Source: Cardiobacteriaceae bacterium
Lineage (GTDB): Bacteria > Pseudomonadota > Gammaproteobacteria > Cardiobacteriales > Cardiobacteriaceae
DNA length: 64,000 nucleotides
Assembly (NCBI GenBank): GCA_030525785.1
Contig: JAUNEA010000001.1
Location: 1-64,000 of the forward strand
Direction: 5' to 3'
Each line of letters starts with the position of its first letter. Position 1 is the first letter of the stretch. Shown here piece after piece: positions 1 through 64,000 of this stretch. The position numbers and the translations under genes were made by a program. Under the pieces are notes generated by a model. The model had not been told where the DNA came from. It worked only from the letters and a program-made list of their open reading frames with translations, and did not search any database.

Positions 1-2010
1 ATTGTGTTGATTGATGAGCCGCAAAATATGGAAACGGATTTGGCAAAACAGGCGATTGATGCGCTTAATCCTTTGTTTGTGTTGCGTTATTCTGCCACCC
101 ACAAACAGCCGTATCACAAAGTATTCAGTTTAAATCCGATTGAAGCCTACAATCAGAAATTGGTCAAACAAATTGAAGTGAAATCGGTTTTGGCAAAAAA
201 TGATGTCAATGGTGCGTATGTGGCGTTGAAAGAATTTGTATCGGGCAAACGCAAATTGACCGCCAAAGTGGAAATCCATTTTCAAAATGAAAAAGAAACC
301 AAAAAGAAAACGGTTTCGGTGGTTTCGGGCGATGATTTGTTTGTGAAATCTGGAAATCATGAAACCTATCGTTATGGCTTTATCATCAATGGTTTGGACG
401 CTGAAAACGGCACACTGGCATTGTCCAACGGCACGGTTTTGACTTTGGGCGAAGACCAAGATGTGATTCGTGATGAAATCATGAAAAACCAAATAGCGGC
501 AACCATTAAAGAACATTTGCAAAAAGAAAAACGTTTAAATCCACGCGGCATTAAGGTTTTGTCTTTGTTTTTTATTGATAAAGTGGCGCATTATCGCCAT
601 GGCGGCAAATTTGCCCAATGGTTTGAAGAAATTTACCAACAAGAAACGGGACAAAGCGCGGACGGTGTGCATGACGGCTATTTTTCGCAAGACAAAGACA
701 CAAGCGGTAAAACCAAAGCCGATGACGATACTTATGCTTTGATTATGAAAGATAAGGAAAAATTGCTGTCGTTTGATTCGCCTTTGCGTTTTATTTTTTC
801 GCATTCTGCTTTAAAAGAAGGTTGGGATAATCCGAATGTATTTCAGATTTGCACGCTCAATGAAACCCAATCGCCGATTAGAAAACGGCAGGAAATTGGG
901 CGCGGTTTGCGTTTGGCGGTGAATCAGCAGGGCGAGCGCGTGCATGATGAAAGCGTGAACATTTTGACCGTGATTCCGAATGAAAGTTACGAAACCTTTG
1001 CCGCCAATCTGCAAAAACAATACGAAGACGAATGCGGCATCAAATTCAGCAATGGCGGTGCGAAAAATGCCAATCAGCGCAAACGGCAAACTTTCCGCAA
1101 AGGTTTTACGCTTGACCCCGTATTTTTGGACATTTGGCAGAAATTGCTGCACAAAACGCGCTATTCTGTACAATTTTCGCGTGATGATTTGATTCAGGCT
1201 GCCTGTAAATTGGTGAAAAATATGCCTGCCATTCACAAACCGCAAATTGTGGTGCAAAAAGCCAAAATCAATCAAAGCCAAACCGATGGCATTTGGGGCG
1301 AACAAACCCATGCTCAAACCGTACAAGTGGAAAATGCCGATTGGGCAATTCCTGATGTTTTGTTGGCTATCCAAAAGAAAACCAAATTGACGCGCCAAAG
1401 CATTTTTGAAATTTTGCAACAATCGGGGCGGATTGGCGAGATTGCCCATAATCCGCAGCGTTTTATTGATTTGGTAAGCGAAAAGATTTTGTTGGCGTTG
1501 AATGGTTTGATGGTATCGGGCATTGAATATTTCAGACTGTCTGAAAACAGCGATTTGGCGTATCAGCAAAGTTTGTTGCAATGGGAAAATTTGGCACAAA
1601 ACGGCACGGAATTTTTTATCAATGCACATACTTTTTCCGTTCAAAATCAGGATAAAACCATTTTTGCCGATTACATCAACTTGGATTCGCAAACCGAACA
1701 CGATTTTGCACGGGATTGTGAAAATCACGAAGATGTGGCTTTGTATTTCAAATTGCCGTCTTGGTTTAAAGTGCCTACGCCAATTGGCAATTACAATCCC
1801 GATTGGGCGGTGGTGATGAAAAACCGCGAGCGCGTGTATTTTGTGGCGGAAACGAAAAACACGGGCAAGGGGATTCAAGATGGGGTGGATTTAGATGCTT
1901 TGCGATTGAGCGAGCAACAAAAAATCCACTGCGCGAAAAAGCATTTTGGTTTGTTTGATGAGGTGGATTATCGGGTGGTGACAAAATTATCTGAATTATC
2001 AAATAAATAA
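1..2010 (+). CDS. Type III restriction enzyme, Res subunit (3' part)
   Basis: ATP-dependent translocase/endonuclease subunit of a type III restriction-modification system, acting on DNA with a Mod methylase that would lie outside the window. The reading frame is open at the left edge, so the N-terminus with Walker A is missing. Visible are the DEPQ Walker B box at about residues 4-7, the SAT motif at 30-32, the helicase motif QEIGRGLRL near 296, and a C-terminal PD-(D/E)xK nuclease core (NPDW near 599, AETK near 616). The visible part is intact to its TAA stop. It holds no AAAGCGCTTT copy over 2 kb, unlike most flanking genes, which suggests recent acquisition. Family assignment is firm; DNA specificity cannot be told. 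Confidence 0.93.
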   Translation: MVLIDEPQNMETDLAKQAIDALNPLFVLRYSATHKQPYHKVFSLNPIEAYNQKLVKQIEVKSVLAKNDVNGAYVALKEFVSGKRKLTAKVEIHFQNEKETKKKTVSVVSGDDLFVKSGNHETYRYGFIINGLDAENGTLALSNGTVLTLGEDQDVIRDEIMKNQIAATIKEHLQKEKRLNPRGIKVLSLFFIDKVAHYRHGGKFAQWFEEIYQQETGQSADGVHDGYFSQDKDTSGKTKADDDTYALIMKDKEKLLSFDSPLRFIFSHSALKEGWDNPNVFQICTLNETQSPIRKRQEIGRGLRLAVNQQGERVHDESVNILTVIPNESYETFAANLQKQYEDECGIKFSNGGAKNANQRKRQTFRKGFTLDPVFLDIWQKLLHKTRYSVQFSRDDLIQAACKLVKNMPAIHKPQIVVQKAKINQSQTDGIWGEQTHAQTVQVENADWAIPDVLLAIQKKTKLTRQSIFEILQQSGRIGEIAHNPQRFIDLVSEKILLALNGLMVSGIEYFRLSENSDLAYQQSLLQWENLAQNGTEFFINAHTFSVQNQDKTIFADYINLDSQTEHDFARDCENHEDVALYFKLPSWFKVPTPIGNYNPDWAVVMKNRERVYFVAETKNTGKGIQDGVDLDALRLSEQQKIHCAKKHFGLFDEVDYRVVTKLSELSNK

Positions 2011-2052
2011 ATCATTTTTCCAACAAAGCGCTTTGTGGATACCAGCTTCCTT

Positions 2053-2072
2053 TTTTGAAAGAACTTTCAAAA
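2053..2072. promoter_or_regulatory. Inverted repeat, possible operator before aga operon
   Basis: Perfect 9-bp arms (TTTTGAAAG / CTTTCAAAA) separated by 2 bp, about 50 bp upstream of the -10 box of the amino-sugar operon. It contains CTTTC, a pentamer that recurs in E. coli AgaR sites, so an AgaR-like regulator is conceivable. No regulator gene is adjacent. The symmetry is seen; the function is inferred. Confidence 0.35.
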
Positions 2073-2096
2073 GTCAGTCTGCATTTTAGAATTACC

Positions 2097-2126
2097 TTAC
2101 ATTTTGCTTTGTAAGCTTGCTATAAT
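2097..2126 (+). promoter_or_regulatory. Candidate sigma70 promoter of the aga operon
   Basis: A perfect TATAAT -10 box lies at 2121-2126, 34 bp before the kbaZ start codon. The -35 candidate (TTACAT, 2097-2102, 18-bp spacer) is weak, so the promoter may need an activator. It is the only good -10 in this gap. Confidence 0.5.
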
Positions 2127-2160
2127 ATGAACCCATTGTAATTTCTCAAAGGGTGAAAAG

Positions 2161-3429
2161 ATGGCAGAAAATTTGGTTTTAGCAACGATTGCCCACCATA
2201 AAGTCACAGGCAAAGGCGGACTGGTGTCCATTTGTAGCGCACACCCTGCAGTGATTGAAGCGAGCGTGCGTTTGTTTAAAGACGAAAAAGCGCTTTTATT
2301 ACTGGAATCGACCTCTAATCAGGTGGATCAATTTGGCGGTTACACAGGTTTAACCCCTGCCCAATTTGTCGCCCAGACTCAAAAACAGGTGGCAGATTTG
2401 GGTTTTCCTTTGGAACGTTTGGTGTTTGGTGGCGACCATTTGGGGCCAAATGCTTGGCAACATTTGCCAGCCGAAGAAGCGCTTTTAAACGCTGAAGAAT
2501 TGGTGCGTCAATACACTTTGGCAGGTTACGACAAAATCCATTTGGATTGTTCCATGTCCTGCGCCGATGACCCTCAAATTTTAGACGATGAAACGGTAGC
2601 AACTCGCTCAGCACGTTTGATGAAAATCTGCGAAGAAACGAGAGCTTCCATGAAAAATGCCTCGCCCATTGCCTATATTATTGGCACAGAAGTACCCGCA
2701 CCAGGTGGGGCAAAGGAAGAATTTGAAGGCGTACCACCGACCAAAGTGACAGACGCAGAAAAAACCCTCAAAGTTCATCAGGAAGTATTTGAAAAAGCTG
2801 GATTATCAAGCGCTTGGCATCGGGTGATTGGTTTGGTGGTGCAACCAGGTGTGGAATTCAATCACCATGAAGTGGTGCATTATGACCGAAAGCTTGCCAA
2901 AGATTTATCTGACCTGTCAAAGCGCTTTGAATATGCCGTTTTTGAAGCCCATTCAACCGATTATCAAAAAGCCAGCGCCTACCGTGAATTGGTCGAAGAC
3001 CATTTCGCCATTTTGAAAGTCGGGCCTGCTTTAACCTTTGCCTACCGTGAAGCGCTTTATGGTTTGGCGGAAATCGGAAAAGTGTTGTTTGGTCATCAAG
3101 CGCTTGATATTCAAGCGGTTGTGGAAGAAGTCTTGTTAAACAACCCCAAACGCTGGGCAAGTTATTATCACGGCACAGCCGAAGAGCAAAAAATCTTACG
3201 TCATTATTCTTTATCCGACCGTGTCCGTTATTACTGGGGCAATGAAACCCTCCAAAACGCTGTCCAAGCGCTTTTGGCACAGTTTGGCGAACAAAAAATC
3301 CCCTATGGCGTGGCGCATCAATATTTGCCCCAAGCCGCCGAACGTGCTGAATCGCTCACGGCAAAACAACTCATCATGGCGCAGATTCAAAGCGCTTTAT
3401 TCCCTTATTTACAAGCGGTTACGGAGTAA
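2161..3429 (+). CDS. kbaZ: Tagatose-bisphosphate aldolase accessory subunit (GatZ/KbaZ family)
   Basis: Non-catalytic chaperone-like subunit of class II D-tagatose-1,6-bisphosphate aldolase, which cleaves the phosphorylated product of galactosamine or galactitol breakdown to DHAP and glyceraldehyde-3-phosphate in the cytoplasm. At 422 aa it has full family length. The N-terminal stretch around ICSAHPAVIEA and the segment FGGDHLGPNAW are typical. ATG follows GGGTGAAAAG. It opens a rightward operon whose next gene, agaS, starts 3 bp after its stop. The catalytic subunit KbaY/GatY is not in the window. KbaZ (AgaZ) is preferred over GatZ because of the agaS and PTS neighbours. Confidence 0.9.
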   Translation: MAENLVLATIAHHKVTGKGGLVSICSAHPAVIEASVRLFKDEKALLLLESTSNQVDQFGGYTGLTPAQFVAQTQKQVADLGFPLERLVFGGDHLGPNAWQHLPAEEALLNAEELVRQYTLAGYDKIHLDCSMSCADDPQILDDETVATRSARLMKICEETRASMKNASPIAYIIGTEVPAPGGAKEEFEGVPPTKVTDAEKTLKVHQEVFEKAGLSSAWHRVIGLVVQPGVEFNHHEVVHYDRKLAKDLSDLSKRFEYAVFEAHSTDYQKASAYRELVEDHFAILKVGPALTFAYREALYGLAEIGKVLFGHQALDIQAVVEEVLLNNPKRWASYYHGTAEEQKILRHYSLSDRVRYYWGNETLQNAVQALLAQFGEQKIPYGVAHQYLPQAAERAESLTAKQLIMAQIQSALFPYLQAVTE

Positions 3430-3432
3430 AAC

Positions 3433-4587
3433 ATGATTGAAACCAGTCAAAAACACGGCGCAGGCATTACCGCCAAAGAAATCCAGCAACAAAGCGCTTG
3501 CTGGCGAAAAATCCCTGATTTATTAAAAAATATTCCAGCAGAAGAAAAATCCTTTTTGCGAGCAACTTTATTGGATTCAAGCGCTTCGGTGATTTTCACA
3601 GGCGCTGGCACTTCAGGCTATGTGGGCGATATTTTAGCTCCAACTTTTGCCCAAAGCGCTTTGGCGCATTGTGTTTCCCATCACACCACCGCCATTGTTG
3701 CCAATCCTGAGGCTTGTATTCCCACAGGGCAGGGGGTTTTGTTTTCCTTTGCTCGTTCAGGCAATTCACCTGAAAGCGTTGATGCGGTAGAAAAAACCAT
3801 TGAATTAAATAAGGAAATTATTCCCGTCAATGTTACCTGCAACGAAAAGGGAAAATTGGCAAAAATGGAAGACACCATCTCCTATTTGATGCCCCCCGAA
3901 ACCCATGATGAAAGCTTCGTGATGACTTCCAGCTTTTCGACCATGACCTTATTTACTTCTGCCTTGTGTCGTGAGGTATTGGGCTTGCGTCAAGAAAATC
4001 TCCAAATCGTGGCAGAGGAAGCCTTACGCATTCAGGAGACTTATTTCCAAAGCGCTTTATTATCAGAATTGTCCCAAAAATCCCGTTTGATTTATTTGGG
4101 CAGTGGCGCACTTTATGGCGCAACCCGTGAGGCGAGTTTAAAAGTTTTGGAAATGACCGCAGGGGCGATTTCTGTAATGGCAGAAACCTCATTGGGATTC
4201 CGTCATGGCCCTAAATCTTTTGTCAATCCAGATACAGCGGTGATGATTTTCGCCAGCAATGACCCCTACACCCAGCAATTTGATGCCGATATTGCTCTTG
4301 AATTGGCGGCAAACGGCAAAGCAAAAGTGGTCGTGATTGGCACCCAAGCCTTTTTTGCCCGCTTTGAAAAGCGCTTTGAGGGCTTCAATATCGAACGCCT
4401 CATCTATTCACCTGAACTCAATTATGCCTATGACGACAGTTTGGCGGTTTTGGGAGTGGTTTATGGACAATTGATTGGTTTAAAAGCAGCGATTCATCAT
4501 GGCGTTTCGGCGGACAATCCCAGCCCAGATGGCACGGTGAATCGGGTGGTGCAAGGCGTAACGCTTTATCCCTATGCAAGATTTTAA
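3433..4587 (+). CDS. agaS: AgaS, SIS-domain galactosamine-6-phosphate deaminase/isomerase
   Basis: A 384-aa protein with two SIS sugar-isomerase domains, roughly residues 45-200 and 210-360. The first carries the phosphosugar-binding segment FTGAGTSGY and the serine-rich SFARSGNSPES. In E. coli AgaS converts galactosamine-6-phosphate to tagatose-6-phosphate with ammonia release, which fits the tagatose aldolase subunit upstream and the amino-sugar PTS downstream. Ribosome site GGAG sits 7 bp before ATG, overlapping the end of kbaZ. Related GlmS-like isomerases share the fold, but length and context favour AgaS. Confidence 0.9.
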   Translation: MIETSQKHGAGITAKEIQQQSACWRKIPDLLKNIPAEEKSFLRATLLDSSASVIFTGAGTSGYVGDILAPTFAQSALAHCVSHHTTAIVANPEACIPTGQGVLFSFARSGNSPESVDAVEKTIELNKEIIPVNVTCNEKGKLAKMEDTISYLMPPETHDESFVMTSSFSTMTLFTSALCREVLGLRQENLQIVAEEALRIQETYFQSALLSELSQKSRLIYLGSGALYGATREASLKVLEMTAGAISVMAETSLGFRHGPKSFVNPDTAVMIFASNDPYTQQFDADIALELAANGKAKVVVIGTQAFFARFEKRFEGFNIERLIYSPELNYAYDDSLAVLGVVYGQLIGLKAAIHHGVSADNPSPDGTVNRVVQGVTLYPYARF

Positions 4588-4662
4588 AAAGTTCCTCTCG
4601 GAGGGATTTAGGGTGGGGGCAAAGCGCTTTGGCGCCCTTAAAACAACAAGGAGAAAACAGAA

Positions 4663-5142
4663 ATGCCAAATATTTTATTAACTCGAATTGATAACCGCCT
4701 GATTCATGGTCAAGTGGGCATGACTTGGACGAACTGGCTCGGCGCCAATTTGGTGTTGGTGGCAGATGATGAAATCGCCAATGACCCCGTTCAGCAAAGC
4801 CTGATGGACATGGCCATTGCGGGCAATGTACAGAGCCGTTATTTCACTTTGCAAAAAACCATTGATGTGATTCACAAAGCCGCCGACCATCAAAAGATTT
4901 TTATTGTGGTACGCACCCCTCAAAGCGCTTTGAAACTGGTAGAAGGAGGCGTGCCGATTAGCGTAATTAATGTGGGGAATTTACATTTTGCGCCTCACAA
5001 GCGTCAGGTAAGCAAGGTGATTAGCGTTGATGATGCTGATGTTTCAGCGTTTAAAGCGCTTGAAGCCAAAGGTGTGGTTTGTACGGCGCAGGGCGTGCCA
5101 GAAGACCCCAAAGTTCCGATTCTAACCCTTATTGGAGAGTAA
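4663..5142 (+). CDS. agaV: PTS mannose-family IIB component (AgaV/AgaB type)
   Basis: A 159-aa cytoplasmic phosphotransfer protein of the mannose/sorbose PTS family. The signature RIDNRLIHGQV at residues 8-18 places the phosphoryl-accepting histidine at H15. It receives phosphate from IIA and passes it to the sugar carried by IIC/IID. AAGGAG precedes the ATG. Context with agaS and kbaZ indicates N-acetylgalactosamine or galactosamine as substrate; sequence alone cannot separate these from other mannose-class sugars. Its stop codon lies 2 bp before the next start. Confidence 0.92.
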   Translation: MPNILLTRIDNRLIHGQVGMTWTNWLGANLVLVADDEIANDPVQQSLMDMAIAGNVQSRYFTLQKTIDVIHKAADHQKIFIVVRTPQSALKLVEGGVPISVINVGNLHFAPHKRQVSKVISVDDADVSAFKALEAKGVVCTAQGVPEDPKVPILTLIGE

Positions 5143-5144
5143 GC

Positions 5145-5948
5145 ATGGAAGCAATTGTTGATATTTCGGTGTGGCAGATTTTTGCTGTTGCCGTTTTCGC
5201 AGGTTTGGCAGGAATTGACCTGTTCAACGTTTTAACCCATATTCACCGCCCAATCATCACTGGCCCTGTGGTGGGGATTATTTTAGGCAATCCGCAGGCT
5301 GGTTTGGTGGCGGGTGCAACCTTTGAATTGATGTGGATGGGTTTGGTGCCACTGGCAGGGGCGCAACCGCCAAACGTGGTTCTGGGGGGCATTATTGGAA
5401 CGGCCTATGTGATTGTAACAGGACAAACGCCAGAGCAAGCGATTTTGGTGGCGATACCGTTTGCGATTTTGGTGCAAATGTGCATCACCTTGCATTTTAC
5501 CGTGTTCTCACCTTTGATGAGCTATGCCGATAAATGTGCGCAAAAATTGGATTTCAAAGGCATTGCCAATTTGAATTATTTGGGCATGGCGATTTTGTTT
5601 GTCTTCTATTTCACCATTGCTTTTGTGGTGATTTATTTCGGTGCCGATAGTGCGAAACAATGGGTAGAGAAAATCCCACGTTGGATTACCGATGGCTTAG
5701 GCTTTGCAGGTGGCATGATGCCTGCGATTGGTTTTGGTATTTTGTTGAATATCATGTTGCGCCGTGAATATGTGGCCTATTTCCTCTTAGGATTTTTACT
5801 CGCAGCTTATTTGAAACAGCCTTTACTCGCTATTGCTTTGGTGGGTGTAGTCTTTGCCTTAATTGAATATTACTTGCGTGAAGCCTTTGAAAGCGCTTCT
5901 GGTGGTCAAAAAGCGCTTGCCAATCATTCAGAAGAAGAGGGGATTTAA
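5145..5948 (+). CDS. agaW: PTS mannose-family IIC component (AgaW/AgaC type)
   Basis: Membrane permease subunit of 267 aa with several hydrophobic spans and the family stretch VVGIILGNPQAGLVAGATFEL near the N-terminus. An earlier in-frame start at 5079 exists but lies inside the IIB gene; ATG 5145 is chosen because GGAGAG sits just upstream and the protein then aligns with IIC length. It works with the following IID to move and phosphorylate the sugar. The C-terminal tail (from about residue 245) is polar and carries two near-copies of the iterated palindrome. Confidence 0.92.
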   Translation: MEAIVDISVWQIFAVAVFAGLAGIDLFNVLTHIHRPIITGPVVGIILGNPQAGLVAGATFELMWMGLVPLAGAQPPNVVLGGIIGTAYVIVTGQTPEQAILVAIPFAILVQMCITLHFTVFSPLMSYADKCAQKLDFKGIANLNYLGMAILFVFYFTIAFVVIYFGADSAKQWVEKIPRWITDGLGFAGGMMPAIGFGILLNIMLRREYVAYFLLGFLLAAYLKQPLLAIALVGVVFALIEYYLREAFESASGGQKALANHSEEEGI

Positions 5949-5950
5949 TC

Positions 5951-6898
5951 ATGACAGAGTTAAATAAAGATATGCCAAATGTGGTAGAAAACACAGTGCC
6001 ACAGGATATGGAAAATTATACCGATACCCAAGTCGAAAAAGTTTTAACCAAAAGCGATATTAATCGCATGGTTTGGCGTTCGTTATTTTTACAAGCCTCT
6101 TTCAACTACGAAAGAATGCAAGCCAATGGCTGGCTTTACACCATTTTGCCTGCGTTGCGTAAAGTTCATAAAAATCCTGATGATTTGCGTAAATCCATGC
6201 AAATGCATTTGGAATTTTTCAATACCCACCCATTTTTGGTGACCTTTATTTCGGGTTTGGTCTTGGCAATGGAAGAGGCGAAAGAAAAAATCTCAACCAT
6301 TCGTGCCATCAAAATCTCGACAATGGGGCCAGGTGGTGGCATTGGTGATGCGGTTTTCTGGCTGACCACCTTATCCATTTGCGGTGGTGTAGGAGCCTCA
6401 TTTTCGAAATCGGGTTCATGGTTGGGGCCAATTTTCTTCTTGGTACTCTTTAACTTGGTGCATTTTGGTTTGATTTTCTGGCTCGGACATTATGGTTACA
6501 AAATGGGCGTTTCCGCCATTGCCAATTTGAAAAATCAAACCCGTAAATTGGCACACGCAGCCTCTATTGTGGGCTTAACCGTAATTGGTGCTATGACCGC
6601 TAGCTATGTGCGTTTGGAAGCTGGATTACAAATGGTGGTGAAACCTGAAAATTCAGAACCCTTTGTCTATGGCTTACAGAAAGATTTAATTGACCCCATT
6701 ATGCCTTCTTTATTGCCCTTATTATGGACTTTATTCATTCTTTGGCGCATTAAAAAAGGCTCTTCACCGATGAAATTGGTTTTCTATACCGTAGGATTTG
6801 GTTTGCTTTGCACCTTAATTCCTGTTTTGGTACGCCAATTCTTTGGGGTGGATATTATTGACAGCGCCGTTTTAAATGCTCGTATGGGTATGCAATAA
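5951..6898 (+). CDS. agaE: PTS mannose-family IID component (AgaE/AgaD type)
   Basis: 315-aa IID subunit with an N-terminal cytoplasmic part and C-terminal membrane spans. The segment RSLFLQASFNYERMQANGW and the glycine-rich MGPGGGIGDAVFW are characteristic. The N-terminal 35 residues are an acidic, low-complexity extension. It starts 2 bp after the IIC stop, as expected for a stoichiometric complex. A terminator-like hairpin follows and separates it from the IIA gene. Confidence 0.93.
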   Translation: MTELNKDMPNVVENTVPQDMENYTDTQVEKVLTKSDINRMVWRSLFLQASFNYERMQANGWLYTILPALRKVHKNPDDLRKSMQMHLEFFNTHPFLVTFISGLVLAMEEAKEKISTIRAIKISTMGPGGGIGDAVFWLTTLSICGGVGASFSKSGSWLGPIFFLVLFNLVHFGLIFWLGHYGYKMGVSAIANLKNQTRKLAHAASIVGLTVIGAMTASYVRLEAGLQMVVKPENSEPFVYGLQKDLIDPIMPSLLPLLWTLFILWRIKKGSSPMKLVFYTVGFGLLCTLIPVLVRQFFGVDIIDSAVLNARMGMQ

Positions 6899-6918
6899 AG
6901 CGCTTTTTATCTCATTTA

Positions 6919-6942
6919 GGCGGAATTCTATTCCGCCTTTTA
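6919..6942 (+). terminator. Hairpin between IID and IIA genes
   Basis: An 8-bp perfect stem (GGCGGAAT / ATTCCGCC) with a 3-nt loop followed by TTTTAT lies inside the PTS operon. It has the form of an intrinsic terminator and probably lowers expression of IIA and the esterase relative to upstream genes. Confidence 0.7.
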
Positions 6943-6956
6943 TTTAGGAAAGATTT

Positions 6957-7376
6957 ATGAAATTAATCGTCAGCGGACACGGAAACTTTGCTTCAGGATT
7001 GGTAAGTGCTGCTCAACTGATTGGCGGTGAACAAAGCGCTTTGGTAGCTATTGATTTTGTGGCTGGTATGAGTGGAGAAGCATTGCGAGCAGAATTAAGC
7101 AAAGCGCTTTCTTCTGAGCCAACATTGATTTGTACTGATTTATTGGGCGGTGCGCCTTTTCGTGAGGCGGTATTGTTGAGTCAAGGGCGAGATGATGTGG
7201 TAGTGATAGCTGGAACAACCGTACAATTTTTGCTGGAGGCAATGCTCACGCTTGATGAAGCTGGGGAGAATTTGCGAGCATGGGCTGATGGTTTACTGGA
7301 AAGTGCGCGAGAAGGTGTCACGGCATACCATCAACAACCCTCACGCACACAACAATCCAGCGATGATGGTATTTAA
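6957..7376 (+). CDS. agaF: PTS mannose-family IIA component (AgaF type)
   Basis: 139-aa cytoplasmic IIA domain protein. The N-terminus MKLIVSGHGNFASG places the active-site histidine at H8. It accepts phosphate from HPr and donates it to IIB (H15 of the upstream gene). The second conserved segment ICTDLLGGAPF is present. Placing IIA last and behind a hairpin is a little unusual. AGGAAAG precedes the ATG. The last 15 residues are polar and poorly conserved in type. Confidence 0.9.
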   Translation: MKLIVSGHGNFASGLVSAAQLIGGEQSALVAIDFVAGMSGEALRAELSKALSSEPTLICTDLLGGAPFREAVLLSQGRDDVVVIAGTTVQFLLEAMLTLDEAGENLRAWADGLLESAREGVTAYHQQPSRTQQSSDDGI

Positions 7377-7412
7377 TCACTAAAACAATCGCCAAAGCGC
7401 TTTGGGAGGCAT

Positions 7413-8375
7413 ATGGAGAAAAAGAGTTTGCATTTGCTGGTGGGCGATTATCGAAACACCGATGTTTTACAGCCGATGTTGGAGCAATCTTATGTGGAAC
7501 AAAATATTGCGACCATTCAGGCAATGCGCTTTAAATTGGCTGATGCAGACCCTATTCAGCCTGACCATCATTGGGTAGCGCCAGCAGATAATAAACAATC
7601 TCCTGTTTCTCTTTATGTTTTTTTGCCACAAAGCGCTTTAGACAAGCCTTTGCCCTTGATTTATTTCATGCATGGCGGTGGCTATATTTTGGGTAATCCA
7701 CGCCAACAAAATGCCGCGTTGAAAGCATTGGCTGAGCAAAATCAGGCGATGGTGGTAAGCGTAGGCTACACCTTAGCAACCACCAAACCCTATCCAGCTG
7801 ACTTAAACGATGCCTATCATGGCTTACATTATCTTTACCAACATGCTGCCCAATATGGCATCGATGCTGAGAAAATCATTGTTATGGGCGAGAGTGCAGG
7901 GGGAGGGTTGGCAGCTCGTTTAGCACTGAAAGTGCGCGATGAAGGGGAAATATCATTGAAAGGGCAGGTGCTGATTTATCCGATGTTGGACTATCGTACA
8001 GGTACAGCAGAATCGCCTTACCCCAATGCATACACAGGAGAATTTGTATGGACGGCAGAGCGAAATCGCTTTGGCTGGTCATGTTTGCGTGGTGGTCAGA
8101 CATTTTCTTTAGAGGAGCTGGGCTATTTTTCGCCGACCTTTGCTCAAAAGCTAAGCGCTTTGCCACCCACTTTTATCGTGGTCAGCACGCTGGATTTGTT
8201 TGTACATGAAGACATCGATTACGCACAAAGGCTGATTCAAGCAGGCGTTCCCACAGAATTGCACGTGATTGATGGAGCTTATCATGGTTTTGATAATGTT
8301 TTGCCACAATCGGAGCAGACTCAGCAATACATTCATTGGCGTACTCAAGCCATCGCGCGTATGCTTAGCCGTTAA
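7413..8375 (+). CDS. Alpha/beta-hydrolase, hormone-sensitive-lipase family esterase
   Basis: 320-aa cytoplasmic hydrolase. The oxyanion motif HGGGY is near residue 87, the nucleophile elbow GESAGGG near 159 (Ser about 161), a catalytic Asp candidate near 259-265 and the His in YHGF near 291. These define the HSL (GDSAG-type) esterase/acetylesterase group. GGGAGG precedes the ATG. It follows the IIA gene by 36 bp and probably belongs to the operon. No AgaA deacetylase is in the window, so a role in deacylating an imported sugar is possible but unproven. Confidence 0.85.
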   Translation: MEKKSLHLLVGDYRNTDVLQPMLEQSYVEQNIATIQAMRFKLADADPIQPDHHWVAPADNKQSPVSLYVFLPQSALDKPLPLIYFMHGGGYILGNPRQQNAALKALAEQNQAMVVSVGYTLATTKPYPADLNDAYHGLHYLYQHAAQYGIDAEKIIVMGESAGGGLAARLALKVRDEGEISLKGQVLIYPMLDYRTGTAESPYPNAYTGEFVWTAERNRFGWSCLRGGQTFSLEELGYFSPTFAQKLSALPPTFIVVSTLDLFVHEDIDYAQRLIQAGVPTELHVIDGAYHGFDNVLPQSEQTQQYIHWRTQAIARMLSR

Positions 8376-8403
8376 AAACCAACAAAGCGCTTTTGTTGGT
8401 TTT
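8375..8403. terminator. Bidirectional hairpin built on the iterated palindrome
   Basis: Arms AAACCAAC / GTTGGTTT enclose AAAGCGCTTTT, giving a nearly perfect stem (one extra T) between the convergent esterase and ridA genes. A-run and T-run flanks suit termination on both strands. Confidence 0.7.
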
Positions 8404-8418
8404 GAGGGCATAGGATTT

Positions 8419-8775
8419 TTAAGATTTAACAGCTGCGGTAAATTTGATTTCTACTTTAAACTCTGGCAATGCCAAAGCGCTTTGTACACAAGCACGCGCT
8501 GGCGCACGGTTTGGCGCTGTCCAACTATCCCAAACTTCATTCATGGCAGCATAATCTTGCATATCAGCGAGATAAATGGTGGCTTCTAAAATATGGGCTT
8601 TGTCGGAGCCACAACGCGCCAGCAACGCATCAATTTGCGCCAAGACGCTGCGTGTTTGTTCGCGAATATCGGCATGTTTATCTTCTGGAACTTGTCCTCC
8701 GCCGTAAATGATGCCGTTATAAATGGTGGCATCGCTGTAGCGTGGTTCGGGGTCGAGGTAGAAAATATCTTGCAT
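8419..8775 (-). CDS. RidA/YjgF-family deaminase
   Basis: 118-aa RidA-superfamily protein, which hydrolyses reactive enamine/imine intermediates of amino-acid metabolism in the cytoplasm. The substrate-anchoring arginine lies in the typical segment NRAPARACV near residues 88-96, and the GGQVPED region near 25 fits the family. AAAGGAGG precedes the ATG. It sits downstream of hemE on the same strand, 46 bp away with a palindrome copy between. It could belong to a RidA-like subgroup with a different substrate than canonical RidA. Confidence 0.87.
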   Translation of the reverse strand: MQDIFYLDPEPRYSDATIYNGIIYGGGQVPEDKHADIREQTRSVLAQIDALLARCGSDKAHILEATIYLADMQDYAAMNEVWDSWTAPNRAPARACVQSALALPEFKVEIKFTAAVKS

Positions 8776-8821
8776 AAAGCCTCCTTTGAGTCAGAGTTAA
8801 AGCAAAGCGCTTTGTGGGGAA

Positions 8822-9889
8822 TTAACGATGATATTGGGGACTGAGTTCGGCGAGGGTTTCCAAGACCACACTCAAATGTTCAGGTGGCACATCTGGGGTA
8901 ATCCCATGCCCAAGATTGAATATGTGACGATGACCATGCCCATAATCCGCTAACACAGCTGCCACTTCTCGTTTGATGGTTTCAGGGTTGGTGAGCAAAA
9001 TGGAAGGATCAAGATTGCCTTGTAAAGTCAATTGATGACCAGTGCGTTCACGGGCAGATTTTAAGGAAACCGTCCAATCCAAGCCAATGCCTTGTGCGCC
9101 TGAATCAACCATTTGCTCCAACCACATACCACCGCCTTTGGTGAACATCACTTTCGGCACATCATGAGGTAAGCGAGAGAACACTTCACGCATATAACGC
9201 AAAGAGAATTCAGGATAGGCACGATAAGGCAAAAGCCCGCCCCAAGTGTCAAAAATCATCACTGCATCAACGCCAGCCTCAATTTGCATTTGCAGATAAT
9301 CTGCCACAGCTTGAGCTAGAGTCTGCAGTAAGGCATGCATGGCTTCTGGGTGTTCATAGGCAAAGGCTTTGCTTTTGGCGTGGTCTTTACTGCCACCGCC
9401 TTCAATCATGTAGGTTGCCAATGTCCATGGGCTACCAGAGAATCCAATAAGAGGAACTTGTTGATTTAATTCTCGTTTGATGGTTTTTACCGCATTGCCC
9501 ACATAATCTAATGAGCCAGCCTCAGGCACACAAAGCGCTTTGGCAGCTTCCACGCTACGAATCGGGCGTGCAAATTTCGGCCCTTCGCCTGCTTCAAAAC
9601 GCAAACCCAAGCCCATTGCATCAGGAATGGTCAAAATATCAGAAAACAAAATCGCGGCATCGAGAGGGTAACGGCGCAGAGGTTGCAAGGTGACTTCGCA
9701 CGCCAGCTCTGCATTTTTGCACAAGCTTAAGAAATCGCCAGCTTTGGCTCGCGTTTCACGGTATTCAGGTAAATAACGACCTGCTTGACGCATAATCCAA
9801 GCAGGCGTACGGTCAATAGGTTGCCCCCAAAGCGCTTTGAGGAAACGGTCATTTTTTAAGGGTTCGCGTTTTGATGTTGTTGTGGTCAT
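8822..9889 (-). CDS. hemE: Uroporphyrinogen decarboxylase
   Basis: Removes four carboxyl groups from uroporphyrinogen III to give coproporphyrinogen III in haem synthesis, cytoplasmic. The protein has 355 aa from ATG 9889 (AGGAAG 5 bp upstream). An in-frame start at 9940 would overlap the upstream gene and adds a non-conserved tail. The diagnostic segments [18 protein letters not shown] near residue 27 and [14 protein letters not shown] near 80 are present. It follows the eda-like gene by 10 bp, so they are probably cotranscribed. Confidence 0.96.
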
Positions 9890-9899
9890 GGGAGCTTCC

Positions 9900-10556
9900 T
9901 TAGAGTGGAGAAAGGGTTTCGAGAGCATCGCGTAAGGCATGTGTGATAGAGCTTAAATCGCCACATTGTAGGCTACTCATCTCACAAAGCCATGGACACT
10001 CTAAAGCGGCGATATTGGGCTGGTTGGCATAATCGCGAAGGTTGGTGATGTTGATGCCACCATGTGCGACCCATTGCAACTGTGGTGCAATGCTGTACAA
10101 CGCTTCCAGCATTTTGATGCCACCAATCAAGGCGGTGGGGAAGAGTTTGAGTAGGCTAAAGCCTTGCCGATAGGCATATAAGGCTTCGTTGGGTGTCATC
10201 ACGCCTGGAATCCAAAAAAGCGCTTTTTCGCGGACAAATTGCGCAATTTCATCGTTGTAAATGGGAGAAATGAGCAAATCTGCGCCTGCGGCATGAGCAT
10301 TCTCAGCATCTTGACGGCTTAAGATGGTGCCAGCAGCAATGGTGACTTGGTGTATTTCTTGTTCTGCTTTCGCAAGGCTGATGGCTTCCAAAGCTTGAGG
10401 GGAACGGAGAGTAATTTTGAGGATTTGTCCGCCAGCATCATGAATCGCGTGTGCCAGAGGGGCGGCATATTTGGGGTTATCAAGGGTGATGGTGGGAATG
10501 ATGGTTTTATGGGAGAACAAAGCGCTTTGTAGCGTGTGAGGTGTGGGGTGTGACAT
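9900..10556 (-). CDS. KDPG/KHG aldolase-like protein with altered active site
   Basis: 218-aa Eda-family TIM-barrel protein. Canonical Eda cleaves 2-keto-3-deoxy-6-phosphogluconate to pyruvate and glyceraldehyde-3-phosphate. The Schiff-base lysine is kept (K137 in LLKLFP). The catalytic glutamate of E. coli Eda (E45 in VLEVTLRT) aligns with K47 in ILKITLRS, codon AAA at 10418-10416. Other binding segments are also changed (SPG to SPI, TGGI to HGGI). No ribosome site is obvious before ATG. It is 10 bp upstream of hemE. The fold is clear; the reaction is not. Confidence 0.75.
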
Positions 10557-10614
10557 AAAAATGGTAAGGTAAAAAGTAATGGGTGAGCATTATAGCCCTC
10601 TGAACCTATGGGCT

Positions 10615-11790
10615 TCAAACCGCAGCAGCAAAGCGCTTTTCGCGATATTGGCGGAGATTTTGTTGGTAAAACGCATGATGTTCTGCCAACCACCAATGGC
10701 TGGCTTCATTTTCAGGATAAAGCGCTTTGGCAATGCGCTTGAGGGTGTAGTGTTCGGGGGAGAAGGCGAGCTGGTAGCATTGGGTGGTGGTTTGGGTGAG
10801 AAGTTGTTGTTGTATCAGCCTCTGCAAAATAGGCGCGAGGGTTTGGGGGGAGATTTGGGCTTTTTGGCTGAGGGTTGATAGCGATAAGGCATTTTCCCCA
10901 CGATGGAAGGCGAGTTCGATGTGGGCAAGGGCATCGTAGGCAATTTGCTCAGGGTGCAAAGCGCTTTGTGTGCGAGGGGGGTGTTGTATCCAAACCGATA
11001 ATTGCGCCCCCAGCAAAAATAACCACCAAATACTGTGTAACCACAACAACAAAATCATCAGCGAGGCAAAGCTGGAGTAGAGAATGGAGTAACTACTGCT
11101 ATAGCGCATGAATAAGGCAAAGAGGGAAGAAAGAGGCAGCCAGCATAAAGTAAACAGAGCACCGCCAAGCAAAGCGCTTTTTAAACGTACGCTTGCATGA
11201 GGTAAGTAGTAATACAAAGCGCTTATCAGCCCCCACAAGCCTAAAAATCGTAAAACATCAGAAAGCCATTGTTGATAGCTTAACCACAAAGGCAAACCCT
11301 GCATCAGCGCTCCCAAAAACAATGGCACCAACACAATAAAGCCAATGGTGCTGATTAAATCCACCAGCGATAAGCGCTTTTCCTCCACTTGCCACAATCT
11401 ATCCAGCGCTGCGCTCAATTGTTGGCGTAAGCGTTGCACCGAAAACAATAAAAAAACCACACCCACAGCCCCTAAAGATTGCACATCAGCTTGCGCCACA
11501 AATTGCAACAAATAATGAACAATCGCCTCGCCCTCTGCGCCCATCGGCTTGAAAAGACCATAAAGCCACGGCTCCAAAACTTGGTTAAAGCCAAAGCCAC
11601 GCAATAAAGCAAATGCCACCGCCAACAGTGGGACTAAGGTCATCAAGGTAGTAAAAACCAAGATTTTAGAATAAGCATCGAGGGTTTGTATGACTTGTTT
11701 CTGTTTGACATAACGCCAACAAGTAAACCAAAAATCATTACGTAAGCTTATCGACTGTCTAAAAGAAACATTGAAAAAATGAGGGAACAT
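10615..11790 (-). CDS. yihY: YihY/BrkB-family inner-membrane protein
   Basis: 391-aa integral membrane protein of the YihY/UPF0761 family (once called ribonuclease BN by error). About six hydrophobic spans lie between residues 45 and 265, with the family segment LVPLLAVAFALLRGF near 57. The C-terminal 110 residues are soluble and resemble a winged-helix domain, as in longer family members. The function is unknown. No clear ribosome site precedes the ATG, so the start could lie slightly downstream. It is divergent from the usp gene. Confidence 0.85.
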   Translation of the reverse strand: MFPHFFNVSFRQSISLRNDFWFTCWRYVKQKQVIQTLDAYSKILVFTTLMTLVPLLAVAFALLRGFGFNQVLEPWLYGLFKPMGAEGEAIVHYLLQFVAQADVQSLGAVGVVFLLFSVQRLRQQLSAALDRLWQVEEKRLSLVDLISTIGFIVLVPLFLGALMQGLPLWLSYQQWLSDVLRFLGLWGLISALYYYLPHASVRLKSALLGGALFTLCWLPLSSLFALFMRYSSSYSILYSSFASLMILLLWLHSIWWLFLLGAQLSVWIQHPPRTQSALHPEQIAYDALAHIELAFHRGENALSLSTLSQKAQISPQTLAPILQRLIQQQLLTQTTTQCYQLAFSPEHYTLKRIAKALYPENEASHWWLAEHHAFYQQNLRQYREKRFAAAV

Positions 11791-11888
11791 AGCAAAATCA
11801 GCGCATCAAAAGTCAAAGTGATTATAATAGAAGAGGGATTGCAAAGAAGCCAAGCAAGCCCATCAAAAAGCCAAGATAAGGAGCCGTT

Positions 11889-12332
11889 ATGCCAAACTAT
11901 AAACATGTTTTACTCGTAACCGACTTACGCGAAGATGCAGGTGTTGTCATGATGCGTACCCATGCTCAGTTAGGAGAAAACACCAAATTGAGCGTGTTGC
12001 ATATTGTAGAAGAAACTGTTCTGGCGGCGGGATATGAGATTATCCCTATTATGCCTGTCATTGATGAAACGCAAAGTGTGGCAGATGCTCGTTATGAAAT
12101 GAAGCGTTTGTTAAATCAATACGGCTTAGAAGCTGACCATATTCATGTGGAAACGGCTTTATCCACACGGCGTGGTATTTTAGACTATGTTGAAACACAT
12201 CAGCCTGATTTGCTGGTTATTGGTCGCCATACTCGCACAGGCTTAGCTTCATTGCTGGGTGCAACAGCTGACGATATTTTGCCTAGCGTGGGTTGTGATG
12301 TGTTGGTGGTTAAGTTAGGAGACCCTGTTTAA
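11889..12332 (+). CDS. Universal stress protein, UspA family
   Basis: 147-aa single-domain Usp protein, cytoplasmic. The start HVLLVTDL and the C-terminal segment GRHTRTGLASLLGATAD, which matches the G-x2-G-x9-G(S/T) loop only loosely, suggest the UspA-type rather than a clear ATP-binding form. AAGGAG precedes the ATG. A TATAAT box at 11823-11828 in the divergent gap is a plausible promoter element, without a good -35. The gene holds no exact palindrome copy. Confidence 0.88.
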   Translation: MPNYKHVLLVTDLREDAGVVMMRTHAQLGENTKLSVLHIVEETVLAAGYEIIPIMPVIDETQSVADARYEMKRLLNQYGLEADHIHVETALSTRRGILDYVETHQPDLLVIGRHTRTGLASLLGATADDILPSVGCDVLVVKLGDPV

Positions 12333-12420
12333 CCTATTTTCTTTTCTGATAAATAAAGCGCTTTGATAACTCTTTGTGGCAAAGTGCTTTGTTTTTAATC
12401 AACTCAAACAAGGATATACA

Positions 12421-13140
12421 ATGAAAAAAAATTATTTGACTCTAGCAGTTGCGATGATGATGTCGCTCAATATGGCAAATGCTCAAGAGCTAAGCTCTGA
12501 CCAGCAAAAACTTGGCTATGCTTTAGGCTTGGATATGGTCAGCAATTTGCAAGAAATGGGCATGGTTGATGAGATTGATCAGGAAGCTTTTATGCGTGGC
12601 TTGCGTGATGGTCTTAATCCTGAAGCCAAACGTGCTTTAACAGAGGAAGAAATTGAGAAAACCTTTGAAAAATTCATGGAAAAACGTTCTGCTGAAATGG
12701 AAGCTGAACTCAAAGCTGAAGAAGAAGCTCGTCAAAAATTGAGCGAAGAAAACGAGAAGTTAGGCAAAGCTTTCTTGGAAGAAAACAAAGGTAAAGAAGG
12801 GGTGAAAGTAACCAATAGTGGTTTGCAATACAAAGTATTACAAGAAGGTAAAGGTGAAAAACCAACCATCGATAACGAAGTTGAAGTGCGCTATAAAGGC
12901 ACTTTGATTTCTGGCGAAGTGTTTGATGCCAGTGAAAATAGCACGGTTAAATTTCCTCTGAAATATGTGATTGCAGGTTGGCAAGAAGGTTTGCAGTTGA
13001 TGACTGAAGGTTCAAAATATCAATTCTTTATTCCTGCTGAATTGGCTTATGGCAAAGAGGGCGCAGGTGATGATGTTCCACCTAATGCAACTTTGATTTT
13101 TGAAGTCGAATTAGTCAAAGTCATCAAAAGCGGTAAGTAA
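12421..13140 (+). CDS. fkpA: Periplasmic FKBP-type peptidyl-prolyl isomerase (FkpA/Mip-like)
   Basis: 239-aa exported cis-trans prolyl isomerase and chaperone. ATG 12421 is chosen over in-frame 12376 because AAGGAT lies just upstream and a signal peptide follows (MKKNYLTLAVAMMMSLNMANA, cut before QE). Residues 22-115 form an acidic helical dimerisation region, and 120-239 the FKBP domain with VEVRYKGTL, GWQEGLQLM and FFIPAELAYG-type segments. Mip-like proteins aid outer-membrane protein folding and infection in other Gammaproteobacteria. No palindrome copies occur inside. Confidence 0.93.
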   Translation: MKKNYLTLAVAMMMSLNMANAQELSSDQQKLGYALGLDMVSNLQEMGMVDEIDQEAFMRGLRDGLNPEAKRALTEEEIEKTFEKFMEKRSAEMEAELKAEEEARQKLSEENEKLGKAFLEENKGKEGVKVTNSGLQYKVLQEGKGEKPTIDNEVEVRYKGTLISGEVFDASENSTVKFPLKYVIAGWQEGLQLMTEGSKYQFFIPAELAYGKEGAGDDVPPNATLIFEVELVKVIKSGK

Positions 13141-13142
13141 GT

Positions 13143-13407
13143 ATCTCAACGCCAAAGCGCTTTGAACCATTATAAAAGAGGATATTTTACTTGGGGGTAT
13201 TACCCTCAAACCCCCATCAGGGGTTTTCAACCCCTGAACCCCAGCCTAGATAATTAAAACAAAACCCCCTAGTTCTTCAGGAACTAGGGGGTTTTGTTTT
13301 AAAAATTTACATTGGGGTCAAGGGGACGAAGTCCCCTTGCGGGGCGTGGGGCAGCGCCCCAAAATAAAGCCCCTTTATAATGGTTCAAAGCGCTTTGGCG
13401 TTGAGAT
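13143..13407. repeat. Inverted-repeat-bounded element between fkpA and coaX
   Basis: A perfect 34-bp inverted repeat (13143-13176 and 13374-13407) bounds about 197 bp. Each arm contains CAAAGCGCTTTG. The right arm is the actual 3' end of coaX; the left arm is an inverted copy of it placed 2 bp after the fkpA stop. The interior holds a G/C-run-rich stretch (13190-13245), a strong terminator hairpin, and a second stretch (13310-13360) with GGGGAC-GA-AGTCCCC and GGGGC-type hairpins like REP/MITE DNA. No open frame of note is inside. Confidence 0.85.
13256..13300. terminator. Strong bidirectional terminator hairpin
   Basis: Twenty-bp perfect arms around the 5-nt loop TTCAG, with A-rich left and T-rich right ends, between convergent fkpA and coaX. 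It should terminate both. Confidence 0.9.
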
Positions 13408-14122
13408 GAGCGAGCATACCGCGGAAGAGTAAATCGGGTTCAATTTGGTAATTGGGTTGGTTACCAAAGAGAATTTGGGCATCGCCGCCAAAAGCGAAAC
13501 GTTGAAAATAATCTCCGTATTTACCTTCGAGTTCATCAGCAATAGCGTTAATGCCTGCTGGTAGGGCATGATGAATACCAGCGCCGATGCAACTGGCAGT
13601 ATCGGTGCCGAGCAGGTGAGGTGTCCAGCGCATGGGAACCAGCTTTTGGGTATTGTTCAACAAAGCATTTTCACACAATCGAATGCCTGGCAAGATAAAG
13701 CCTCCAAGATGGTTGCCGTGTTTATCGAGCGCATCGAGTGTGATGGCGGTGCCACAACCAACCACGCAAAGCGCTTGGCTACACAAATCACGAGCGCCTA
13801 GTAAGGCAAGAAAGCGGTCGGTGCCGAATTTTTCGGGTTGTTCATAGGCAAGCGTGAGATTGAGAGGGTTATGTTTTTGAGGGACAAAGGTTTCCACGTC
13901 TCGTTGCCACAATTGCTGCGCCAAATCGCGCACAAATTGAGCTACCTCACCATGATTCACATTAGAAAGCGCGATATGGCGAGGCTCAGGTAATAAATGC
14001 CATGCGCGGTAGAGCCTTTCTTGCCAAGCGCTTTTGTAGGAAACGGCCTCCACAATGCCAGGTACACCTCTGCCATACAGCCATTTGACACGTGAATTGC
14101 CTGCATCAATCAACAGATACAT
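13385..14122 (-). CDS. coaX: Type III pantothenate kinase
   Basis: ATP-dependent first step of coenzyme A synthesis, of the CoaX (ASKHA) type. The 245-aa protein starts MYLLIDAGNSRVKW, with the phosphate-binding DAGNSR loop, then GTDRFLALLGA near 95, GCGTAITLDAL near 115 and GGFILPG near 130. GGAGG lies 6 bp before ATG 14122; the ATG just before it (14125) is only 3 bp from that site. The gene overlaps the end of birA by 17 bp, the usual birA-coaX arrangement. Its last codons form one arm of the 34-bp inverted repeat. Confidence 0.93.
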   Translation of the reverse strand: MYLLIDAGNSRVKWLYGRGVPGIVEAVSYKSAWQERLYRAWHLLPEPRHIALSNVNHGEVAQFVRDLAQQLWQRDVETFVPQKHNPLNLTLAYEQPEKFGTDRFLALLGARDLCSQALCVVGCGTAITLDALDKHGNHLGGFILPGIRLCENALLNNTQKLVPMRWTPHLLGTDTASCIGAGIHHALPAGINAIADELEGKYGDYFQRFAFGGDAQILFGNQPNYQIEPDLLFRGMLAHLNAKAL

Positions 14123-14852
14123 CATTAACCTCCGCAAGACTCGTTAAAATCCGTGTGTTGATGAGCCATTCCATGCCTTGTTCTCGCTGGATTTGCAAAC
14201 GTCCGCGTTGGTCAATGCCCCAAATGATAACCTCGCCGACTTCCTCACAAAGCGCTTTTTTCTGATAAAAAGCATCGTATTCTGCCCAGCGATGCGTTAT
14301 GGGTAAATAAGGTTGCTGTTGCCAAGCATCGAGGCAGTTGAGTAAAGCGGGCATGATGGCGTTGATGACTTCATCAAGTGAAAAATGGGCAAGTGATGGT
14401 ATTTGATTTAAGCCAGCGAAAGCTTGATACTCACGTTGGTGAGCCATCAGATTTAGCCCAAGCCCGATGGTTAAACAAAGCGCTTTATCCACTTTTTTGG
14501 ACTCCACCAACAAACCCGCCAGCTTTTGCCCTTGAAAGTAAACATCATTAGGCCATTTGAGCTTCAAATATTGGGCTTGGGGGTCAAGTGTTTGTACCAA
14601 ACTTAAAGCGAGCGCTTGTGTGATACCTTGTAAATCTGCGTAATCATTGGGCATTACATAGTGGAAAGATAGATAAAGCTGACCTCGAGGCGATTGCCAC
14701 AGGCGTTCGCGTTGCCCTTTGCCATGGGTTTGGGTATCGGCACGACAAAAAACAGCGCCCATAAAAGGGTGGCGATGGAGGAAAGTTTGCGTGCTATCGA
14801 GGGTGTCAAAATGATAAAGCGCTTTGAAACGCGATTGCCAAGAAGTCGCCAT
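14106..14852 (-). CDS. birA: Biotin--[acetyl-CoA-carboxylase] ligase
   Basis: Activates biotin to biotinyl-AMP and transfers it to the carboxylase carrier protein. The 248 aa from ATG 14852 (AGGTGAG upstream) begin directly with the catalytic domain: GKGQRERLWQSPRGQLYLS near residue 40 and KWPNDVYFQGQKLAGLLVES near 95. The N-terminal winged-helix repressor domain of E. coli BirA is absent, so this is a monofunctional ligase that should not repress bio genes. A longer frame up to 14954 would reach into the divergent promoter region and is not favoured. Confidence 0.93.
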   Translation of the reverse strand: MATSWQSRFKALYHFDTLDSTQTFLHRHPFMGAVFCRADTQTHGKGQRERLWQSPRGQLYLSFHYVMPNDYADLQGITQALALSLVQTLDPQAQYLKLKWPNDVYFQGQKLAGLLVESKKVDKALCLTIGLGLNLMAHQREYQAFAGLNQIPSLAHFSLDEVINAIMPALLNCLDAWQQQPYLPITHRWAEYDAFYQKKALCEEVGEVIIWGIDQRGRLQIQREQGMEWLINTRILTSLAEVNDVSVD

Positions 14853-14985
14853 AGGCTCACCTGTAAACGAAACCAGCAAGCATTGTATACCAGCTTTTTG
14901 GGTTGGGCATGGGGGTTTTTGGTAGAATTCTAAGCTTAGGTAATCAGCCTTCAACCTTTGGAATCATCAGTTAGGAGAACATAAC

Positions 14986-15672
14986 ATGAGCGTATCATCA
15001 AAACCTTTTTGGATTGCTCCCTCTATTTTGTCAGCAGATTTTGCGCGTTTGGGTGAAGATGTGGAGAAAGTTTTACACATGGGCGCTGATGTGATTCACT
15101 TTGATGTGATGGATAATCACTTTGTGCCAAATTTAAGCTTTGGTGCGCCGATATGCAAAGCGCTTCGCCGTTATGGCATTACAGCGCCGATTGATGTGCA
15201 TTTGATGGCAAGCCCCGTTGATGATTTGATTAGACAATTTGCAGAGGCGGGCGCGGATTATGTCAGTTTTCACCCTGAAGCCTCAACGCATATTGACCGC
15301 TCTTTGCAACTCATTCGCTCATTGGGCATGAAAGCAGGCTTGGTGTTTAATCCAGCAACGCCTTTGAGCTATTTGGATTATGTGTGGGATAAGCTGGATT
15401 TGGTGCTGATTATGTCGGTCAATCCTGGCTTTGGTGGACAAGCCTTTATTCCACAGGCTTTAGAAAAGATTCGTGCGGTTCGTCAGATGATTGATGAACG
15501 TGGCTTGGATATTCGTTTAGAAGTTGATGGGGGCGTGAAAGTGGGCAATATTGCAGAGATTGCCAAAGCTGGAGCGGATATGTTTGTGGCAGGTTCAGCG
15601 ATTTTTGATATGCCTGATTATGCAAGCGTTATCCAAGCCATGCGTGAGCAGCTTTCTGGGGTGCGTTCATGA
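14986..15672 (+). CDS. rpe: Ribulose-phosphate 3-epimerase
   Basis: Interconverts ribulose-5-phosphate and xylulose-5-phosphate in the pentose-phosphate pathway. The 228-aa TIM barrel has the metal-binding and catalytic segments [12 protein letters not shown] near 35, DVHLMA near 68, [10 protein letters not shown] near 143 and LEVDGGV near 176. TAGGAG precedes the ATG. It overlaps trpE by 4 bp (ATGA), opening a tight four-gene operon rpe-trpE-sixA-gntR. Confidence 0.97.
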
Positions 15673-17108
15673 GTTGTTTCACCCATAAAGCCGTTGTCCG
15701 CACGCTGTTATCGGATTTATTAACGCCTGTTGCCTTGTATGACCGATTGGCGAGTTTGCCTTATGCCTACTTATTAGAATCGGTGGAGGGAGGTGAACGT
15801 TGGGCGCGTTATTCCATCATCGGATTGCCAGCTCGTGAGCGGATTGAGTTGCATCATGGGGAGATAAAGCGCTTTGTGCAAGGGGAATGCGTGGAAACGT
15901 TGCGTCCTCATGACCCACTAGCATGGATTGCTGATTTTCAAGCCAGCATTCGCCCAGCGCCGTTATCACTTGATGTGCCGTTTACAGGGGGCTTGGTGGG
16001 ATATTTTGCCTACGATTGTATTGGCTACATTGAACCCCGTTTGCAAAAACGCCCTGATAATGACCCATTGGGTGTGCCAGATGCTTTGTTCATGCTGAGC
16101 TTTGATGTGGCGGTGATGGATAATTTGCGTGGTGAGTTGCATTTGATTTGCCACTTGGGCATTGATGAAGATGAGGCAATTGCTCACGCACGTCTTGATG
16201 CTATTGAGGCACAATTGTTGCGTTCTGGCGTTGCTAAGCCAACCAAAGCGCTTTGTCGTCATGCACCATTGCCAGAGGTTTCGCATCATTTCGCAGAAGA
16301 TGAGTTCTTAAAAGCGGTCGATAAGATTAAAGATTACATTGTGGCAGGGGATTGCATGCAAGTTGTGCTGGCGCAGGGTATGCAAAGCGCTTTTGCTCAT
16401 TCTGCTTTGGATTTTTACCGAGCTTTACGTGTAACCAACCCTTCGCCCTATATGTATCTGCTGGATTTGGGAAATTTTCAAGTTGTAGGTTCTTCGCCTG
16501 AGATTTTGGCACGGGTGCAAGATGGGGTGGTAACCGTTCGTCCCATTGCTGGCACTCGCAAACGTGGGCAAACGCGTGAACAAGACCTCGCGCTTGAAAA
16601 AGATTTGCTGGCAGATGAGAAAGAAGTAGCAGAGCATGCGATGCTGATAGATTTGGGGCGCAATGATATTGGTCGCGTGTGTGAAGTAGGAACAGTACGT
16701 GTGACAGAGCAAATGGTGGTTGAGCGATATTCACATGTGATGCACATGGTATCCAATGTGGAAGGAAGGCTGCGTGATGGTGTGAACGCGATGGACGTAT
16801 TCAAAGCTACATTCCCAGCAGGAACGCTTTCAGGTGCGCCGAAAATCCGAGCGATGGAAATCATTGATGAACTTGAGCCAACCAAGCGTGGTATTTATGG
16901 TGGCGCAGTAGGCTATTGGGCTTTTGGTGGCAATATGGATTTGGCCATTGCCATACGCACGGCAGTGTTAAAAGATGGTATTTTGCACGCGCAAGCTGGT
17001 GCTGGTGTTGTTTACGATTCTGTGCCTGCTTCTGAATGGCAAGAAACGTTAAACAAAGCCAAAGCGCTTTTCTCGGCGGCTTCATTGTTGCGTGAGGATA
17101 AACCATGA
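15669..17108 (+). CDS. trpE: Anthranilate synthase component I
   Basis: Converts chorismate (with ammonia from TrpG) to anthranilate, the first step of tryptophan synthesis. The 479-aa protein carries the N-terminal LLES motif near residue 30 used in tryptophan feedback inhibition, and the chorismate-binding core: [12 protein letters not shown] near 295, [12 protein letters not shown] near 325 and [15 protein letters not shown] near 385. TrpG is not adjacent. The rpe-trpE link is common in gamma- and betaproteobacteria. The start overlaps the rpe stop and the stop overlaps sixA (ATGA). Palindrome copies read KALC and MQSAF in the variable central region. Confidence 0.96.
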
Positions 17109-17581
17109 GCAGAAAGCGAGTGATTTTGTGGCGACATGCTCATGCTGAGCGTTTTGTGTTGGGCGAACGGAATTTGGTGGAGCAGGGAGAACGCGAGGCA
17201 TTGGAAGGGGGAGAGTGGCTAAAGCGCTTTTATCCTGATTGTCCTGTGTGGATTTCACCTGCCCAAACCGCTTACCAAACCGCGCTTTATTACGCTGATG
17301 AGGAGATGATGTTTTACCACGATGAGGTGCGCATCAGTGCTGATGAGGCGAAGGTGAAAGTAGCACTTGAGGAGGCTTTGTTTGAGGGAGAAAGCGCTTT
17401 GGTGGTGGTGGGGCATTCGCCGTGGATTGGTAGTCTGGCGACTTTAATGACAGGTGATGCAGAGTATCTGTTCTTTGAGAATGGTCAGATTTTGGTGCTG
17501 GAGCGCGAGATGGGTGAACAGCTAGATAATGGAGCTGGGCATTGGTTGGCTATCGATAGCTTCAGCCCTAGTGATGTGTGA
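17105..17581 (+). CDS. sixA: SixA-type phosphohistidine phosphatase
   Basis: 158-aa histidine phosphatase of the SixA branch. The catalytic RHAHAE motif places the nucleophile histidine at H11, and VVGHSPW near 99 supplies the second histidine. SixA removes phosphate from histidine-phosphotransfer proteins such as NPr or ArcB. The protein is small and lacks export signals. It overlaps trpE by 4 bp and the gntR gene by a few bases, so it is translated in the rpe-trpE operon; a functional link to tryptophan synthesis is not evident. Confidence 0.85.
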   Translation: MSRKRVILWRHAHAERFVLGERNLVEQGEREALEGGEWLKRFYPDCPVWISPAQTAYQTALYYADEEMMFYHDEVRISADEAKVKVALEEALFEGESALVVVGHSPWIGSLATLMTGDAEYLFFENGQILVLEREMGEQLDNGAGHWLAIDSFSPSDV

Positions 17582-18342
17582 TGGGTACTGTGATGACGAG
17601 CGGCTTGGGTAGCACTCGATTGTATCGGCAATTGGTGGACAGCTTACAGCAGGGCATCTGTGCAGAGCGTTATCCTGTGGGTTCGTATTTGCCGAGTGAG
17701 CGTGACTTGTCGAAGCAGTTTATGGTGAGCCGTAGCACGGTGCGCGAGGCGATTATTGCACTGGAGGTTTTGGGGTGGATTGAGGTTCGTAGTGGTAGTG
17801 GGGCTTTGGTTTTGGGGGAAGGCGGTGGACAAAGCGCTTTGCCTTTTGCCTCACCCACGATATCTGAGAAGGGGCTTCATCAATCTTCTGTATCACCAGC
17901 TCCATCACATGATGCCATAAAACGTATCCATACCACCTCCTCTTGCGCCCATGATTGGTGGAATGCGCGTTTGTTGTTAGAGCCAGAGGCGGCAGCTTTG
18001 GCAGCGCGTCACAAAAATCCAAGCGCTTTGGCGGCGATTAAAGAAGCTTTTTTGCAAAGCGTTGCAGAAGATATGCATGGGCATCACGATTTTCAGGGGA
18101 TACGGCTTTTTTACCAACGTATTGCGCAGGCAAGTGAAAATGGCTTGGTGGCGGATTTGGTGGAACAATTGTTGAACCTTGCGGAGGCGATAACTTATTT
18201 GCAGGCTTATCACCAGAAATTTGCTAAAGAGCAACCGTTTTATGCTCAACAAGAGCGTTTGGGCTTGTTATCGGCGTTGGAATGTGGCGATGAATCATTG
18301 GCACGTTATCGTTTGCGTAGCCAATTGATGGCAGGTCTATAG
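17581..18342 (+). CDS. FadR/GntR-family transcriptional regulator
   Basis: 253-aa regulator with an N-terminal winged helix-turn-helix (about residues 10-75, with LPSERDLSKQFMVSRSTVREAI) and a C-terminal FCD-like ligand domain from about 120. Ligand unknown. The usual FCD metal ligands look replaced: the D-x-x-x-FH segment reads RLFYQRIA and the later histidines read as Q or R. A linker of about 40 residues rich in Ser/His and one palindrome copy separates the domains. The start could also be GTG 17578 or ATG 17593. Last gene of the rpe operon, convergent with deoA. Confidence 0.82.
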   Translation: MGTVMTSGLGSTRLYRQLVDSLQQGICAERYPVGSYLPSERDLSKQFMVSRSTVREAIIALEVLGWIEVRSGSGALVLGEGGGQSALPFASPTISEKGLHQSSVSPAPSHDAIKRIHTTSSCAHDWWNARLLLEPEAAALAARHKNPSALAAIKEAFLQSVAEDMHGHHDFQGIRLFYQRIAQASENGLVADLVEQLLNLAEAITYLQAYHQKFAKEQPFYAQQERLGLLSALECGDESLARYRLRSQLMAGL

Positions 18343-18364
18343 CCTACAAAGCGCTTTGTAGGCT
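18341..18364. terminator. Perfect 24-bp palindrome terminator
   Basis: AGCCTACAAAGC followed by its exact complement, between convergent gntR and deoA and touching the deoA stop. CAAAGCGCTTTG is its centre, so the iterated palindrome is the tip of a two-way terminator stem. Confidence 0.7.
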
Positions 18365-19666
18365 TTAGGGTTTGAGGATATCCAAAACCATAGCTTGATC
18401 AAGCTGAGGGGCGGATTCTGTGATGGTTAAACTTTCGCGATAGATTTTTGCCGCCAGTTGCCAATCATCTTCATTTTGGGCATGAATCATGGCGAGTGGT
18501 GTTTGGCTATCAACGCGTGTATTCAAAGGAACCAGCTCACTCAAGCCCACGCTGTGGTCAATCTCATCATGGAGATGATAACGCCCGCCGCCCAGTGCGA
18601 TTAAAGCTTGGCTTGCCATGCAAACATCCATTGCGCTCACATAGCCCTCTTGCTCGCTAAAGACAGGCTTCACATAAGCTGCTTTGCGCAAGTGCGATTT
18701 GTAGGTATTGCAGAAACCATCAGGGCCATCTTGAGCGAGAATCATATGGTTAAAGCGTTCTGCAGCGCGACCACTGCTGATAGCCTCTTGGATTTTGCGC
18801 TTACCTTCTTCGAGGCTGTCAGCCAGTTTGGTATCCCAAAGCGCTTGCCCACAAATAGCCAACACCAATTCTTTCAAATGCGCACTCACTTTATCGCCAC
18901 GCAACAATTTCACCGCCTCAATCAGCTCCAAGCTGTTGCCGATACTGCTGGAAATCACTTGGCGATGATCGCTTAAAATCACGCTGGCTTGTAGCGGTTG
19001 CCCCTGTAGACGTGCGAGCAAATCTAAGGCTAGACGTTGTGCGCTGGCGCGATCGTCAAATTGTGGGTCATGAGGGCGGACTTTAATATCCATGACAAAA
19101 TAATTTAGCCCTGTTGCGAGCTTTTGCGCGATGATGGCGTTGCTTAAAAGGCTGGGAGATAAAGGTAAGCCACCATAAAGCAGAGGTTGTGTAGCGGGAG
19201 CGAGATTTTCGGTTTGACCAATAATGGCGCAACCGACATTTTTGACAATATGCGTAAGCGCTTTGGTGGTTGTTTTGCTGGAAAAGCCAGAGATGGATTC
19301 CAGTTTATCCAATGTTCCGCCTACATAACCTAAGCTTCGGCGTGCAATCATGGGGACATAACCACCACATGAGGCAATCAATGGCGCAAAAACTAAGGAA
19401 ACAATATCTCCTACACCACCTGTAGAATGTTTATCTAAAACAGGAGCATGGTCAGCAATTTTCTGCCAATTTAACACTTCACCGCTATCGCGCAAAGCGC
19501 GAATTAATGTCTGACTTTCCTCCAAGTCAAACGGCTGTTGTAAAAGCGTTTTGCCTGAGATATCAAGGGTTTCACTGTGGTGAAATAAAAGCTGTTGGGT
19601 AAAGGCTTGTAAGGCGCTTTGGCTTAACGGAGCTTGTTGTTTTTGCTGGAGTAAATCTTCCCACAT
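18365..19666 (-). CDS. deoA: Thymidine phosphorylase
   Basis: Phosphorolysis of thymidine to thymine and deoxyribose-1-phosphate. 433 aa, normal for DeoA. The phosphate-binding signature KHSTGGVGD lies near residue 85, with RSLGYVGGTLDKLESI near 110. AGAGGAT precedes the ATG. It follows deoC by 16 bp on the same strand, so the pair would salvage deoxynucleosides to acetaldehyde and glyceraldehyde-3-phosphate. Phosphopentomutase (DeoB) is not in the window. Confidence 0.95.
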   Translation of the reverse strand: MWEDLLQQKQQAPLSQSALQAFTQQLLFHHSETLDISGKTLLQQPFDLEESQTLIRALRDSGEVLNWQKIADHAPVLDKHSTGGVGDIVSLVFAPLIASCGGYVPMIARRSLGYVGGTLDKLESISGFSSKTTTKALTHIVKNVGCAIIGQTENLAPATQPLLYGGLPLSPSLLSNAIIAQKLATGLNYFVMDIKVRPHDPQFDDRASAQRLALDLLARLQGQPLQASVILSDHRQVISSSIGNSLELIEAVKLLRGDKVSAHLKELVLAICGQALWDTKLADSLEEGKRKIQEAISSGRAAERFNHMILAQDGPDGFCNTYKSHLRKAAYVKPVFSEQEGYVSAMDVCMASQALIALGGGRYHLHDEIDHSVGLSELVPLNTRVDSQTPLAMIHAQNEDDWQLAAKIYRESLTITESAPQLDQAMVLDILKP

Positions 19667-19682
19667 AGGTTAATCCTCTGCT

Positions 19683-20429
19683 TTAAAACGCATCATCGGC
19701 GGCAATTGCGCCTAAGCTGTTGAGAATTTCGGTCAGCAGGCTAGAACAACCAATGCGCACATATTCTGCGCTGAGTTTTTCTTGTGGGAGTTGTTCGCTA
19801 ATATGTTGGAGGTAGTAGAGAGTTTGTTCAATATCCAAGCAACCGCCTGAGAGTTTGATACCAACGGTTTTCCCACTTTTCTTGATTTCATCGATCATGA
19901 TGGATAACCATTCTGAGCTTTCATGTTTGTAGCGATGGCTGCTGCTTTTGAGAAAGCGTGCGCCATGTTGAATAGCAATTTGGCAGGCGCGACGTAAACT
20001 TGCCTCATCATCGAGCTGGCTACATTCTAAAATGACTTTCAACTCAGCGCCTTTGGTTAAACATAAGGCACGAATGCCTGAAATATATTGCGCACAAAAT
20101 GTCTCATTGCCTTCTCGATGTGCAGCCACAGGGTAAATCACTTCAATACTGTTCGCGCCTTGATCTAGAGCTGTGTCTACGCGTTTTAAAATATCCTCTT
20201 CGTGAATTTCTTCAGGGCAGAAAACAGTGGTGACACCAATGGAGTTGGCATGAAGTTCATCGAGTGTTTGCCGAGCAAGATTCACAAATGGTGGCGCGAC
20301 ACAAACGCTGGCAACGCGACCAAAAGGGGTAGTAGCATTTTTGCAGAATTTAACAATCCGCTCCTCCGATTCATCAGGATTAAGAGTTGTTAAATCAATC
20401 AAGGGGATAAGATGTTTGAAATGTGCCAT
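19683..20429 (-). CDS. deoC: Deoxyribose-phosphate aldolase
   Basis: Cleaves 2-deoxyribose-5-phosphate to acetaldehyde and glyceraldehyde-3-phosphate. 248 aa from ATG 20429; the frame extends to 20486 with a hydrophobic, non-homologous stretch that is not used here. Conserved: DLTTLN near 12, the Schiff-base lysine in FLKSSS near 156, and the second lysine in VGIKLSGG. The proton-relay aspartate of E. coli DeoC (D102, EVDVVFP) aligns with glutamate (SIEVIYP), and TNFPHG reads FCPEE. It is therefore divergent but probably active. No clear ribosome site is seen. Confidence 0.88.
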   Translation of the reverse strand: MAHFKHLIPLIDLTTLNPDESEERIVKFCKNATTPFGRVASVCVAPPFVNLARQTLDELHANSIGVTTVFCPEEIHEEDILKRVDTALDQGANSIEVIYPVAAHREGNETFCAQYISGIRALCLTKGAELKVILECSQLDDEASLRRACQIAIQHGARFLKSSSHRYKHESSEWLSIMIDEIKKSGKTVGIKLSGGCLDIEQTLYYLQHISEQLPQEKLSAEYVRIGCSSLLTEILNSLGAIAADDAF

Positions 20430-20550
20430 AAGAAGGATGGTAACCAAAAAGAAGGTTATCAGTTTAGCATAAACCACCCATAGCAAAGCGCTTTGTTCCG
20501 TGTATGGTTGTAGCGTTATAAAGCGCTTTGTGTGGGGGAAGTAAGGGAAA

Positions 20551-21861
20551 TTAGCCAGCTTTTCCGTCTATACGTGGTTGGTTCCAAATAGTCCAATAGG
20601 CGATGATTTGTAAACCGAAGGCTGCTAACCAAAGCGCTTGGGCGAGCGCAATCCAGTGTAGATAATGGCTGGGGAGCATGAGAGGCAGCAGCACACGAGC
20701 CACAAAGCAGGCTCCCATCAGATAAAGCCCAATACAAAGCGCTTTGGGAGGCTGATGAACAGAGCGACCTGTATGCCCCAAGCTCACGCGCCCAATCATG
20801 GAATAAACCATCAGCCCTAAGCCACCAATCGCCATAGCGTGCAAGGCTAATGATTCATTGCCCCAGCCCAACGGCAATAAGCCATACAATACAAACCCCA
20901 CCAACACAAAGCCAATTGCTAAATACATGCTCCACAATAAGGGGAAACGCAAAATGTCACGATGCCACCAGCCTTGTAAACGGTAGGCATTGAGAGCAGC
21001 AGTGATAAGAGCGGCGAGTGAGCCAAGTGCTGAGATGATGGCAAACAAAGCGCTTTGTCGTAAACCAGACCAAAACGGCTCCAATATCGTTGGAATAAAG
21101 ACCCAACAGAAGAAAAACAGCAAGAAACTCCGCAATGCCCATTGGTCAAGGCTATCACTATTACGAGGCTCAAACGGCTGAGGCATAGCATTTTTGGTGA
21201 AAAAGGGCATCACGCGTCTACCAATCGTTAATACCAAGCCAATAATCACAAATACCCCAAAATACAAGCTTTGGCGCATCAAGATGGGAGAGAAGAGTAA
21301 TCCTAAGAAAAATAATATATTTCCTGTAGAGAGCAACACCAATTTGGCAATAATGCCTGCTTGGCGTTTGCTTTGACCCTCAGCTTGCCGACAAGCATGA
21401 ATCACCGTTTTGGCTAGTTGTACGCTGAACAACATATCTAAGGCTGCACCGAGTAAGGCAAAGGTAGGAGCAAACCAAAAAATGCTACGCGCCAAGAACC
21501 AGCTCAGCCAAATCCGACAAAGCGCTTTGCCGTGTGGCATGGGAACGCCTGTCCAATTTTGCACCGCCGTCAGCAAAAAGCCAGCAACCACAGCTGATGC
21601 CATGCCATAAATCATTTCATGACCATGCCAATATTGTGCAACCAGCAGTTTGCCTACAGGTAAACCAAGATGGTGTTGATATTCCAAATACCACCACAAC
21701 ATGGCAAAAAATCCCATCAGCGCAGTGGATAAAAAGAAAATGCGGAAACCTAGAAAGAAAACAGGCTTTTGGGCGAGGGTGCGTAAGCATTTGCGAAAGG
21801 TGGCGATTAAATGGATATGGTGCAGGGTGTGCAACAGACGCAGGAGCCAAAGTTTGAACAT
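20551..21861 (-). CDS. nnrS: NnrS family membrane protein
   Basis: 436-aa protein with about twelve hydrophobic spans. NnrS proteins are haem- and copper-containing membrane proteins linked to protection from nitric oxide in nitrite-reducing and host-associated bacteria. Family segments YWHGHEMIYGMASAVVAGFLLTAVQNWTG near residue 60 include likely haem-ligand histidines. Its ribosome site GGAGG (6 bp from ATG) lies in the 3' arm of the clpB terminator hairpin. Downstream on the same strand are deoC-deoA. Confidence 0.9.
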   Translation of the reverse strand: MFKLWLLRLLHTLHHIHLIATFRKCLRTLAQKPVFFLGFRIFFLSTALMGFFAMLWWYLEYQHHLGLPVGKLLVAQYWHGHEMIYGMASAVVAGFLLTAVQNWTGVPMPHGKALCRIWLSWFLARSIFWFAPTFALLGAALDMLFSVQLAKTVIHACRQAEGQSKRQAGIIAKLVLLSTGNILFFLGLLFSPILMRQSLYFGVFVIIGLVLTIGRRVMPFFTKNAMPQPFEPRNSDSLDQWALRSFLLFFFCWVFIPTILEPFWSGLRQSALFAIISALGSLAALITAALNAYRLQGWWHRDILRFPLLWSMYLAIGFVLVGFVLYGLLPLGWGNESLALHAMAIGGLGLMVYSMIGRVSLGHTGRSVHQPPKALCIGLYLMGACFVARVLLPLMLPSHYLHWIALAQALWLAAFGLQIIAYWTIWNQPRIDGKAG

Positions 21862-21887
21862 AAAAAACCTCCGTAAAAACGGAGGTT
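21862..21887 (-). terminator. clpB terminator that contains the nnrS ribosome site
   Basis: On the minus strand AACCTCCGT-TTTT-ACGGAGGTT is followed by TTTT and the nnrS ATG. The 9-bp stem plus T-run is a standard intrinsic terminator after clpB, but its 3' arm holds GGAGG for nnrS. Confidence 0.75.
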
Positions 21888-21953
21888 AGATTAACGCAAA
21901 ACGCTTTGTTTTGGGATTGACTTAGGGCAAAGCGCTTCGGTTGATGGCTGAGA

Positions 21954-24521
21954 TTAGCGATTTTGAGGGCGGAAAGTAAAGCTTCCCTCTTGATAATCTG
22001 CCGTGAGAATAGCTGCTTTATCGTTCGATAACAGCCATTTTGCCAAAGGATTTTCAAGATACTGCTGAATGGCGCGTTTCATAGGGCGTGCGCCATATTG
22101 AGCATCGTAGCCTAAATCCACCAAAGCGCTTTGGGCGGCTGGGGTGAGCTGGAGTTCTATATCGCGCTCTTTAAGCCGTTGTTGTAAGCGAGCCAGCTGA
22201 ATATGGGCAATTTTTGCCATATGAGATTTGTCGAGCGCATGGAAGACCACCGTTTCATCAATCCGATTGAGAAACTCAGGGCGGAAATGCCCTTGCACCA
22301 CATTCATCACCGCTTGTCGCATGGTTTCAAAATCATCTTTTAAATCATGAATATAAGATGAACCAAGATTGGAGGTCATGATGATGAGTGTATTTCGGAA
22401 ATCAACAGTACGCCCTTGTCCATCGGTTAATCGACCATCATCAAGCACTTGCAACAGCACATTGAACACATCAGGGTGAGCTTTTTCTATCTCATCAAGC
22501 AAGACAACAGAATAAGGCTTACGGCGTACGGCTTCTGTTAAATAGCCACCTTCATCATAGCCAACATAGCCAGGAGGCGCACCAATCAAGCGCGATACAC
22601 TGTGTTTTTCCATAAATTCGGACATATCCAAGCGCACCATCGCCTCATCGCTATCAAACAAAAATTGGGCAAGCGTTTTGCACAATTCTGTTTTGCCCAC
22701 CCCAGTGGGGCCTAAGAAAAGGAAAGAACCCATCGGTTTGTTGGGGTCAGATAAACCTGCGCGAGCGCGTCTGATGGCATCAGAAACCGCCGCTACAGCT
22801 TCATCTTGCCCAACAACGCGTTGATTCAACACGCTCTCCAGCGCCAACAATTTGCTTTTTTCACTCTCCATCATTTTGGAGACAGGAATACCTGTCCAAC
22901 GCGAGACAATGTGTGCAATTTCTTCTTCAGTAACGCGATTGCGCAACAGTTGGAAATTGTGTGCGGTTTTGCCTTCGCTGGCAGAGATTTGCTTTTCCAA
23001 TGCAGGGATTAAGCCATATTGCAACTCGCTGGCGCGTGTGAAATCTCCTTTACGTTTGCTAGCTTCTAGCTCGATACGGGCTTGGTCAAGTTGTTCTTTC
23101 AGGGCAGCGTTACCATGAATACTGGCTTTTTCAGCTTTCCAGATTTCTTCTAAGTTGGCGTAATCGCGCGAGAGTTGCTCAATCTCTTGGTTGACATCAG
23201 CAAAGCGCTTTTGGCTGGCAGCATCTTCTTCTTTGGATAGGGCAAGGCTTTCCATTTTGAGCTGAATGAGGCGGCGGTCAATTTTATCCATACGTTCAGG
23301 TTTAGAATCCAGCTCCATACGGATTTGGGCGGCGGCTTCATCAATCAAATCAATGGCTTTATCGGGCAGTTGGCGGTGAGAAATGTAGCGATGCGATAGC
23401 ACAGCAGCTGCCACCAACGCTGGGTCAGTGATGTCAATTTTATGGTGCAATTCATAGCGTTCCTGTAAACCGCGCAAAATAGCGATGGTATCTTCCACGC
23501 TTGGTTCATCAACCAATACCTTCTGAAACCGTCGCTCTAACGCTGCATCTTTTTCCATGTATTGCCGATATTCATCGAGCGTGGTTGCGCCAATGCAGTG
23601 CAATTCGCCACGTGCTAAGGCAGGCTTCAACATATTGCCAGCATCTATCGAGCCTTCACTTTTGCCAGCGCCCACCATAGTATGAATTTCATCAATGAAG
23701 AGGATAATCTGCCCATTCGCGCGTTCAATATCTTTCAGCACGGCTTTTAAACGTTCCTCAAACTCACCACGATATTTCGCACCTGCCAATAAAGCCGCTA
23801 AATCCAAAGACAATAAACGCTTTCCACGCAAACTCTCAGGAACTTCGCCATTGACAATCCGTTGCGCTAAGCCTTCAACAATAGCTGTTTTCCCTACGCC
23901 AGGTTCACCGATTAAAACAGGATTATTTTTATGTCGGCGTTGCAAAATCTGCATGGCACGGCGAATTTCTTCATCACGACCAATCACGGGGTCAATTTTG
24001 CCTGCCTCCGCGCGAGCGGTGACATCAATGGTGTATTTTTTCAAAGCCTCACGATTCTCTTCTGCGCCAGCATCATGCACTTTTTCACCACCGCGTAAGT
24101 TTTCAATGGCTTTATCCAAAGCGCTTTGATTTAAGCCTGCTTGTTTCAACAGGGTAAAAAGTTTGCCGTTATCACGCACAATGGCTTCTAAAAAACGCTC
24201 AGAGGCAACAAAGCTATCGCCAGCTTGTTTGGCAATTTGGGTGGCGAGGTTAAGTAGGCGTGAGAGCTCGTTGGAGGCTCGTAAATCGCCAGAATGATTG
24301 GGGAGCGTGGGGAGTTCTTGCAATTGTGCTTGGAGCTGTTGCATCAAAGCGCTTTGATTGACGCCAGCTTGACGCAACAATTCTGCCGTTGCATTGCCTT
24401 GTTGATGAATGAGGCTGTGGAGAACGTGAATAGGCTCAAGTTGGCTGTGGTTTTGTGTTAAGGCAAAGGTTTGAGCATCGAGCAAAGCGCTTTGGAAAAG
24501 TTGGGTAAAGGTTTCAGACAT
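21954..24521 (-). CDS. clpB: ATP-dependent disaggregase ClpB
   Basis: Hexameric AAA+ chaperone that dissolves protein aggregates with DnaK. 855 aa, full length: N domain (1-145), first ATPase with GEPGVGKTA near 205, the coiled-coil M domain (about 400-520), second ATPase with [11 protein letters not shown] near 605, and a short C-terminal domain. AGGAG lies 10 bp before the ATG. A heat-shock (sigma32-type) promoter lies 48 bp upstream. Palindrome copies fall mainly in the N domain and M domain (QSAL, KRF), not in the ATPase motifs. Confidence 0.97.
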
Positions 24522-24568
24522 GATTTAAATCTCCTTAAGATTTTTGGATACATTAATTTGGATAACTG

Positions 24569-24598
24569 ATTTATGGGGGGAGGCAAAGCGCTTTTCAA
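24569..24598 (-). promoter_or_regulatory. Sigma32-type heat-shock promoter of clpB
   Basis: On the minus strand TTGAAA (24598-24593), a 14-bp spacer and CCCCATAAAT (24578-24569) match the RpoH consensus (CTTGAA-N13/14-CCCCAT). The -10 is 48 bp from the clpB ATG. A palindrome copy (24585-24594) fills the spacer and overlaps the -35 by two bases. Confidence 0.8.
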
Positions 24599-24709
24599 TG
24601 GTGCTGAAAAAGGGGGTAAAGTTAATATTTGGTCATGGCAAGAGTGGGTATCAGCCTTGAAGGTGATGGCTTTTGTTAAAATGGGGCTTTTTGATGTAGA
24701 GGACAAACG

Positions 24710-25811
24710 ATGGAACTTAATCTCGTTTACGAAAAAATCAAGGATTTACAAACGCGTGAGTCAGCCCTTCGGGGGTATCTTTGACTACGAAACCAAAGCC
24801 GAACGTTTGGAAGAAGTGAATCGCGAGTTAGAACGCCCTGATATTTGGAACAAACCTGATGAGGCAACCAAGCTGGGTAAAGAACGCGCGATGTTGGCGG
24901 ATATTGTGGAAAAGCTGGATAAGCTGAAAAGCGCTTTGGTTGAAAACATTGAGATTTTAGAGCTTGCCGAATTGGATAACGATGAATCCCTAGCACAGGC
25001 AGCCATGCTGGATATTGATGCACAAGAAGCCATCATTGAAAGCATGGAATTCCAACGCATGTTTTCGGGAGAATTGGATAAAAACAATGCGTTTTTGGAC
25101 ATTCAAGCAGGTTCGGGCGGTACAGAAGCGCAAGATTGGGCTTCTATGTTGCTTCGTATGTATTTGCGTTGGGGCGAGGCTCGGGGCTTTAAAACCGAAG
25201 TCATCGAGGAATCAGCTGGCGATGTGGCGGGCATTAAATCGGCAACCATTGAATTTCAAGGCGATTATGCCTACGGTTGGTTGCGGACGGAAATTGGGGT
25301 GCATCGTTTGGTGCGCAAATCGCCCTTTGATTCGGGCAATCGCCGTCATACTTCTTTTGCGGCGGTGTTTGTCTCTCCTGAAATCGATGACAATGTTCAA
25401 ATTGAAATCAATCCTGCCGATTTGCGGATTGATGTTTATCGGGCTTCGGGGGCAGGCGGTCAGCACGTCAATCGTACTGAATCAGCCGTTCGGATTACCC
25501 ATTTGCCCACCAATATTGTGGTGCAATCACAAAGCAGTCGGAGCCAACACCAAAACCGTGATATTTGTATGAAACAGCTCCGTGCCAAACTCTATGATTT
25601 GGAAATGAACAAAAGAAGCGCTTCGGCACAGGCTTTGGAAGACAGCAAATCCGATATTGGTTGGGGGAATCAGATTCGTTCCTATGTGTTAGACCAATCT
25701 CGGATTAAAGATTTGCGCACAGGACACGAAACCTCAAATACTCAAGCCGTTTTAGACGGCGATTTAGATCCGTTTATTAAAGCCAGTTTGAAACAAGGAG
25801 TTGAAGTATGA
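24710..25811 (+). CDS. prfB: Peptide chain release factor 2 (programmed +1 frameshift)
   Basis: Terminates translation at UGA and UAA. Translation starts at ATG 24710 (GAGGACAAACG upstream) and reads 24 codons to an in-frame TGA at 24782-24784. The slippery context GGGGGTATCTTTGAC is the classic RF2 autoregulatory site, with an upstream Shine-Dalgarno-like GGGGG. After a +1 shift the frame continues at GAC 24783 to 25811, giving about 366 aa. The codon-recognition tripeptide SPF ([12 protein letters not shown]) and catalytic GGQ (GAGGQHVN) are present. The longer unshifted frame beginning at 24573 is not the real N-terminus. It overlaps lysS by 4 bp. Confidence 0.97.
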
Positions 25812-27331
25812 GCGAACACAAAGACAGCCCTGAAAGCGCTTTGGATACCAATCGTTTGATTGAAGAGCGCCGTCAGAAGTTAAACAAAATCCGTGAGCGA
25901 GGGGTGGCATTTCCCAATCATGTTCGCCCAACGGTAAACGCCAAAGCGCTTCACGAACGATTCGGCGAAGAGCAAGATAAAGAAACTTTGAAAGCACAAG
26001 GCACATGGACGGTTGCAGGCAGAATGATGCTTCGCCGCATCATGGGCAAGGCAAGTTTTGCCGTGTTGCAAGATGGCAGTGGTGAGCGGATTCAATGCTA
26101 CATTGCGCGTGATGAAGTGAGCGAAGCCGTTTATGCTGATTTTAAAACGTGGGATTTGGGCGATATTGTTGCGGTTGAAGGTTATCTGTTTCGCACACAA
26201 ACAGGTGAACTTTCCCTACATGCCTCTAAAATTGAGCTTTTAACCAAAGCGCTTCGTCCATTGCCTTCGGATTTTCATGGTTTGAGTGACCAAGAAATGC
26301 GTTACCGTCAGCGTTATGTGGATTTGGTGGTGAACCAAGAGAGCCGTAAAGTTTTTGAAATTCGCCACAAAGCGCTTCGTTTCATTCGCCGTTTCTTTGA
26401 AGAGCATGATTTTGTGGAAGTGGAAACCCCTATGATGCACCCCATCGCAGGTGGCGCAACGGCTCGCCCATTCATCACACATCATAATGCTCTTGATATG
26501 CCTCTCTTTTTACGCATTGCGCCAGAGCTTTATTTAAAGCGCTTAGTAGTGGGGGGATTTGAGCGTGTGTTTGAGATTAACCGCTCGTTTCGTAATGAGG
26601 GTTTATCCACGCGTCACAATCCTGAATTTACCATGCTGGAGTTTTACCAAGCTTATGCGGATTATCGCGATTTGATGGTCTTTACAGAAAACTTGATGCG
26701 CGATTTGGTGGTGCATTTGTTTGGCAAGGCTGAACTTTCGTATCAGCTGGGCGATAAAGAAATTGTGATTGATTTTGCGAAACCTTTTGACAAAATCTCG
26801 ATGGTGGAAGCCATTGAAAAATATGCGCCACAGTATGCCAAAGCGCTTTTTGATGCCAAAGCGCTTTGTCAGATTTTGCGTGAGGATTTCAAACAAAAAG
26901 CAGATGAAAAGATGCCGATGGGCAAATTGCATACCATGCTTTTTGAAGAGGCGGTGGAGCATTTGTTGTTACAGCCAACCTTTATCACCGAATACCCAGC
27001 GGTTACCTCGCCTTTGGCTCGTCGCAACGATGAAAAACCTGAGATTTGTGACCGTTTCGAACTTTTCATTGCAGGGCGCGAGGTGGCAAACGGCTTTAGC
27101 GAATTAAATGATGCGGAAGACCAAGCGGAGCGTTTTTTGGCGCAAGTAGCAGCAAAAGATGCGGGTGATGACGAAGCCATGCATTACGATGCCGATTATA
27201 TCCGTGCATTGGAATATGGTATGCCACCAACCGCAGGGCAGGGTATTGGCATTGATCGTCTGGTGATGTTGCTGACCAACAGTGCCTCTATTCGCGATGT
27301 GCTTTTCTTCCCACATATGAGACCTGAATAA
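25808..27331 (+). CDS. lysS: Lysyl-tRNA synthetase, class II
   Basis: 507-aa class II synthetase: N-terminal OB-fold anticodon domain (about 60-150), then motif 1 ([19 protein letters not shown] near 205), motif 2 ([18 protein letters not shown] near 260) and motif 3 ([11 protein letters not shown] near 480). The ATG overlaps the prfB stop, as in E. coli. Two palindrome copies 18 bp apart (26840, 26858) encode [11 protein letters not shown] in a helical insertion between motifs 2 and 3, an internal 6-residue duplication. Confidence 0.97.
26835..26867. repeat. Tandem 18-bp repeat of the iterated palindrome in lysS
   Basis: ATGCCAAAGCGCTTT occurs at 26835-26849 and again at 26853-26867, in phase with the reading frame, so the palindrome and its flank were duplicated inside a coding sequence. 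Confidence 0.85.
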
Positions 27332-27420
27332 GGTTTGGAAGTTCCAAAGCGCTTTGATGATGTTATTTCTCAAAGCGCTTTGGGTACAAGGATAGATAAT
27401 TTTATGGTTGAGGAGTTTGT

Positions 27421-28398
27421 ATGAAACAAGGATTATTCAAAGCGCTTTGCGTGAGTGTGTTGGCATTCAGCGGGCTGGCTAGAGCGGAGGTTTTTCCGTT
27501 GCCACCTCAGAATGAGACAGTCGTTGGCTACACTGATATTTATATCGCAAGAAAAGATGAAGCGTTTAAAGATATCGCGCGGAGATTTGGTGTAGGCTAC
27601 GATGCGTTGGTGTATGCCAATCGAGATAAAACCACAGGCAACCGTGTAGATGATTTAAGCGTAGGCAATGAGGGTGAGCAAATTATTTTGCCAAAGCGCT
27701 TTATTTTGCCTGATGCTCCACGCCAAGGCATTGTGGTGAATCTGCCCGAAATGCGTTTGTATTACTATCCACCCAGTGGGAAAACGGTTGAGGTCTATGC
27801 GATTGGTGTAGGTCGTGATGGTTGGGAAACGCCGTTAGGTTTGCAAAAAATTCGCGAAAAACGTGCCAATCCAACATGGACACCGCCAGCATCAATTCAT
27901 CAAGAACGCAAGCAAAATTGCATCACGGGCGAAAACCCTGACCATTGCAATCCGTTGCCTTCTATTGTACCAGCAGGGCCTGACAATCCGCTGGGCTTAT
28001 TTGCCATGCGTTTGAGCAACCCAAGTTATTTGATTCATGGCACAAACAAACCTGATGGCGTAGGTATGCGTGTCTCTCATGGCTGCATTCGTATGTATCC
28101 TGAGGGGATTGAGGAATTGTTTTCAAAGGTTGGGGTCGATACGCCAGTTAATATCATTAACCAGCCTGTGAAACTTGGGCATTATGGCGATGCTTGGTAT
28201 TTGGAAGTGCATCAGTGGTTTGACCATGAGAATGGCGTGGTGGCACGAGGTTATGATACCGAGACTTTGCAACGTCTTGCTGATCAATTGGTTATGAGCA
28301 AGCTTGGTGAGCGTGCGGAGGAAGTTAGTCGTGCTAAGGTGCAACAGGTGGTCTTAGAAGCGATGGGCTTGCCTGCGAACGTAGGTGGTTTGGAATGA
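27421..28398 (+). CDS. Periplasmic L,D-transpeptidase (YkuD/ErfK family)
   Basis: 325-aa cell-wall enzyme. A signal peptide (residues 1-22, ending ARA before EVF) exports it, a LysM-like segment lies at about 40-95, and the YkuD domain at 105-245 carries HGTN and SHGCIRM with catalytic cysteine C222. The family cross-links peptidoglycan or attaches lipoproteins such as Lpp. Two palindrome copies in the 80-bp gap upstream could form a hairpin. It overlaps the DedA gene by 4 bp. Confidence 0.92.
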
Positions 28399-29144
28399 CA
28401 GAACACAGAAACCATACTCAAAGCGCTTTGGGCATTTGGGGCTGGGTATTGGGAATTGGCTTGTTGCTGGGGGTGGCGTATGGATTACGCGCCCCTCTTT
28501 GGGGTTTAATGAATTTTGCACTCCACATTGACCAGCATTTGTTACGCATTACAGAAGATTACGGCATTTGGGTTTATGCCTTGTTGTTTTTGATTGTGTT
28601 TTGTGAGACGGGTTTGGTGGTTTTACCTTTTTTGCCTGGTGATTCTTTGTTGTTTGTAGCGGGTTCTGTCGCGGCTTTTGGGCATTTGAATGTTCATCTG
28701 CTGGTTGGGCTACTGTTGTTGGCAGCCATTTTAGGTGATTGGGTTAATTTTCAGGTCGGTAAGCATTTGGGCGTGAAGCCATTTGAAAACCCAAACAGCA
28801 GAATCTTTAAACGCGAATATCTTGCTCAAACGGAGCAGTTTTACGAAAAATACGGTGCAAAAACCATCATCATTGCGCGATTTGTGCCAATTGTGCGTAC
28901 CTTTGCTCCGTTTGTGGCAGGCATGGGGCGTATGAGATATCAAAAATTCATGTATTACAATGCATTAGGTGCGTTTTTGTGGGTGGTGTTGCTTAGCTAT
29001 GCGGGTTATTTTTTGGGGCGGATAGCGTGGGTGCAAAAGCATTTAGGCGCGATTATTATTGGGATTATTGTGGTATCTGTGTTGCCTGCGGTCATTGAAG
29101 TCATGCGAGAATATCGAAAATCCCGCTTGGAGAAAAAAGTTTAA
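28395..29144 (+). CDS. DedA family membrane protein
   Basis: 249-aa SNARE-associated (DedA/VTT) inner-membrane protein, similar to E. coli YqjA/DedA, which take part in undecaprenyl-phosphate or lipid flipping and envelope homeostasis. Hydrophobic spans lie near 15-35, 55-75, 85-115, 175-200 and 215-235. The family segment [19 protein letters not shown] is near 75 and the conserved [17 protein letters not shown] near 162. It starts inside the L,D-transpeptidase stop codon region, suggesting shared expression. Confidence 0.92.
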
Positions 29145-29178
29145 CGCTTGATGAGAAATAATAAATTAGGAGAAAAGT

Positions 29179-31191
29179 ATGGCAAAAGCCAAAAAAGCTA
29201 AGGCAAGCAAAACACCTAAAAATGCAAAATCAACGCCTGTGGAAGTAACCTCGTTTGAGCAAAAGGAAAATCAGCACGTAGCAGTTGCAGAGCATGTGGC
29301 AGAACAAAGCGCTTTGGTGGAAGAAGCAGCTCCCACGCCAAGCTTGCCCAGTGATGCGCCGAGTTTAGAGCGTTTTGAGGCATGGGTTTGTGAACGAAAC
29401 GATGAATTGGCATGCCAAGAATTGTTGGCTATTTTAAGTAAAATTGACAGCAATTTTGGCAATATACAGGGCATTTCATACCAAGTGCCTTCCCAAATCC
29501 AATACGATGAGTTGCAAGAAATGGCGCATTTCTGCACCCGTTTGGCAGCGGCGGTGAGCCAATTGTTCATGGCAAAGGATTTTTATTTATCTCCCAAAGG
29601 AGCGTTGGATTTCTTAACCTTGCAACGTTGGCTTTCATTAATCTTTGGCTCTTCGCCTTATCACAATGCTGACCATGTTTTGAGAACCTACAATGTCAAT
29701 CCTGAAGAAACCACAGGTAATAACGTACACTTGCCTCCAGAACAAAGCGCTTTTTTCAAATTTTGCGTGCTGTATCTGATGGAATCCAATATCACCCTAA
29801 ACTTGGATACTATCTATGAGATTAGCCCAAAATTAGCGGTCAGCTTGTGCATAGCATTGCAGTCTTCACGTTTCATTGGCACAGAAAGCGCTTTTGCAAA
29901 ACGCCACGCTATTTTGAAATGGCTTCCTGAAAAGCTGGCGATGATGGATAGCTTTGATGGCTTGCCTACAGGAATTTTGCATGATGTTTATATGCATTGC
30001 AGTTATGACATTGATGAGAACAAACACCAAATCAAATGGGCGCTCAATCAAGTTATTCGCCGTCATATTTTGCAATTGGGCTGGCAAGACCGAGCTGTCA
30101 ATACTATCAATACCGTCAATGGTAAACCCGTAATGCTGGTGTTATTGGAGCATTTCAATGCTGGGCATTCCATTTATCGTACACATTCCACCTCTATCCT
30201 AGCAGCACGTCAGCATTTTCATATCATTGGCGTGGGTAGCTCTGCTGTGGATACGGCAGGGAGAGAAGTGTTTGATCAATTCTATGAATTGGAAGGCTCT
30301 CATTTGATGGATAGGCTTTCGTTTTTGCGAGAATTATGTGAACGCTTTGGTGTAGCTGTCTTCTATATGCCATCAATTGGCATGGATTTGACCACTATTT
30401 TTGCCAGCAATACACGCCTTGCTCCGATTCAAGTCATCGCGTTGGGACACCCAGCAACCACGCATTCTAACTTTGTGGATTATGTTTTGGTGGAAGATGA
30501 TTATGTAGGAGCAGAGGAATGTTTTAGTGAGGCATTGATTCGTCTTCCTAAAGATGCCTTACCTTATGTGCCAGCACGAAATGCGCCTGCATCAGTGGAG
30601 TATCGATGGGTTGAGAATCCAGAGGTAGTGCATATTGGCGTTGCTGCAACCACGATGAAACTGAATCCATATTTCTTGTCAGCTTGTCGGGAGATTATGC
30701 TCCGTTCGCATGTTCCTGTTCATTTCCATTTTGCTTTAGGGCAATCCATAGGCGTAACGCATATTTATGCAAAGCGCTTTGTGGAAAGCTATTTAGGTAC
30801 GCAGGTTACGGTTTACCATCATTCCCCTTATGAGCAATACCTCAAGCATTTATACCAATGCGATATGATGATTAATCCATTCCCCTTTGGCAACACTAAT
30901 GGCATCATTGATATGGTCACTTTGGGCTTGGTAGGGGTGTGTAAAACGGGTCGTGAGGTGCATGAGCATATTGATGAGGGCTTATTTAAACGTTTAGGCT
31001 TGCCAACGTGGTTGATTGCGCAAACTGCAGAAGAATACATTGAATGTGCGGTTCGTTTGGCAGAAAACCATGAAGAACGTTTAGCTTTGCGTCGTCATGT
31101 CATTGAAAACAATGGTTTGCAGACTCTTTTTACAGGAAATCCAGAGCCTTTAGGCAATGTATTGTTGGAAAAATTACAAGCAAAAATGTAA
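29179..31191 (+). CDS. ngt: HMW1C-type cytoplasmic N-glycosyltransferase
   Basis: 670-aa soluble enzyme of the HMW1C/ApNGT family (GT41), which transfers hexose from a UDP-sugar to Asn in N-x-S/T sites of adhesins. Nearly the whole length resembles Actinobacillus NGT: YRTHSTSILAARQHFH near 332, YMPSIGMDLTTIFASNTRLAPIQ near 396, TTMKLNPYF near 493, NPFPFGNTNGIIDMVTLGLVGVCKTG near 570. The first 60 residues are an extra Lys/Ala-rich, disordered-looking tail. AGGAG precedes the ATG. No adhesin, secretion partner or alpha-6-glucosyltransferase gene is adjacent, so its targets are elsewhere. Confidence 0.93.
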   Translation: MAKAKKAKASKTPKNAKSTPVEVTSFEQKENQHVAVAEHVAEQSALVEEAAPTPSLPSDAPSLERFEAWVCERNDELACQELLAILSKIDSNFGNIQGISYQVPSQIQYDELQEMAHFCTRLAAAVSQLFMAKDFYLSPKGALDFLTLQRWLSLIFGSSPYHNADHVLRTYNVNPEETTGNNVHLPPEQSAFFKFCVLYLMESNITLNLDTIYEISPKLAVSLCIALQSSRFIGTESAFAKRHAILKWLPEKLAMMDSFDGLPTGILHDVYMHCSYDIDENKHQIKWALNQVIRRHILQLGWQDRAVNTINTVNGKPVMLVLLEHFNAGHSIYRTHSTSILAARQHFHIIGVGSSAVDTAGREVFDQFYELEGSHLMDRLSFLRELCERFGVAVFYMPSIGMDLTTIFASNTRLAPIQVIALGHPATTHSNFVDYVLVEDDYVGAEECFSEALIRLPKDALPYVPARNAPASVEYRWVENPEVVHIGVAATTMKLNPYFLSACREIMLRSHVPVHFHFALGQSIGVTHIYAKRFVESYLGTQVTVYHHSPYEQYLKHLYQCDMMINPFPFGNTNGIIDMVTLGLVGVCKTGREVHEHIDEGLFKRLGLPTWLIAQTAEEYIECAVRLAENHEERLALRRHVIENNGLQTLFTGNPEPLGNVLLEKLQAKM

Positions 31192-31234
31192 GCCAAAGCG
31201 CTTTGGATAATGCCATCTTCTCGGTGGCGATAAG

Positions 31235-31263
31235 AAAAAGGTGGGCATCAAACCCACCTTTTT
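31235..31263 (+). terminator. Intrinsic terminator after ngt
   Basis: AAAAAGGTGGG and CCCACCTTTTT pair around a 7-nt loop. The A-run and T-run make it bidirectional, serving convergent ngt and dnaE. Confidence 0.88.
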
Positions 31264-31292
31264 TATTGCTCTGATGGCAATCCACTCATGGT

Positions 31293-34200
31293 TCAATAAA
31301 TCAGTTGCACAGCTTGCTGACCCAAAGCGCTTTCCAGTTGAGATAGCACATTGAGATTCAGCAAATAATAGCTGGGAAGGGTTAAAGTTCCTCGTGTGCC
31401 GTGTGTGGTGGTGATAAGAAGTTGTACAGAAACTCCATGTTCTTTGATGGTTGGAACCAATAAATCACGCAATATCAAGGCATAATCAGAGCGAGTTTGG
31501 GGCATGATATGCAACAAAAGCTGCTGAGCTTTTCCTGCTCTCGCCTGTTGAAAATCAAGGATTTGCTCAGCAGCAAAACGCCAGCGTTGGCGCATAGGGT
31601 CATAATCGGCTTTTGCTTGTATGACCACAACGGTATCTTCCACACAAAGCGCTTTGTTCTCCGCCGCTACTTGCCCAAAAACCCCTACCTCAATTTGCCC
31701 TGAGCCATCGTCAAGCGTGAGGAAATACATGGTTTGCTGGCGTTTATTCAGCACCGCACGTGCTTCAGTAATAATGCCTGCCAGATGCAATTTTGCAAAG
31801 CGCTTTTCGCGTTCCATTTGCTCAGGGGGCTTATCATCAGGATAAAGCTCGGGCAAATCTGAGAGTCGATGGCTGGTTAGCTGGCGTAAAGTTGGTTTGA
31901 TGTCATCAAGTGGGTGACCGCTCAAAAACAGCCCCAGAATATTTTTCTCATGCTCCAGTTGCTCACGTAAAGACCATGCATGATTGGGGTCAATCGCCAA
32001 GTCTTGCTCATTCAAAGCGCTTTGTTCGCTTGCGCCTGATAAAAGCGTAAAGAGGTCAGTTTGTTGGTTTTTTTGGTCTTGATGATGTTTTTCAGCCATT
32101 GCCATGATGGTGGGTAAAGTATGAAGAAGCCCACCACGATTTGGCTCGAGTTGGTCAAATGCGCCAACGGTAATCAAGGTTTCCAAAACACGGCGATTCA
32201 GGCGTTTGATGTCTAGTCGCTGACAAAAATCGCGGATAGAACGAAATGCCCCATTTTTCTCGCGCTCTTCAACCACATAAGCAATAACCCCTTCTCCAAT
32301 GCCTTTCACACCGCCTAAACCGTACACAATGCCACCGTCCATCGGCATGAAGTGATATTGGGAACGATTGATGCAAGGTGGCAAAACCTGTAAGCCCATT
32401 GCGCGAGCCTCTTCCAAAAACTTCACAATTTTTGGCGGTTTACCAATTTCAGAACTCAAAACCGCTGCCATAAATTCAGCAGGATAATGCGCTTTGAGCC
32501 ATGCGGTTTGGTAAGACAAAATGGCGTAGGTGGCGGAGTGGGATTTGTTGAAACCATACTCTGCAAAAGTTTCCATGAGATTGAAGATGTTGGTAGCAAT
32601 GGCTTCATCAACGCCATTTTGCACTGCTTTTTCAGTAAAAATCAGGCGATGTCGCGCCATTTCTTCCACTTTCTTTTTGCCCATCGCGCGGCGCAATTCA
32701 TCAGCGCCACCCAGTGTGTAATTTGCCAAAACTTGCGCAATTTGCATCACTTGCTCTTGGTAAACCACGATGCCATAGGTGTTGTTTAACACGGATTCCA
32801 GCGCAGGGTGGGGATAGCTAATTTCCATAGCTCCCTGTTTTCGTTTGATGAAATCATCAACCATGCCTGCTTTCAAAGGGCCTGGACGATAAAGTGCGAC
32901 CAAAGCAATTAAATCTTCCAATTGGCTGGGCTGCATTTTGGCAATCAGCTCTTTTAGCCCTTGTGATTCCAGCTGGAAAACAGCAGTTGTTTCAGCACGT
33001 TGTAAGAGTTGATACGTTTTCTCATCATCAAGAGGTAAATCCATGATGGACAAAGCGCTTTGCCCCATTTTCTGGCGCTGACGGTTCACATGTTGCATTG
33101 CCCAATCAATGATGGTGAGCGTACGCAAGCCCAAAAAGTCAAATTTGACTAATCCTACTGCCTCAATATCATCTTTATCAAACTGGCTGACAATGCTGCC
33201 TTCACTCGAATAGAGAGCTGTAAAATCGGTGAGGTGAGAAGGGGAAATCAACACACCGCCTGCATGCTTGCCAACGCTGCGTGTTAAGCCTTCCAGTTTC
33301 AAGGCATAATCTACCAATGTTTTAACTTCTTCGTTGGTTTCATAGGCTTGGATTAAATCAGGGGAGCGCATTTCCTCTTTTTTGGGGTCGGAGGATTTAG
33401 GAGCTAGGGCATCGGATAAAGTAATCCCCAACACAGGTGGAATCATTTTTGAGATTTTATCCACCACAGGATATGGCATGCCCAAAACACGCCCAACATC
33501 GCGTAACACGCCTTTGGCTGCCATAGTGCCATGGGTGGCAATCTGGCAAACGCGGTCATGCCCATATTTATCCATCACATAGTGAATCACTTCATCGCGC
33601 CGATCCATGCAAAAATCAATATCAAAATCAGGCATGGAGACACGTTCTGGATTTAAAAAGCGTTCAAAAAGTAAATCATAGGGCAGGGGGTCTAAGTCTG
33701 TAATTTTGATGGAATAAGCAACCAGTGAGCCAGCTCCTGAACCACGACCAGGCCCAACAGGAATATTCTGCTCCTTTGCCCACTGAATAAAATCCATCAC
33801 AATCAAGAAATAGCCTGAAAAGCCCATGCTTTGAATCACTTGAATCTCGCGATTCAATCGTTCACGATAACGAGGTTCTTGTTGATGGCGTTCTTCGGGG
33901 TTGGGATAGAGCATTTCCAAGCGTTTGGTTAAACCATCATGGGCGCATTGGGCAATGTATTCTTCTTGGCTTTGACCCTCAGGCGTTGGAAAAGGTGGCA
34001 GATGCACTTCGCCCAAAGGTAAAACCACATTGCACTCTGCGGCAATGGCATTGCTGTTGGCAAGGAGTACTTCAGGGTGCAAAGCGCTTAATTCTGCTTG
34101 AGTTTTGAGGGAGTGGTTTTCGGTGTAATGTCGTGGACGATTAGGAGAGTCTAGCTGGTCACCGTTGGAAATACAGACGCGAATCTCGTGTGCCTCGAAA

Positions 34201-34805
34201 TCTTCAGCATTTAAAAAGCAAGCATAATTGGTAGCAACAGCAGTGATTTTTAAGGACTGACTCAACTCTGCCAAAGCGCTTTGATAAGCAGGAGGTTCGT
34301 TGCCCAAAGCCGTTATTTGTAGATGATAATTGCCCCCAAAAATAGTTTGCCAATGTTGAGCTTTCTCGTGGGCACGGGAAACATCGCCACGCAACAAAGC
34401 AAGCCCAACATCGCCTTCCATGCCGCCTGATAAGGCGATTAAATCTTGACAATTCTCTCTCTGCAAATGGGAGATAGAAAGCGCTTTGTGGGTATGTTCT
34501 TCGTCAAGATGTAAGGAGCTGAGTAGGCGACAAAGCGCTTTGAAACCTTCGCGATTTTTAGCAAGCAATACCAATTGAAACACCTCGCCGCGCTCATCGC
34601 GTATGCTCAAATCACAACCCAAAATGGGTTTGATGCCTTTGCTACGAGCGGCTTTGTAAAATTTGACTGCGCCAAAGAGATTGTTGCGATCGGTGAGGGC
34701 AAGGCTGTGCATACCTTGTTCGCTGGCGAATTTTACCAAATCATCAATGGTTAAGAGGCTATCGATGATGCTGTATTCGCTGTGGGTATGAAGATGGGTA
34801 AACAT
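31293..34805 (-). CDS. dnaE: DNA polymerase III alpha subunit
   Basis: Replicative polymerase subunit of 1170 aa. N-terminal PHP domain (HLHTHSEYSIIDS at 4), palm with the catalytic aspartates in MPDFDIDFCMDRR near 390, beta-clamp and OB-fold regions in the C-terminal third. The ATG overlaps the stop of the upstream membrane-protein gene by one base (TGATG), so the two are translationally coupled. More than a dozen full or partial palindrome copies occur, mostly in the PHP domain, linkers and the C-terminal half. Confidence 0.97.
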   Translation of the reverse strand: MFTHLHTHSEYSIIDSLLTIDDLVKFASEQGMHSLALTDRNNLFGAVKFYKAARSKGIKPILGCDLSIRDERGEVFQLVLLAKNREGFKALCRLLSSLHLDEEHTHKALSISHLQRENCQDLIALSGGMEGDVGLALLRGDVSRAHEKAQHWQTIFGGNYHLQITALGNEPPAYQSALAELSQSLKITAVATNYACFLNAEDFEAHEIRVCISNGDQLDSPNRPRHYTENHSLKTQAELSALHPEVLLANSNAIAAECNVVLPLGEVHLPPFPTPEGQSQEEYIAQCAHDGLTKRLEMLYPNPEERHQQEPRYRERLNREIQVIQSMGFSGYFLIVMDFIQWAKEQNIPVGPGRGSGAGSLVAYSIKITDLDPLPYDLLFERFLNPERVSMPDFDIDFCMDRRDEVIHYVMDKYGHDRVCQIATHGTMAAKGVLRDVGRVLGMPYPVVDKISKMIPPVLGITLSDALAPKSSDPKKEEMRSPDLIQAYETNEEVKTLVDYALKLEGLTRSVGKHAGGVLISPSHLTDFTALYSSEGSIVSQFDKDDIEAVGLVKFDFLGLRTLTIIDWAMQHVNRQRQKMGQSALSIMDLPLDDEKTYQLLQRAETTAVFQLESQGLKELIAKMQPSQLEDLIALVALYRPGPLKAGMVDDFIKRKQGAMEISYPHPALESVLNNTYGIVVYQEQVMQIAQVLANYTLGGADELRRAMGKKKVEEMARHRLIFTEKAVQNGVDEAIATNIFNLMETFAEYGFNKSHSATYAILSYQTAWLKAHYPAEFMAAVLSSEIGKPPKIVKFLEEARAMGLQVLPPCINRSQYHFMPMDGGIVYGLGGVKGIGEGVIAYVVEEREKNGAFRSIRDFCQRLDIKRLNRRVLETLITVGAFDQLEPNRGGLLHTLPTIMAMAEKHHQDQKNQQTDLFTLLSGASEQSALNEQDLAIDPNHAWSLREQLEHEKNILGLFLSGHPLDDIKPTLRQLTSHRLSDLPELYPDDKPPEQMEREKRFAKLHLAGIITEARAVLNKRQQTMYFLTLDDGSGQIEVGVFGQVAAENKALCVEDTVVVIQAKADYDPMRQRWRFAAEQILDFQQARAGKAQQLLLHIMPQTRSDYALILRDLLVPTIKEHGVSVQLLITTTHGTRGTLTLPSYYLLNLNVLSQLESALGQQAVQLIY

Positions 34806-35377
34806 CAGTTACTGGCTCGAGTTAAAAGGCGTATGGCAGCCCATAGATAAATGATACCTAAGGCTATCAACGCCAGCGGTAAAGCTTTTTCCAGCATCGA
34901 ACGGCTTTGGCGTATCTCTGCAAGTGGCGATTCTACATTGCCCTCATAGCTTTTGCCTTGATAAAGCGCTTTGCCAACAACGCCATGTCGCCAAATACCA
35001 TTGTCGTAATAATAAACAAGGGTTAAGGCATGGGCTGGCAGGGTCAAACGAGCGCGGAAAAGCGCTTTTTGTTCTGTGGTGGCGAAATCTTGCTGTTTGC
35101 TTTGGCTTTTCATGAATGCGCACAAACCGCTGTTATCGTAACGGCAAGGGATTAAATACTTGAATTCGCCTGATGTAAAAGAGATGTCATTTTCTGGGCG
35201 TTCATCATCGCCATTGCGACTTTGACGGTAGTTATATTCAAGCTGAAGAGGTTCGGCAAAGCTGATGGTTTGGGCTTCGTGGAGATAGAACTGGCTGCCG
35301 CGTAAGCTTAAAAACAAAATCCCCGCTGCGAGCGCAAAAAAGAGGGTGAGTAAAAAGAAAGAATGTAATTTATTCAT
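34805..35377 (-). CDS. Bitopic membrane protein of unknown function
   Basis: 190-aa protein not recognised as a family. An N-terminal hydrophobic segment (about 7-26) and a C-terminal one (about 163-183) bracket a periplasmic or cytosolic domain with two cysteines (near 79 and 86) that could form a disulphide. No clear ribosome site precedes ATG 35377. Its stop overlaps the dnaE start, and it lies 15 bp after the HAD phosphatase gene, so it sits between a sugar kinase/phosphatase pair and dnaE on one strand. Nothing in it points to replication. Confidence 0.7.
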   Translation of the reverse strand: MNKLHSFFLLTLFFALAAGILFLSLRGSQFYLHEAQTISFAEPLQLEYNYRQSRNGDDERPENDISFTSGEFKYLIPCRYDNSGLCAFMKSQSKQQDFATTEQKALFRARLTLPAHALTLVYYYDNGIWRHGVVGKALYQGKSYEGNVESPLAEIRQSRSMLEKALPLALIALGIIYLWAAIRLLTRASN

Positions 35378-35392
35378 AAGACTGAAGATTAA

Positions 35393-36106
35393 TCAACGGC
35401 TGTAATGTTCCAAAATATCCAAGACACCACGCGCATAAGGATAGGGGCTGGTGTATGTGCAAAGCGCTTTGAGGTCAGGGTGGGCATTGTGCGGACAGGC
35501 AGAAATTTCCACTTGGCGCAAAATCGGTAAATCTCCATGACTATCACCAATGGCGGCGAGGCGTTTATTTTGGATTTGTTGGTGTTTCAAGTAAAACTGC
35601 GCACCTTGCCATTTATCCAAACCTGCGATGGTGAAATCAACGGTTTTCCCTGAGGCGTGTAAATCAAAGCCGTGATAATCAAAATTTTCCATGATGTAAG
35701 GCTTTAAATCGAGGGCGTTTTGATCTTCAGCGACCAATGATAAGCTGCCTGCTTTTCCGTGCGAGAGGCGAAAGCGAGCGTTGGTTAAAGCTTCTTTGGC
35801 AAAAAAGCTGGTTAAATCATGGAGTTTTTGGCGAGCTTCTGGCGTGAACAGAGGGTGTGAGATAACCGTATCGCTTTGCAGGTGAAACAACAACGCGCCA
35901 TGATCGGCAATTGCCCATTCTCCCAATTGCACCACCTGATAAAGCGCTTCCAAATAAGAAAGTGAGCGACCCGTACACAGCACCACTGATAAATTCCGCT
36001 CTTGGCAAAGCGTTTCCAAATCGCGCAATGCCTCTAAATCAAAGCGCTTGAATTTACCAGCGCTCAAGCAACCATCAATATCTAAAAACCAAAGAATATT
36101 TTTCAT
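35393..36106 (-). CDS. HAD-superfamily phosphatase (Cof/sucrose-phosphatase-like)
   Basis: 237-aa hydrolase of the HAD IIB type. Motif I is DIDGCL (Asp near 8 and 10), motif II the VVLCTGRS segment near 40, and motif IV AIGDSHGDLPIL near 190. These enzymes remove phosphate from sugar phosphates in the cytoplasm. ATG 36106 overlaps the TGA of the PfkB kinase gene by one base (GTG 36109 is an alternative), so the two act in one operon, possibly opposing or sequential steps on the same sugar. The substrate is not evident. Confidence 0.8.
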   Translation of the reverse strand: MKNILWFLDIDGCLSAGKFKRFDLEALRDLETLCQERNLSVVLCTGRSLSYLEALYQVVQLGEWAIADHGALLFHLQSDTVISHPLFTPEARQKLHDLTSFFAKEALTNARFRLSHGKAGSLSLVAEDQNALDLKPYIMENFDYHGFDLHASGKTVDFTIAGLDKWQGAQFYLKHQQIQNKRLAAIGDSHGDLPILRQVEISACPHNAHPDLKALCTYTSPYPYARGVLDILEHYSR

Positions 36107-37017
36107 CACTCGTCCTCATCAAACAGCTCAATACCTACTTCCATAAATTGCTCTATTTCTTGGCGAGAAATTTTGGGCGTTGCGCCTGCTTGACCAGCCA
36201 CCATCGCCCCAACAGCACAGCCAAATTCTAAAGCGCTTTCTACCCCATTAGGTTCTTGCAAATATTTCCATAAAAATGCGCCAAAGAAATTATCGCCCGC
36301 GCCCACCGTATCCACTACATCAACCCGATAGCCAGCGCAATAGGAGAAGCATTCTTCATCGGTATCATAAAAAACAGCGCCATGCGCTCCAAGCGTGACG
36401 CAAATCTTAGCGCCAGAGGCTTTATCGCTTAAAAACTGGATATTCTGTTCCAAGCTGCGTTTTTTACAGCCCATTTCACTTGTAATTTCAAAGAGTTCTT
36501 CATCATTGAGTTTGATTAAATTTGCTTCGCTCATCAAATAGCGTAAGGTTTCGTAGTTGTAGTGTGGGGTTCGAAGATTAACATCGAAGATTTTGTATTC
36601 GGCGTGAGCTAAAAGCGCTTTGAGGGTTTGGAAGGAGCGTTCATCACGAGAAGCAAGTGAGCCAAAAACAAAAGCATCAGCTTGTTTGACTTCATCTAAA
36701 GCGCTTTGGGTGGGCATGATGTTGTCCCATGCACAGGGGTAGACAATATCGTAAGTTGCTGAGCCTTTGGCATCTAAATGCACATTGACAAGGCTGGTGG
36801 GTAGATTGTTGCGTTGGATTAAATCAATATAGACGCGTTGTTCTGCTACTTTGGCACAAAGCGCTTTGCCATCGTTGTCATTGCCACAGGCACTGATGAT
36901 AGAGGCTTGAGCGCCCAGTTGCGCCATACGCACCATCACATTCAACGGCGCACCGCCCAAAACTTTGCCACTCGGCAAGTTATCCCACAAAATTTCGCCA
37001 AAAGCAGTTATCCGCAT
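36106..37017 (-). CDS. PfkB-family sugar kinase, fructokinase-like
   Basis: 303-aa ribokinase-family kinase. The start (ITAFGEILWDNLPSGKVLGGAPLNV) resembles fructokinases of the Bacteroides type, and the signature DTVGAGDNFFGAF near 250 contains the catalytic aspartate. ATG 37017 has GGAG 6 bp upstream; ATG 37023 is directly adjacent to that site and less likely. It is coupled to the HAD phosphatase gene and divergent from hom. Fructose is the best guess, not proven. Confidence 0.85.
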   Translation of the reverse strand: MRITAFGEILWDNLPSGKVLGGAPLNVMVRMAQLGAQASIISACGNDNDGKALCAKVAEQRVYIDLIQRNNLPTSLVNVHLDAKGSATYDIVYPCAWDNIMPTQSALDEVKQADAFVFGSLASRDERSFQTLKALLAHAEYKIFDVNLRTPHYNYETLRYLMSEANLIKLNDEELFEITSEMGCKKRSLEQNIQFLSDKASGAKICVTLGAHGAVFYDTDEECFSYCAGYRVDVVDTVGAGDNFFGAFLWKYLQEPNGVESALEFGCAVGAMVAGQAGATPKISRQEIEQFMEVGIELFDEDE

Positions 37018-37106
37018 ATCCATCTCCGATTAAGTCCTGAGGAGATGATTTTAGCTTATACTGGCAACTTTGGTTATTTTGTTGATTCTTTGGCTTGAGG
37101 TAAAAC

Positions 37107-38417
37107 ATGAAACAGGTAGCAATTGGTATTATTGGTTATGGCACGGTTGGGCAGGGCGTGGTTGAAGTATTGCGTCAAAATGAACGTGAGATTTTGCGCC
37201 GTACGGGTTATACCTTGAAAGTGGTTTGTGTGGCAAAAAGGGATTGGCGAGGCATCGATCAAAGCGCTTTGCCGTTTGTTTGCGAAACAGATCCGTTTAA
37301 AGTGGTGCAGCACCCTGAAGTGGATATTGTTTTAGAACTTATGGGCGGCGAGGAGCCAGCCAAAAGTTTGATTGAGGCGGCGCTATCCAATGGAAAACAT
37401 GTGATTACCGCAAACAAAGCGCTTATTGCACGACATGGCGAATCTTTATTCACACTTGCCAAACAAAAGGGCTTGGATTTGGCATTTGAGGCATCGGTGG
37501 CAGGCGGTATTCCTGTGATTAAGGTTTTGCGCGAGGCGATGAGCGCGAATGAAATCAGCGAGGTGGTGGGCATTATCAATGGTACCAGCAATTTTATTTT
37601 GACCGAGATGGCGCAAAAAGGTCGAGAATTTATGGACGTTTTACGCGAAGCCCAAGCTTTAGGCTATGCCGAAGCTGACCCCAGCTTTGATATCAACGGC
37701 ACAGATGCTGCCCACAAAATCACCATTCTTGCCTCCATTGCTTTTGGTATTCCGTTGCAATTTGACAAAGTCTACATTGAAGGCATTGAAAGGCTCACGC
37801 CAGAAGACATTCAAAATGCCGCCGATTTGGGTTACAAAATCAAACATTTGGGTATGGCGATTCGTAGAAATGATGGGGTTGAAATTCGGGTTCACCCAAC
37901 GTTAATCCCCCAAAGCGCTTTGCTCTCTAGCGTCAATGGCGTGATGAATGCAGTGCAAGTGAAAGGAAATGCGGTGGGCAATAGTTTGTACTATGGGCCT
38001 GGCGCAGGAAGATTGCCGACAGCATCGGCGGTAGTAGCAGATTTGGTGGATATTGTGCGTGAGCTAAATTTGGCTGGAACAGATCGTTTGCCTGAATTTG
38101 GATACGAGTATGTGCATCAAGCCAGTGATTTACCTGTATTGGAATCAGGGCAGTTTGTGAGCGCGTATTATTTACGGCTCAATGTTTCTGACCGCGCAGG
38201 TGTTTTGGCTGATGTAACGGCAATTATGGCGAAACATCATATTTCTATTCAATCAATTATACAAAAAGTTGAGCAAAAACAAGGCGATTTGATGCCTTTG
38301 ATTTTGATGACGGAACGTGTTCGCGAATCACAGTTGCAAAGCGCTTTGCAGGCATTGCAGGCGTTGGAGAGTGTACATGGCGCCATTCAGTGTTTGCGGG
38401 TGGAGTCTATTGCTTAG
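37107..38417 (+). CDS. hom: Homoserine dehydrogenase
   Basis: Reduces aspartate semialdehyde to homoserine for threonine and methionine. 436 aa: NAD(P)-binding GYGTVGQGVVEVL near 10, catalytic core with NGTSNFILTEM near 155 and a C-terminal ACT domain (about 350-430) for threonine feedback. It is a stand-alone enzyme, not fused to aspartokinase. GAGGT precedes the ATG. recJ follows after 9 bp. Confidence 0.96.
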   Translation: MKQVAIGIIGYGTVGQGVVEVLRQNEREILRRTGYTLKVVCVAKRDWRGIDQSALPFVCETDPFKVVQHPEVDIVLELMGGEEPAKSLIEAALSNGKHVITANKALIARHGESLFTLAKQKGLDLAFEASVAGGIPVIKVLREAMSANEISEVVGIINGTSNFILTEMAQKGREFMDVLREAQALGYAEADPSFDINGTDAAHKITILASIAFGIPLQFDKVYIEGIERLTPEDIQNAADLGYKIKHLGMAIRRNDGVEIRVHPTLIPQSALLSSVNGVMNAVQVKGNAVGNSLYYGPGAGRLPTASAVVADLVDIVRELNLAGTDRLPEFGYEYVHQASDLPVLESGQFVSAYYLRLNVSDRAGVLADVTAIMAKHHISIQSIIQKVEQKQGDLMPLILMTERVRESQLQSALQALQALESVHGAIQCLRVESIA

Positions 38418-38426
38418 GAGTGGGTG

Positions 38427-40142
38427 ATGGAATCTGCCAAGCTTCATCTGCGCCCCTATCTCTGTAACCCTCTGGATTTTCCCGAAGATTGCCCTGATTT
38501 GGTACGCACGCTGTATGCAAGGCGTTTGCAGCAGCCAACGGAATGGGATAAAAGCCTGAAGCATTTATTGCCTGCCGAGCTGAAAGATATTGATAAAGCA
38601 GTGGCGAGGCTTATCAAAGCGCTTAAGGAGCGCGAGCCAATTTTGGTTTATGGCGATTATGATGTTGATGGTGCTTGTGCTACAGCATTGATGGTTCGCG
38701 TACTCAAGCGTTTAGGTATGCAGGTTTCTTGGTTTATTCCTGATCGTTTGCGTCATGGTTATGGCTTGAGTGTGGCAGGTGTGGCGGCAGCGCGAGTGTA
38801 TCACCCACAGATTCGGCTATGGCTGACCGTAGACAATGGCATGAACAGTCATGCGATGGCAGAAGCCTTAGCCAATCAAGGCATTGAGCTTATCATCACT
38901 GACCATCATCTTCCCCTTGAACACGAAGAAAGCGCTTTGCCTACCGCCATTGCTGTGGTCAATCCCAATCGTTTGGATTGTGGCTTTGCGAGCAAAGCGC
39001 TTTGTGGCACGGGGGTGGCGTTTTATGTGCTGATGGCATTGCAGCAAGCTTTGAAGCATGATGTAGAGGGCAAAGCGCTTTGGTCTCTGGATTTGAAGCT
39101 GACAGAATACTTGGATTTGGTGGCATTGGCTACCATCGCTGATGTGATGACGTTGGATTACAACAACCGTATTTTGGTGGAACATGGTTTGCGTTTGCTT
39201 AGACGAGGGCAGGGCAATATGGGGCTGAAATCGCTGTTGGCACAGGCGAATGTGGATTATCGTTTTGTGAGCGCACAGGATTTGGCCTTTATGGTTGCGC
39301 CACGTTTAAATGCCGCAGGGCGTATCGCGCACATGAAAGAAGGTTTGCAACTGTTGTTGAGCGATGAGCGCGTGGGAGCGCAGGATTTGGCGTATCGGCT
39401 TGATGAATACAATCGTGAACGCAAAGCGCTTGAAAACGATTTATGGCTACAGGTCAAAGCTCAAGCCAATCCTCAATCGGCTTTGAGCTATGCCTATTTG
39501 AACGGAGGGCATGAGGGATTGTTGGGCATTTTGGCAGGAAAGCTCAAAGCGCTTTGGGGGAAGCCAAGCTTGGTTTTATGTGCCTCTCAGGAGGAAGATT
39601 GGGTGAAAGGGTCGTTGCGTTCTTGCTATGGCGTGGCACTGGATAAGGTGTTAGCAGAAGCGAGCTTGGCTCTCAAGCCTGAGGACTTACGCTTTGGTGG
39701 ACACGCGATGGCAGCAGGATTGAGCGTGCATCAAAGCGCTTTGCCACGTTTGCTCTCTGAGATGGAGACCATTTTATCGCGCGATTTTCCTGACCATTAT
39801 CCTGAAGAGCCAGAATGGAGCGATGGCTATCTCAGCCCTGAGTATTTTACAGTGGCATGGGCGAATTATTTAGAATTGCTGGAGCCTTGGGGTTCTGGCT
39901 TGCCAGCGCCTGTGTTTTATCAAGTTTTTGAAGTGCTTGATGAGAGGGTTTTGGGGCAGCATAGCCGTTTGCTGTTACGACATCCTGAAAATGGAGAGAA
40001 ATTTCAGGCAATGTGGTTTTTTGCCAATCAACGCCTGATGGTTGGAAATTTTGTTGGCGTTCATTATCGTTTATCTGTTAATCGTTTTCATGGTGATGAA
40101 CGATTGGTTTTACACATTCAGAGTGTGCAAAGCGCTTTGTAG
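38427..40142 (+). CDS. recJ: Single-stranded-DNA-specific exonuclease RecJ
   Basis: 5'-3' ssDNA exonuclease used in recombination and mismatch repair. 571 aa from ATG 38427 (TAGGAG 6 bp upstream; GTG 38424 is less likely). DHH-family motifs: VYGDYDVDGACATAL near 75, TVDNGMNSH near 133, DHHLP near 158, and the DHHA1 region with GGHAMAAGLSV near 415. Its last codons are one palindrome copy (QSAL stop). Followed by a small gene 17 bp downstream. Confidence 0.95.
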   Translation: MESAKLHLRPYLCNPLDFPEDCPDLVRTLYARRLQQPTEWDKSLKHLLPAELKDIDKAVARLIKALKEREPILVYGDYDVDGACATALMVRVLKRLGMQVSWFIPDRLRHGYGLSVAGVAAARVYHPQIRLWLTVDNGMNSHAMAEALANQGIELIITDHHLPLEHEESALPTAIAVVNPNRLDCGFASKALCGTGVAFYVLMALQQALKHDVEGKALWSLDLKLTEYLDLVALATIADVMTLDYNNRILVEHGLRLLRRGQGNMGLKSLLAQANVDYRFVSAQDLAFMVAPRLNAAGRIAHMKEGLQLLLSDERVGAQDLAYRLDEYNRERKALENDLWLQVKAQANPQSALSYAYLNGGHEGLLGILAGKLKALWGKPSLVLCASQEEDWVKGSLRSCYGVALDKVLAEASLALKPEDLRFGGHAMAAGLSVHQSALPRLLSEMETILSRDFPDHYPEEPEWSDGYLSPEYFTVAWANYLELLEPWGSGLPAPVFYQVFEVLDERVLGQHSRLLLRHPENGEKFQAMWFFANQRLMVGNFVGVHYRLSVNRFHGDERLVLHIQSVQSAL

Positions 40143-40159
40143 AATAAGGAGGAGAGCTT

Positions 40160-40495
40160 ATGCAGTGGTGGATTTCGGTTAGCCCGCTTTCACGCGAACA
40201 AGAGGATCAAATGACTCCTGAGCAAATCGAGCATTATCGATTAGCGAGTTATCCCGCGCCTGTAGAAGGCTTAAATTTCTTTCAAGATTTGGCAGATTTT
40301 GACCGTGCCAGCATGATGGGCGATGGCTATCCTTATTATTTTGTGATGAGTATGGCAGATGTTTTGGTGGAGTTGCGTGCGGTTTATGAGCAACATCAGC
40401 ATCAGCCACCTGAAGGGTTCTATATGGCATGGCAAAGGATTGAGCAGTTGCCTGATGATTTGGTGGTTTTTGTGACCGCTTGGGATTTGAGCTGA
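40160..40495 (+). CDS. Small hypothetical protein
   Basis: 111-aa soluble protein, not recognised. It has a good ribosome site (AAGGAGGAG, 7 bp before ATG) and no hydrophobic segment. The composition is acidic and rich in aromatic residues. It lies between recJ and the carbonic anhydrase on the same strand, 24 bp before the latter, so it is probably cotranscribed. No palindrome copy is inside, so its sequence is not explained by repeat insertion. Confidence 0.7.
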   Translation: MQWWISVSPLSREQEDQMTPEQIEHYRLASYPAPVEGLNFFQDLADFDRASMMGDGYPYYFVMSMADVLVELRAVYEQHQHQPPEGFYMAWQRIEQLPDDLVVFVTAWDLS

Positions 40496-40519
40496 GGGAT
40501 AGTTAAGTAAGGAGAGATA

Positions 40520-41179
40520 ATGGACGATTCGAGCAAACAAAAGCGCATTGAAGAACTGTTGCGTAACAATGCCGCATGGGCTAAAAAATTTGCCCAAGAT
40601 AATCCAGGTATTTTCGAAAAACTCAGTCACCAACAAGCCCCTAAATATCTTTGGATTGGCTGCTCTGATAGTCGTATTCCAGCCAATGAAGTGATGGGAC
40701 TCTTGCCTGGTGAAGTTTTCGTGCATCGTAATGTGGGGAATTTGGTGCATTCGATGGATATTAATTGCCACAGCGTGATTCAATTTGCGGTGGAGTATTT
40801 GCAGGTGAGCGATATTATCGTGGGTGGGCATTACGATTGTGGAGCGATAAAAGCTGCATTATCAGGGCGCGATTACGGCATGATGAATAACTGGCTGAGT
40901 AGCATCAAGAATGCTTACATGCTGCATAAGGAAGATATTGAGAGTGTTCCTTTGGAAAAAAGGCTGGATAGGGTTTGTGAAATCAATGTGATGCAACAGG
41001 TGAAGAATGTTTGTAAATCACATGCTGTGCAGAAAGCATGGGCAAAAGGGCAAGAGCTTTATGTGCATGGTTTGATTTACAGTGTGCGCGATGGCATTTT
41101 GAGAGATTTAAAAGTTTCTGTGGACAGCCATGATAATCTTGAAGATATTTATAAACTTCATCTTGATGGTAGTATCTAG
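40520..41179 (+). CDS. can: Beta-class carbonic anhydrase
   Basis: Zinc enzyme hydrating CO2 to bicarbonate, cytoplasmic. 219 aa. Zinc ligands are in IGCSDSRIP (Cys near 51, Asp near 53) and GGHYDCGAIK (His and Cys near 107-110), the Can/Cab layout. AAGGAG precedes the ATG. It is the third gene of the recJ run; the M61 peptidase gene starts 40 bp downstream. The gene holds no iterated palindrome. Confidence 0.95.
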   Translation: MDDSSKQKRIEELLRNNAAWAKKFAQDNPGIFEKLSHQQAPKYLWIGCSDSRIPANEVMGLLPGEVFVHRNVGNLVHSMDINCHSVIQFAVEYLQVSDIIVGGHYDCGAIKAALSGRDYGMMNNWLSSIKNAYMLHKEDIESVPLEKRLDRVCEINVMQQVKNVCKSHAVQKAWAKGQELYVHGLIYSVRDGILRDLKVSVDSHDNLEDIYKLHLDGSI

Positions 41180-41219
41180 GTTACAATAAAGACATCATTT
41201 ATCAACAAAGGAAACCTTG

Positions 41220-42941
41220 ATGACTCATCATTACACCATCACCCCAAGCCAAAGCGGTCATTTCTTTAACATCACTTTGAAGCTCAGCTTAGAGGCTGGC
41301 GAGCATGAATGCTGGTTGCCGGTTTGGATTCCAGGTAGTTATTGCCGTCGTGATTACAGTAAACACATTACGGAACTCTCTGCCAAACAAGGGCAAAGCG
41401 CTTTAACGATTCGTTATGTGACGGCATCACGTTGGGCTATTTCCGTACCTAAAGCGGGGGAGATTACGGTTTCTTATCGAGTTTATGGTCGCGATGTTTC
41501 TGTGCGTGGAAATTATTTAGACCACGAACGCGCGATGGTTAATCCTTGCCCAACTTGCATTGTTTTTGATGAACATCAGCCAGTTATCATTCGATTTGAT
41601 TTACAAGGCAAACATCAAGGCTGGGGCATTTCAGGGGCAGTTGCTGAAGCAGACGGTAGTTATCATTTTGAAAATCATGATGAAGCAGCTGATACCCCCT
41701 TTATGTTGGGCAAAGCGCTTTGTCATCATTCGTTTGTTTTAGGTGGCATTGTGCATGATTTTTACTTCACAGGCGTGAATGAAGACGATGATTTGGAACG
41801 TTTGATGAAGGATACGGAAATCATGTGTCAAAGCGCATTGGAGATGTTTGGGGCGTTTCCAAAAGCCGTTAAACGTTATCAGTTTATGTTGCATCTAACA
41901 GGTAGTACACGCGGAGGCTTGGAGCATCGCCAAAGCACACTGTTGATGGAGAGAAACAGCAGTGTGCCGAAGATTGGGCAAAGCGCTTTGCCTGAGAGAT
42001 ACCTCGATTTGGCAGGTTTGATCATTCATGAGTATTTCCACACATGGAATGTCAAAGATTTAAAAGCCAAAACGCATCAACCTTATCGCATGGAAGCTGA
42101 GCAGTATGATGATTTACTGTGGTTTTTTGAAGGTTATACCGCGTATTTTGATAATTATTTGATGTTGAAAAGTGGCGTAATTAGCCCACAAGCTTATATT
42201 GATATGATTGCCAGCGACCATTCTCGACACTTGCCACATACAGGACGTTTCCGTCAAACATTGGCACAGTCCAGTATCGAAGCGTGGACAAAATACTACA
42301 ATCCTAATGAAATTGGCGCTCAACTTAGCACCAGCTACTATGTTCAAGGATCGCTGGCTGCACTCTGTACAGATATTTGGTTGTTTAAACATGGTTTGCG
42401 TTTAGAAGATGTGGTGGCGCACATCTGGAAACAATACGATAAAACTCAACAAGGCTTAACAGAGGCTCGTTATTTTGAATGGGCAAGAGAAGTGCTGCCT
42501 CAAGAGCTTTGGGAAGGATTTGAGGCGTTGGTTGGTGGCTTTATTCACAGTACACAACCTCTACCTATGCAAAGCGCTTTGGCAGAAGTAGGTTGTGTGG
42601 TTGAGTATCAAGCCAAATATGCGGTAGATTTTGGATTTGATACGAAAAATGGCATGGTAGCTTTAATTGATGAACACAGCTCCGCCGCACATGCTGGGCT
42701 TGCTAACGGCGATAAATTGGTGAATATTAATGGTGAGGCATGGGAAAGTCGCAATTGGCAGGGCGATGCTTCTGCTGAATATCAAGTGGGACAAGCTATT
42801 GCGCTTGAAGTAACACGTGATGGTAAGCCATTCACTTTCCATTTTACGACTCAAGCGCCGCGTGAAGATAAAGTGCTTTATCGCTTTGAAGGTGAAATTT
42901 CTCCCTTCTTCAAGCCACAGGAGCGTCTATGCAAACGCTAA
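41220..42941 (+). CDS. M61 glycyl aminopeptidase family protein with PDZ domain
   Basis: 573-aa zinc peptidase of family M61. N-terminal beta domain, then the zinc motif HEYFHTWNVK near 270 with a downstream glutamate in WFFEGYTAYFD near 300, and a C-terminal PDZ domain (about 465-555, with AGLANGDKLVNING). No signal peptide, so probably cytoplasmic; the family removes N-terminal glycine or alanine. ATG 41220 has AAAGGA upstream. The last 13 bp overlap pyrC. Confidence 0.9.
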   Translation: MTHHYTITPSQSGHFFNITLKLSLEAGEHECWLPVWIPGSYCRRDYSKHITELSAKQGQSALTIRYVTASRWAISVPKAGEITVSYRVYGRDVSVRGNYLDHERAMVNPCPTCIVFDEHQPVIIRFDLQGKHQGWGISGAVAEADGSYHFENHDEAADTPFMLGKALCHHSFVLGGIVHDFYFTGVNEDDDLERLMKDTEIMCQSALEMFGAFPKAVKRYQFMLHLTGSTRGGLEHRQSTLLMERNSSVPKIGQSALPERYLDLAGLIIHEYFHTWNVKDLKAKTHQPYRMEAEQYDDLLWFFEGYTAYFDNYLMLKSGVISPQAYIDMIASDHSRHLPHTGRFRQTLAQSSIEAWTKYYNPNEIGAQLSTSYYVQGSLAALCTDIWLFKHGLRLEDVVAHIWKQYDKTQQGLTEARYFEWAREVLPQELWEGFEALVGGFIHSTQPLPMQSALAEVGCVVEYQAKYAVDFGFDTKNGMVALIDEHSSAAHAGLANGDKLVNINGEAWESRNWQGDASAEYQVGQAIALEVTRDGKPFTFHFTTQAPREDKVLYRFEGEISPFFKPQERLCKR

Positions 42942-43975
42942 CCTTGCGTACACCAGACGATTTTCATATCCATTTACGAGACGGAGCGTTTTTGGCGCGA
43001 ACGGTAGCTGATGTGGCAAAGCAGTGTGATCGAGCATTGGTTATGCCGAATTTGGTGCCAGCGGTGGATAGTATTGAAGCGCTTTGTGCATATCGTGAAC
43101 GGATTTTGGCACACATTCCAGCAGGGCAAAATTTTTTGCCCTTGCTGACTCTGTATCTTTCTCCCAATCTCACTGTGGAAACCATTATCAGAGCGAGGGA
43201 GGCAGGTGTTATTGCAGTGAAATGGTATCCCAAAGGCGCAACTACCAATTCAGCGCAAGGCGTTGGGCAGATAAGCGCTTTGTATCCTGTTTTGGAGAAG
43301 ATGCAGGAAATTGGGTTGCCATTGCTGATTCATGGGGAAGTAACAGATCCTGAAATTGATATTTTTGACCGAGAAGCAGTATTTATCGAAAAAACGTTGA
43401 TTCCCTTACGCGCTCAATTTCCTGAATTAAAGATTGTGATGGAGCATATTACGACTGAGAATGCCGTGCAGTATGTGCAAAGCGCTTCTCATAATTTGGC
43501 TGCTACCATCACCGCCCAGCATTTGCTTTTTAATCGCAATCAACTGTTGGTTGGGGGTGTGAAACCACATTATTACTGCCTGCCTATTTTAAAAACAGAG
43601 CATGACCGCAAAGCGCTTTTATCTGCTGCCACCAGTGGTGATGCACGTTTCTTTTTGGGAACTGATAGCGCCCCGCATGAACGCCAAACCAAAGAGAATG
43701 CTTGTGGCTGCGCGGGGTGTTATACCAGCCCTTATATGTTGGAATATTATGCTCAAGCTTTTGAAAGTGTAGGAAAATTAGATAGATTAGAGGACTTCGC
43801 TTCTCGTTTTGGGGCGCAATTTTATGGCTTGGCACGTAATGCGAGTGTGGTGAGTTTGGAACGTGTAGAACAAGAGATTGAAAGCGCTTTGCCTTATGGT
43901 GATGGCGAAGTTGTGCCTTTGCAATTAGGGCAGCCACTCCACTGGCGATTTGTGGGTAAGCTTCCATTATTGTGA
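42929..43975 (+). CDS. pyrC: Dihydroorotase
   Basis: Pyrimidine synthesis: carbamoyl-aspartate to dihydroorotate. 348 aa, the short PyrC type. Metal ligands HIHLRDG near 13, the carboxylated lysine in VKWYPKGATTNS near 100, HGEVTD near 136, and EHITTENAV near 174, with HYYCLPI near 213 and GTDSAPH near 247. It overlaps the peptidase gene by 13 bp and uses GGAG inside it. Confidence 0.96.
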   Translation: MQTLTLRTPDDFHIHLRDGAFLARTVADVAKQCDRALVMPNLVPAVDSIEALCAYRERILAHIPAGQNFLPLLTLYLSPNLTVETIIRAREAGVIAVKWYPKGATTNSAQGVGQISALYPVLEKMQEIGLPLLIHGEVTDPEIDIFDREAVFIEKTLIPLRAQFPELKIVMEHITTENAVQYVQSASHNLAATITAQHLLFNRNQLLVGGVKPHYYCLPILKTEHDRKALLSAATSGDARFFLGTDSAPHERQTKENACGCAGCYTSPYMLEYYAQAFESVGKLDRLEDFASRFGAQFYGLARNASVVSLERVEQEIESALPYGDGEVVPLQLGQPLHWRFVGKLPLL

Positions 43976-44015
43976 TGTTGTAACAAATGGTCATCAAAAG
44001 TAAGGCAATTTAAGC

Positions 44016-44043
44016 TTTACAGTGTGGATTAGCTCTTTATAAT
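44016..44043 (+). promoter_or_regulatory. Sigma70 promoter of the MliC-like cluster
   Basis: TTTACA (44016-44021), 16-bp spacer, TATAAT (44038-44043). A small GCTAGC-ATTTAG-GCTAGC repeat at 44051-44068 lies in the untranslated leader. Confidence 0.7.
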
Positions 44044-44109
44044 GAGAAAAGCTAGCATTTAGGCTAGCGCACTATTGTTTACCGTGTTTTGAATCAAGGA
44101 GGTTTAATT

Positions 44110-44757
44110 ATGAAATGGACGTTCTATTTAGGTATAGCTTTGGGGTTAACCTTAATTAGCCCAAATACTTATGCTAAAAATAGCAAAAATCCTGTTCGTC
44201 AAAGCGCTTTCATCTGCGAGAACGGTGATACCGCAACCCTTCGTTATCTTGACGAAAATACCGTTGAACTAGCGTTAAAATACGACAACAAAGCGCCTAA
44301 AAAAGTACAGTTGAAACGTGCTCGCTCAGGCTCTGGCGAGTTGTATCGTGCCAAAAAAGGTTTTTTTGGCTATGGTGCAGAGTGGCACGAAAAAGATGGT
44401 GAAGCGAATTTAACTTACAATACGAAAGAAGGCGAATTATCCATGCCTTGCCAATTGGCAGAAGAACAAGAGCGACCTAACCATACCGAAACAGGGATTT
44501 TTGAATGCGAAAATGGTGACCGTTTGCGCATAGTGTACTTAGGGCAAAAAGGTATCGATATCGCTTTAACTTATGATGTCGGTGAACCCCAAACTGCACG
44601 CCTCAAGCCTGCGAAATCAGGTTCTGGTAGTCGTTTTGTAACAAGCAAAGGCTTTTTTGGCTATGGCGCTGAATGGCATGAGAAAAAAGGTCAAGGGTAT
44701 TTGAGCTACAAAGACGAAGACGGTGATGAAATTTCGATGGTTTGTACCAGCAAATAA
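44110..44757 (+). CDS. Exported protein with two MliC-like lysozyme-inhibitor domains
   Basis: 215-aa secreted protein. Signal peptide residues 1-23 (cut after TYA). Two repeats, about 34-115 and 130-212, each with CENGD, a SGSG segment, GFFGYGAEWHEK and a closing cysteine, the layout of MliC/PliC c-type lysozyme inhibitors in which a cysteine pair closes a small beta barrel. AAGGAGG precedes the ATG. It lacks a lipobox, so it is likely periplasmic. The double domain is unusual for a family that is normally single-domain. Confidence 0.82.
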   Translation: MKWTFYLGIALGLTLISPNTYAKNSKNPVRQSAFICENGDTATLRYLDENTVELALKYDNKAPKKVQLKRARSGSGELYRAKKGFFGYGAEWHEKDGEANLTYNTKEGELSMPCQLAEEQERPNHTETGIFECENGDRLRIVYLGQKGIDIALTYDVGEPQTARLKPAKSGSGSRFVTSKGFFGYGAEWHEKKGQGYLSYKDEDGDEISMVCTSK

Positions 44758-44798
44758 TGGATTCGAAAAGTGCTTTGTGTGACAGGAAAGGAGCTAAA

Positions 44799-45149
44799 AT
44801 GAAAGCAAAATTAATGATTATGGTGATGAGTGGATTGTTATTGAGTGCTTGTGGTGGAAAAAAACATCATCATGAACCTGCGCCACCTTCGATGGCTTTT
44901 GTGTGTGAGAATGGCGATACCGCAACCATTACGCATTTTGATGGGCTGATTGAGTTGGCATTGAAATATGATGTAACGCCTCCGAAAACGGTTCGCTTAC
45001 CTCAAGTTCAAAGCGGTTCTGGTGAAACATATGAGAGCAATACGGGCTTTTTTGGCTATGGCGCACAGTGGCAAGAAAAAGGCACATTAGGCTATTTGAG
45101 TTTTAATACGCCAGAGGGTGCAGTGGAAATGGCTTGCCAAGCTCAATAA
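44799..45149 (+). CDS. MliC-like lipoprotein
   Basis: 116-aa lipoprotein: lipobox LLSAC near residues 16-20, then a short His-rich spacer (KKHHHEP) and one MliC-like domain with CENGDTAT, QSGSGETY, GFFGYGAQW and a final cysteine. AAAGGAG precedes ATG 44799. It is close in sequence to the repeats of the upstream gene, so the three domains probably arose by local duplication. Family members inhibit host c-type lysozyme at the cell envelope. A strong terminator follows. Confidence 0.82.
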   Translation: MKAKLMIMVMSGLLLSACGGKKHHHEPAPPSMAFVCENGDTATITHFDGLIELALKYDVTPPKTVRLPQVQSGSGETYESNTGFFGYGAQWQEKGTLGYLSFNTPEGAVEMACQAQ

Positions 45150-45169
45150 AAATTCCTCGACTAGACCAT

Positions 45170-45197
45170 AAAAAACCTCCCAACTGGGAGGTTTTTT
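45170..45197. terminator. Bidirectional terminator
   Basis: AAAAAACCTCCC and GGGAGGTTTTTT pair around AACT, between the convergent MliC-like lipoprotein and sugar permease genes. Confidence 0.9.
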
Positions 45198-45223
45198 GAC
45201 AAAGCGCTTTGGTTTTTAACCTT

Positions 45224-46192
45224 TTAACCACGGCGACGTTTTAAAGTATCAATCAAAACAGCCACAATAATAATCATACCTTTGACGATTAATTGCCAGT
45301 TAGGGTCAACACCTAATAGATTTAAGCCTTTATTGGTAGTGCCAATAATCAATGCACCAATGACACACATTGGCACAGAACCAATACCGCCATTTAAAGA
45401 AGTCCCACCAATAACCGCTGCAGCAATAGCATCTAATTCCCATGAAACACCATATGTTGGGTTACCTGCATAGGTTCTTGACGCAAGCATAGCGCCTGCT
45501 AATCCTGCTAATGCGCCTGCAAAAGTGTAAACCATAATTAAAGTTTTGCGTACATTAATACCTGAAATACGAGCAGCATTTCTATTACCGCCAATGGCGT
45601 AAATATGGCGACCAAATTGAGTGCGACTTAACAAAATATGTGAAAGAATAACAATAGCCACATAAATAAAGACTAAACCAGGAATGCCATTAAAAAGTTT
45701 TAAATCAGCGATCCAAGTAAATCCATCGCCACTGGCATCAATAGGGCGACCACCAGAGGACAATTGTGCTGCTCCACGAGCAATAGTCATCATGCCTAAG
45801 GTTGCAATGAAAGGAGGGATTTTGCCAATTGCTGTGAAAGCGCCGTTAATCGCGCCACAGAAGCCACCAATACCAATAGCAGCCATAAAAGCGAGTAATG
45901 CCAAAAATGCGCTATCTGAGCCTGTAACAATAATCGCTGCCATGACAGAAGCTAATGCAACAATAGATCCTGATGATAAATCGATGCCTGTCGTAATAAT
46001 AGCCATAGTTACGCCAATAGAGATAATGCCGAACATAGATACTTGTTCTAAAATACTTAAAAGCGTTTCAACAGAATAAAATCCCTGAATTTTAATCGAA
46101 AATCCTGTATACAAAACGACAAGAATAATCAACATGCCGTAAGTATTGAATAGATGTTTGAGATCTAATTTGATTTCTAATTTGTCTGTCAT
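45224..46192 (-). CDS. Sugar (probably myo-inositol) ABC transporter permease
   Basis: 322-aa inner-membrane permease of the RbsC/BPD-2 family, with about nine hydrophobic spans and the coupling segment GGNRNAARISGINVRKT near 200. AGAGG precedes the ATG. It is the last gene of a leftward set (binding protein, ATPase, permease) divergent from the iol genes, which implies inositol as substrate. No exact palindrome copy lies in the gene. Confidence 0.9.
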   Translation of the reverse strand: MTDKLEIKLDLKHLFNTYGMLIILVVLYTGFSIKIQGFYSVETLLSILEQVSMFGIISIGVTMAIITTGIDLSSGSIVALASVMAAIIVTGSDSAFLALLAFMAAIGIGGFCGAINGAFTAIGKIPPFIATLGMMTIARGAAQLSSGGRPIDASGDGFTWIADLKLFNGIPGLVFIYVAIVILSHILLSRTQFGRHIYAIGGNRNAARISGINVRKTLIMVYTFAGALAGLAGAMLASRTYAGNPTYGVSWELDAIAAAVIGGTSLNGGIGSVPMCVIGALIIGTTNKGLNLLGVDPNWQLIVKGMIIIVAVLIDTLKRRRG

Positions 46193-46196
46193 ATGA

Positions 46197-47705
46197 TTAA
46201 TCCTCTAATTTTAATCCTGATGCTAAGTGCATCACTTTTGCTTGCGTTGCTTCTTCTCGAGATAATTCACCTGTGAATTGACCTTCTGCCATAACCATAA
46301 TACGGTCACTCATTGCTAATAATTCCAACATATCTGATGAAATCATAATAATCGACTTACCTATTTTGGCCAGCTCTACCATCAAGCGATAAATTTCCGC
46401 TTTGGCTCCTACATCAATCCCTTTGGTGGGCTCGTCTAAAATAAGGACATCAGGGTTTAAGGTTAATTGGCGACCAATCAAAACTTTTTGTTGATTGCCA
46501 CCTGATAAATTGCCAGTTAAAACAGAAACGCTGGGTGCTTTAATTCGCATTTCTGTCCTTTGCTTTTCGGCGGTTTCTTTTGCCAAACCATTGGAAATAA
46601 GAAAATTTCTTATATATGGGCTAAGGTCAGGCATGATGACATTATCGGTAATATCCATATTTAAGAATAAGCCCGTTAGCTTACGATCTTCAGTAACCCA
46701 GCCGATTTTGTGTTTTTGGGCATCATTAGGATTGCGTACTTCAATTTTTTTGCCATGCATAATAATATCGCCACTATCACACGGACGATAACCATACAAA
46801 CTTTCCGCAATAAAGCTTCTGCCAGCGCCAACCAATCCAGCAATGCCTAAAATTTCTCCTTTTCTGACATGGAAATTGATATTCTTAAAGCAACCCTTAA
46901 GATTTAAGTTTCTGACTTCTAAAACTTTCTCTTCACCAATCTCAACTGCTTCTTTAGCATACATGTCACTCATTGAACGACCAACCATTTCTTCAATCAG
47001 TTGTTCTTTACTAATATTATTTGCTTCATGTGTGGCAACTAATTGACCATCGCGCAAAATAGAAATACGATCAGAAACACGGAAAACTTCATCGAGTTTA
47101 TGAGAAATGAAAATAACAGCAATACCACGTTCTTTAAGCTTATCTACGATATTGTATAAATATTCCACTTCGCTTTCGGTTAATGAGGTTGATGGCTCAT
47201 CCATTAAAATAACTTTGGCATCGTTAGAAACGGCTGTAGCGATGGCAACCAACTGAGCATGAGCTACAGAAACATCGCTCATTTTTTTGGTAACATCCAT
47301 CGTAATGCCCAAATCTTTTAACGTTTGCGCACAAACTTCGTTCATTTTCTTATTGGCTAAAAAACCCAAAGAGCCAAAGGTGATTTCTCGCCCTAAAAAG
47401 AAATTCTCCGCAATCGTTAAATTGGTCGCTGGGCTAATTTCTTGTGGCACCATAATCAAGCCAGACCGAATAGCTTCAATGGGTCTGCTAGGGTTAAATG
47501 GTTGACCATCAAAGCGCATTTTTCCACCACTGTCAAAAGAATAAATCCCATATAAGACTTTCATTAAAGTGGATTTGCCTGCGCCATTTTCGCCCATTAA
47601 AGCATGGACTTCCCCTTTTTTAATTTTTAAACTCACGCCATTAAGCGCTTTGACACCAGGGAAACTTTTGCTGATGTTTTCTAATTCCAGAATATATTCA
47701 CTCAT
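46197..47705 (-). CDS. Sugar (probably myo-inositol) ABC transporter ATPase
   Basis: 502-aa RbsA/MglA-type protein with two fused nucleotide-binding domains. First: Walker A GENGAGKST near 37 and Walker B VILMDEPS near 165. Second: signature NLSGGNQQKV near 400 and Walker B LILDEPTKGID near 425; its Walker A position reads GLVGAGRS, the degenerate form usual for the second half of this family. ATG 47705 is used (TTG 47708 also in frame). The gene holds one partial palindrome only, near its start. Confidence 0.93.
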   Translation of the reverse strand: MSEYILELENISKSFPGVKALNGVSLKIKKGEVHALMGENGAGKSTLMKVLYGIYSFDSGGKMRFDGQPFNPSRPIEAIRSGLIMVPQEISPATNLTIAENFFLGREITFGSLGFLANKKMNEVCAQTLKDLGITMDVTKKMSDVSVAHAQLVAIATAVSNDAKVILMDEPSTSLTESEVEYLYNIVDKLKERGIAVIFISHKLDEVFRVSDRISILRDGQLVATHEANNISKEQLIEEMVGRSMSDMYAKEAVEIGEEKVLEVRNLNLKGCFKNINFHVRKGEILGIAGLVGAGRSFIAESLYGYRPCDSGDIIMHGKKIEVRNPNDAQKHKIGWVTEDRKLTGLFLNMDITDNVIMPDLSPYIRNFLISNGLAKETAEKQRTEMRIKAPSVSVLTGNLSGGNQQKVLIGRQLTLNPDVLILDEPTKGIDVGAKAEIYRLMVELAKIGKSIIMISSDMLELLAMSDRIMVMAEGQFTGELSREEATQAKVMHLASGLKLED

Positions 47706-47793
47706 CAATCTGCCTTTTTGTTTATCCCTTTTGATTTATGGTTATCCGAAATAAAGCGCTTTGACGGCATTAAACTATCAAAGCGCTTTGATT

Positions 47794-48699
47794 TTATTTG
47801 CTTTCAGGGGTAATTAATTGGAAGGGAACATTGATAATGTGTTCGGCTTTTTCGCCTTTTGCCCATTTGTAAGCCGCTTCAATGGCACCCAAACCTTGAC
47901 CTTTGGCATCTTGTAGAACGGTGGCATCTAAGCCTTTACCCAAATATTCCAAAGCATCGGGTGTGCCGTCTAAGCCGACAATCACGAAATCTTCGTCTTT
48001 CAAGCCTGCTTTTTGGGTTGCTAATAAAGCGCCAATTGCCATTTCATCGTTGTTGGCAACAATGACATTCAATTTGTAGTCTTTACTTTGTAACCAATCT
48101 TCGGTGATTTCTAAGCCTTTGGCACGGTCCCATTTGGCTTCTTGTTCAACAATCACTTTGATATTATTGGTTTTTTCAAAAACTTGTTTATTGCCAGCGG
48201 TGCGGTTGATTTGTCCGTCTAAACCCAAAGGCCCCATCAAAATACCCACTCGACCGTCTTTACCAGCCAATAATTTTTCAATGATTTCACCTTGCAAAAT
48301 ACCGCCTTGAATCTCTTCAGAACCTACAAAAGTATTCACATTGGGCAAATCATCATCGTTGGGACGGCGATTGACGATAATCAACGGAATGCCAGCTTTT
48401 TGCAATTTTTTCGCAATGGGACGCACCACTTGACGGTCAGTAGGGTGAATAATCACAGCGCTAACCTTTTGAGAAATAAAGTTTTCAATATCCGCCAACA
48501 TGCGATTAGGGTCATCGTTGGCATCGGTTAAAACCACTTTGACATCATCGTGGGAAGCATCAAATGCCTTGATTTCGTCCATCACATAGGTGAGCCATTT
48601 ATCGGCAAACTTGGACATAGAAGCGCCAATAACGATTTCATCGGCAGCTTGTGCGAAGCCAGCGCAGAACATGGCGGATAAAAGTGCTAATTTTTTCAT
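47794..48699 (-). CDS. Periplasmic sugar-binding protein, inositol-type
   Basis: 301-aa RbsB-family solute-binding protein. Signal peptide residues 1-18 (FAQA then ADE). The two-lobed fold is shown by VIGASMSKFADKW near 22, IIHPTDRQVV near 83, VANNDEMAIGA near 214 and VGLDGTPDAL near 241. Being divergent from iolC, it likely binds myo-inositol, like Caulobacter IbpA, though ribose or xylose cannot be excluded by eye. GAGGT precedes the ATG. Two palindrome copies 27 bp apart in the gap to the ATPase gene can form a stem-loop that may set transcript ratios. Confidence 0.88.
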   Translation of the reverse strand: MKKLALLSAMFCAGFAQAADEIVIGASMSKFADKWLTYVMDEIKAFDASHDDVKVVLTDANDDPNRMLADIENFISQKVSAVIIHPTDRQVVRPIAKKLQKAGIPLIIVNRRPNDDDLPNVNTFVGSEEIQGGILQGEIIEKLLAGKDGRVGILMGPLGLDGQINRTAGNKQVFEKTNNIKVIVEQEAKWDRAKGLEITEDWLQSKDYKLNVIVANNDEMAIGALLATQKAGLKDEDFVIVGLDGTPDALEYLGKGLDATVLQDAKGQGLGAIEAAYKWAKGEKAEHIINVPFQLITPESK

Positions 48700-48737
48700 G
48701 GTACTACCTCTTTGGTTGGGTGAAAAAAGAAGGCTTA

Positions 48738-48767
48738 ATCTTATTAACTGGCGTTAATTTTTGTCAA
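48738..48767 (-). promoter_or_regulatory. Candidate promoter and operator of the ABC transporter
   Basis: On the minus strand TTGACA (48767-48762), 18-bp spacer and TAAGAT (48743-48738). An inverted repeat TTAAC-N4-GTTAA (48744-48757) sits in the spacer and could be an operator. The -10 is a weak match. Confidence 0.5.
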
Positions 48768-48800
48768 GGGTTTTTGAAAAAAATTTTCAGAAAAAATAAT

Positions 48801-48829
48801 TTGAAAAAATTTTTACAGCTTTCTATAAT
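48801..48829 (+). promoter_or_regulatory. Sigma70 promoter of the iol operon
   Basis: TTGAAA (48801-48806), 17-bp spacer, TATAAT (48824-48829), 34 bp before the iolC start, in a very AT-rich divergent region. Confidence 0.75.
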
Positions 48830-48863
48830 TTTTCGTCATGGAAATGTTAGACAGGAGAACACG

Positions 48864-50804
48864 ATGAGCATTCAATTTCCGAATAATCGTCAATATGATT
48901 TGGCATGTTTAGGGCGTTTAGCCGTTGATTTATATGGGGAAACTATTGGCGTAGGTTTAGAGAACACCCCCAGTTTTCAGAAATATTTGGGAGGCAGTTC
49001 AGCGAATATTGCCTTTGGTACCGCACGTTTGGGCTTGAAAAGCGCCATGATTTCACGGGTGGGCAACGAGCAAATGGGGCGGTTTTTAATCCAAACCTTG
49101 CAAAATGAAGGTTGCGACACTTCCCAAATCCAAATTGACCCCGAGCGCTTGACTGCTTTGGTATTTTTGGCGCTGAAAGACCAAGAAACCTTCCCGCTTC
49201 TGTTCTATCGCCGTGATTGCGCTGATATGAACATTGATGAAGCCCACATCAGCGAAGAGTTTATTAAAAATTGCAAAGCGCTTTTGATTACAGGTACTCA
49301 TTTATCCACTGAAAAAGTATTAAACGCCAGCCGTAAAGCGCTTTCTTACGCTCGAAAACACGGCACCAAAACGGTTTTGGACATTGATTATCGCCCTGTC
49401 CTCTGGGGCTTGACCAGCACAGGCGATGGCGAAACCCGTTACATTGCCAGCGACCGTGTCAGCCAACATTTACAAGCCCAATTGCCTTTGTTTGATTTGG
49501 TGATTGGTACAGAAGAAGAATTTTTAATCGCAGGTGGGGTAGAAAATGATTTGATTGCCTCACTGAAAAAAGCACGGGAATGCACCGAAGCCGTCTTTAT
49601 TTTGAAACGTGGGGCATTGGGCTGTCAGGTTTTAACGGGTGCGATTCCCGATGATTTAAGCGCTTTGCCGATTTACGCAGGCGAACGAATTGAGGTTTTA
49701 AACGTGTTGGGCGCTGGCGATGCTTTTGCCTCTGGCTTTTTGTATGGCTTGATTACAGGCAAAAATTACGAAGAAAGCGCTCGGATTGCGAATGTTTGCG
49801 GAGCCATTGTGGTGTCCCGTCATGGCTGTGCGCCTGCGATGCCAACTGCCGATGAATTGGCCTATTGGTTGAACAAAGGGGGCAGTCGTCCTGATTTAGA
49901 TGAGCAATTGCAACATTTGCACCGTGTCAGTTTGAAACGCAAATCGTGGGAAGAACTTTGTGTTTTAGCCTTTGACCATCGGGCGCAATTTGAAGACTTG
50001 GTACTCAAACACGGCTTTGACTTGAAAAAAATCCCCGAACTCAAAGCGCTTATTTTTGATGCCTATTGTGAATTGGAAAAAGAAAATCCTGAACTGGCAG
50101 GCAAATGCGGCATTTTGGCGGATAACACCTATGCGAAACAGGTTTTATCCGATGCCACCGAACGCAATCCACAATGGTGGATTGGTCGTCCTGTGGAGCA
50201 ACCGTCTAGCCGTCCGTTGAATTTTGACCGTACTTTATCCATTGCCAGCCAATTGTCCGCCATTCCGAAAGAACAGACCATTAAATGCTTGGTCTTTTAT
50301 CACCCTGAAGATGCGCTGGAATTGCGCTTGAACCAAGAAAAGCGCTTATTGGAACTTTGGGAAGCAGTGCGTCATTCAGGTCATGAATTGTTGTTGGAAG
50401 TGATTGCGCCTTTGGAAATGCCAGCCAGCGCCAAAGACAAAGACCCCGATAGTATTGTGTTACGTTCGGTGGCTCGTTTCTATAATTTGGGCATCAAACC
50501 CGACTGGTGGAAGCTCGCAGGCATGAGAGCAGAATCGTGGGAAGCGCTTTCTGGCTTGATTGCCCAACATGACCCTTATTGTCGTGGGGCGGTGGTTTTG
50601 GGCTTGAATCAGCCTGAAGCCGAATTGATTGCCAAGTTTAAAGAAGCGAAGCACCCTGTGGTGAAAGGTTTCATGATTGGTCGGACGGTTTGGGCAGAGC
50701 CATTAAGCGCTTTGTTGCAAGGCAAAATCAATGCCGACCAAGCCAAGTCACAAATGAAAGACTGCATGAAACGGCTGATTGATGGCTGGTTGCACAGAAA
50801 GTAA
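48864..50804 (+). CDS. iolC: 5-dehydro-2-deoxygluconokinase fused to DUF2090 aldolase-like domain
   Basis: 646-aa two-domain enzyme. Residues 1-330 are a PfkB kinase (GGSSANIAFGTARLG near 41, GAGDAFASGF near 283) that phosphorylates 5-dehydro-2-deoxygluconate. Residues 340-646 are DUF2090, a class I aldolase-like barrel. As no iolJ is in the window, the second domain probably cleaves the phosphorylated product, as proposed for the same fusion in other Proteobacteria. The frame runs back to 48651, but ATG 48864 has ACAGGAG upstream and a good promoter before it. Confidence 0.93.
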   Translation: MSIQFPNNRQYDLACLGRLAVDLYGETIGVGLENTPSFQKYLGGSSANIAFGTARLGLKSAMISRVGNEQMGRFLIQTLQNEGCDTSQIQIDPERLTALVFLALKDQETFPLLFYRRDCADMNIDEAHISEEFIKNCKALLITGTHLSTEKVLNASRKALSYARKHGTKTVLDIDYRPVLWGLTSTGDGETRYIASDRVSQHLQAQLPLFDLVIGTEEEFLIAGGVENDLIASLKKARECTEAVFILKRGALGCQVLTGAIPDDLSALPIYAGERIEVLNVLGAGDAFASGFLYGLITGKNYEESARIANVCGAIVVSRHGCAPAMPTADELAYWLNKGGSRPDLDEQLQHLHRVSLKRKSWEELCVLAFDHRAQFEDLVLKHGFDLKKIPELKALIFDAYCELEKENPELAGKCGILADNTYAKQVLSDATERNPQWWIGRPVEQPSSRPLNFDRTLSIASQLSAIPKEQTIKCLVFYHPEDALELRLNQEKRLLELWEAVRHSGHELLLEVIAPLEMPASAKDKDPDSIVLRSVARFYNLGIKPDWWKLAGMRAESWEALSGLIAQHDPYCRGAVVLGLNQPEAELIAKFKEAKHPVVKGFMIGRTVWAEPLSALLQGKINADQAKSQMKDCMKRLIDGWLHRK

Positions 50805-50853
50805 GGATTTTTCAATTGGAAAGCTCCCGAAAAAAGAAAAATAAGGAACAAAC

Positions 50854-52734
50854 ATGAGTAAAAAAACAATCAGATTAACGATGGCACAGGCTTTAACCCG
50901 TTATTTAGCCTCTTTAAAAATTGAAGACGAAAACGGACAGCTTCACGATTATGTGGGCGGAGTTTGGGCGATTTTCGGACACGGCAATGTGTGCGGTTTG
51001 GGGGAAGCGCTTTCGGAAGTACGTTTGCCTGATGCCAATAGAGCGTTCCGTCCTAATGGTTTGCCTGTCTATCGGGGGCATAATGAACAGGGCATGGCTC
51101 ATGCGGCCATTGCTTACGGAAAAGCCAACTTCCGTCAAAAAATCATGGTAGCGACTTCTTCCATTGGGCCAGGTGCAACCAATATGGTGACTGCTGCCGC
51201 TTTGGCCTATGTGAATCGTTTGCCTTTGTTGTTGTTACCGGGTGATATTTTTGTCACCCGTGACCCTGACCCAGTATTGCAACAAAGTGAAGATTTTTCT
51301 GCAGGCGATACCAGCGTGAATGATTGCTTCCGTCCTGTATCACGCTATTTTGACCGCATTACCCACCCTGCTCAATTGTTAAGCGCTTTGCCCAGAGCGG
51401 TGGCGGTTTTGACTGACCCTGTGTTATGTGGGCCTGTGACTTTAGCGTTACCGCAAGATGTTCAGGCGTGGGCATATGATTACCCTGAAGAATTTTTCAA
51501 TCCCAAACCGATTAAATTCCGCCGTTTGCAGGCTGATAATCGTGAAATTGAAGAAGCGCTTTCTCGTTTAAAAACTGCGAAAAAACCGTTGATTATTGCA
51601 GGTGGTGGCGTTTTATACAGTCAAGCCAGCGCTGAATTACAAGCTTTTGCGGAAAAATACGGCATTCCTGTAACCGAAACCCAAGCAGGTCACAGCGCTT
51701 TGGCGTGGCATCATCCGTTAAATGCGGGGGCGATTGGGGTTTCTGGGGTGACTTCAGCCAATAAACTGGCAGAAGAAGCCGATTTAATTATTGCCGTTGG
51801 CACCCGCTTACAAGATTTTACCACTGGCTCGAATGCTTTGTTTTCGGCTGATGTGTTGGCGTTAAACGTTTCGCCTTTGGACATTACTCGCCGTCATGCC
51901 CAAGCCGTTTTGGGCGATGCCAAACTTTCGCTCAAAGCGCTTTTACAAGCGGAACAGTGTGGCGATAAAACTTGGACAGAACACGCCAAAGCGCTTTGTT
52001 CAGCATGGCAAAAACGGGTCACTGAACTCACCACTGCTGTTCCTACAGGTTTGCCCTATGATGCGGAAGTGATTGGTGCCGTGCGTGACAGCATTGAACA
52101 TTCTGATAAAAACGATGTGGTGGTTTGTGCAGCTGGAACCCTTCCAGCCGAATTGCATAAACTCTGGCGTGCCGATGGTGCAGGCAATTACCACATGGAT
52201 TATGGCTATTCTTGCATGGGCTATGAAATCGCTGGCGCACTGGGGGTCAAACTGGCTCGTCCCCATCAAGAAGTGATTGTGATGGTCGGTGATGGCTCTT
52301 ATTTGATGATGAACAGCGAACTGGCCATTGCCCAAATGTTGGGTTTAAAAATCATTGTGGTGGTTTTGGATAATCACGGCTATGGTTGCATCAATCGTTT
52401 GCAACGCTCCAGCGGTAGTCCTAATTTCAATAACTTATTGCAACATTGCGTCCCTGAAAACGGCAACGATGTGATGATTGATTTTGCTCTGCACGCACGC
52501 AGTTTAGGCGCTCATTCGGAAAAAGTCGCCGATGTCAAAGCGCTTTCCGAAGCCATGAAATCTGCACGCCAACGGGCAGGGGTTTCGGTGATTGTCATTG
52601 AAACCACCCCAGAACGCATTACTCAAGATGGTGGCACATGGTGGGAAGTCGGTATTCCTGAAGTCTCCCATTATCCTGCGGTCAATCAAGCCCACGCAGG
52701 TTTAAAAGAGGCGAAAAAGAAACAACAGAAATAA
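50854..52734 (+). CDS. iolD: 3D-(3,5/4)-trihydroxycyclohexane-1,2-dione hydrolase
   Basis: Thiamine-diphosphate enzyme that opens the inositol ring. 626 aa in three domains: N-terminal PYR (GHNEQGMAHAAIAYGK near 69), central NAD-like domain (about 225-350) and C-terminal PP domain with the ThDP/Mg motif MVGDGSYLMMNSELAIAQ near 475. AAGGAAC precedes the ATG. It is the second gene after iolC, about 50 bp downstream. Confidence 0.96.
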   Translation: MSKKTIRLTMAQALTRYLASLKIEDENGQLHDYVGGVWAIFGHGNVCGLGEALSEVRLPDANRAFRPNGLPVYRGHNEQGMAHAAIAYGKANFRQKIMVATSSIGPGATNMVTAAALAYVNRLPLLLLPGDIFVTRDPDPVLQQSEDFSAGDTSVNDCFRPVSRYFDRITHPAQLLSALPRAVAVLTDPVLCGPVTLALPQDVQAWAYDYPEEFFNPKPIKFRRLQADNREIEEALSRLKTAKKPLIIAGGGVLYSQASAELQAFAEKYGIPVTETQAGHSALAWHHPLNAGAIGVSGVTSANKLAEEADLIIAVGTRLQDFTTGSNALFSADVLALNVSPLDITRRHAQAVLGDAKLSLKALLQAEQCGDKTWTEHAKALCSAWQKRVTELTTAVPTGLPYDAEVIGAVRDSIEHSDKNDVVVCAAGTLPAELHKLWRADGAGNYHMDYGYSCMGYEIAGALGVKLARPHQEVIVMVGDGSYLMMNSELAIAQMLGLKIIVVVLDNHGYGCINRLQRSSGSPNFNNLLQHCVPENGNDVMIDFALHARSLGAHSEKVADVKALSEAMKSARQRAGVSVIVIETTPERITQDGGTWWEVGIPEVSHYPAVNQAHAGLKEAKKKQQK

Positions 52735-52765
52735 AAGCGCTTTGATGAAAAGATAGGAGATAGAT

Positions 52766-54082
52766 ATGCACGGAATTTATGCATCAACATGGGAAAGTAT
52801 TAAAACCCACACTTTGCCTGAATGGTTTGAGGATTACAAATTGGGGATTTTTATCCATTGGGGCATTTATTCCGTGCCTGCTTTTGCGCCGAAAACTTGG
52901 GAATTGGGAGAGGTGCCAGTTGATGAAACGTGGTTTTGCAATAATCCCTATGCAGAATGGTATTTCAACTCCATTAATGTGAAAAAAGGCGCAACCTATG
53001 AACATCATGTAAAAACTTATGGTGAAAATTTTCAATACCAAGATTTTATCCCTCAATGGAAAGCTGAGCATTTTAATCCTGAAGAATGGGCAACTTTATT
53101 TAAGGAAGCTGGTGCTAAATATGTAGTGCTGACGACCAAACACCATGATGGCTTTTGCTTGTTCCCCAGTCGATATACTGATTATCATAGCCTTAATTTA
53201 GGGCCTAAGCGTAATATTATGGGAGAATTAACCAAAGCTGTACGTCATCAAGGCTTAAAAATGGGTGCGTATTATTCGGGTGCAATTGATTGGACATTTT
53301 CACCTGCGCCCATTTTTACCGAAAGCCAAAATATGAGTAACACCAGCCCTACCTATGCTTATGCTGATTATGCTTTCAATCAAGTGCGTGAATTGATTGA
53401 TGATTATCAGCCATCTGTCTTATGGAACGATATAGGTTGGGTGAAACAAGGGGAACATATGTTGCCTACTTTATTTGCCCATTATTACAACCGTGTAGCT
53501 GATGGAGTCACCAATAATCGGTGGAATAATCTTTGGCATGATTTTGTTTGCAAAGAATACAAGCATGGTGAGGTTAATCGCCAGCAAAAATGGGAAATGT
53601 GTCGGGGATTGGGGTTATCGTTTGGTTATAACCAAAATGAAACTGATGAGGATTATATTCAACCCAAAGCGCTTATTGAATTATTGGTGGAAGTAGTCGC
53701 CAATAATGGTAACTTGTTACTCAATGTTGGGCCTAAAGCTGATGGCACTATCCCGCTTGAGCAGCAAAAGCGCTTAAAAGCTTTAGGAGAATGGTTAAAA
53801 ATCAATGGTGAGGCGATTTATGGCAGTCGCCCTGAGCGAGAAAGCTATAAAGAACAAGATTTAATGTTCCATTTTACACAAAAAGAAAAGCAGAAATATG
53901 CTTTTGTGGCTGGATTGAATCAGGGAAAAAACGATTTTTATTTGCCATTTAAAGGAAAAATTAAAGCACTTTGCCAAGATTTACAGTTTTCTGCTAAAGA
54001 GCATGAACAAGGAACTTTTATAAGCGTTCTTAATTATCAAACGGATTTTCATGTTTTAACATTTACTATAGAGGAGCAATAA
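52766..54082 (+). CDS. GH29 alpha-L-fucosidase, cytoplasmic
   Basis: 438-aa glycoside hydrolase family 29 enzyme close to Thermotoga fucosidase. GIFIHWGIYSVPAF near 28, TTKHHDGFCLFPS near 123, the nucleophile D222 in VLWNDIGW, and GNLLLNVGPKADGTIP near 314. No signal peptide, so it acts on imported, perhaps phosphorylated, fucosides. TAGGAG precedes the ATG. It sits inside the inositol operon between iolD and iolE, 2 bp before a PTS IIC gene. It holds only partial palindrome copies, and its codon use looks more AT-rich than neighbours. Confidence 0.93.
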   Translation: MHGIYASTWESIKTHTLPEWFEDYKLGIFIHWGIYSVPAFAPKTWELGEVPVDETWFCNNPYAEWYFNSINVKKGATYEHHVKTYGENFQYQDFIPQWKAEHFNPEEWATLFKEAGAKYVVLTTKHHDGFCLFPSRYTDYHSLNLGPKRNIMGELTKAVRHQGLKMGAYYSGAIDWTFSPAPIFTESQNMSNTSPTYAYADYAFNQVRELIDDYQPSVLWNDIGWVKQGEHMLPTLFAHYYNRVADGVTNNRWNNLWHDFVCKEYKHGEVNRQQKWEMCRGLGLSFGYNQNETDEDYIQPKALIELLVEVVANNGNLLLNVGPKADGTIPLEQQKRLKALGEWLKINGEAIYGSRPERESYKEQDLMFHFTQKEKQKYAFVAGLNQGKNDFYLPFKGKIKALCQDLQFSAKEHEQGTFISVLNYQTDFHVLTFTIEEQ

Positions 54083-54083
54083 C

Positions 54084-55442
54084 ATGAGTGGATTAAAGCA
54101 AAAACTCATGGATTACATGAATAACCATATCGCGCCATTGGCAAAACGTATGGAAAATCAGCCACATATTGTGGCAGTGCGAGATGGTTTTATTGTCGTT
54201 TTACCTTTTTTGGTAGTCGGCAGTTTTATTATGATTTTCTTAATACCACCTTTTGCAGAGAACACTCAAAATTGGTTTGGTAAAGGTTGGTGGGCATTTG
54301 CGCGTTGGGCAAGTGATTACGGCTGGCGATTCTTCCAAATGTCCTTCAATCTAATTTCACTTTTTACCGCAGGAAGTATTGCCTACAATCTTGCCAAAGC
54401 TTATAAACGTGAGCCTTTACCAGCTGCTTTTCTATCCATTATGGCATTTATGTTAATTTCCATGCCTGTGGTAGAAGGGAAAATGGATATTAAATTCTTT
54501 GGTGGAGTAGGTTTATTTACTGCTATTTTTACCGCTATTTATACAGTAGAATTAACAAGATTCCTAGAGAAGAAAAATATTCGCATTCATTTACCGAAAG
54601 AAGTTCCTCATGCAGTAGCGGAATCTTTAAATATTGTGATTCCAATTTTAGCGATTTGTTTAACTTTATATCCTTTGGCATTGATAATTGAACATTTTAC
54701 AGGAAGCATTATTCCTCAGATTATTTTGGATTTTATGGCTCCTTTAATTAAAGCCAGCGATTCCATTTGGGCGATTATTTTGTTTGTTTTTGCAACCCAT
54801 TTGCTATGGTTCTTTGGAATCAATGGTTCTTTGGTATTAATGCAGTTATGGACACCATTTTTATTACAAAATATGAGTGCTAATTTAGAAGCACTTCAAG
54901 CTGGACAACCTTTGCCTTATATCATTACTAATTCCTTCTGGGATTTTTATGTAGTACATGGTGCATCAGGTGGTGTCATTGCACTGGCTATTTTAATGGT
55001 ACGCAGTAAATCACAGCATCTAAAATCAATTGGTAAAATTGGTTTGGTTCCTTCGATTTTCTCTATTGGCGAGCCAATTGTGTATGGTGTGCCGATGGTA
55101 GTGAATCCTACTTTCTTCATTCCCTTGATTTTTGCTCCAATTGTTAATGCTATTATTGCTTATGTGATTTTGGATATGGATTTAATCCATCGTATTTATT
55201 TAATGGCTCCATGGACAACGCCTGCTCCTTTTGGTGCTTATTTGGTATCAGGAGGAGATATTTGGGCGCCGATTTTAAGTGCAGGGTTAATCTTGCTTGA
55301 TGTCTTGATTTATTATCCATTCTTTAAATCTTATGAGCGGCAATGTTTGGTTCGTGAGCAACAGCAAGCCAATGAACAGCAAAGCGCTTTGAGTCAAAAT
55401 GATTTAGCATTGGAAAAACAGGCGGAACAATACGCGAAATAA
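54084..55442 (+). CDS. PTS Lac-family IIC permease (cellobiose/beta-glucoside type)
   Basis: 452-aa membrane permease of the lactose/cellobiose (Lac) PTS family, about ten hydrophobic spans, with FLIPPF near 51, WFFGINGSLVL near 247 and PSIFSIGEPIVYGVPMV near 320. No IIA or IIB is adjacent, so it would need partners encoded elsewhere. It starts 2 bp after the fucosidase, implying import of a fucosylated disaccharide, an inference from pairing. Only the C-terminal tail holds a palindrome copy (QSAL); the 1.3 kb before it has none. Confidence 0.92.
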   Translation: MSGLKQKLMDYMNNHIAPLAKRMENQPHIVAVRDGFIVVLPFLVVGSFIMIFLIPPFAENTQNWFGKGWWAFARWASDYGWRFFQMSFNLISLFTAGSIAYNLAKAYKREPLPAAFLSIMAFMLISMPVVEGKMDIKFFGGVGLFTAIFTAIYTVELTRFLEKKNIRIHLPKEVPHAVAESLNIVIPILAICLTLYPLALIIEHFTGSIIPQIILDFMAPLIKASDSIWAIILFVFATHLLWFFGINGSLVLMQLWTPFLLQNMSANLEALQAGQPLPYIITNSFWDFYVVHGASGGVIALAILMVRSKSQHLKSIGKIGLVPSIFSIGEPIVYGVPMVVNPTFFIPLIFAPIVNAIIAYVILDMDLIHRIYLMAPWTTPAPFGAYLVSGGDIWAPILSAGLILLDVLIYYPFFKSYERQCLVREQQQANEQQSALSQNDLALEKQAEQYAK

Positions 55443-55489
55443 AGCGCTTTGTTCTGATAAATTTTATACTCTAACAAAGGACAAATACT

Positions 55490-56419
55490 ATGGCATTAAA
55501 CGTACGCATTGGCATTAACCCCATTGGTTGGTCAAACGATGATTTACCTTCATTGGGTGGTGAAACGCCATTAGAAACTGCTTTAAAAGAAGGGGCGGAA
55601 ATTGGCTATGTGGGTTTTGAATTGGGCAATAAATTCCCCAAAACGGGCGAAACCCTAAAAGCGAAATTAGATGAATTTGGGGTGGTTTGTGTATCGGGTT
55701 GGTACAGCGCACAATTGGGCAATAAAGATTTTACCGTAGCCCAAGAAATTGAAGCCTGCCGTCAGCATATGGAAAAACTGGCCTATAACGATTGTAAAGT
55801 GGTGGTCTATGGTGAATGTGGCGACACCATTCAAGGACAAATCAATACGCCATTGTCTCAACGTCCTCGTTTCGCCAATGATGATGAATGGAAGCGCTAT
55901 GCCGATAAATTGAATCAATTTGGCGAACATTTAATCAAAACCTATGGCTTACAAATTGCCTATCATCACCATATGGGCGCTTATGTTGAACACCCCAATG
56001 ATGTGGCAAAACTGATGAGTTTAACCGACCCCAAAGCAGTGGGTTTATTGTTTGACACAGGACATTGCTGGTTTGGTCAAGCGACCAATAATCCTGAACA
56101 AATCATTGATGTTACCGAAATGTTGAAAGCCCATATTCATCGGGTGAATCATGTGCATTGTAAAGATGTGCGTCCTGCGGTGATTCGTGATATTCGCAAC
56201 CGCAATCAATCGTTCTTAAATGCTGTTTTGGCAGGGGCTTATACCGTTCCTTCTGATGGCGCGATTGATTTTGATGCCGTTTTGAAGATTTTAAGCGAAC
56301 ACAATTATTCAGGTTGGTTGGTGGTTGAAGCCGAACAAGACCCCAAACTTGCGCCATCTTATGAATACGGTAAAAAAGGTTACGATGCCTTAAAAGCTTT
56401 GGTGCAAAAATATCAATAA
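55490..56419 (+). CDS. iolE: 2-keto-myo-inositol dehydratase
   Basis: 309-aa TIM-barrel enzyme (AP-endonuclease-2 fold) converting scyllo-inosose to the dione substrate of IolD. GINPIGWSNDDLP near 8, AYHHHMGAYVEH near 160 and DTGHCWFG near 188 carry the metal ligands. AAAGGAC precedes the ATG. It resumes the inositol pathway after the fucosidase/IIC insertion. Two palindrome copies 27 bp apart follow in the gap to iolB. Confidence 0.95.
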   Translation: MALNVRIGINPIGWSNDDLPSLGGETPLETALKEGAEIGYVGFELGNKFPKTGETLKAKLDEFGVVCVSGWYSAQLGNKDFTVAQEIEACRQHMEKLAYNDCKVVVYGECGDTIQGQINTPLSQRPRFANDDEWKRYADKLNQFGEHLIKTYGLQIAYHHHMGAYVEHPNDVAKLMSLTDPKAVGLLFDTGHCWFGQATNNPEQIIDVTEMLKAHIHRVNHVHCKDVRPAVIRDIRNRNQSFLNAVLAGAYTVPSDGAIDFDAVLKILSEHNYSGWLVVEAEQDPKLAPSYEYGKKGYDALKALVQKYQ

Positions 56420-56487
56420 AACCGAAAAGAAAGCGCTTTGTGAAACCTCAATCCGCAAAGCGCTTTGGAGAATAAAGAGAGAATAAA

Positions 56488-57294
56488 ATGGCGAAATTAT
56501 TATTAAAACCCAATCCTCAAGGCGCTTTGATTCACGATGTGAGTAAAGACAGTGCAGGTTGGGGCTATGTGGGTTTTCAGGTTTTGAAATTAAAAGCAGG
56601 TGAAACTTTTGCCTTTGATGCCTTAAACGATACGGAAAGATGCTTTACCGTTTTAACAGGCAAATGCGATGTTTCTTTGGATAAAGCACTTTTTGCAGAA
56701 AACATTGGCGAACGGGAAAGTGTGTTTGAAGACAAATCACCCTATGCGGTTTATGTTCCACCGAAAGTATCGGTAGAAATCAAAGCACTTTCAGATAATC
56801 TGGAGATTGGCATTTCGACTGCTCCTGCCGAAGGAAAATATCCGCCTCGTTTGATTAAACCCGAAGAAATGAAACGTTCGGTGCGAGGCAAAGGTTCTAA
56901 TACTCGCTATATTTGCGATATTTTGCCCGAAACCGATAAAAGTGCGGAAAGTCTATTGGTGGTGGAAGTGATTACGCCTAATGGCAACACGTCCAGCTAT
57001 CCGCCCCACAAACACGACCAAGCCACCGCCACCGAAACCTATTTGGAAGAAACCTATTATCACCGCATTAATCCGCCACAAGGCTTTGCTTTCCAACGGG
57101 TTTATACCGATGACCGCAGTTTAGACGAGGCAATGGCAGTGGAAGACGGCGATGTGGTTTTGGTGCCGAAAGGCTATCACCCTTGTGCCACCATTCACGG
57201 CTACGATTTGTATTATTTGAATACGATGGCAGGCGGTGAGCGCCGTTGGCAGTTTTACAATGCCCCCGAACATGAGTGGTTATTAAAGGTTTAA
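56488..57294 (+). CDS. iolB: 5-deoxy-glucuronate isomerase
   Basis: 268-aa bicupin converting 5-deoxy-glucuronate to 5-dehydro-2-deoxygluconate, the IolC substrate. Metal-binding region SYPPHKHDQATATETYLEETYYH near 170 and HPCATIHGYDLYYLN near 230. The gene contains two AAAGCACTTT variants (56684, 56784), which look like decayed copies of the palindrome. RpiR regulator follows after 3 bp. Confidence 0.95.
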   Translation: MAKLLLKPNPQGALIHDVSKDSAGWGYVGFQVLKLKAGETFAFDALNDTERCFTVLTGKCDVSLDKALFAENIGERESVFEDKSPYAVYVPPKVSVEIKALSDNLEIGISTAPAEGKYPPRLIKPEEMKRSVRGKGSNTRYICDILPETDKSAESLLVVEVITPNGNTSSYPPHKHDQATATETYLEETYYHRINPPQGFAFQRVYTDDRSLDEAMAVEDGDVVLVPKGYHPCATIHGYDLYYLNTMAGGERRWQFYNAPEHEWLLKV

Positions 57295-57297
57295 ATC

Positions 57298-58122
57298 ATG
57301 CCCTATTCGCACCCCGAAGCGCTTTTTGAAGCCATAGAAAATCGTTATGAATCCTTGAGTAAGCGTTTGCAGACGGTGGCTCGGGATTTACCTGCCTATC
57401 GTGAGCGCTTGGCATTGATGAATGTGGAAGATTTAGCAAGCGCTTTGGGGGTTTCAACGGCAAGCGTGGTGCGTTTTGCCCAAACCTTTGGTTTCAAAGG
57501 ATACAGTGATTTAAAAGCGCTTTTCCAACGGGAATGGACGGCACAAATCAACGATTACGGTAGTCGGATTGAGCAGAATTTAGGAGGCAAACATCAGGCG
57601 GAAATGGAAATCGTGCAAACGGTTTTTGAAAACAACATCAAAGGTTTGCAGGATTTGATGAGTCCGCAATTGGTGGAGGCTTTGCACGCCAGCGTGGATT
57701 TGATGATGAACGCACGGAGTTTATGGATTATGGCAAGCGGACGCAGTTTTGGTTCTGCTGCCTATTTAACCTATTTGGTGCAACACAGTCCCAAGCCTGT
57801 TAATTGGTTGAATGGTCTGTGTTTTAATCTGGAAGGCAAGCTCCACAGCATTGGTAAAAACGATGTGTTGATTGTGATTTCCTATGCGCCCTATGCGGAA
57901 AGCAGTGTGCAAGCGGTGTATATGGCTCGTGAGCGAGGGGCAAAAATCATTGCCATCACGGATAGTCCGCTGGGGGAAATCGGTAAGGCTTGTCAGCAGA
58001 TGATTCCTGTACGTGATGCCAGTAGCTATGGTTTTCGTTCTTTGGTGAATTCGGTCAGTGTGATTCAAGCGCTTTTTTTGCTTTACGCTTCACGGGCTGA
58101 ATTTGAAGCCAAAGAGTATTAA
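57298..58122 (+). CDS. RpiR-family regulator, probable IolR
   Basis: 274-aa repressor with an N-terminal helix-turn-helix (about 30-80, MNVEDLASALGVSTASVVRFAQTFGFKGYSDLKALF) and a C-terminal SIS domain (about 120-260) that senses a phosphosugar. Set inside the iol operon, it most likely controls it with an inositol-pathway phosphate as ligand, as for RpiR-type IolR proteins in other Proteobacteria. Its site is not identified; the divergent region 48700-48863 is the place to look. Confidence 0.87.
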   Translation: MPYSHPEALFEAIENRYESLSKRLQTVARDLPAYRERLALMNVEDLASALGVSTASVVRFAQTFGFKGYSDLKALFQREWTAQINDYGSRIEQNLGGKHQAEMEIVQTVFENNIKGLQDLMSPQLVEALHASVDLMMNARSLWIMASGRSFGSAAYLTYLVQHSPKPVNWLNGLCFNLEGKLHSIGKNDVLIVISYAPYAESSVQAVYMARERGAKIIAITDSPLGEIGKACQQMIPVRDASSYGFRSLVNSVSVIQALFLLYASRAEFEAKEY

Positions 58123-58152
58123 GATTTTTCAAACAAAACAAAAGGATAATAT

Positions 58153-59139
58153 ATGAAAGTAGCCTTATTTGGAGCAGGACGGATTGGAAAAATCCACGCC
58201 AGCAATTTAACCGCCATTGATGGTGTGGAATTGGTCTATATTCACGACCCATACGCCCCCAATGCCGAAGCGCTTTCGGCGCAAACAGGTGCGAAAATTG
58301 CAGGTGTGGAAGAGATTTTTGCCGACAAAAGCATTGATGTGGTGGTGATTGCTTCTTCAACCGATACCCACAGCGATTTATTACTCAAAGCAGCGGCTGC
58401 CAAAAAACACGTTTTCTGTGAAAAACCCATCGATTTATCGCTGGAAAAAGCGCTTTTATGCGAAAAAGCTGTCAAAGAAAGTGGCATTACGTGTATGTTG
58501 GGTTTCCAACGCCGTTTTGACCCCACGTTCTATGCCGCTAAACAACGCATTGAACAAGGCGAAATCGGCACGCCAGAAGTGTTGATTATCACCAGCCGTG
58601 ACCCTGGTGCGCCACCTGTGGAATATTTGAAGGTTTCGGGCGGAATTTTCCGTGATATGTTGATTCACGATTTTGATATTTGCCGTTGGATTTTGGACGA
58701 TGAAGTGGTGAGCGTATTTGCGCAGGCTTCTTGCTTGGTAGATAGCAAAATCCAAAGCGAAGCAGGCGATTATGACACCACTGCTGTTACCTTGAAAACC
58801 AAAAGCGGACGTTTGTGCCAAATCAACACCACCCGCCGTGCGCCCTATGGCTATGACCAACGTTTTGAAGTCATGGGTGCCAAAGGTCTGTTGCAATGCC
58901 ACAACCACAAGCCCACCGAAGTGCAATATTGGGGAACAGCGAATGTCAGCCAAGATTTGCCTGAACATTTCTTCTTGGAACGTTACCGTGCCGCCTATCG
59001 TTTAGAAATGGAACATTTCTTCGATTGCGTGAAAAACGGCAAAACCCCACGCACCAGTATTTCCGATGGCGTTCAGGCGCAAAAACTTGCTGATGCCGCC
59101 ACTCAATCGGCAAAAACTGGACAAGTGGTTCTTTTGTAA
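58153..59139 (+). CDS. iolG: Inositol 2-dehydrogenase
   Basis: NAD-dependent oxidation of myo-inositol to scyllo-inosose, first pathway step. 328-aa Gfo/Idh/MocA protein: Rossmann motif FGAGRIGKIHASN near 5, catalytic lysine in FCEKPIDLS near 94, and DMLIHDFDICRW near 169. AAAGGA precedes the ATG. It is the first of two such dehydrogenases in the operon. Confidence 0.93.
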   Translation: MKVALFGAGRIGKIHASNLTAIDGVELVYIHDPYAPNAEALSAQTGAKIAGVEEIFADKSIDVVVIASSTDTHSDLLLKAAAAKKHVFCEKPIDLSLEKALLCEKAVKESGITCMLGFQRRFDPTFYAAKQRIEQGEIGTPEVLIITSRDPGAPPVEYLKVSGGIFRDMLIHDFDICRWILDDEVVSVFAQASCLVDSKIQSEAGDYDTTAVTLKTKSGRLCQINTTRRAPYGYDQRFEVMGAKGLLQCHNHKPTEVQYWGTANVSQDLPEHFFLERYRAAYRLEMEHFFDCVKNGKTPRTSISDGVQAQKLADAATQSAKTGQVVLL

Positions 59140-59351
59140 ATCAAAAACCTCCCCACCTCTTGCTCCGTTTTTTTGGGGTGGGGAAAGCGCTTTCAGGAAG
59201 ATTGGGAACGTAAAAAGCGCTTTGAACCAGAAAGAAAATGAAAAAATAGGGCAGGTTTGTTTGGGGATTTTGGGATGGGTCATGGGAATTGCCATCATCA
59301 AACATTGGATTTTATAAAGCGCTTTGGGTTTATTTTTTAAAAGGAAAGACG

Positions 59352-60371
59352 ATGAAAATTGGGATTGTTGGATTAGGAAGATTAGGCAAACGCCATGCCG
59401 AAAATTTATTAAAGCGCATTGATGGCGCAGAATTAGTGGCAGGGGCTTCGCCTGTTTTAGCTGAACGTCAATATGCCGAAAGTTTGGGTTTAAAAAGCTA
59501 TGAAACCTTAGAAGCGCTTTTATTACACCCCGAATTGGAAGCAGTGATTTTGGTTACGCCCACTGCCTTACATGCCGAGCAAAGCATTGCCGTATTGGAA
59601 GCAGGCAAACATTTATTTGTGGAAAAACCTTTGGCGCTTAATGTGGAAGATTGCGAAAAAGTTGAAGCCGTCTATGGTGAAACGAAAAAGCGCTTTCCCA
59701 AACAAATGGCGATGGTGGGCTTTGTCCGCCGTTTTGACCCCAGCTATGCTGCCGCCAAAAAAGCGCTTTTACAGGGGGAAATTGGCGAGGCATTTTTTAT
59801 TCGTTCGCAAACCTGCGACCAATACGACCCCAATGGTTTTTTCGTTCAGTTTTCGGCGACATCAGGCGGATTAATCATGGATTGCAATATTCATGATATT
59901 GATTTGGTGCGTTGGTTTTTAAGCGATAAAAATGGTAATGCGCCTAAAGCGCTTCGTTTTCACGCCACAGGCAGTGCCAATATTTATCCCGATTTAAAAG
60001 CCTTTCAAGATGTGGATAACGCCATCGCCACCATTGAATTTGAAGGCGGAAAATTCGCTCATCTCTATGCCTCTCGTTCCTTTGCACATGGACACGAAAC
60101 CTCCACCGAAATCATCGCCACCGAAGGCAAACTCTTAATTGGGGCAGGGGCGCATTTAAATCGAGTGGTGAAAAGCGATAAAAACGGGGTCAGCCATGAA
60201 GCCTTACCTGATTTTTCCGCACGGTTCAGCGAAGCATTTATCTATGAATTACAGGCTTTTGTTGATGCCTGCGCTGGCAAAATTCCTGCGCCTTTAAGCC
60301 TCAACGATGCCACCGAAGCCACCCGCATTGGGGTAGAACTCACCAAAGCGCTTCGAGCAAATTTAAGTTAA
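59352..60371 (+). CDS. Second Gfo/Idh/MocA dehydrogenase (inositol/scyllo-inositol type)
   Basis: 339-aa paralogue of iol[14 protein letters not shown] near 6, catalytic lysine in VEKPLALN near 97 and [13 protein letters not shown] near 175. ATG 59352 has AAGGA upstream; the frame extends back to 59289 in a palindrome-rich spacer. In other bacteria extra family members oxidise scyllo- or D-chiro-inositol (IolX/IolW type), so it may broaden the substrate range. The 210-bp gap before it holds three palindrome copies. Confidence 0.88.
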
Positions 60372-60399
60372 ACATGAAAGTCAAAACACAGGAGTATTT

Positions 60400-61893
60400 A
60401 TGACGATTATTCAACACTATATTCAAGGACAAGCCACTTCCGCAGGCTCTACCCGTCAGCAGGCGGTTTATAACCCAGCCACAGGCGAAGTCACAGGACA
60501 AGTTTTATTGGCTGAAGTCGCTGATGTGGTATTGGCAGTCGAAAAAGCCAAAAGCGCTTTTCCTGCTTGGGCAAGAGTCGCACCTGTACGCAGAGCAAGA
60601 ATTTTGAATAATTTCCTGCAATTGCTCAATAAACACCACGATGAACTCGCCGATATGATTTCACGGGAACACGGCAAAGTTTTCACCGATGCCAAAGGCG
60701 AAGTGATGCGTGGCATTGAAATCGTGGAATTTGCCATTGGTATTCCCCAACTTTTAAAAGGCGGATTCAGTGAAAATGTTGGCGGTGGCATTGACAACTG
60801 GGTGATGCGTCAGCCGTTGGGCGTGGTCGCTGGTATTACGCCATTTAACTTCCCAGCGATGGTGCCGATGTGGATGTTCCCTGTAGCGTTGGCTTGTGGC
60901 AATACTTTTATCCTCAAACCCAGCCCCAATGACCCCAGCGTTTCGCTTCGTTTGGCTGAACTTTTAAAAGAAGCTGGCTTGCCTGATGGCGTATTTAATG
61001 TGGTGCAGGGCGATAAGGTGGCGGTTGATGCTTTAATCGAACACCCTGATGTCAAAGCGCTTTCTTTCGTGGGTTCAACGCCAATCGCCAATTATATTTA
61101 CGAACGTTGCGCCCATTTTGGCAAACGTGTTCAGGCTTTGGGCGGAGCCAAAAACCATATGGTGATTATGCCCGATGCCGATTTGGAAAAAGCCTGCGAT
61201 GCTTTGATGGGCGCCGCTTATGGCAGTGCTGGCGAACGTTGCATGGCAACAGCGGTGGCTGTATTTGTCGGTGGCGTAGGTGAGAAAATGTTGCCGATGT
61301 TGCGTGAGAAAATCAAAGCGCTTCGCATCAAAAATGGCAAACATTTAGATGCCGATATGGGGGCAATTATCAATAAACAAGCCCTTGAAAGAATTACCAA
61401 TTATATTCAAATCGGTGTCGATGAAGGCGCTGTTTTATTGGAAGACGGCAGAACCTTCAAAAATGCCGAAGACCCCAATGGTTTCTGGCTCGGTGCCACT
61501 TTGTTTGACCAAGTCACCCCTGAAATGCGGATTTACAAAGAAGAAATCTTTGGCCCCGTTTTGGCTTGCGTTCATGTGGATAATTTGGAACAAGCTATTG
61601 ATTTAATTAATAAGCATGAGTTTGGTAATGGCACTTCCTGCTTCACTCGTGATGGCTACACGGCGCATCGTTTTGCTCACCATATTGAAGTCGGTATGGT
61701 TGGCATCAATGTGCCGATTCCTGTACCGATGGCGTGGCAAGGTTTTGGCGGTTGGAAACGTTCCTTATTCGGCGATATGCATGCTTATGGCGAAGAAGGT
61801 GTACGTTTCTATACTCGTCAAAAATCCGTCATGCAGCGCTGGAACGAATCTCATACTGGCGCAAGTTTCGTGATGCCGACTTCTAATGATTGA
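60400..61893 (+). CDS. iolA: Methylmalonate-semialdehyde dehydrogenase (CoA-acylating)
   Basis: 497-aa aldehyde dehydrogenase turning malonate semialdehyde to acetyl-CoA, the last inositol step (MmsA/IolA). N-terminal [14 protein letters not shown] near 147, [15 protein letters not shown] near 225, and the catalytic cysteine C281 in [19 protein letters not shown] precedes the ATG. It closes the operon before a terminator. Confidence 0.95.
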
Positions 61894-61900
61894 TAAAAGC

Positions 61901-61927
61901 AAAAGGACGGTAAAGCCGTCCTTTTTT
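61901..61927 (+). terminator. Intrinsic terminator of the iol operon
   Basis: AAAAGGACGG-TAAAG-CCGTCCTTTT followed by TT: a 10-bp stem with a 5-nt loop, 8 bp after the iolA stop. Confidence 0.9.
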
Positions 61928-62044
61928 CACTTTGTTTGGGTAAACCAAGCTTACTTTGGGTTGTATAGAAAGCAAAGCGCTTTGTTGGTTTCTTTGATAA
62001 TAGATTAGCGCTATTAGTAAAGTTAAACAGAAAAAGGAACGGTC

Positions 62045-62182
62045 ATGAAACCCAAGCCTTCTGCACGCAAAACCGCCCAATCTCAACTCAACGCCACCAA
62101 AGCCTATTACGCCAAAGCTCTTGAAAATATAAATGTGATTTTGAGTCAGCATGATTATCCCCCAGCGATTTTATCTACATAA
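62045..62182 (+). CDS. Possible small protein, 45 aa
   Basis: Short frame of 45 codons, lysine- and serine-rich at the start, then a helical stretch (AYYAKALENINVILSQ). AAAGGAAC lies 6 bp before the ATG and GATAAT at about 61996 could be a -10. It stands alone after the iol terminator at the edge of the phage-like region. No family recognised; chance ORF is possible. Confidence 0.4.
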   Translation: MKPKPSARKTAQSQLNATKAYYAKALENINVILSQHDYPPAILST

Positions 62183-62188
62183 AACAGA

Positions 62189-62232
62189 ATTTTTATTTGC
62201 ACGATGATTTCAGATATGCTGCAAATAAAAAT
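62189..62232. repeat. AT-rich inverted repeat near the phage-like region
   Basis: ATTTTTATTTGCA (62189-62201) and its exact complement (62220-62232) with an 18-bp spacer; a related direct copy TGTAAATAAAAAC follows at 62241. It may be a regulatory or integration-border site, or the terminator of the small ORF just upstream. Confidence 0.5.
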
Positions 62233-62277
62233 CAAAATAGTGTAAATAAAAACGGTAGCGAAATCAGCATATGCACC

Positions 62278-62508
62278 TCAAATCGTCAGATGGGTAAAGT
62301 TTAGCGCTGGAGAAGATTTGACGATTTGATGATTTTGCGAATTATAGAAAACATGGTCGCCTATTTTGGCTTGTCCTGCAAGCAGGAGGGTTGTGCCACT
62401 GGAGGTTTGGGCGATGATGGTTCCATCAGCTTTAATGCCAATAACTACAGCGTGATAGAGGGCATGATTTGGGTTAAGTGATTGCAGTTGCTGAAAAATG
62501 TTGTACAT
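62278..62508 (-). CDS. Small phage-associated protein
   Basis: 76-aa protein with a compact beta-rich pattern (AVVIGIKADGTIIAQTSSG, GDHVFYN). GTAGGAG lies 5 bp before the ATG. It starts 8 bp after the stop of the tail-like gene on the same strand, so they are one unit. No named family; a role in the tail or baseplate is inferred from context only. Confidence 0.6.
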   Translation of the reverse strand: MYNIFQQLQSLNPNHALYHAVVIGIKADGTIIAQTSSGTTLLLAGQAKIGDHVFYNSQNHQIVKSSPALNFTHLTI

Positions 62509-62516
62509 AAAAACTC

Positions 62517-63518
62517 CTACAAAGCGCTTTGGAAGCGGTCAAGTGTGATGCTTTGACGCACTTCAAACCCGCGCGCCTCTATCTGAACACCGCGCACGAT
62601 GCCATGCCAGCTTTCGCCGATTTCTTCAATCTGCCAGACCTCGCCAAGCTCTGCTAGTCTTGCTCCTTGTTTTTGATGCAAAAACGTTTCCACCGTTTCG
62701 ATTTTATGCACCCCTGAGTCGGACAACACTTGCGTGGCTTTGGCAAGCCAAACGGGCTGGTCGGTGTATAGTGGGTGGACTTGGTCTGGAGCTTCAGGGC
62801 TGCCGTCGGTGCCCTCGCGCGTGATGTAGCCTGCATTGCCCCCCGATTGCGGAATAACGCGTACGCCGTTTAACAAAGCGCTTTGGCGAGTATTGCCACT
62901 AATGGCTTGAATCAGCGAGGCGGGCAATGTATGGCTTGGGCTTTGGGTTTGCCACGCGGGTTTGGGGTAGCGCGGTTTAAGATGCAAAAGCGCTTTGATG
63001 TGGTCGGATTCAACAAAGCCACCAGCTGCTTCTGCAATATCAGCAAGAGTAGCGATCAGGGTTTTGCCGCCAAGCGAGTAGGTATTCTCAGGCACAAACC
63101 AATCAGCAATCAGCCAGTTGCCGATTTTAAACCCCGTATTTTCCAAAAGCTCATCAGCGATTTGTCGCGCGTAACGACTGCCGTCAATCAGCCGTGTTTG
63201 CGGTTTAGCGTAATCGGCGCCGAGTTTTGCGGTGACTGAACGCATAGGAATTTGATACGATTTTCCACCGTGCGCTGCGTGTTGGCGTTTGTCGCGCACA
63301 TCGCGCTCAAGCATCATGCGCCACTGATAGCCATTAATATCAATGATAACAATAGGCTCATCGCCAATTTTGCGTTCGAAAAGCTTTAGCGCATCAAAAT
63401 CTTTGGGCGCAAGCTCAATAGAACCCTGCCATAAAGCGCTTTGGTCGTCAGTCTGAAGCGACAAAGCAAGCGCATCAAATGCTTTGTCGTCAATGGTGAT
63501 GGTGATTTGGTTGTACAT
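62517..63518 (-). CDS. Phage tail/baseplate-hub-like protein
   Basis: 333-aa protein from ATG 63518; the open frame continues to 63974 but that part is Arg/Pro/Cys-rich and looks non-coding. The pattern ARQIADELLENTGF near 115, a DWFVPENTYSLGGKT segment near 140, IAEAAGGFV near 165 and the PRYPKPAW box near 185 resembles hub or tail-tip proteins of Mu- or lambda-like prophages. No integrase or other tail genes are visible, so it is the edge of a prophage or a remnant. It holds several palindrome copies, implying long residence. Confidence 0.6.
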   Translation of the reverse strand: MYNQITITIDDKAFDALALSLQTDDQSALWQGSIELAPKDFDALKLFERKIGDEPIVIIDINGYQWRMMLERDVRDKRQHAAHGGKSYQIPMRSVTAKLGADYAKPQTRLIDGSRYARQIADELLENTGFKIGNWLIADWFVPENTYSLGGKTLIATLADIAEAAGGFVESDHIKALLHLKPRYPKPAWQTQSPSHTLPASLIQAISGNTRQSALLNGVRVIPQSGGNAGYITREGTDGSPEAPDQVHPLYTDQPVWLAKATQVLSDSGVHKIETVETFLHQKQGARLAELGEVWQIEEIGESWHGIVRGVQIEARGFEVRQSITLDRFQSAL

Positions 63519-64000
63519 GATGATGCCTGTGTTTCGTGGTTTTGTGATAACGGGCTCGTGCCAACAATTCAGCGGCAGCGGTATAAGTTTCGGGTTAACG
63601 TGTGGCGAGCGCGAAAGGGGCAAATGCAGGCGATTGGACGGCGGCGGTGGTTTACAAACGCTGGGCTTGGGCGGTGCGTCAAACTTAGGCAACACGAGCG
63701 CAACAAAGCGACACGGTGAGACGATGCGCTCCGCCTTGCTACTCAAAGCGCTTTGGCAACGCTGAGCTTTACCGCGCGTTGTTTGTTCCAACAAGCATTT
63801 GGCGAACATTGCGGAGGCGGTTTCTTTGACACTGAGACTCAAGCTCGCCTCGCGCGGCTTAGGTAAAGCGTGGCGCGTGCAATGTTGGCTTAATTCAACG
63901 CATTGTAGCCTTAAGCCCAAAGCGCTTTGCAGGCTGGGATTGTGGCGCGTGGTCAGTGTTTGCGCGTTGTGCAACGGAGAGAGACTAGCAAAGCGCTTTG
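63519..64000. other. No confident gene; GC-rich stretch with palindrome copies
   Basis: Upstream of the tail-like gene to the window edge. Frames on both strands are open but basic, proline- and cysteine-rich, without a ribosome site or recognisable protein. GC content is visibly higher than elsewhere. Three palindrome copies (about 63746, 63920 and 63990) are present. It may be a regulatory or degenerate phage region. Confidence 0.6.

Follow-up and report, generated by a model that had tools for sequence, protein, structure and literature searches.

The window analysed here, a 64-kb stretch of DNA, carries an inositol catabolic (iol) operon in which genes for a GH29 alpha-L-fucosidase and a Lac/cellobiose-family phosphotransferase system (PTS) permease, EIIC, lie between iolD and iolE (Table 1). 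Both genes are read on the plus strand with 1 base between them. This gene order, described in an earlier note on this DNA, was confirmed by open reading frames and by Pfam and NCBIfam profiles, with the NCBIfam profiles identifying the flanking genes as bona fide iol genes. The short gaps on either side, about 31 bases from iolD to GH29 and 47 bases from IIC to iolE, indicate that the pair is probably co-read with the iol operon. Judged from sequence and context, the divergent sugar ABC transporter upstream is a candidate inositol importer. The second, iolG-like dehydrogenase of the operon scored 262 bits against an iolG cut-off of 355 and may use another cyclitol or sugar.

Table 1. Genes and features of the inositol locus in the 64-kb window.
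Feature	Position	Strand	Description
Sugar ABC transporter, divergent (permease, ATPase, binding protein)	45224-48699	-	open reading frames; candidate inositol importer
TGAAAAAAATTTTCA palindrome, candidate IolR operator	48775-48789	.	lies where the ABC and iol operons diverge
iolC-aldolase fusion, first gene of iol operon	48894-50804	+	NF047869
iolD, 5' neighbour of GH29	50854-52734	+	TIGR04377, 847 bits
GH29 alpha-L-fucosidase	52766-54082	+	438 aa; Alpha_L_fucos; D222 nucleophile, E264 acid/base
Lac/cellobiose-family PTS EIIC	54084-55442	+	452 aa; N247 replaces His250 of bcChbC; E330 (=E334) retained
iolE, 3' neighbour of IIC	55490-56419	+	TIGR04379
iolB	56488-57294	+	TIGR04378
RpiR-family regulator, candidate IolR	57298-58122	+	HTH_6 + SIS
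iolG	58153-59139	+	TIGR04380, above cut-off
Second Gfo/Idh/MocA dehydrogenase, iolG-like	59352-60371	+	below iolG cut-off
iolA-like CoA-acylating malonate/methylmalonate semialdehyde dehydrogenase (MMSDH)	60400-61893	+	TIGR01722

The fucosidase has a complete GH29 domain (Pfam Alpha_L_fucos, 1.6e-108, residues 5-349), and its best solved relative is the alpha-L-fucosidase of Thermotoga maritima (2zwy/1hl8; residues 5-388, 436 bits). Its catalytic residues align with D224 and E266 of the T. maritima enzyme and are invariant across five aligned sequences. By inspection, the N-terminus is not hydrophobic and holds no signal peptide, which bears out the cytoplasmic location proposed earlier. The permease is equally clear in its family membership (PTS_EIIC, 1.7e-50, in Pfam; lacE/TIGR00410 family, 315.5 bits against a cut-off of 236, in NCBIfam). 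An AlphaFold2 model of IIC built from five sequences reached a mean pLDDT of only 37 and was rejected.

The earlier note described the permease as lacking IIA and IIB partners, and this held beyond the immediate neighbourhood. Neither component adjoins the pair in the window. The genome from which the window derives (93.7% complete) contains no Lac-type IIA (PF02255) and no evident Lac-type IIB, all five of its PTS_IIB matches belonging to fructose-like or ascorbate-like systems. Two ascorbate-like PTS permease systems were seen in this genome (L021, 8296-9938; L022, 6923-9373), one of them an IIB+IIC pair with no adjacent IIA. Among 20 genomes that carry the GH29-IIC pair (the window genome and 19 Pasteurellaceae), 16 lack a Lac IIA and four have one elsewhere in the genome. 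Hydrogen bonds to substrate have been reported for E334 and H250 of Bacillus cereus ChbC (PMC8193941). The glutamate is retained in all aligned IICs, and the histidine position is occupied by Asn in 20 of 20 GH29-paired IICs versus His in 11 of 11 comparison IICs. The comparison set includes ChbC itself, and eight of its members have annotated IIB and IIA genes as neighbours. PTS permeases are able to move sugar without phosphorylating it, acting as facilitators (PMC10989795). The search for IIA and IIB partners proposed earlier gave no Lac-type candidate in the window genome, and such partners are probably unneeded rather than awaiting discovery.

The pair is AT-rich (GC 0.38 for GH29 and 0.37 for IIC; GC3 0.33 and 0.30) relative to the iol genes (GC 0.42-0.48). 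The AT-rich codons noted earlier are therefore real, but they are not peculiar to the pair, as the upstream ABC transporter genes have a GC of 0.38-0.43. Low GC is consistent with acquisition of the pair, though the ABC genes share it. The palindrome CAAAGCGCTTTG occurs 63 times in 64 kb where 0.01 copies are expected (e.g. 2024-2035 and 63989-64000), and AGCGCT/CAAAGCGCTTTG is a palindrome repeated very many times in this genome, comparable to cyanobacterial HIP1. AGCGCT also stands directly 3' of the iolD stop (52736) and of the IIC stop (55443). Three AGCGCT sites fall within the 2.7-kb insert, where about 8 are expected from the 193 in the window; this deficit is modest and common to the ABC genes, and low palindrome density was set aside as a special sign of the insert.

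No GH29 of this type was found in 56 other genomes near the window genome, and iolE was present in only two, distant, of 31 relatives, making the iol operon as a whole atypical of this group. A search of the window's family for the order iolD-fucosidase-IIC-iolE accordingly found no other member with GH29 or iolE, and the family-wide arrangement that would have spoken against an insertion was not encountered. That the pair was inserted is plausible because iolD and iolE adjoin in the Pasteurellaceae clusters read, while close relatives give no polarity. The closest counterparts in a genome scan came from Testudinibacter, Chelonobacter oris and Pasteurella testudinis (70% identity for GH29, 74-77% for IIC). 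In Pasteurellaceae, the family of Chelonobacter, GH29 was present in 19 of 140 genomes and was followed directly by IIC in all 19, bringing the pairing to 20 of 20 genomes with the window included. Main clades of the GH29 and IIC trees were concordant, indicating that the two genes move together. Clostridia and Thermotogaceae also contain GH29 relatives (48-56%), with no IIC match close to them; plasmid GH29 matches were all below 60% identity with no such pair noticed among the matches listed, and viral contigs searched with the IIC alignment yielded no match.

Placement of the pair is highly variable, with about 11 different genomic places overall. Three unrelated arrangements adjoin iol genes: that of the window, the order iolC-GH29-IIC-rpiR (4 Pasteurellaceae genomes), and a pair convergent with iol dehydrogenase genes (3 genomes). 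In three other Pasteurellaceae genomes the pair lies inside a fucose operon (fucI-fucK-GH29-IIC-fucU-fucA) and in 3 more near fuc genes; it stands alone in 5 and elsewhere in 1. One fuc-operon copy (L062, 9385-10708) has a frameshifted GH29 and an intact IIC.

Co-occurrence connects the pair to inositol catabolism wherever it is placed. Across the 140 Pasteurellaceae genomes, iolD was present in 19 of 19 with GH29 versus 39 of 121 without (Fisher 7e-9), and fucI, encoding L-fucose isomerase, in 17 of 19 versus 64 of 121 (p 0.002). The iolD association held when only genomes with fucI were considered, all 17 pair carriers among them having iolD (p 1e-5). GH29 changes 13 times on a 137-genome infB tree. 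When an independently evolving trait was simulated 19,494 times on it, the all-iolD-positive outcome never arose; the fucI level was matched in 0.5% of simulations (p 0.005). A more conservative independent-pairs test gave about 5 concordant and 0 discordant of 9 pairs, with a median p of 0.06 that reflects too few pairs and an under-powered test. Three carriers have no fucI: the window genome (none found at 93.7% completeness), G155 and G170. All three keep the pair at iol, and inositol, not fucose, thus looks like the usable half there.

A candidate operator provides a further connection. The motif TGAAA-N6-TTTCA is perfect in 15 of 15 Pasteurellaceae iol promoters examined. In the window, TGAAAAAAATTTTCA is the only TGAAA-N5-TTTCA in 64 kb, and its half-sites are the same as those of the 15 promoters. 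Where GH29 is unlinked to iol, palindromes with 9-10 of 10 matching positions (N5 or N6) occur upstream in 7 of 8 loci, whereas none of 37 other upstream regions at the same eight loci has such a match to TGAAA-N5/6-TTTCA. By hand calculation this enrichment is about 2e-7 (hypergeometric), a value weakened by the relatedness of the species and by AT content, and about 1e-5 on AT-matched controls. Spacing of the candidate operator varies (N5 or N6), and pair copies within the 3 fuc operons have no TGAAA-N5/6-TTTCA motif of their own. The position of the pair in the window's iol operon and the operator-like palindrome that precedes most copies away from iol both point to membership of the iol regulon. 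A CRP-like TGTGA-N6-TCACA is also visible upstream of most GH29 copies. Separately, a hairpin, ATGCCCGA...TCGGGCAT, is conserved about 100-200 bp upstream of GH29 at L050-L061 despite differing neighbour genes; its arms covary (GACCGA/TCGGTC, GACCGT/ACGGTC), and it is perhaps a terminator travelling with the GH29-IIC module.

The earlier idea of a fucoside import and cleavage unit tied to inositol is supported by the invariant pairing, complete iolD co-occurrence, three iol placements and operators; its choice of an ordinary fucosyl-disaccharide as substrate fared less well, a fucosyl-cyclitol (fucosyl-inositol) being more likely. Among the genomes checked the pair is found only with inositol catabolism, and this suggests that it imports and splits a so far unrecognised fucose-inositol conjugate. 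On balance we lean toward GH29 and IIC forming a mobile, inositol-regulon module for fucoside import and cleavage, most likely for fucosyl-inositol. IIC would carry the alpha-L-fucoside across the inner membrane without phosphorylation, and cytoplasmic GH29 would release L-fucose and an aglycone. The aglycone, most likely inositol, would enter the iol pathway; fucose would enter the fuc pathway where present and would probably be discarded where that pathway is absent, as in the window genome. A putative RpiR-type IolR is predicted to repress the pair. Fucosyl-inositol lacks any primary hydroxyl on which a PTS could act, so an uncoupled IIC would be expected for such a substrate. Lac IIA in four carriers, the solitary pair in 5 genomes, the motif-free copies in 3 fuc operons and the variable operator spacing count against this reading. 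A literature search for fucosyl-inositol and for fucosidases with inositol catabolism in operons found no relevant paper. We propose, tentatively and with somewhat less assurance, that the pair represents a previously unrecognised fucosyl-inositol route in which a non-phosphorylating former PTS permease and a cytoplasmic GH29 operate under inositol control.

Other explanations account for parts of these data. The pair might scavenge fucosides generically, taking up host-glycan fucosyl-disaccharides (e.g. Fuc-GlcNAc, Fuc-Gal) with fucose as the nutrient and inositol as a cue shared through IolR. Placement in fuc operons and enrichment of fucI agree with this proposal, as does the precedent of Lactobacillus casei, which uses PTS and GH29 enzymes (AlfB/AlfC, PTS AlfEFG) for fucosyl-disaccharides. 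We nonetheless regard it as rather unlikely: the window genome and two other carriers lack fucI yet keep the pair at iol, iolD accompanies the pair without exception, a tighter association than that of fucI, and the open reading frame lists show no galactosidase or hexosaminidase beside the pair. Alternatively, IIC could be a working PTS permease that borrows IIA and IIB from another system and imports a phosphorylated fucoside. Genes for EI and HPr are present in the window genome, Glu334 is retained and a Lac IIA is encoded at some other place in four carriers, but the 16 of 20 carriers without one and the uniform replacement of His250 by Asn make such coupling improbable. L-fucose, moreover, has no 6-OH, and to our knowledge GH29 is not a phospho-glycosidase family.

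We assign still less weight to the proposal that IIC exports or exchanges released L-fucose while the fucoside enters by the divergent ABC transporter. An ABC sugar importer does adjoin the iol operon, and fucose should leave a cell that, like that of the window genome, has no fucI. Against an exporter, in several genomes the pair stands by itself at a distance from every ABC importer observed in the loci, and it also occurs in genomes with fucose catabolism genes. That a horizontally acquired pair came to lie in the iol operon by chance, with no functional meaning, seems scarcely credible; low GC, sparse palindromes and the many genomic places suggest acquisition, but three separate iol-adjacent placements, the presence of iolD in every carrier and iol-type operators at pair copies remote from iol are difficult to reconcile with accident.

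The fucosyl-inositol reading gives a testable function to a conserved but unexplained gene pair and points to a particular metabolite of host or diet that has yet to be studied; if true, it implies an unrecognised fucosyl-inositol pool in animal hosts. IIC would also show that a PTS permease can lose its coupling to phosphorylation in nature, with the His-to-Asn change as the one residue diagnostic of it. Alpha-fucosidase is an identification trait in Mannheimia, with M. haemolytica and M. glucosida positive and M. ruminalis negative (PMC1949873). The GH29-IIC pair may explain this trait.

Relative to known systems, the fucosidase shares its catalytic Asp and Glu with the T. maritima enzyme and differs in operon context and proposed substrate. 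In the alf system of L. casei, intracellular GH29 is likewise paired with a PTS-type permease. That system, however, uses a complete mannose-class PTS, whereas the pair described here has a lone Lac-class IIC of another sequence family, no IIA or IIB, and a linkage to inositol. B. cereus ChbC (3qnq) and Lac/cellobiose PTS operons share the IIC family and the retained Glu334; here, in contrast, His250 is replaced by Asn, IIA and IIB are missing, and the partner enzyme is GH29 instead of a 6-phospho-beta-glucosidase. Fucose operons of the type fucI-fucK-fucU-fucA house the same pair in three Pasteurellaceae and, judged by fucI, are absent from the window genome. The surrounding operon itself resembles other bacterial iol operons in its iolC/D/E/B/G/A genes and RpiR regulator; we know of no standard iol operon that includes a fucosidase or a PTS permease.
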